From IMG/VR virus record IMGVR_UViG_3300015372_000010, positions 1-31,476 of that record: a stretch of 31,476 nucleotides of DNA, one strand, 5' to 3'. The stretch is from a virus. The notes beneath the pieces were generated by a model. It was not told the origin of the DNA, did not search any database, and saw only the letters and a program-made list of their open reading frames with translations. Made by a program: the position numbers and the translations under genes. Below, one piece after another: positions 1 through 31,476 of this stretch (its first letter is position 1; the number at the start of each line of letters is the position of its first letter).

Positions 1-662
1 CATGTATATCCACCAACCTGGTCGTCCAACTCTAGAAATTCATCATTCTTAGAGATAACTCCCGCTGACTTCCAGTCGAAGATGTAATAGTCACCATCGG
101 TTAAATCTTCGCAAAGCGCATCTACCCGACCGCAGTAACAGACAATGGAGTCAGGGTCATTAGGGTCATTCGAATGATTCTGTCCACAGGCAGGAGAATT
201 CGTACAGTGGAGAAATAGATCGGGGTAAAGTCCGTCGGGATCAGTAAGAGGAACCTCGAAAGGAATCTCGACTGCAATAGGACGGAACCAACCATCGAAC
301 TTCGGGTGGATATACCTAGCGTGGTACTCCAACATTCCAGCGCCGAGGTCAAGCTTATCCTCAAAGTCCGACTGCATTTCCAAAGGCAATTCCTTGAGCC
401 TATGAGTCTCAAGGTATCGCTTACGTTGTTTCTCAGCCTCTACAAGGAATGCCTCAATAGCACCGGCTAGCTTTTCATCATCGTCGGTAGTGTCCCACGT
501 AGCAGGATTGTAGAAGACCTGCATTCCACAGTGGAAACAAATGCCGAAATCAAGCCTATCCTCAGGCTCAATGGGGACGTAACCATCTACGTAAGCCCAA
601 TGATGCCTGCGACGACAGCTTCTGAATGATCGGCGTTCACTATTGTGCACCTCGTGAGACAT
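1..662 (-). CDS. Cas4/RecB-like PD-(D/E)XK exonuclease, C-terminus cut by window edge
   Basis: About 220 codons are visible from ATG at 662, and the frame runs off the left edge. The N-terminal SERRSFRSCRRRHHW segment and the FGICFHCGMQVFYNPATW stretch match the layout of actinophage Cas4-like exonucleases, with His44 as the likely motif-I histidine. The nuclease core is visible as GRVDAL (Asp171) followed by YYIFDWKSA (Asp186, Lys188), then LDDQVGGYT, the expected Q-x-x-x-Y motif. Between them is a Cys-rich stretch (Cys143, Cys149, Cys165, Cys167) that could bind a metal. The family acts in DNA end processing or recombination. The start overlaps the upstream HNH gene by 23 bases and has only a weak ribosome site, so translation may be coupled. 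Family is confident; the substrate is not known. Confidence 0.85.
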   Translation of the reverse strand, partial: MSHEVHNSERRSFRSCRRRHHWAYVDGYVPIEPEDRLDFGICFHCGMQVFYNPATWDTTDDDEKLAGAIEAFLVEAEKQRKRYLETHRLKELPLEMQSDFEDKLDLGAGMLEYHARYIHPKFDGWFRPIAVEIPFEVPLTDPDGLYPDLFLHCTNSPACGQNHSNDPNDPDSIVCYCGRVDALCEDLTDGDYYIFDWKSAGVISKNDEFLELDDQVGGYT

Positions 663-1080
663 TAGCCAGCTTCTTTCTGGACCGCCATGCACGAACCCTT
701 AGTCTTCTACACTCCCTACACTTTCGATGCCCATTGGAATCGATAAGAGTGTTTTTCTCATTGTATTCGTGCCCTTGATAACACTCATCGAATTGGGCAT
801 GATATCTTCTAGTGTTCTCACCTGAGGTTACAGGTTCCAAATGGTCGGGTCTTACACATGCTTTGCTCTTACAACGTGGGAACACATGGTCAATAGTAAA
901 TCCCTCGGGGATCGGTCCCACGAACGCTTCATAGGAAAACCTGGCAGCTATAACCATTCTTCCCTGATACTTGAAAAGCCCATAACCTCTCTTGCTTTTG
1001 GCAGCGGTCCAGAGCCAACACGTTTCAGTTTTATTTACATGTGATAAAAATCTTGTTATGGTCTGTAGCGACACTGCCAC
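640..1080 (-). CDS. HNH homing-type endonuclease
   Basis: A 146-residue protein with the classic phage HNH_3 layout: CWLWTAAKSKRGYGLF near residues 21-36, FSYEAFVGPIPEGFTIDHVF (the HNH His is in the IDH motif near residue 64), then CVRPDHLEPVTSGENTRR carrying the Asn-equivalent and second His region, and a C-terminal CYQGHEYNEKN...KCRECRR zinc-type segment. Such proteins cut DNA site-specifically and usually spread as free-standing homing endonucleases. The listed start is GTG at 1080; a second GTG at 1074 has better spacing from an upstream AGG and may be the true start. It sits between the holin and the Cas4-like gene, with about 100 bases upstream (1081-1181) holding no gene. All nuclease motifs look intact. 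Confidence 0.9.
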   Translation of the reverse strand: MAVSLQTITRFLSHVNKTETCWLWTAAKSKRGYGLFKYQGRMVIAARFSYEAFVGPIPEGFTIDHVFPRCKSKACVRPDHLEPVTSGENTRRYHAQFDECYQGHEYNEKNTLIDSNGHRKCRECRRLRVRAWRSRKKLANVSRGAQ

Positions 1081-1181
1081 GACCTAGACAGTACCACCAG
1101 AGATCAACTGAGTCAAGATCAAGAAGTGAATAACCACAGTGTAATTTGGTGTGGATCTTCATGGTGCGTCTAGATGTTGAT

Positions 1182-1469
1182 CTACGCAGTACGTCCGACT
1201 CGTGGGTAATCGGTCAATGTTTCGTTAGCCACGCTAGGACCAGGGTTGCCGCCAAGCGCAGCGAGCAAGCATTTCACGAGTGAGAGGATGGCTGCTCCTA
1301 GGGCAGGCCCTAGCGTGAGTATCCAGTTCCACGTAAAGACGTTAAAGTCAATAGTTGAGAAAAGAAAAACACCAAAGTAACACTCAAGGAACGTGAAGAG
1401 AACGCGCTCAATCGTGGCCTTCCAGAACGACCACGTCCAAATAGGATGAGGAGCATTAGGGTTCGTCAT
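1182..1469 (-). CDS. Holin, r1t-like
   Basis: A 95-residue membrane protein. The segment FWKATIERVLFTFLECYFGV followed by a short polar turn and a second hydrophobic helix (WILTLGPALGAAILSLVKCLLAAL) ending in GGNPGPSVANE matches the phage r1t holin family: an FWK...ER helix, a second helix, and a tail of the G-x-P-S type. Holins collect in the host inner membrane and open holes at a set time. This one lies at the end of a run of lysis and membrane genes downstream of the lysin, as expected. The ATG overlaps the upstream gene by 14 bases and has a good AGAGGA ribosome site inside it. A weak 5-bp inverted repeat (1171-1184) overlaps the stop but has no U-tract. Confidence 0.8.
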   Translation of the reverse strand: MTNPNAPHPIWTWSFWKATIERVLFTFLECYFGVFLFSTIDFNVFTWNWILTLGPALGAAILSLVKCLLAALGGNPGPSVANETLTDYPRVGRTA

Positions 1470-1719
1470 CTAATTCCTCTTGTCTAAGCGTTTCAACGTC
1501 CGCGTGCAAGACATGCCACATAGCGGCAGCGTCACGGAGACGATTAATGAGAAGGGTTAAAGCACCCGTAGCAAGAACAAGAATGATAAAGTAAGTCATC
1601 AAGTCTTCGATGAACGGAAAGACACTGCTAAGAATAGCAGGCAGGAAGAAGCCCAACAGGACAAGCGCAAAGAGGTTAGCCTCTAGCTTGCCATGTGAAT
1701 TAAAGTTGCGCTCCGTCAT
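1456..1719 (-). CDS. Small two-helix membrane protein, possible second holin or lysis regulator
   Basis: An 87-residue protein with two hydrophobic helices (roughly residues 15-34, LFALVLLGFFLPAILSSVF, and 41-59, MTYFIILVLATGALTLLIN) and an acidic C-terminus (ETLRQEELDDEP). No family is recognised from sequence. It overlaps the preceding membrane gene by 4 bases (ATGA) and the following holin gene by 14, so the three are almost certainly co-translated. Size, topology and position fit a holin, antiholin or accessory lysis protein, but that is inference from context. Confidence 0.75.
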   Translation of the reverse strand: MTERNFNSHGKLEANLFALVLLGFFLPAILSSVFPFIEDLMTYFIILVLATGALTLLINRLRDAAAMWHVLHADVETLRQEELDDEP

Positions 1720-2060
1720 TCCTTTGCCTCTCCGTTGACCTCTAGCATAGAGTGATGTGGAGAAGGCATTGGATCTGATCCCACAGGTAGTGAGATCGAA
1801 TCATACCAACGAATCACCGCTCTACCCCATCTAAGGAACATCTCTACGCGACGTTCCAGGAGGGCAATTCTATCACCCTGTTGCGTGATCTCCTCACTCT
1901 GAGACTGATTCTCATGTTGCAGGTTGCGGACCAAGGTGTCATAGCCTGTGACTACAGTGGACTGTTGATTTGCCTTTCGAGCTTGCAAGGCAGTATAGAT
2001 TCCGCCTACTACAGTTAACACACCTAAAACTGACGTGACTATAATTTGAGCATCTGTCAT
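1716..2060 (-). CDS. Single-helix membrane protein with coiled coil, DUF2746-like
   Basis: The chosen start is ATG at 2060 (MTDAQIIVTSVLG); the frame is open further upstream but would overlap the preceding gene heavily. The 114-residue product has one N-terminal transmembrane helix (residues about 5-27) followed by a long charged, probably coiled-coil region (about residues 30-80, NLQHENQSQSEEITQQGDRI, LLERRVEMFLRW) and a Pro/Ser-rich tail. This is the layout of DUF2746-type phage proteins found near holins in actinophages, and also of some spanin-like or antiholin proteins. It starts 2 bases after the stop of the upstream membrane gene, and GGGTGA in that stop region may be the ribosome site. 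Confidence 0.7.
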   Translation of the reverse strand: MTDAQIIVTSVLGVLTVVGGIYTALQARKANQQSTVVTGYDTLVRNLQHENQSQSEEITQQGDRIALLERRVEMFLRWGRAVIRWYDSISLPVGSDPMPSPHHSMLEVNGEAKE

Positions 2061-2062
2061 TG

Positions 2063-2446
2063 TCACCCATTTCTCATGTACCTCGCCAAGTAGAGGATGA
2101 GAACGACAAATGTGCCAGTGATTAGGAAACCAACGAACGGAGCGAATCCCCCACCATAAATAATGGTGATAATATAAGCAGCCATCCACACAAAAGGTGG
2201 CGCGAAGAGGAGACCATAACCTACCTCTTCGGCCACCTTTTTGGTTCCACTAGCCAGCATGGCTATTACCGCTAGGAAGCCTGCTATTATCCACAACCAG
2301 CCGAATAGCGCGGTTGCTATAGCTTCCACAGACGGGGCAAGGTTTTGACCTGTGCCATTGTTGTAAAGAATTCCTAAGCCAAAAGCGACAAAGGGTACAC
2401 CCATGAGTCCAAGGATCACCCGCCGCTCCCCAATGCGACGCTTCAT
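2063..2446 (-). CDS. Four-helix membrane protein in the lysis cluster
   Basis: A 127-residue protein with a basic N-terminus (MKRRIGERR) and four clear hydrophobic segments: residues about 10-28, 43-66, 77-96 and 99-121, ending in LARYMRNG. I do not recognise a family. It comes directly after the Rpf/LysM lysin and is followed within 2 bases by another membrane protein, so it belongs to the lysis operon. Candidate roles are a multi-helix holin, an antiholin, or a membrane protein that modifies host envelope state. Sequence alone cannot decide. The ribosome site is weak. Confidence 0.7.
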   Translation of the reverse strand: MKRRIGERRVILGLMGVPFVAFGLGILYNNGTGQNLAPSVEAIATALFGWLWIIAGFLAVIAMLASGTKKVAEEVGYGLLFAPPFVWMAAYIITIIYGGGFAPFVGFLITGTFVVLILYLARYMRNG

Positions 2447-2463
2447 CGGACTCGCTTTTCAGA

Positions 2464-3126
2464 TTAGGAAAGTCTAAGACGTTGTCCTGGGTAGATCCTG
2501 TTTGGGTTGTGAACAGTTGCCCGGTTAAGTTGCCACACCGTTCTCCAATGGGTGCCTGCAATTCGAGCCAAGGTGTCTCCGCGCTTGACCACGTGCACGG
2601 CACCAGGCGTGACGCGCGCCACAGATGGCTTTGTTTGAGGCTTTGGCTTAACGGGTACTGGCTTTGCGGCGATGACTGCCCTTTGTTTAGTTGGACCAGC
2701 GTTAGGGAGCTGGACGGTAAGCTTTTTCTTCCCACTGGCCCAACAACTTCGGGACGCATTCCAGTCGGAGAGGCTGGGATTTCTCCTGAAGATGTTGTTA
2801 GCGACGATCTTTTGTTCAGCGAACGACGCACCCATTGCGGTAGCGGCAAATTGGCCGCCGCCATTGCGGAGCCAAGTGCCATTGGTAATCTGGAAAAAAC
2901 CGCTAGCGGTGAAGGGTCCGGAAATTGCGGTGTGAATGTTCTTGCCTCCGCTTTCGCAGGCAATGATCGATTCCCAGCCCCCGGGAGGGTCCGCCGCCGC
3001 GCGCCCATAACTCACAGACGATAGTGCCGTGGCGGAAAGTAGGGCAAGGGCCAACGAGATACGATGGTCCCTTTCCTGGAATTGTCTATGCTTTCCCTTA
3101 TAGGTGTAATCAGTCAGCAGGCTCAT
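2464..3126 (-). CDS. Secreted Rpf-like transglycosylase with LysM domain (lysin)
   Basis: The start is ATG at 3126, preceded by GAGGA at good spacing. An upstream in-frame TTG at 3138 is less likely. The 220-residue product has a basic N-terminus, a hydrophobic segment (about residues 23-40) and a probable cleavage after the AAA near residue 45, so it looks exported by a host signal peptide. The Rpf/transglycosylase-like domain begins WESIIACESGG, with Glu58 as the expected catalytic acid and Cys57/Cys128 placed for the disulfide usual in Rpf domains. A Lys/Pro-rich linker (about 130-175) leads to a C-terminal LysM domain (about 177-219, VVKRGDTLARIA...IYPGQRLRL) that binds peptidoglycan. The likely role is cleavage of actinobacterial peptidoglycan glycan strands during lysis. 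Confidence 0.88.
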   Translation of the reverse strand: MSLLTDYTYKGKHRQFQERDHRISLALALLSATALSSVSYGRAAADPPGGWESIIACESGGKNIHTAISGPFTASGFFQITNGTWLRNGGGQFAATAMGASFAEQKIVANNIFRRNPSLSDWNASRSCWASGKKKLTVQLPNAGPTKQRAVIAAKPVPVKPKPQTKPSVARVTPGAVHVVKRGDTLARIAGTHWRTVWQLNRATVHNPNRIYPGQRLRLS

Positions 3127-3134
3127 AACATTCC

Positions 3135-3407
3135 TCAACGGACCCGCACTTCAACACAACAAACGTGGTCGGTGTTAAAGTGCCTGGTTGTCCCGGCTTG
3201 GTCAACAAATGTTAATCCCCGCGAGGGGGATAGGGTTTCAAATGCTGAGCGAACAAGTACGTGGATGCTTTCCACCTGAGCCTTAGTGCAGAAGCCCAGC
3301 TCTATCGGAAACGTATGGTGAGTATCACTGTAGACGGAGATGGAAACTCGCAGCGGAGTTTCTTCTTCGGATTCCTGAGCATCTTTGTTCAGGTCAACTT
3401 CATCCAC
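3135..3407 (-). CDS. Hypothetical small protein upstream of the lysin
   Basis: A 90-residue frame starting with GTG at 3407 (MDEVDLNKDAQ), the only start available after an in-frame stop. There is no clear ribosome site, so the start is uncertain. The N-terminus is acidic, and the rest (PLRVSISVYSDTHHTFPIEL, THHVCCVEVRV-like ending) has a beta-strand pattern. It ends 9 bases upstream of the lysin start, and its stop overlaps the lysin ribosome site. No family recognised; there is nothing to indicate function beyond its place between tail and lysis genes. Confidence 0.55.
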   Translation of the reverse strand: MDEVDLNKDAQESEEETPLRVSISVYSDTHHTFPIELGFCTKAQVESIHVLVRSAFETLSPSRGLTFVDQAGTTRHFNTDHVCCVEVRVR

Positions 3408-3460
3408 GGAAGGACACTAGCACGGACAACCAAGTGAGTCGAGACGTGAATTGCCATTAA

Positions 3461-3754
3461 CTACAATACACCAGTCAACAGCTTGGAAAAGGTCCTAAAG
3501 TCATAGGGGTCGGGTTGAGTGTCATTTCCTCGATAAATCGAGGCCAACTTTGCCAGGTCATTAAACGCGCTTTTGAGAACGGCTACTTCCTGGGAAGTGT
3601 AGTTGTACGGAGGACTAGTTAAATCAGCGTCAGGAGTCGCCAGCAAGAAGGCTTGGAATGAGTCAACCTCTTGGAAAATGTTACGCAATGACACACAAAT
3701 AGTTCCCGACCGTTCGTCAACCTCAGACTTGCCCTTTGGATAACCGACACTCAT
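3461..3754 (-). CDS. Hypothetical protein at the end of the tail module
   Basis: A 97-residue product (MSVGYPKGKSEVDERSG...) starting at ATG 3754. The start is chosen because AGGAG lies 5 bases upstream; longer readings of the frame would overlap the fibre gene. The protein is soluble with probable helices (SLRNIFQEVDSFQAFLLATP and SAFNDLAKLASIYRG). No family is recognised. It follows the S74-chaperoned fibre by 8 bases, which would suit a small fibre-assembly or accessory protein, but there is no direct evidence for that. Confidence 0.6.
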   Translation of the reverse strand: MSVGYPKGKSEVDERSGTICVSLRNIFQEVDSFQAFLLATPDADLTSPPYNYTSQEVAVLKSAFNDLAKLASIYRGNDTQPDPYDFRTFSKLLTGVL

Positions 3755-3759
3755 GAAGA

Positions 3760-3764
3760 CTCCT
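3760..3764 (-). promoter_or_regulatory. Ribosome binding site deciding the 3754 start
   Basis: AGGAG on the minus strand, 5 bases before ATG 3754. It overlaps the TAG stop of the fibre gene (3763-3765), so ribosomes finishing that gene could restart here. Confidence 0.7.
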
Positions 3765-5637
3765 ACGTAAGCTTGGTACGTTTTCCGGTTGAGGTAACTA
3801 CCCACAGGTTCCCATTGCTCTCATAAAGCAATGCTCCCGAGGTAGGAGGCTGAGGAGGAACAGACATAGAGTCGACTACTAAACCGTGGGGTGATCCTCC
3901 GGTGACTCCCCGAGGTGTCCTGAGAGAAGCGTGGTCGGAAAGCATAATTTCATCACGTAGGGCATTCCACATGATACCTAAAGTGTCATTTGTCCCGAGA
4001 AGTAGACCACCTTCGATGGTATCGTCCACCTTGACTATCTCAGGAAAGACAGATGCTGCGTCTTCAGCGATCAAACCAATGTGAGGTCTAACGGCCTGTA
4101 CTTCAGCACCCGTTTGAATATTGTCCTCATACAGCGTCTTACCATCTTCGGAGAGAATGGCACGACCCTTCTCATCCCGTGCAATCTCAGGAGTATTCCA
4201 CGTCGGAGCTGGGGGACGTTCACCAGTACCATCCCACTCACCCTGATAGTTCCACGACATAGCGGTGAGTTCTGTTATACCTGCACGGTGAGTAGAAGTA
4301 CCGCGAAGAACAACTTCCTTCTCATTCTTCTTTACGGTTCGGCTGGACACCGTAAATGCAGAAGCAATGATAGGTTTGTAGGCAGCCGGGGAAAGACCCT
4401 GAACCAAAATTCCATTCGAGTCCCATACGATACCGACATCCAAAGCGGGATTGTAAAGTATAGGCTCAGTGGTACCGCCCACCACGGCCTGAAGCTTTAA
4501 ATCACAGCCAGGATAGACACTATTATCGTACTTACGGCGACGGAAAAGAACATCTCCCGACCCGTATCCTTCCCGGGCATCTAAGGTGATAGTACCACCC
4601 CATGTCGTGGCAGCATTAGAGGTAGCGTCAAATGCGGACCAAGTCTCTCCTGCGACGTGATCTGTCCACGTGCAAAAGCCTTCAGCGTCATAGACACCCA
4701 CCTTACCAGTCTGCGTAAATCCACCCTTCATGAATACACCTACACCGACACCGGCAGGGTCAGCGAAGATAGATCCGTATTGGGTACTGTTTCCATAGAG
4801 ACGCATGGTATCAGCGTTGGTGCCGTTAGGGTTAAGAACGATTCGAGTACCAGAGAAAGCTGTAGAGATACTACCAACGGCAGTGAAGTTACCCGTTGAT
4901 GCGTCAATCCAAAACGTACGGGTAGAGCCATCCGCACGAAAGGCTTGAAGACCTGCCGTAGGATGCAGCTCCACGCGGGCGCCTGTAGGAGTACCAACAA
5001 TGATACGAGAAGCGAGAACTAAATTAGCTTCGAGCTTGGTAGCCGTGACGGAACCAGCCGCTATTTTAGTAGCGGTAACCGAGTTGGCTGCGAGATCAGG
5101 ACCTGCCACCTGAGTAGGGGTACCTGTGCTCCCTACGGAAAAAGCACTTTCGGTACCACCCATATTAACTGCGGTAACGGTGACAACATAACTGATATAA
5201 TCCAGATCACTAACAACAAACTCACCAGGAACAGGGTTGATAGTACCAACGAACGTACGGACTCCAGGAGTGCTAGCACTAGCAACGTAAACATTGAGAT
5301 GACTAAAATCTGCCGGATTAGCTGACCCAAAAACATTATCACCTGCATGGGAAACAACGAGGCAACCCATTGCGGGTGTCACCTGAGGTGGCCGGGGAAC
5401 GGGGGGAGCTTGAGGATTGACACTCGTTACTGCGGTGGTTCCATCATCGTGAAAACCAATCATACCTCGATAGTGACCATCACTATCATACATAGCAATT
5501 CCTGCACCCTCTAGCGAGGAATTGCTAAGCTGTACTGTGCGAAGACCTGCCTCGACTCGGTTCATCCTCACTTCGAGGTCAGCCATATACTGAGCTATTT
5601 GCCTGCTCTCAGGATTGGGAGGAGAGACGACAACCAT
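3763..5637 (-). CDS. Tail fibre / receptor-binding protein with S74 chaperone domain
   Basis: The start is ATG 5637 (MVVVSPPNPESRQ), overlapping the hub stop as TAATG; 624 residues. Order of parts: an N-terminal helix with coiled-coil character (about 10-40), a fibronectin-III-like domain (about 83-178), a trimer-stem type repeat (DLAANSVTATKIAAGSVTATKL, about 181-203), a beta-rich shaft (about 204-425), then an intramolecular chaperone of the S74 type (about 431-565). In the last, SSRTVKKNEK places Ser431 and Lys436 at the spacing of the self-cleavage site, and HIGLIAEDAASVFPEIV is the conserved core. A further 60 residues follow the chaperone. The layout is that of a trimeric receptor-binding fibre whose chaperone may cut itself off after folding. 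Position at the end of the tail module agrees. Confidence 0.82.
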   Translation of the reverse strand: MVVVSPPNPESRQIAQYMADLEVRMNRVEAGLRTVQLSNSSLEGAGIAMYDSDGHYRGMIGFHDDGTTAVTSVNPQAPPVPRPPQVTPAMGCLVVSHAGDNVFGSANPADFSHLNVYVASASTPGVRTFVGTINPVPGEFVVSDLDYISYVVTVTAVNMGGTESAFSVGSTGTPTQVAGPDLAANSVTATKIAAGSVTATKLEANLVLASRIIVGTPTGARVELHPTAGLQAFRADGSTRTFWIDASTGNFTAVGSISTAFSGTRIVLNPNGTNADTMRLYGNSTQYGSIFADPAGVGVGVFMKGGFTQTGKVGVYDAEGFCTWTDHVAGETWSAFDATSNAATTWGGTITLDAREGYGSGDVLFRRRKYDNSVYPGCDLKLQAVVGGTTEPILYNPALDVGIVWDSNGILVQGLSPAAYKPIIASAFTVSSRTVKKNEKEVVLRGTSTHRAGITELTAMSWNYQGEWDGTGERPPAPTWNTPEIARDEKGRAILSEDGKTLYEDNIQTGAEVQAVRPHIGLIAEDAASVFPEIVKVDDTIEGGLLLGTNDTLGIMWNALRDEIMLSDHASLRTPRGVTGGSPHGLVVDSMSVPPQPPTSGALLYESNGNLWVVTSTGKRTKLT

Positions 5638-7292
5638 TAGATCCTCGCAATGAGATAGGCTTGGAGCCAGGCTTGCGCAGAGGGGGAGCCAGCTTGTTCC
5701 CACAAATCGAGAAGACGGTCATTCCATAGGCCGACATAGAGAGGACAATCGGGCCAGGTCCAATCTTCGTATATTGTCTCGCCACTCTTCATACGGTCAA
5801 GAATGTCCTGAGCCGCACGTACATCATCGGTAACGTTAGGAACCGGAGGTGTGGCAGTAGAAGAGTAGGTGAAAGAGTCGGAGCGAGCTACCTTGAGTCG
5901 AACGATCTCTGCGGCAGGTTGATAGGTGAGGGAGAGAATTCGATACCATACAGCATGAATGTCGGGAAGCCAGGGAATGATGACCTGGACAAAGATATCG
6001 TCTCCGATATCATACTCACCGATAGTGGCATTCTCATGTCTGGCATGGATAACGAGTTCGTCAATGGAGAAATGACTACCCTTGCGAAGACCCAATTCGC
6101 GGGCAGCGAGGGCGTTGGCTCTGTCCACCGTAGTGATAGTCTTATCGGTGACCACTTGCATCTTTCGTATACGGCCGCCAAAGTTTTCCGAGGCATACCC
6201 TCTAATTGTTGCCGATCCCTCACCTGCACCGATGACCAAAACTTCAGAAGCATAGGTGGTATCGCCTTCTTGAACAGGGACGATCTCTAAGACATTGTCC
6301 TCATCGAAAAGAAGTGCATCCCGGGGAGCACCGATGCGTGGGAATGCCATATCGTAATACTTGAGAACATCAGTCTTTACTGAGTTCCAACCTACTCGCT
6401 CTTTGTAATCAAAGGGAGTCTGCGTACAAAGGTTATCAATAGCCTCCCCACAATTGGGAGCTTCCCACCATTTCAGTTCATAGGGAGCAGCGGGTACATC
6501 AGTAATGAAGGTCGTACCGTCATCCTTCTTTTCTATCTTCGAATAAGCAGGAATACCCACAGTTTGATTAGAGGTGTTACTTGATACTATCACTCCCACG
6601 TTGGAGCGGGGATTAGATTGAACGTAAGTCCAAATCCTCCTCACCACTTCGAGGGGATCAATAAGAACCTCACTCATCTCACTGCCCCACGTTACATAGT
6701 GAGGAATAGATGAGAGTCCTTCACAAGAAAAATTAAGAGAAGTTTCATCATGCGCTGGAGGAAGAAAGATACCGGTAGCGCGAATCTCTCCACTGATTTC
6801 AACGTGGAAGAAATAGGCATAACCATCTAGCCCAAGTTCCTGAATCGAGGAAATTTCAGAAGGAAATGACCCCGACATAACGGTAGGACCAGAGAGCTGA
6901 GTAGTATAAGAAAAATCAGGCTGGACAGGAAGATCCCAATCTACAATCTTACCCGTTAGAATCTCTTGAGCAATGAGTCTGAAGGGAAAGGTCTGAGGTG
7001 GATAGGGATGACGAGTCCAAATGGAAGTATCAAAGGCCCTATAAGTCTCCGCTCCAAAGAGGGGAGTGATAGTTAGGTTAAGAACGACAACTTTGAAAGT
7101 CAGCTCACCCTGTACCACAAAGGTAGGAGTGGCTGTAAGAACAGTCGAAGTAGCGGCTTCTCTTACTCCGGCAACAGAAAGAGTGGGAGTAGCAGTAAGA
7201 GATACAATTACTACACTAGCAAGGGGGTTGTCCCACGTACCGGTAGCGACTTGATTCCAAGTATATGGTGCTACCTCATCCCAAGTCGCCAC
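5637..7292 (-). CDS. Tail hub protein (Gp37-like) with N-terminal SLTATPTL repeats
   Basis: 551 residues from ATG 7292, preceded by AAGGGG. The N-terminus has a Trp repeat (TWDEVAPYTWNQVATGTWDN), then two clear and one decayed copy of a 20-residue beta repeat with core SLTATPTL (about residues 25-81). From about residue 95 the protein resembles the central tail hub of siphoviruses (ReqiPepy6 Gp37-like / Gp27 type): IAQEILTGKIVDWDLPVQPD, a middle region with FDYKERVGW, and a C-terminal beta part with LAARELGLRKGSHFSIDELVI and IGDDIFVQV. Hubs close the tail tip and carry receptor-side proteins. The same repeat occurs some 26 times in the PL7 protein at 22261-25491, which is unusual for a hub. 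Confidence 0.78.
   Translation of the reverse strand: MATWDEVAPYTWNQVATGTWDNPLASVVIVSLTATPTLSVAGVREAATSTVLTATPTFVVQGELTFKVVVLNLTITPLFGAETYRAFDTSIWTRHPYPPQTFPFRLIAQEILTGKIVDWDLPVQPDFSYTTQLSGPTVMSGSFPSEISSIQELGLDGYAYFFHVEISGEIRATGIFLPPAHDETSLNFSCEGLSSIPHYVTWGSEMSEVLIDPLEVVRRIWTYVQSNPRSNVGVIVSSNTSNQTVGIPAYSKIEKKDDGTTFITDVPAAPYELKWWEAPNCGEAIDNLCTQTPFDYKERVGWNSVKTDVLKYYDMAFPRIGAPRDALLFDEDNVLEIVPVQEGDTTYASEVLVIGAGEGSATIRGYASENFGGRIRKMQVVTDKTITTVDRANALAARELGLRKGSHFSIDELVIHARHENATIGEYDIGDDIFVQVIIPWLPDIHAVWYRILSLTYQPAAEIVRLKVARSDSFTYSSTATPPVPNVTDDVRAAQDILDRMKSGETIYEDWTWPDCPLYVGLWNDRLLDLWEQAGSPSAQAWLQAYLIARI
7050..7220 (-). repeat. SLTATPTL-type repeats in the tail hub N-terminus
   Basis: Two clear units (VSLTATPTLSVAGVREAA and TVLTATPTFVVQGELTF) and a degenerate third (LNLTITPLFGAETYR), about 20 residues each. 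They match the consensus of the long array in the PL7 protein about 15 kb away. Confidence 0.85.
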
Positions 7293-7301
7293 ATCTACCC
7301 C

Positions 7302-7988
7302 TTATGGGCGCAGCCAAGCAGCGCGGAAGTGAATACACCCTGCGAATGGGTCAGTATTCTTTTGGCTACCACTATTCTGCCAAGCATAAACGTTAAGGGG
7401 TGTAGCAGCGCCAAACCGACGGGTAAAAGAAACGCTCGTTTCAATGTTGGCTGCACCGCCTGAGTTTTGAAAACTTGCGCCAAGGCGAAATGCTGCACTG
7501 TTGTCCAAGCCAATCCAGATACCAGAGGAGAAAGTAGACGCCGTTGCGATTCTGAAGCCTGCATCGATAGCCCACAAGCCCGCACGGTTTAACGTGAACT
7601 TGCCATTGGGAATGGAACCACCAGTAGCGGTGGCTCTCGTAACATCAGGAGTCGTCGTCACAGCTTGATCGAAATTCAATGGTGTATCGACACCGGTGGA
7701 AATGCCCTGTATCACCGTTTGATTATATTCACATTCGTGGACGGTACTACCGTTAGTAGGACCAATGAACTGAATCCACGCAGAGCCAGTCCAAAATGCG
7801 AACAATTGCGTATCGGTTTCAAATACAGTCTGACCAGCATATGGAGATGACGGACGCGTAGAGCTACTGCAAAAGAGAGCACCAATTTGCGAATCGACTT
7901 TCGTCATATTCGCATTGACAACGTTAACGTCACATTGTTCTGTACCAACAGGCAATACATAACCCGTACGGGTAAGCGTGGTACTCAT
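7302..7988 (-). CDS. Minor tail / appendage protein with C1q-like C-terminal domain
   Basis: 228 residues; the start overlaps the preceding gene by 4 bases (ATGA). Residues about 40-75 (RPSSPYAGQTVFETDTQLFAFWTGSAW) are a motif common in phage appendage and fibre proteins. The C-terminal half (about 105-228), with GKFTLNRAGLWAIDAGFRIA and repeated beta strands, looks like a C1q/TNF-type jelly roll, a fold often used for trimeric receptor binding. It lies between a baseplate-type protein and the tail hub. Exposure at the tail tip and a receptor role are inferred from fold and position. Confidence 0.7.
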   Translation of the reverse strand: MSTTLTRTGYVLPVGTEQCDVNVVNANMTKVDSQIGALFCSSSTRPSSPYAGQTVFETDTQLFAFWTGSAWIQFIGPTNGSTVHECEYNQTVIQGISTGVDTPLNFDQAVTTTPDVTRATATGGSIPNGKFTLNRAGLWAIDAGFRIATASTFSSGIWIGLDNSAAFRLGASFQNSGGAANIETSVSFTRRFGAATPLNVYAWQNSGSQKNTDPFAGCIHFRAAWLRP

Positions 7989-9052
7989 GGCTGCTCTTTA
8001 AAGATGACTCGGAAGTCTCCACAAGACGCAGAATAGTAACTCGCCGTCCCTGGAGCTGTAGGTGTTCCTACGTTAGTTCTAAACTGTGCTTTAAAGAGTT
8101 TATTGATGCCACGCATATTGGCGGGAATAGCAATCTTCCCACCCGTACCAACAATAAAGTTCAGAGGCCCGGGTCCACCAGTATAGTTGACGTCGATATC
8201 ATTGCTAGGACCAAGAAGTTGATCGGCACCGATATTGATTCGAGCCGATGCGGCTATGCTTCCCGAAGTTTTAATGGAATACAAAACCAAGAATATTTCC
8301 ATGACCGTGGCCCACTTGGGGATGGGCACGACCCACTGACAGACGTTAGGCCAGTCTCTCCACGTACCGATGGCGCCCGCCGCGACATCGTGAGAGGTAC
8401 CCGTAGCCATACCCGGGGCTACCTTGGTAAAGAAAGCCTCAGCGTTATCGGGAGCGACCCCACCATCGACAATAGGAATGGTGGTAGGGGGAGCAGACCA
8501 GGGTGGGGCTACTACTTTGGTACGCAGGTTGACAATCATGGCATTGGTAATTGCTGAGGTGAAGGCAGGGATATCTATGCGGGCAAGAGCAATACCGGAC
8601 CATGAGTTACCTAAATCTCTGAGAGACTTAGTCGTGGAAGCAACACCCTTTACGACAACGATATTACGATACGGTCCATTGTCGTTCGACACAGGAGGAG
8701 ACCAGGGTTCCCCCGCCACATGGTTGTCCTCAATACGGAGAACGACGAGGTCCGACCGGGCACTAGCTGTACTGTTTGGGTCAACGTTGACCGTGACCGC
8801 GTTTCCATACTTACCCATATACGATTCATAGGTCTGACCCAATCCACGAGCCTGAATGACATAGCCACCTGGATTGATTTGAACGCTACCACCAGGAGTA
8901 GCCAAGGCTACAACCTGGAGATCAGCATTACCCAAGGTTCCTTCTGCACCTTGAAAAATGGCCCAAGGAATCATGCGGGCATGCTCAATAGGATTGTCTG
9001 CGCCCCCACCCACGGCCCATGGGACGGGAGGATTCGCAGTAGGCGAAGTCAT
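7985..9052 (-). CDS. Minor tail protein (baseplate appendage)
   Basis: 355 residues, ATG 9052 with AAGGAG upstream. The N-terminal half (PWAVGGGADNPIEHARMIPW, VNPGGYVIQARGLGQTYESYMG, SARSDLVVLRIEDN) is the pattern of a widespread actinophage minor tail protein that is often next to the distal tail and hub genes. The C-terminal part (about 210-355) is beta-rich. It lies directly after the Dit-like gene and overlaps the next gene by 4 bases. A structural role at the tail tip is well supported by pattern and position; the specific job is not known. Confidence 0.75.
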   Translation of the reverse strand: MTSPTANPPVPWAVGGGADNPIEHARMIPWAIFQGAEGTLGNADLQVVALATPGGSVQINPGGYVIQARGLGQTYESYMGKYGNAVTVNVDPNSTASARSDLVVLRIEDNHVAGEPWSPPVSNDNGPYRNIVVVKGVASTTKSLRDLGNSWSGIALARIDIPAFTSAITNAMIVNLRTKVVAPPWSAPPTTIPIVDGGVAPDNAEAFFTKVAPGMATGTSHDVAAGAIGTWRDWPNVCQWVVPIPKWATVMEIFLVLYSIKTSGSIAASARINIGADQLLGPSNDIDVNYTGGPGPLNFIVGTGGKIAIPANMRGINKLFKAQFRTNVGTPTAPGTASYYSASCGDFRVIFKEQP

Positions 9053-9064
9053 CGATAGGTCTCC

Positions 9065-9994
9065 TTACCACGTCGTCCAAGCGTCTTGCCAACTCGTGGT
9101 GAGATAGGCAGTTCCCGTAGGGTCGGTACCACGCAATACAATTTGGTGAGTTCCTGGCGGTAGCGTTTGCTGACTAATGCGCTGAGAAGACTGAGTAAAT
9201 CTCCCAGCAACATTGATAGTTCCGTTCATGGAGATCCTACGCGCCCAAGGTCGGGGGTCAATCTCCAAGTAATCGTATACTCCAAGGCTAAAGCTGGGGT
9301 CAGTCTGAACTTTGTAATACCCCACCACGTCGATAACCGGTGCGGTAATAGGTCCATGGATGTAGCTCAACATCCAGGTATCGGTATTACCCCCCACCCT
9401 GACGACGTCTTCCGACTCAGTGACAAGGGTATTACTCATGGGAAATTCTAGAGGAAACTCAAACCCTCCACCTACCCCACCAGGAGCAATGCTAATTGTA
9501 TTGCTACCAAACCCCGCACTGTAAAACTTATGACTTAACATTTGGAAGTCACAAGTTACAGGAATCCATCCCCCATCGACTCTTCCTGTAGTGGGTTCAA
9601 TACGTCGTGGACGGCCATAAGCAATCTTGACCTCTCCATGACGATTCATTACGAGCTGAGATACCGAACCTGGATTGAGACGGGAGGGTCCGATAGAGTT
9701 ATCCTCAGTGAACCATGCTGCTTCCATTCCAGAATAGATATCATGCGCTGATGGATCAGCTTGTGGGGTGGTTCGAATATTGATATCAAAACTGATGAGT
9801 CGACCACGGAAGTAGTCTCGTCCGAAAGCCAATCCATCTGCACGTGCATTAGGCTGATCCTGAGTTTCTACATCAGGGCTACTAAAGGTAGCGTGAGAAA
9901 CGTGAACCTGAGTACCCCGACCGAATGAGAAACCTGCCCCGAGATCGTTGGGAGGATTAACCAGTTCATATCCTAAGTTCGGAGGAAGTATCAT
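9065..9994 (-). CDS. Distal tail protein (Dit-like)
   Basis: 309 residues, overlapping the tape measure stop by 4 bases (ATGA). The N-terminus runs into GRDYFRGRLISFDINIRTTP, then GRPRRIEPTTGRVDGGWIPV and QMLSHKFYS, which is the actinophage distal-tail pattern: a tube-like beta domain followed by a C-terminal jelly-roll type domain (VGYYKVQTDPSFSLGVYDYLEIDPRPWARRIS...). Dit proteins form the ring linking the tail tube to the hub. The gene order tape measure - this gene - minor tail - hub is the standard siphovirus order. Confidence 0.78.
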   Translation of the reverse strand: MILPPNLGYELVNPPNDLGAGFSFGRGTQVHVSHATFSSPDVETQDQPNARADGLAFGRDYFRGRLISFDINIRTTPQADPSAHDIYSGMEAAWFTEDNSIGPSRLNPGSVSQLVMNRHGEVKIAYGRPRRIEPTTGRVDGGWIPVTCDFQMLSHKFYSAGFGSNTISIAPGGVGGGFEFPLEFPMSNTLVTESEDVVRVGGNTDTWMLSYIHGPITAPVIDVVGYYKVQTDPSFSLGVYDYLEIDPRPWARRISMNGTINVAGRFTQSSQRISQQTLPPGTHQIVLRGTDPTGTAYLTTSWQDAWTTW

Positions 9995-12900
9995 CGGGGG
10001 CTATACCTCCCCTTCGAAGCGACCCTCTTACGGAAAGCAATCTCATTAGCTAGTTCGCGAACTGACGCACCCTTAGGCAAGGTAATGTGGTAGATGTCCC
10101 CACCCGTAGGAGATTTAGTCTTAGTCGGATGGAACATATCATTGAGGATTCCGACTAGCTGACTGAAATCTTGAGTCTGTCTCGGGGACAGAACGCGCTC
10201 AGCATGCCCACTTGTATTCATAGGAATCAGAGAGCGAAGAATTCCGCCCCTATCCAAGGTCTGAGCAAACCGAGGGTCCTGACCATATGGGCTCAGATTC
10301 TCCGCACCGGGAGCAGCGGGTGGGAAGATATTAACTAACTTATCCCTGAGAGTGGCAAGGACGTTATCTACTAGGCGACTTGCGGCGCCTTGAATAGAAG
10401 AGGTCAGCATACCGATAGCAGGCATACTAGCGTAGTTCTTAATAGCCTGGAACATAGACGTTACCTGAGTACCAATACGATCCCACCAGGATTGCTTAGG
10501 AGCGGTCGCAGTAGTACCAGGGTTAACCGTAGCTCCAGCGGTACCCGTAGCAAGGGGAGGAGGAACGGTACCGCCTGTCTGGAACCGAGGAAGGGATTGC
10601 AGGAGACCTAGGTTAGCTCTCGCGGTAGCGGCAGGGACGATGTACTCACCCGCAGAGACTCGCGCAAGGATAGAGTCAGAGGTTCCTGTTCCTGGTCCCT
10701 GAATCAAACCACCCTCAGCATAGGAGCCAATACCAGAGACAGCGGATAGACTCGCAGGCTGACCAATCATTCCCATAACCTTATTCCACGAACCAACGAT
10801 GCCTTGGTTGATAACGACATCGATGACCCATCGAATAGGCTTGGCGAAGAATTCGGCTACAGCATCCCAAGCCCTACCAATAGCGGCAGCGGCTTCCTGG
10901 ACTCGTTGTCCTACCTGAGTACCAAAGCTACCAAAGAGATCCTGTACCCGCTGAAGGAAGCTGGAACCAACACCACTCATCCAAGTGCCGAGTTCATTCC
11001 ACCTTTGCTGAATGGTTTGACCTGCGGATTGAACAGTCTGACCAATGGCATCCATAGCACGTTGGAAAACGCTACGGGTATCCTCAGTGGTAGTTTGAGT
11101 GTTACCTCTAAAGGTGTCGAGGAATTGACTCCAACCAGTCTGAATATCCTGACCCTTTTGGTCAAGGTAACCCTTGAGGCCATCCCACGTATTGTTCCAA
11201 GTAGTGGTGATATCTTGATCCCATTGCTGCATCTTCGCCTTGAGTTCATCAAGAGTCAGACCAAAGACACCGGCAACGGCCGTCCAGAATCCTTCGGTGA
11301 TATCATGAATGCCTTGACCAAACTTTTCCCAATCACCGGTGACCAAACCAATGAAGGCTTCAATAACACCGGAAGCACCTTCTAGGGCACCAGTGACAAT
11401 GCCCACCACTCGACCAAAGATATCTGCAATAGTCGGGCCGAAAGTCTGAATGAGATAAGCGACTAGTTCAATACATTTAGTCAGGAAATCAATGAGAGCG
11501 GGAATGACCTTGCCGGTGATAACATCGAAAAGAGGACCTAGCTTAGGAACAACGTACGTCTCAATTGCTATGCCAAACTCTTGCAGAGCAGGCCATAGCT
11601 TATTCTTAATAACGTCCCACATTTTTTCGAATGCAGGCTTGATCTTATCTTCGAAGTTCGTTCGAATAATTTCCCAAATGGGTGCCCAGGTAGTCTTGAG
11701 CCAGGTAACGAACTGATCCATCGTCTGACGGGCAGATTCGCTATGCTGGTAAAGATACATCAGAGCCGTAGCTGCGGCAGTGATAGCGCCAATACCAAGA
11801 GATACCGGACCACCCGCACCCAATATGAGTGCGGTCATAATGCTGGTAATGCCCATGGCGATAGCGCCGAGCATACCGGGAGGAAGACTATTCAAGAATT
11901 TCAGAGCTGCAATAAGGCCCTGCATGATGGGCCGACCCAAAGGCTCTAGCTCAACAACAAGGTTCTTAATAAAAGTAACAACCTGGACCAGGAATTTCCA
12001 CAGGAGTTCGAGGTCTACCTTGACATCTTCTAGCCACTTTTGAAAAGCTGGATCACTGTCTAGCTTTGACGTCCAATCGGCAAATGCCTTCATACCGATA
12101 CTGATTTTATCCAAGATCCAGGAAGCAAGAGGTTGAAATGCCTCCGTCAAACCCATAACGGACCTGGTCGTATTGACGAGAATATCGCCAATCTGATTCA
12201 GCAAAGGCCGAATTTTTGTGGAAAGCCAATCAATAAACTCTTGGTACTGAGAGGACTGGAAGAGTGCCTTAAACTTATTGGCAACGTCGGTAACACCAAG
12301 AGCGGTCTGTTGAATGAGAGGAATGATGGGATAGATAGCAGCTTGGGCAGCCCTGAATCCCGCCGCGAACATATTCCCGACTTCGGGGGTAGTTCGCTCT
12401 CTAATGTAATCAAGGTCTCTACGAAGATCCTTCATCGCCTGAGACGCTTGACGAAGACCGTTAGGAAGCTTGGCGATTTCCTCGTTTGTCTTTAATGACT
12501 CTGTCTTGATTTGCTCCCAAACGGGAACAGCAACGAGAGCTAGGGCACCAAATGCCGGACCCAACATACCGAGAATGGAAAGAAGTGCTCCTGCGGCACC
12601 TACAGCACCATTAATCCCTACAGCCAACGCAGGGCCTAAGAGAGGCGCAAGAGCCACGATGGCACGCATTTGGCCACCCATACGGCCAAACGCTTCAGAG
12701 CCGTCATCACCGGAACGTCTACCCGCGTCGCCCGCCTCACGAAGACGGCGAATCAATTCCTCTAGGGTATCCCGATCGTATCTGAGACGAACAACAATCG
12801 TCGGGGAGATACGTTCAATCTCAGCTTTGATCCGAGCTTTCTCAGCAGCCGTAACGTTGAGATTGATATTGATCTTAGCTTTGAGCGCATTCAATCGCGC

Positions 12901-13206
12901 CTGGAGAGCGGCCGTATCGGCGTCGAGCTTGACTTTAATATTGCCTACGGTGCGGTCGATTCGTTGTTTGACAGCTTGCAGGGAGGCATTATCAAGGGAT
13001 ACTTTTACCTTGATATTTCCGGTGACGCGCTCAATCTCCGCTTTAATACGCTGAAGTTCAGTGCGTTCAATCTTCGGGGTAATCTTGACTTCGAACTTCT
13101 GCCGAGCAAACTTTTCCGCTTCTGCCTTAGCAGCTTTCAAGCCGTTCGAGAATGAAGTTCTATCAACGGTCAGTCGAGCCTCAATGGCGCCAGCATTGAA
13201 AGCCAC
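9991..13206 (-). CDS. Tail tape measure protein
   Basis: 1071 residues, GTG start at 13206 preceded by GGGGGG. The N-terminal part (about 38-145) carries four or more repeated beta-alpha units (EVKITPKIERTELQRIKAEI, IKVKVSLDNASLQAVKQRI, IKVKLDADTAALQARLNAL and so on). Two hydrophobic regions follow (about 182-230, and GMLGAIAMGITSIMTALILG further on), then long helical stretches and a Gly/Pro-rich C-terminus. This is typical of siphovirus tape measures, which set tail length and help genome entry. At about 1.5 angstrom per residue it suggests a tail near 160 nm (inference). I see no lysozyme or peptidase domain inside it. Confidence 0.95.
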   Translation of the reverse strand: MAFNAGAIEARLTVDRTSFSNGLKAAKAEAEKFARQKFEVKITPKIERTELQRIKAEIERVTGNIKVKVSLDNASLQAVKQRIDRTVGNIKVKLDADTAALQARLNALKAKININLNVTAAEKARIKAEIERISPTIVVRLRYDRDTLEELIRRLREAGDAGRRSGDDGSEAFGRMGGQMRAIVALAPLLGPALAVGINGAVGAAGALLSILGMLGPAFGALALVAVPVWEQIKTESLKTNEEIAKLPNGLRQASQAMKDLRRDLDYIRERTTPEVGNMFAAGFRAAQAAIYPIIPLIQQTALGVTDVANKFKALFQSSQYQEFIDWLSTKIRPLLNQIGDILVNTTRSVMGLTEAFQPLASWILDKISIGMKAFADWTSKLDSDPAFQKWLEDVKVDLELLWKFLVQVVTFIKNLVVELEPLGRPIMQGLIAALKFLNSLPPGMLGAIAMGITSIMTALILGAGGPVSLGIGAITAAATALMYLYQHSESARQTMDQFVTWLKTTWAPIWEIIRTNFEDKIKPAFEKMWDVIKNKLWPALQEFGIAIETYVVPKLGPLFDVITGKVIPALIDFLTKCIELVAYLIQTFGPTIADIFGRVVGIVTGALEGASGVIEAFIGLVTGDWEKFGQGIHDITEGFWTAVAGVFGLTLDELKAKMQQWDQDITTTWNNTWDGLKGYLDQKGQDIQTGWSQFLDTFRGNTQTTTEDTRSVFQRAMDAIGQTVQSAGQTIQQRWNELGTWMSGVGSSFLQRVQDLFGSFGTQVGQRVQEAAAAIGRAWDAVAEFFAKPIRWVIDVVINQGIVGSWNKVMGMIGQPASLSAVSGIGSYAEGGLIQGPGTGTSDSILARVSAGEYIVPAATARANLGLLQSLPRFQTGGTVPPPLATGTAGATVNPGTTATAPKQSWWDRIGTQVTSMFQAIKNYASMPAIGMLTSSIQGAASRLVDNVLATLRDKLVNIFPPAAPGAENLSPYGQDPRFAQTLDRGGILRSLIPMNTSGHAERVLSPRQTQDFSQLVGILNDMFHPTKTKSPTGGDIYHITLPKGASVRELANEIAFRKRVASKGRYSPR

Positions 13207-13218
13207 AACTGCCCCCCA

Positions 13219-13455
13219 TTATACCTTTTGAACAGGAACCAAATCCCCGATATCCATATCGGAATGATTGCTAGTGTTCCCATTCGCAAGGGTTGAGTCA
13301 AACCCGCCGGATTGTCCTGTCTTTCCACCGGCGAGTTTGACTTCCCACTCGAAGTATTGGTTCATTCCTGACATGTAGGCATCTTGCACCCACCACGGCA
13401 GGCTTTCCCATTCAATTATGTCGTACCCGAGATAGCGCCGGGCATTAAACCACAC
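13219..13455 (-). CDS. Tail assembly chaperone, downstream part (GT-type by -1 frameshift)
   Basis: A 78-residue frame whose nominal start is GTG at 13455, with no ribosome site in front of it. It overlaps the last base of the upstream chaperone's stop. Read upstream in the same frame, the sequence stays open and gives YENYTQTPTQCLVWFNARRY, the type of sequence that begins the T part of tail assembly chaperones. This indicates that the protein is made mainly as a fusion after a -1 frameshift in the upstream gene. WESLPWWVQDAYMSGMNQYF is typical of the family. It sits just before the tape measure, as expected. Confidence 0.8.
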   Translation of the reverse strand: MWFNARRYLGYDIIEWESLPWWVQDAYMSGMNQYFEWEVKLAGGKTGQSGGFDSTLANGNTSNHSDMDIGDLVPVQKV

Positions 13456-13530
13456 TAAACACTGCGTAGGCGTTTGGGTGTAGTTTTCGTACCGGCGCTG
13501 GAAGCTTCCGGGGAGAGCATGTTTTCCATG
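13455..13530 (-). other. Probable -1 frameshift region between the tail assembly chaperones
   Basis: The downstream chaperone is in the -1 frame relative to the upstream one, and that frame is open from an in-frame TAG just beyond 13530 to the upstream stop at 13455-13457. GGAAAAC (13521-13527) is in the right phase, but its first half is not a perfect X-XXY. CCCAAAC (13472-13478) looks slippery but is out of phase for a -1 shift. The exact site is unresolved. Confidence 0.5.
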
Positions 13531-13898
13531 ATGTACCCGAAGAAGGCCATAAATCTAGGCCACGGAAGCTTAGCAATACTCTCCGCTGAGGGATGACCCT
13601 GACAGAATTTCGAAATGGCTTCCAACAGGGTATCTGCTATCTTGTCGAATGCCTCAGAATCGTCCAGCTTCTCGAAAGCAGCCGCGACATCGTCGGGTGT
13701 ATCGCCGATCTTCTCGTCATCACCCTGAGCCACATTTTCATTGTAGGCTTCAGAAATCATCTTCATCGTATCTTTGACGAGTTGTCGCGATGGCTCGGGG
13801 ACTACACCTTTATCTTGGATGTATTCCCCATCGGTACCTTTGATGCCGGTGAGATCATACTCGACATCTTCGATACTACTGGCGTCGAACTTTGGCAT
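13455..13898 (-). CDS. Tail assembly chaperone, upstream part (G-type)
   Basis: 147 residues, ATG 13898 with GAGGGG upstream. It is an acidic, mostly helical protein (DVAAAFEKLDDSEAFDKIADTLLEAISKFCQ, LPWPRFMAFFGYIMENML), the size and style of lambda gpG-like chaperones. It lies between the tail tube gene and the tape measure. Its 3' end overlaps the frame of the downstream chaperone, consistent with a G / G-T pair in which a minority of ribosomes shift frame. These proteins bind the tape measure and recruit tube subunits during tail assembly and are absent from the finished virion. Confidence 0.82.
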   Translation of the reverse strand: MPKFDASSIEDVEYDLTGIKGTDGEYIQDKGVVPEPSRQLVKDTMKMISEAYNENVAQGDDEKIGDTPDDVAAAFEKLDDSEAFDKIADTLLEAISKFCQGHPSAESIAKLPWPRFMAFFGYIMENMLSPEASSAGTKTTPKRLRSV

Positions 13899-13909
13899 CG
13901 ATTCCCCTC

Positions 13910-14521
13910 TTAGCCTGCGAGTGCGGTCATTTCCTTGATAATCAACTCGGAGAGCGGATTGACCATACGGAAACTGACTGCGTAGAGACGCTGAGTCTCG
14001 GCACGGCGGTAGGAGGTTTCCACTTCCGCCACGGAGAGGACGTCAGGGAATACGACGCGGCGCCAGAATCCCTTATTGTTGACAGCTTCCATACCCAAGG
14101 TAAGGTGCGTCAGCTCGGAGGAAATGGTGAGCTGAGACGTACCCGGATTGGTAGGAGTCTTGGCCACGGTGGCAATCGTTCCGCCACCATAAGCGGTGAC
14201 CATCGTTTCCAGAGTGTCTTCCGCCAATACTGCCTCAACGCGCGGGTCAAGTGTATTCGTGGCGACGTCGACCGGGTTAACCTGCTCCTCAATCGTAATG
14301 TCCGTGGTTTCACGAGTGAATCGCATCGTGACACCGGACTCGGTAGCGCCAACCGACTTCCACAAAACGTTACCCGTAACAGGAACTGCCCAATCCCCAC
14401 CCAAAGCGAGAGTGTCTTGGGGAATGGTGACGGGAGCTGTGGCACTAAACGGTGCAATCCAAAGTGCAGCCTGACCACGCAGAACATTTGCCCGCACATA
14501 GCGGGGAACAAAATCAACCAT
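13910..14521 (-). CDS. Major tail tube protein
   Basis: 203 residues, start at ATG 14521 (TAATG overlap with the small upstream gene, GAGGA in front). Its beta-rich sequence, with VLWKSVGATESGVTMRFTRETTDITIEEQ and later FWRRVVFPDVLSVAEVETSYRRAETQRLYAVSFRMV, is the typical pattern of actinophage tail tube proteins: an N-terminal loop followed by a beta sandwich. Position between tail terminator and assembly chaperones fits. It forms the stacked hexamer rings of the tail tube. Confidence 0.87.
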   Translation of the reverse strand: MVDFVPRYVRANVLRGQAALWIAPFSATAPVTIPQDTLALGGDWAVPVTGNVLWKSVGATESGVTMRFTRETTDITIEEQVNPVDVATNTLDPRVEAVLAEDTLETMVTAYGGGTIATVAKTPTNPGTSQLTISSELTHLTLGMEAVNNKGFWRRVVFPDVLSVAEVETSYRRAETQRLYAVSFRMVNPLSELIIKEMTALAG

Positions 14522-14730
14522 TATGAACCATCCTCAACAACCAACTGCACATCATTTTCGGCGGCCGCGTCCTGTGCCGCTTTAAGCTCAGTCTGATTGA
14601 GTTCGGTTCCTTCGGATGTGATAGTCGGGAAGTTCTCCCCCTCGAAAGAGCCAACAGGAAAGACTGTACGAACCCTAGTGCCCTTCTTGCCGCTGCTCTT
14701 AGACGAGGACGAGGAGTGCTCCTCAGCCAT
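14521..14730 (-). CDS. Small Ser/Lys-rich protein between tail terminator and tail tube genes
   Basis: 69 residues from ATG 14730 (MAEEHSSSSSKSSGKKGTRV). An upstream in-frame start at 14742 is less likely because the chosen one gives the usual ATGGCTGA overlap with the tail terminator stop. The N-terminus is low-complexity Ser/Lys. The rest (FPVGSFEGENFPTITSEGTE, LKAAQDAAAENDVQLVVED) resembles the small, short-tailed proteins often seen at this place in actinophages. Function unknown. Confidence 0.65.
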   Translation of the reverse strand: MAEEHSSSSSKSSGKKGTRVRTVFPVGSFEGENFPTITSEGTELNQTELKAAQDAAAENDVQLVVEDGS

Positions 14731-15151
14731 TAGGTACCCCAATATTTGTCGCTACTTGAGCATAGTAATTACAAGTGAATGTGAATCTGGATACCTCATC
14801 GGAGTAAGGAAGCTGTATAGGACCACCTCCCGTTCGACCTAGAGCATCCACATACACATCGTCCATCCAGAAACTAATCGACTTCGCATCGGGGAATTTA
14901 CCCGTCAGGATGTCGTCTACTTCCATGGCGATGAATTCAGCGTCGGGAAAATTGTTCTCGGCGCCTCGTGCTGTAATCTGGAAACCTACCGCGTCAAACA
15001 ATCCGTCCATAGAAAAACCGGCACCCGAGACAAAGGTGACGGCAATAATCCGGTTCGGAGTATTCGGCACGCGCCCGGGATAAACCCTTGCATTACTCGT
15101 TACATGTTGCTTCAGATGGTCGGCAATCTTCTTAGTCGTGAGAGATCCCAT
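14723..15151 (-). CDS. Tail terminator protein
   Basis: 142 residues, overlapping the upstream neck gene as TAATG, with GAGGA nine bases before the start. The pattern (IADHLKQHV...VYPGRVPNTPNRIIAVTFVSGAG, LFDAVGFQITARGAENNFPDAEFIAMEVDDILTG, VSRFTFTCNYYAQVA) is that of phage tail terminators / minor capsid proteins of the gpU or DUF3168-like kind. They cap the tail tube and join it to the neck. Gene order adaptor - neck - terminator - tube supports this. Confidence 0.78.
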   Translation of the reverse strand: MGSLTTKKIADHLKQHVTSNARVYPGRVPNTPNRIIAVTFVSGAGFSMDGLFDAVGFQITARGAENNFPDAEFIAMEVDDILTGKFPDAKSISFWMDDVYVDALGRTGGGPIQLPYSDEVSRFTFTCNYYAQVATNIGVPNG

Positions 15152-15570
15152 TATCGATGGTCCTCTGCCTCACGTGGCTGAACCGGAGGACGCTGGTAAA
15201 TGATTTGTCCCTGACTGGTAACCCACGGTGCCCCCGAGTTGGCAAGTACATCGCCGATATCGGGATCTCGTGGGGCATTCATAAGAACAAAACGAGCCAT
15301 CTCTTCGGCAGTGCCAATCATTGCACGCCTCAAGTGAGAACCACCTTCGTCGATAACTGACTCGGCAATTCTATTCAAGAGCCGCGTAGCATTCTCCAGG
15401 AGTGGGCCACCCAAATAGTGAGAGCGTCCCACAGTATGCTGAAACCTTAAATTTTGGTGTTGATTTTGGGCATAAATCTGGTCGACAGTGCAACCAGCAA
15501 CGATTTTCCCGTGACCTACCTGGTCATCGAGATAATCGATTCGACGAATAAACTCGTCAGCCCCCGCCAT
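15151..15570 (-). CDS. Neck / head-tail connector protein (HK97 gp10-like position)
   Basis: 139 residues from ATG 15570, with AGGA seven bases upstream. A GTG three bases earlier (15573) is also possible. QIYAQNQHQNLRFQHTVGRSHYLGGPLLENATRLLNRI is a conserved pattern of actinophage neck proteins (Gln-rich, hydrophobic, then a long helix), with a C-terminal helix containing GTAEEMARFVLMNAPRDP. Such proteins take part in joining the head connector to the tail. Assignment to the HK97 gp10-like group rests on pattern and gene order. Confidence 0.68.
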   Translation of the reverse strand: MAGADEFIRRIDYLDDQVGHGKIVAGCTVDQIYAQNQHQNLRFQHTVGRSHYLGGPLLENATRLLNRIAESVIDEGGSHLRRAMIGTAEEMARFVLMNAPRDPDIGDVLANSGAPWVTSQGQIIYQRPPVQPREAEDHR

Positions 15571-15572
15571 CA

Positions 15573-16106
15573 CTAATTCCTATAGTAGGGGCTTTGGGGA
15601 ATGGGTACTTGAGCGTATTCAGCTTTCTCGTGAACCCTATCCGGGGAATTACCACGCGGGTACACATCGGTATCCAACATGATATCCCCCGGATAGGGGT
15701 TAATCACGACAGACGCATTCCCTACTTTTTCCGGTCCTTCTCCCACATTGTAGAGCTGGACAATACCCCTACCAATACGATCGAGGATGCGAGTAGAACG
15801 AGCCCACAGAATCCTTGCTGGAGCGAGTTCATTAGCATATTCTCTCGACCCTCGGTAAATGGCGTCAGCAATCACTGCGGCCATATTGGTCGACAGTGTC
15901 ACAATGATGTCGGGAATCGGTTCAGGTAGTGGAACAGCATAGATGGACCTCAGCACTGCATTAATCTGAGAATCAGCATCTGCAATGGCATAATCAATCT
16001 GAGCATCATCGAGCATTGCCGGGGTGTAATCCGGGTCGTCTGACATATGAGGGTCGGACCAACCCCTCAGAATAAGACGTACGTCTCTCATCTCAGAGTA
16101 TGCCAT
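15573..16106 (-). CDS. Head-tail adaptor protein
   Basis: 177 residues, AAGGA before ATG 16106. The sequence MLDDAQIDYAIADADSQINAVLRSIYAVPLP followed by IPDIIVTLSTNMAAVIADAIYRG and LWARSTRILDRIGRGIVQL has the helical adaptor layout (gp36/DUF1320-like): a short helix bundle that binds under the portal, with an N-terminal DPDYTP and C-terminal loop region. It follows the capsid genes and precedes the neck gene, as adaptors do. Confidence 0.78.
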   Translation of the reverse strand: MAYSEMRDVRLILRGWSDPHMSDDPDYTPAMLDDAQIDYAIADADSQINAVLRSIYAVPLPEPIPDIIVTLSTNMAAVIADAIYRGSREYANELAPARILWARSTRILDRIGRGIVQLYNVGEGPEKVGNASVVINPYPGDIMLDTDVYPRGNSPDRVHEKAEYAQVPIPQSPYYRN

Positions 16107-16124
16107 TATTCGTCCTTATCTTTC

Positions 16125-25200: not shown

Positions 25201-25491
25201 TCCTGTAGCTCGTTTCCACCACACTTCACCTGTTTGGTTAGTCGAAGTACCCTGTTTATCACTAGCGAGCTTTGCCCAACCGGTCGATGTTGTCGATGTA
25301 ACCGTGGTGGCGGTGTCAATTGAGAAAGCAACGTAAATAACGTCGCCAACTTGAGCCTCGGGTAGATTGATAACGTGCGTAGTGGAGTCTGTTTGCTGTG
25401 CACCCTGATTTCGAGAACGAACACTGACGAATTTCGGAATGGAGCGACCAAATCTAACCTTATTAGAGAAGGTTCGCCCCATTATTGCCAT
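22261..25491 (-). CDS. PL7 alginate lyase-type domain in a large repeat-containing virion-type protein
   Basis: 1076 residues, AAGGA before ATG 25491. Order of parts: a phage-type beta-sandwich N-terminal domain (about 30-228); one 20-residue repeat (about 231-252, SGSVSLTATPTLTVSG); a polysaccharide lyase family 7 domain (about 257-495); about 26 tandem 20-residue repeats (498-1012); and a 64-residue C-terminal tail. The PL7 motifs are all visible: RTELRE (Arg324, Glu326, Arg328), GQIH (Gln372, His374) and YLKTGAYNK (Tyr460, Lys462, Tyr466), the sets that build the active site in alginate/polyuronate lyases. It should cut a uronic-acid polymer by beta-elimination. It has no signal peptide, consistent with a structural protein of the particle. 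It is the first of four consecutively overlapping genes. Confidence 0.88.
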   Translation of the reverse strand: MAIMGRTFSNKVRFGRSIPKFVSVRSRNQGAQQTDSTTHVINLPEAQVGDVIYVAFSIDTATTVTSTTSTGWAKLASDKQGTSTNQTGEVWWKRATGSDAFTITSSTAEQSTHVSLAIANADDPEAVTANGAAAAAAVPPAINASRGTENYLCLVSTHTDSSAGTTQNFGAISGFDVSTTVQASTTTSAATNVQEELFLNSNGSIAPGTVSLSLAEQWVCITTVFGTLGVSAPTVSGSVSLTATPTLTVSGTVYKPPGSFFNLNNWKITVPYDGPDGDVNADEITQPTLNTYVDTQYFYLDASNQMVMDAPVNGDTTSGSTGVRTELREMDGAVESAWDKTTASRQLTVAGYFDPTNITGGSAPKKVMIVGQIHETGGTPGIYLTVDYDAVPSRLRVFKDGPGVGNLVTGFTPTDKLAFRIECTGGNVNIYGVIGNETALPAIPQFTFPASGFVEVTGSYLKTGAYNKTDTATGSTGDSIAKITYLNLNQALPVVWQATLSLTATPTLSINATRITLATVSLTATPTLTVSALLGVSASASLIGTPTLTVNGLRTAVASVSLTATPTLTVTGLRTAVSSVSLTATPTLTLDGIRTTPASITLTATPTISVSAPQLTAAASVSLIGTPTLSVDGVRIAPASISLTILPSLVIPGNLTEIASVSLLVTPTLSLDGIRTTPAAASLTATPTLSVAAQVTTPATVSLTATPTLSVNAVRITPATITLTATPTISVTAYLTLPASISLIVTPTATFLLGGLAGQVSLSATPTLTVNGLRTALPNISLIASPTLTVDATVITPTGANLSLTATPTLTVSALLTALANFGGIATPTLSVDATRITPATIQLTITPTISVTVFRAQTLSVSLIATPTLSATLGAAGASVSLTATPTIFVTPLYIARPTVLLTALPSLTVGAYLRLPATVSLTITPTLTVGFFGQTPASLALIVVPTLAVDATRYVPAALSLTVSAFLTIDGVRVTLPAIDLLITPTITLLSLRTTVSSVYLLITPTLYVKGAIEGAGPGWPIVFRVTSVDDGEEPVSSSQTKSSPSFEIQSVTNESNNVATVSKPYIDFEDVNA
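22456..24000 (-). repeat. Array of about 26 tandem 20-residue (60-base) SLTATPTL repeats
   Basis: Units follow the consensus A-[ST]-[VI]-S-L-T-A-T-P-T-L-[ST]-V-[DNS]-[GA]-x-R-[TI]-[TA]-[PVL]. Length is nearly always 20 residues, with occasional 19, 21 and 22. The units nearest the lyase are the best conserved; the last five drift (LLITPTITLLSLRTTV and similar). The alternation of small and hydrophobic residues suggests stacked beta strands. Codons vary between units, so selection is on the protein. Confidence 0.95.
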
Positions 25492-25500
25492 TACTAATCC

Positions 25501-25968
25501 TTACGCACCTTCAGAGAACCACATATAACCGCGCCCGTTACATGTTGTGGCACCAGCGGGAGTGGAAACTCTTACGCCAATACGCTGTCCTGCACCGGGA
25601 GCAAAAATTTCCCTATCAAGTGGAAGATCCTTATCAATAAGCCCACCAAACGGCTGAATCCACCAATCAGCGAGAACTTCAGATGCGGTAGGTTCGGTAG
25701 ACAGTGTAATTAATGCAGTAGTGGTAGGAGTAATAGCGTCACCAACGGGGTTAACCTTACTGATAACTCCTGTGGTGCCCGCTGCGGAGCCAATTGTTGT
25801 GACGCGGTACAATTCGACAGAGAAACCCGGTTGAGGAACGGCACTATCAAATGAGACACTCACCGTAAGGAGCTTGAAAGGGTTAGTTACGGGGTTGAGT
25901 AATACAAGAGTTTTGGTAGTAGCAGCAGGATACGACAGAGAGCCCGATTTACAAGCATAGATCGCCAT
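25501..25968 (-). CDS. Small beta-rich virion-type protein
   Basis: 155 residues with a strong ribosome site. Beta-strand rich (KTLVLLNPVTNPFKLLTVSVSFDS, GQRIGVRVSTPAGATTCNGRGYMWFSE), ending in an aromatic GYMWF segment that recalls phage structural proteins of this size. It ends 10 bases before the PL7 protein begins. A head- or tail-surface role is inferred from neighbours; no named family recognised. Confidence 0.68.
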   Translation of the reverse strand: MAIYACKSGSLSYPAATTKTLVLLNPVTNPFKLLTVSVSFDSAVPQPGFSVELYRVTTIGSAAGTTGVISKVNPVGDAITPTTTALITLSTEPTASEVLADWWIQPFGGLIDKDLPLDREIFAPGAGQRIGVRVSTPAGATTCNGRGYMWFSEGA

Positions 25969-25981
25969 CGCGACCTCCTTT
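25969..25981 (-). promoter_or_regulatory. Strong ribosome binding site
   Basis: AAAGGAGGTCGCG directly before ATG 25968. This is the closest match to the full anti-Shine-Dalgarno sequence that I found in the window, and suggests high expression of this small virion-type protein. Confidence 0.75.
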
Positions 25982-26531
25982 ACCAGTTAGCCGCGCGACT
26001 TACAGCCTGTTGTCTAAATACTGGCCTACGATTAGGTGCGGTGAACGTCAAAGTAGGTGTATTTGTATAAGCTCCGAGAGCAATTGAGGTTGTCTGATAA
26101 ACGCGAAGGGATACAGTATCCGTAGGCTTAAGGTCCGCAGGCACAAATTGTAGAGCAGCTTCCATTTCAGTTTCGGAACCTGCGGCCACAGTCACCGCAG
26201 CCCACGCACCATCCCCTTTATCAAAGGAACCTGCAACAAAGGTACCCGCGCCTAATTGTTTAGTTGTCACGGTACCATCGGCTACGCTACTCGCACCACA
26301 TTTCACTACCAATGAAGAAGCGGTGACGGCCGTATAGGCGCCACCGTTCTTGGAATACATTAACACAAATCCAGTGCTACTCGATGCCGTTGCTACCTGA
26401 AGAAGAAATCTAACCCTAAAGGTAGAAACAAGTCCTGGAGTCCATAGGGTATTAGCCGCTGCTTTCCATGAAGCACCGGATTCGGTACCGTCATCATTGC
26501 GCCCACGGTAAGAGGCTTGGGTTACTGCCAC
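25980..26531 (-). CDS. Beta-sandwich virion-type protein
   Basis: 183 residues, GTG start at 26531 with no good ribosome site. The segment FRVRFLLQVATASSSTGFVLMYSKNGGAYTAVTASS is a widely distributed phage/metagenome structural motif (F-x-L-x-Y-S-x-N-G-G-x-[WY]), followed by a second sandwich half (VSLRVYQTTSIALGAYTNTPTLTF) and a basic tail (RRPVFRQQAVSRAANW). It lies between a Gp80-like protein and another beta-rich protein. It is probably a particle surface protein; the exact place is not shown. Confidence 0.7.
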   Translation of the reverse strand: MAVTQASYRGRNDDGTESGASWKAAANTLWTPGLVSTFRVRFLLQVATASSSTGFVLMYSKNGGAYTAVTASSLVVKCGASSVADGTVTTKQLGAGTFVAGSFDKGDGAWAAVTVAAGSETEMEAALQFVPADLKPTDTVSLRVYQTTSIALGAYTNTPTLTFTAPNRRPVFRQQAVSRAANW

Positions 26532-26544
26532 AGATTAGAGAAAA

Positions 26545-26937
26545 CTAGGCCATGCCGAGAACAATAGCGCTAGCGGCAAAGGAAAGGGTATCTCCCGAGG
26601 CAGTAGTACGGCTGGAGGCCAGGTTTCCGTAAAACTTTCGCTTAGGACTACCGTTAGAATCCGTTGCATCAACGCTTGTTACAGTAGCAACAGGCATATT
26701 AGTGAAAGAAACAGTACCATTATTAGTAATTTGTCGGCTGGCAGCGGAGTTCCATCCAGCAGCGGCAATCGTTTGAAGGACATAGCCACCACCCGTCACC
26801 TTGGTTCCCGCCGTTGTGTCATTTCCGACGGCAGTACACAAGTCGAGCTTAATGGGAGCGGTCGTCGCGGGGTAGGTTGTCTTTCCTACCATTGCCTCAA
26901 GATAGGCGTTAACCTCGGTGGTGTCGAGAACGGCCAT
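26545..26937 (-). CDS. Gp80-like phage fibre / surface protein
   Basis: 130 residues, AGGAG before ATG 26937. It shows the family pattern: an N-terminal helix (LDTTEVNAYLEAMVGK), then IKLDLCTAVGNDTTAGTKVTGGGYVLQTI (family form L-x-L-x-T-A ... G-x-E-V-x-G-G-G-Y-x-R-Q), and a final strand GDTLSFAASAIVLGM. Members are small structural proteins found in many actinophages and annotated as tail or head fibre. Here it is on the head side of the genome. Confidence 0.75.
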   Translation of the reverse strand: MAVLDTTEVNAYLEAMVGKTTYPATTAPIKLDLCTAVGNDTTAGTKVTGGGYVLQTIAAAGWNSAASRQITNNGTVSFTNMPVATVTSVDATDSNGSPKRKFYGNLASSRTTASGDTLSFAASAIVLGMA

Positions 26938-26946
26938 TAGACTCTC

Positions 26947-27318
26947 CTAGTCAACCTGAAGACCGACGTTGCGGGCGTTTTCTTTCTCTTCGTCAGTCGC
27001 CAACTCCGCGAATTGACCAGAAGCATCGGCCGTGGTAAAAATCCGAGCCTGCTTATCGGTAGGCTTCTGCATTTCCTCGACGAGGGCATTCCAAAGGTCT
27101 TCATCCTTCTTACCGTCAGGACCCCAACCCTGGGCAACGGCGTCGAGTTCTTGCTTACAAACTTCACAACCCATCATTGCATGGCAATCCTTGTGGTAAT
27201 AGGCCACATTGCCATCACCAAGAGCGATTTGGTCCCTCGGAGCCTTATCTGTTTTCCCACAAGCGATACAGATACGGCTAGGTCGCTCATCGTAGCTGTT
27301 TTCGATGCCTTCGGGCAT
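26947..27318 (-). CDS. Small zinc-finger protein
   Basis: 123 residues, AAGGGG before the ATG. Cysteines and histidines are arranged CIAC (17, 20), HKDCH (42, 45, 46) and CEVC (51, 54), a two-site treble-clef or PHD/LIM-like metal-binding layout. The C-terminal half is acidic and helical (KKDEDLWNALVEEMQKPTDKQ, LATDEEKENARNVG). Function unknown; it could bind nucleic acid or protein in head assembly. Confidence 0.72.
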   Translation of the reverse strand: MPEGIENSYDERPSRICIACGKTDKAPRDQIALGDGNVAYYHKDCHAMMGCEVCKQELDAVAQGWGPDGKKDEDLWNALVEEMQKPTDKQARIFTTADASGQFAELATDEEKENARNVGLQVD

Positions 27319-27335
27319 TTTTTCCCCTTTTTAGT

Positions 27336-27680
27336 TCAGGCGACCGTCGGAATGACATGCAAAGGACCGCGAATACCCATTATCTCGCGGCCATCATCGT
27401 TATTCGTAACCTTTATCCCGAAAACTACTCTCTCAAAGTCCCAATCATCGCTTACTGTACCGGGTACTCTGACGATCAGACTTCCATTTTGGGGATATAA
27501 CCCTGTTGCATCTACCGGAAAGACGTATAATTCAGGCGAATCTTTGTCGGTTGTCTTACATACCCTACCAACAAACGTAAATCCAGTCCTGAGGTCTAAG
27601 GGAGCGTTAGTTTCAGGATCATGGGCAGAAAAAGTGACCTCATAATCCTGCCCTTGAATGATTTCCATCTCATACCACAT
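27336..27680 (-). CDS. Small beta-sandwich protein after the portal (LtfC/p132/Gp6-like?)
   Basis: 114 residues from ATG 27680. The layout MEIIQGQDYEVTFSAHDPETNAPLDLRTGFTFVGRVC, then NGSLIVRVPGTVSDDW and a closing GIRGPLHVIPTV, is like the small beta-sandwich domain found in phage structural proteins of the LtfC/p132/Gp6 kind. That match is from pattern only and is tentative. It lies 6 bases after the portal stop and is probably a virion component. Confidence 0.6.
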   Translation of the reverse strand: MWYEMEIIQGQDYEVTFSAHDPETNAPLDLRTGFTFVGRVCKTTDKDSPELYVFPVDATGLYPQNGSLIVRVPGTVSDDWDFERVVFGIKVTNNDDGREIMGIRGPLHVIPTVA

Positions 27681-27686
27681 GCCAAA

Positions 27687-29228
27687 TTACCTACCCTTTT
27701 GTGCTTTGGTAGGCTGAGACTTCTTCCTTGCGGCTGGTCGAGTCCTCTTTTGGGCCGCCTTAGGGTCATTCACGACACTTTGTGCGCCCGGAGGGGTACT
27801 CGGAGTCATTCCCGGTGCCGGACCGACAGGTGAGGGGGCAAGTTGGCCTGTTGCTTGCGCTCCCGTGACCATTTGGGTCGCAATATCGACCTTTTTACCC
27901 ATTTCTTGGAGTGAACCAGGAGAATCGGTCCCCTCCGACATACTCTTCCTGACTTTGCCCTCATCTAGTTCGAGGAGGGTTGCGACGCGGGATTGAAGCT
28001 CGTCATAGAATTCCGGGTCCACATTCGCACCCGTCGACGCCACGGCTTTGAACATATCCAGAACAGCCAACTCATTCTGCTCAGAAAGAGGTCCAAATTG
28101 GAAATTAGGGCACGGAGCCTTACTACCATAGTTATAGCGGACCAAATCAGCGACAAGACCATTGGTGATCTGGCGGGCCATATCTCTTGCGACCATTCGG
28201 CGGGCGCGGAGGAATAGCTTGGATTGGCTTTCCGATAGCGCATACGAACCTTTGCCCTCCGCAGCCTGACTGGACAAGTCCGTGAATCCAGCCATAATGG
28301 AGTTTGACATTTCACTGTCAAGGAAACGAATCGCTTCGAGGTAACCCGCTGACCCGTGACCTCCGGATTCCAGGGTAGTAACCTCGGTATCCGACCTCAG
28401 GCCGACAACACCTTTAGACCGCAACGTGGCTACCTTTTTGGCATCCGTTACGGCTTGGGTATCGTCAGGATTCTTGACAATAGTCTTGGGCAAATAGTTC
28501 TGGTCAAGGAACTGGTACCATAGCCACCGCAATTTACGCTTGGTAATGTAGCACCAGTAAGGAACGCGCATTGACGAGGTTCCATGGATAGGGTCACGCC
28601 AGTTTCCATGGATGTAGATGAATGCTCGTTGCATGGGAACCCAAATACGATCCCCTTGCGGGTATAGGCGAGGGGTCGGTTCAAATCGCACGGGAGTTTG
28701 GTAATACCCCATGAGATCGGAGTTCTTGGCGTTATAGGTAAATTCCAGAGTCTCCAAGGGACGCCAAGCCCACTTATCGTAGACTACTTTCCCGTCCTTC
28801 TCCTTAAAGACCTTCTCAAATGCAGCCTTTTTGTCCGTAAAGGCCATCGTCATTTGACTGATGAGTTGTTCCACAGTGGTTCGAGGCCCACCCTGGTGTG
28901 GCAAATCAGTAAGGGCATCGAGAACGAACTGACGAATTTCATCGGCCTTTCCACCGACGGTAACTTCGCCGTCAGGATCTAAGGCAGGAGAGACCTCCCA
29001 TGGAGCGGAAACGATAGGATAGGTGAGCATTTGCTCGATATTGGCAGCTTTGCCATCCGTATCGAGCATTTCGTGGTATTCAACAAGGCCAGGCTCGGGA
29101 ACCTCGAAAACCTTGCCGTTTTCGTACCCACCAAAAGTATCGTTCCACGCAAAAGAGGACCCCAATTCCTTACCTAGGGGCGGATCCTCATTAAGTTCTG
29201 CTTCTACGTAACTCGTTGGGTACGTCAC
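27687..29228 (-). CDS. Portal protein (DUF935 / Mu gp29-like)
   Basis: 513 residues, overlapping the terminase stop by 4 bases (ATGA). The order of motifs fits DUF935-type portals: EYHEMLDTDGKAANIEQMLTYPIVSAPWEVSPA near residue 50, WAWRPLETLEFTYNAKNSDLMGYYQ near 155, HGNWRDPIHGTSSMRVPYWCYITKRKLRWLWYQFL near 210, and LSESQSKLFLRARRMVARDMARQITNGLV near 335. The C-terminus is Pro/Lys-rich and probably disordered. It forms the dodecameric ring at the head vertex through which DNA enters. It follows the large terminase as usual. No MuF-like minor head gene is next to it. Confidence 0.9.
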   Translation of the reverse strand: MTYPTSYVEAELNEDPPLGKELGSSFAWNDTFGGYENGKVFEVPEPGLVEYHEMLDTDGKAANIEQMLTYPIVSAPWEVSPALDPDGEVTVGGKADEIRQFVLDALTDLPHQGGPRTTVEQLISQMTMAFTDKKAAFEKVFKEKDGKVVYDKWAWRPLETLEFTYNAKNSDLMGYYQTPVRFEPTPRLYPQGDRIWVPMQRAFIYIHGNWRDPIHGTSSMRVPYWCYITKRKLRWLWYQFLDQNYLPKTIVKNPDDTQAVTDAKKVATLRSKGVVGLRSDTEVTTLESGGHGSAGYLEAIRFLDSEMSNSIMAGFTDLSSQAAEGKGSYALSESQSKLFLRARRMVARDMARQITNGLVADLVRYNYGSKAPCPNFQFGPLSEQNELAVLDMFKAVASTGANVDPEFYDELQSRVATLLELDEGKVRKSMSEGTDSPGSLQEMGKKVDIATQMVTGAQATGQLAPSPVGPAPGMTPSTPPGAQSVVNDPKAAQKRTRPAARKKSQPTKAQKGR

Positions 29229-30802
29229 CTGAAGTATCCATCCAACGAAGTATCAATTCTTCCAATTGGCGTTAAATTAACATCTAAGCTCGGCTCATCT
29301 GGAGCAGTTTCCCAATCCAGCGCGCCGTAGACGTCATCCTCCCCTCTCGAAGAGGATTTGTCTACCCAATGGAACGTTGATTCGTCGACTCCGAGCCCAC
29401 CGTCGGCAGAGAGCCAACAAACAAGGATCACCGAGTCACCACGGTCAGGAGAACGACCGAGTCGTTTCTTAACTTCTACCTTGGTTTCAATGACCAACTT
29501 TCCACCTGCACGCGCTGTCGACCAGCGTGGAGAGGAAAGATCAGCCGCTAAGAGTTCGTCAGGCGGCAGGCATAAGGTTGGATTTTTCGCCGGGTCAAGA
29601 AGCTCACGCATTCGCCAAGTAGCCGCAGCGCGAAGATTATAAAATTCGATTTGCCCAGACTTATCACGTAAAGAGGTGCGGTTCCCCGAGTTAAATGGCA
29701 TCGCGGGCATTCCTCTTGCGCGAATCTTATCGTAGACACCTGCGCCCACTCCGTTAGTGTCCACGACCGCCGTAGCTCCTTCTCCTTGTTCAAGGATTCG
29801 CTCGGCAGTTGCTTCAGTATCTCCTCCTGGATATACGTCAACGGAAGTAACAACGTTTCCTCGACGATGGGCGAAAGCGGTTTTGTCGCCTCCATATCGC
29901 GCAACATCCACCCCTAGGAGATAACGCCCGCTAAGAGGCTTGCCTGCATCTTGCCAATCATTATAGCGTTCCTGTGCTCGATGAATCCACGCAAGAGGAA
30001 TCGTGGACATTTCATCAACCTCAGGGAATTCCCCGAGAACTTTAGAAGTCCAGGTGGCGGTGCCAATCCCGACTTCCTTCGCCATAAAGTCAACCCAATC
30101 GGGTGCTGTCAGGCGACGACGTGCTTCCTCCGTGACTTCTTCACCCGTGAAGTTCGGTGAATCAAAAACGGATATTTGGATGACATTCCAACCGCTATTA
30201 GGCTTACAGACTTTGGCGAAGTAACTCGAAGGATCATCGGGGTTTCCGATAGCGATGATGCGGTTATTTTCACCGGTCGCCATAGAGAGAGCAGCCACCC
30301 ACAACCATTCATCAACACCACAAGCCTCATCGATGATGATGAGAAGATTTTCACGGTGCAGCCCTTGGAACGCGTGCTTATCGTAATCCTGAGGCTTTCG
30401 ACCAAATCCCACCTCAGTATTATCGATAATCCAGCGATTTGCACGCTGCACTTCTCCAGCAAGGCCAGCCCTTCGATGAATCTTCCTGATTTCTTCCCAC
30501 ATAATAGCTCCAACCTGACGAGAGGAAGGAGCAGTGGAAATAACCATGACATCGTCAACAGGATGGGTATCCACCCACCATGCCGCCAATTGTGAACACG
30601 TCATCGATTTTCCGACACCGTGACCGCTTTTTACCGCTGTTAACTTGTGTTTTTGAACGGAACGACAGATATCACGCTGCTTAGACCATAATTGAACGCC
30701 AGTTTTATCCCTGGTCCACTCAACCGGGTCCGAAGGAAGAATTCGAGCCTTTAATTGGTCGAGAGCGTAGGCTTTGGCGTCAAATTTAACCGGTCTAGGC
30801 AT
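29225..30802 (-). CDS. Terminase large subunit
   Basis: 525 residues, starting inside the 3' end of the small terminase gene (8-base overlap). ATPase: Walker A SGHGVGKS (59-66), Walker B LLIIIDEA (153-160; Asp158, catalytic Glu159) and coupling motif IIAIGNP (182-188). Nuclease: GVDVARYGGDKT (Asp299, Asp306), VVDTNGVGAGVYD (Asp348) and a late acid in SPDRGDSVI (Asp453/Asp456), the RNase H-like set. It pumps DNA into the prohead and cuts it. All motifs are intact. Confidence 0.96.
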   Translation of the reverse strand: MPRPVKFDAKAYALDQLKARILPSDPVEWTRDKTGVQLWSKQRDICRSVQKHKLTAVKSGHGVGKSMTCSQLAAWWVDTHPVDDVMVISTAPSSRQVGAIMWEEIRKIHRRAGLAGEVQRANRWIIDNTEVGFGRKPQDYDKHAFQGLHRENLLIIIDEACGVDEWLWVAALSMATGENNRIIAIGNPDDPSSYFAKVCKPNSGWNVIQISVFDSPNFTGEEVTEEARRRLTAPDWVDFMAKEVGIGTATWTSKVLGEFPEVDEMSTIPLAWIHRAQERYNDWQDAGKPLSGRYLLGVDVARYGGDKTAFAHRRGNVVTSVDVYPGGDTEATAERILEQGEGATAVVDTNGVGAGVYDKIRARGMPAMPFNSGNRTSLRDKSGQIEFYNLRAAATWRMRELLDPAKNPTLCLPPDELLAADLSSPRWSTARAGGKLVIETKVEVKKRLGRSPDRGDSVILVCWLSADGGLGVDESTFHWVDKSSSRGEDDVYGALDWETAPDEPSLDVNLTPIGRIDTSLDGYFR

Positions 30803-31427
30803 CGATTATCGCCGGGTCCAATTGCTGTCGCGCGTAATGGTCGACTCGACCGCTCAGATTCGCCTCACGCTCCATCAGTTCCAAAAGAAGAACCTGAGCG
30901 CGTTGTGCATCATTGTCACTCAACCGCAATTCAACCACGACGTTCATAATCATGCGAATCATCATGTCGATTTGCGCCTTGCCGAGGGAGACAGTCTTAT
31001 CCTGCAATGATACCTTACTCATGGCGCCGAGATGCTTGGAAAGCCTATCCAATGCCCTTTCGTAGACGCCAAGGAAAGTATGCTGTTGTTCTTGCTGCGC
31101 ACGGTCCTTATAACGCCAATGTTCCGGGCCACCAAGGCTGTCGAGATTCGCTCGCGCCTCGTCAACCCAACTTTGAATTGTTTCCAGCGCCATCGCCATC
31201 TGTTCTAGCGCTGAAGTGTGGTAATCCTCCTCGGGAATCTCCTTTGCTTTGTCAATTGCAGCTTGCACCATGGAAGGAGTGGTTAATTGGCCACGTTGAA
31301 TGACATCCGCTACATGTTGGCGGCCACGAGGAGTGTCCAAATGGGCTTGACAGTAATCATAATCCAATGCTCTTTCATTTGGGCACCCTCGACCACTCGT
31401 TCTGAGGTCGTATCGACAGGGCAACAT
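30795..31427 (-). CDS. Putative terminase small subunit with N-terminal Zn-binding motif
   Basis: 210 residues, ATG 31427 with AGGA seven bases upstream. The N-terminus has Cys4, Cys15, Cys26 and His29 (C-x10-C-x10-C-x2-H), a likely zinc site. The rest is helical (LEQMAMALETIQSWVDEARANLDSLGG, HTFLGVYERALDRLSKHLGAM, IDMMIRMIMNVVVELRLSDNDAQRAQVLLLELM), with the long central coiled helices expected of an oligomeric DNA-recognition subunit. It directly precedes and overlaps the large terminase. Family assignment is from position and helix pattern. Confidence 0.65.
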   Translation of the reverse strand: MLPCRYDLRTSGRGCPNERALDYDYCQAHLDTPRGRQHVADVIQRGQLTTPSMVQAAIDKAKEIPEEDYHTSALEQMAMALETIQSWVDEARANLDSLGGPEHWRYKDRAQQEQQHTFLGVYERALDRLSKHLGAMSKVSLQDKTVSLGKAQIDMMIRMIMNVVVELRLSDNDAQRAQVLLLELMEREANLSGRVDHYARQQLDPAIIDA

Positions 31428-31476
31428 AGCGTGATCCTACCACATCGCTATTCTCCGAGAGGTTGGTTCGGAACAA

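Follow-up and report, generated by a model that had tools for sequence, protein, structure and literature searches.

How does a short sequence repeat come to be shared between the tail hub of a phage and a lyase-bearing protein encoded far away in the same genome? The preliminary description of this DNA had put the two copies 15 kb apart (the measured distance is ~15.2 kb) and had offered two explanations: a duplication within this genome, or a common docking or polymerization role that could place the lyase at the tip of the tail. The window analysed here is an entire virus record of 31,476 bases, possibly a fragment, from a siphophage-type genome. The minus strand carries the structural genes, in an order that starts with terminase, portal, a group of small proteins including one resembling the Gp80/GP4 fibre I, the lyase-array protein and a peptidase, continues with a haem-peroxidase-like protein, capsid and neck genes, tape measure, and Dit-like and minor tail proteins, and ends with the hub, a protein with a weakly S74-like C-terminus and the lysis genes; several of these names derive from gene order and sequence reading, not from a family match. 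The lyase had been called a head-side enzyme, which holds for its gene position between the portal and capsid genes alone.

Some neighbouring genes deserve mention in their own right. The animal-haem-peroxidase-like protein (20222-21577, minus strand; PF03098, E 1.7e-13) has a signal-peptide-like start and lies between the peptidase and the head genes; homologous-looking genes occur in the related phages G003 (37154-38581) and G001 (5390-6808), and none was seen in the relative L071. The phrog_16701 peptidase (21564-22310, minus strand) adjoins the array gene, as it also does in G001 and G003. The gene after the hub (3763-5703, minus strand) shows a weak C-terminal match to Peptidase_S74 (endosialidase chaperone) that stays below the cut-off (E 0.0017). 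Beside the hub, the product of 7302-7988 (minus strand) is 42% identical to that of 44944-45618 in G003 (L036). The G003 counterpart adjoins the array gene, within the portal-capsid group, and appendage-type genes thus move between the two groups.

The hub protein matches phrog_1885 (minor tail/hub; E 2.2e-55) over residues 103-485, and its repeat region comprises residues 27-87 (7032-7214, minus strand). When the lyase protein served as tblastn query against the window, a single other match appeared, at 7053-7220 on the minus strand (49% identity, E 7.9e-8). A repeat model made from 21 lyase units and scanned over the window in all six frames found nothing beyond the hub (E 1.4e-6) and the lyase protein itself (E 5e-130), the next frame reaching E 0.19. 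In a shuffle test, the real hub N-terminus scored 30.3 bits and the best of 20,000 shuffles 17.8. All three approaches agree with the initial reading of two clear units and a decayed third one. The term "decayed" is correct for the window, where the TL after the TP is lost, while the third unit of the G003 hub (VYLVATPTLLAQ) retains TPTL. Judged by these comparisons, the hub and array units are homologous. All features are listed in the table.

Table. Hub, repeat and array features of the window (31,476 bases).
Feature	Residues	Position	Strand	Remarks
Hub P0001, tail hub / minor tail protein	551 aa	5637..7292	-	GTG start; adjoins Dit-like and tape-measure genes
Hub Trp-rich N-terminal peptide, ATWDEVAPYTWNQVATGTWDNPL	1-24	7221..7292	-	Conserved relative to G003
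Hub repeat unit 1, VVIVSLTATPTLSVAGVREA	27-46	7155..7214	-	22.4 bits; 14/20 identical to a lyase array unit
Hub repeat unit 2, ATSTVLTATPTFVVQGELTF	47-66	7095..7154	-	6.1 bits; 10/20 identical to an array unit
Hub repeat unit 3, decayed, VVVLNLTITPLFGAETYRAF	68-87	7032..7091	-	-0.7 bits; 7/20 identical
Hub core domain	96-551	5640..7007	-	phrog_1885 match; start point of isolate hub homologues
Array protein with PL7 alginate lyase domain	1076 aa	22261..25491	-	
N-terminal beta-rich domain	25-236	24784..25419	-	By alignment; in array proteins with and without lyase
Single repeat unit directly before the lyase domain	236-255	24727..24786	-	Repeat model, 25.5 bits
PL7 alginate lyase domain	261-480	24052..24711	-	PF08787, E 4.3e-23
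Array of ~26 units of the 20-residue repeat	497-1016	22444..24003	-	
C-terminal domain of array proteins, starting GAGPGWPIVF		22264..22443	-	Nearly invariant across four array proteins
Gp80 / podophage GP4 fibre-I-like protein, near the array gene		26545..26937	-	PF23140, E 7.5e-13

The repeat unit is 20 residues long, follows the consensus AS(V/I)SL(T/I)ATPTL(S/T)VxGxR and recurs at a spacing of mostly 20, occasionally 19-23 residues. In its profile, Leu in column 6 and Pro in column 10 are nearly invariant, and columns 4, 8, 12, and 14 are hydrophobic or small (column 8 being mostly Ala). In an AlphaFold2 model of the array as a monomer (mean pLDDT 57; 71-81 in the first 110 residues), each unit forms two strands with a break at the TP turn; a comparison of this model with PDB and BFVD gave no fold match at E<=0.001. 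The AlphaFold2 model of the hub, built from two sequences, reached a pLDDT of 31. Sequence searches of solved structures with the hub and with the repeat proteins of the mycobacteriophages Aminay and Mozy (see below) returned nothing useful, and literature searches yielded no description of the 20-residue repeat. A weak match of the consensus to phrog_584/Phage_tail_3 was taken as beta-rich similarity.

The unit was also compared with triple beta-spirals, whose consensus has hydrophobic residues at positions c, e, g, k, and m (PMC3150272); the hydrophobic columns 4, 6, 8, 12, and 14 of the unit fall on exactly these positions. Like the shafts of the adenovirus fibre and reovirus sigma1, the repeat consists of tandem two-strand units with a Pro turn and a hydrophobic spacing of 2-2-4-2. 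However, triple beta-spirals carry Pro or Gly at turn position j, whereas the Pro of our repeat occupies column 10 (position i), followed by Thr in column 11, and its period is 20 instead of 15-17 residues. Moreover, the repeat, which was compared as a monomer model alone, has no sequence homology to these shafts. Because its Pro lies one place earlier, we do not class the repeat as a triple beta-spiral. It may nevertheless work as a beta fibre shaft.

PL7 alginate lyases are characterized by the motifs RxELR, Q(I/V)H, and YxKxGxYN. The array protein contains all of them (RTELR at residue 324, QIH at 372, YLKTGAYN at 460), and its PF08787 match scores 82.7 bits against a cut-off of 29.7. It therefore shares both the domain and the three conserved motifs with PL7 enzymes such as AlgAT5 (5zqi) but, unlike in these, the domain is embedded among the repeat units of a phage structural-type protein. 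In the window and in G003, it lies behind the first repeat unit and ahead of the remaining array, and the G003 protein has three beta domains, each followed by a single repeat unit. G001, G003, and L071/G008 encode array proteins built alike, with an N-terminal beta-rich domain and ~26-30 units, and the terminases of G001, G003, and G008 are 78-83% identical to that of the window; partial copies were found in L004/G002 and L007/G004. In the close group, the C-terminal GAGPGWPIVF domain belongs to this build as well. At the same locus, between the portal and capsid genes, G001 and L071 encode array proteins without a lyase (880 and 852 aa, respectively), and the more distant phages G005 and G006 have arrays of 888-893 residues elsewhere in their genomes. 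Only one of the six other array-bearing IMG/VR records, some of which are fragments, contains PF08787, namely G003. Since PL7 is absent from the other array records and placed between units, the comparison of these genes shows the lyase as an optional insert, with the units as domain junctions. A pattern scan of bacterial genomes for the repeat gave chance matches only, and no array was found in 396 genomes of one phylum.

The Gp80-like protein near the array gene was weighed as a sign of a neck-attached lyase fibre. Fibres of phage DEV are described as forming a neck collar resembling that of GP4 (PMC10925440), and together with the Gp80-family neighbour this analogy hints that the array-protein group may be neck-attached. 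We treat the match as suggestive only, because the Gp80-like proteins are encoded near the array gene without being fused to the array.

Among isolate phages, the window-derived repeat model finds gp26 of Mycobacterium phage Aminay (E 1.4e-11, 10 domains). This minor tail protein (phrog_416) contains ~11 units of the 20-residue repeat seen in the window proteins and, as in the window hub, a W-rich N-terminal peptide precedes them (the W likeness was judged by eye). It differs in having no lyase, in its glycine-rich C-terminal domain (PF21722) and in carrying the repeats outside the hub; it matches both phrog_416 and PF21722, whereas the window proteins match neither. A related, more distant repeat is present in about 330 mycobacteriophage records. 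Minor tail proteins of the gp20/gp21/gp23/gp36 type (Mozy, Gaia, and Estes, among others) carry the related FGLxLTPxIGMxGxERYxRE with the same hydrophobic/Pro spacing, but these repeats have diverged and are tied to the window via Aminay only, the window model not being significant on them. In the fully read repeat proteins of Aminay, Mozy, Gaia, and Estes, no lyase domain was seen by eye, nor, for Aminay, by family search.

Hub homologues are encoded by 182 isolate phages. None of the eight examined at full length contains repeats: in seven, the protein starts at or close to the hub core, and that of Indlulamithi has an unrelated N-terminal region. A tblastn search of phages with the hub N-terminus, including these 182, detected no hub carrying it. 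The phrog_1885 minor tail/hub proteins of actinophages thus share with the window hub the core and the position after the Dit-like gene, but the isolate members checked are without the ~95-residue repeat-bearing N-terminal extension of the window and G003 hubs; a repeat-free N-terminus is what these members show and does not formally define the family.

A different extension is found in the lyase-less phage G006 (terminase 56% identical). Its 703-residue hub-type protein (L201 6857-8965, minus strand, corresponding to G006 22857-24965) matches phrog_1885 at residues 375-689, and its N-terminal extension comprises a beta-rich region, weakly similar to the N-terminal domain of the array proteins, and five GIPSxxAFG-type repeats of ~23 residues each that are distinct from the 20-residue repeat. 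With another short repeat in this extension, hubs of this group seem to tolerate the exchange of their N-terminal repeat spacers. The Dit-type protein of the same phage (phrog_5577/phrog_33; L201 9429-11078, minus strand, corresponding to G006 25429-27078) has ~280 extra N-terminal residues.

Relatives carry the repeat without a lyase domain, and it is therefore most likely a general building block and not an enzyme docking tag. We consider it fairly probable that it represents a beta unit used as shaft, linker, and hub spacer in tail or appendage proteins. Each 20-residue repeat would fold into two beta strands with a Thr-Pro-Thr turn, and tail and appendage proteins of this siphophage group would have three uses for it: ~26 units in a row for a long shaft, one unit for linking globular domains, and a few units for a short N-terminal spacer on the hub. 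The array protein of the window would probably be a depolymerase-bearing fibre or appendage with an optional PL7 domain between the first unit and the rest, and the three hub units would hold the conserved Trp-rich peptide, likely involved in binding or anchoring, apart from the hub core. The presence of another short repeat in the G006 hub extension is expected of such an exchangeable spacer. We infer an extended beta-shaft that is probably oligomeric (perhaps trimeric), as well as its location in the virion and the spacer function.

Alternatively, the hub and array repeats could pair by strand exchange or co-oligomerization and thereby tether the lyase fibre to the tail tip. One phage carries the unit in both its hub and its lyase protein, both repeat-bearing hubs that were found (window and G003) belong to phages with a lyase array, and five other IMG/VR records whose hub homologues have no repeat units also lack arrays. 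But two hubs from a single lineage provide no test of whether hub and array repeats co-occur; most contigs from lyase-less relatives end ahead of the hub, the G001 contig just past the gene that precedes its expected position. Moreover, arrays are retained without a lyase, which was found neither in five other array records, some of them fragments, nor in Aminay gp26, and both Aminay and G006 have arrays, yet no such units in their hub-region proteins. The units are also the fastest-changing, least conserved part of the hub. Between the window and G003, they are 38% identical, below each of the 396 equally long segments of the core, with a dN/dS of about 0.82 (60 codons from one phage pair), compared to 68% and 0.12 for the hub core, 72% (residues 1-25) and 0.16 for the Trp-rich peptide, and dN/dS values of 0.34 for the array and 0.06 for PL7, all of these ratios being approximate, with synonymous change near saturation in some regions. 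The hub units are under weak constraint, and their fast divergence argues against a specific docking surface, which should be better conserved. We therefore regard such pairing as unlikely. Of the common role proposed initially, a shared structural or polymerization function is plausible, while neither the docking of the lyase nor its delivery to the tail tip found support.

That array units were recently duplicated into the hub within this genome, or copied there by gene conversion, is improbable as well. It would account for hub unit 1, which shares 70% identity with an array unit of its own genome but only 45% with the corresponding unit of the G003 hub. However, three units also occupy this position in the G003 hub (64% identical to that of the window), between conserved flanking regions, and the hub units therefore predate the split between the two phages. 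At the DNA level, the hub repeats match array units with no more than 78% identity over 40 nt. Furthermore, the array units are conserved by position and not homogenized: for the last eight units before the C-terminal domain, identity between phages is 43-60% at corresponding positions, compared to 24-25% at different positions. The array is thus old and maintained unit by unit. The duplication suggested in the preliminary description is thus not supported. Going by these alignments, the sharing of the repeat is real and old, and a later partial conversion of hub unit 1 is conceivable.

We think it very unlikely that the hub and lyase-array repeats co-assemble as a mixed beta fibre, with the three hub units serving at the tail tip as nucleus or dock for a detachable depolymerase shaft; if true, they would constitute a repeat-coded 'socket' permitting the exchange of enzyme-bearing fibres. 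Convergence of two unrelated beta-rich linkers of similar composition is very improbable: alternating hydrophobic/Thr-Ser patterns do recur in fibre proteins and hub units 2 and 3 score weakly alone, but none of the 20,000 shuffles reached the score of the real hub N-terminus, unit 1 is identical at 14 of 20 positions, the period of ~20 is kept and three units lie at the same place in G003.

As a putative building block of shafts, linkers, and hub spacers, the repeat ties the hub decoration, the shaft-like arrays and the exchangeable lyase of uncultivated phages to minor tail proteins of mycobacteriophages. A related repeat is widespread in these well-studied phages, seems undescribed as a family and had no solved-structure match in the searches made. 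It is a concrete candidate for a fibre-shaft unit, and the domain inserted between its units illustrates how phages can acquire and lose a polysaccharide lyase.
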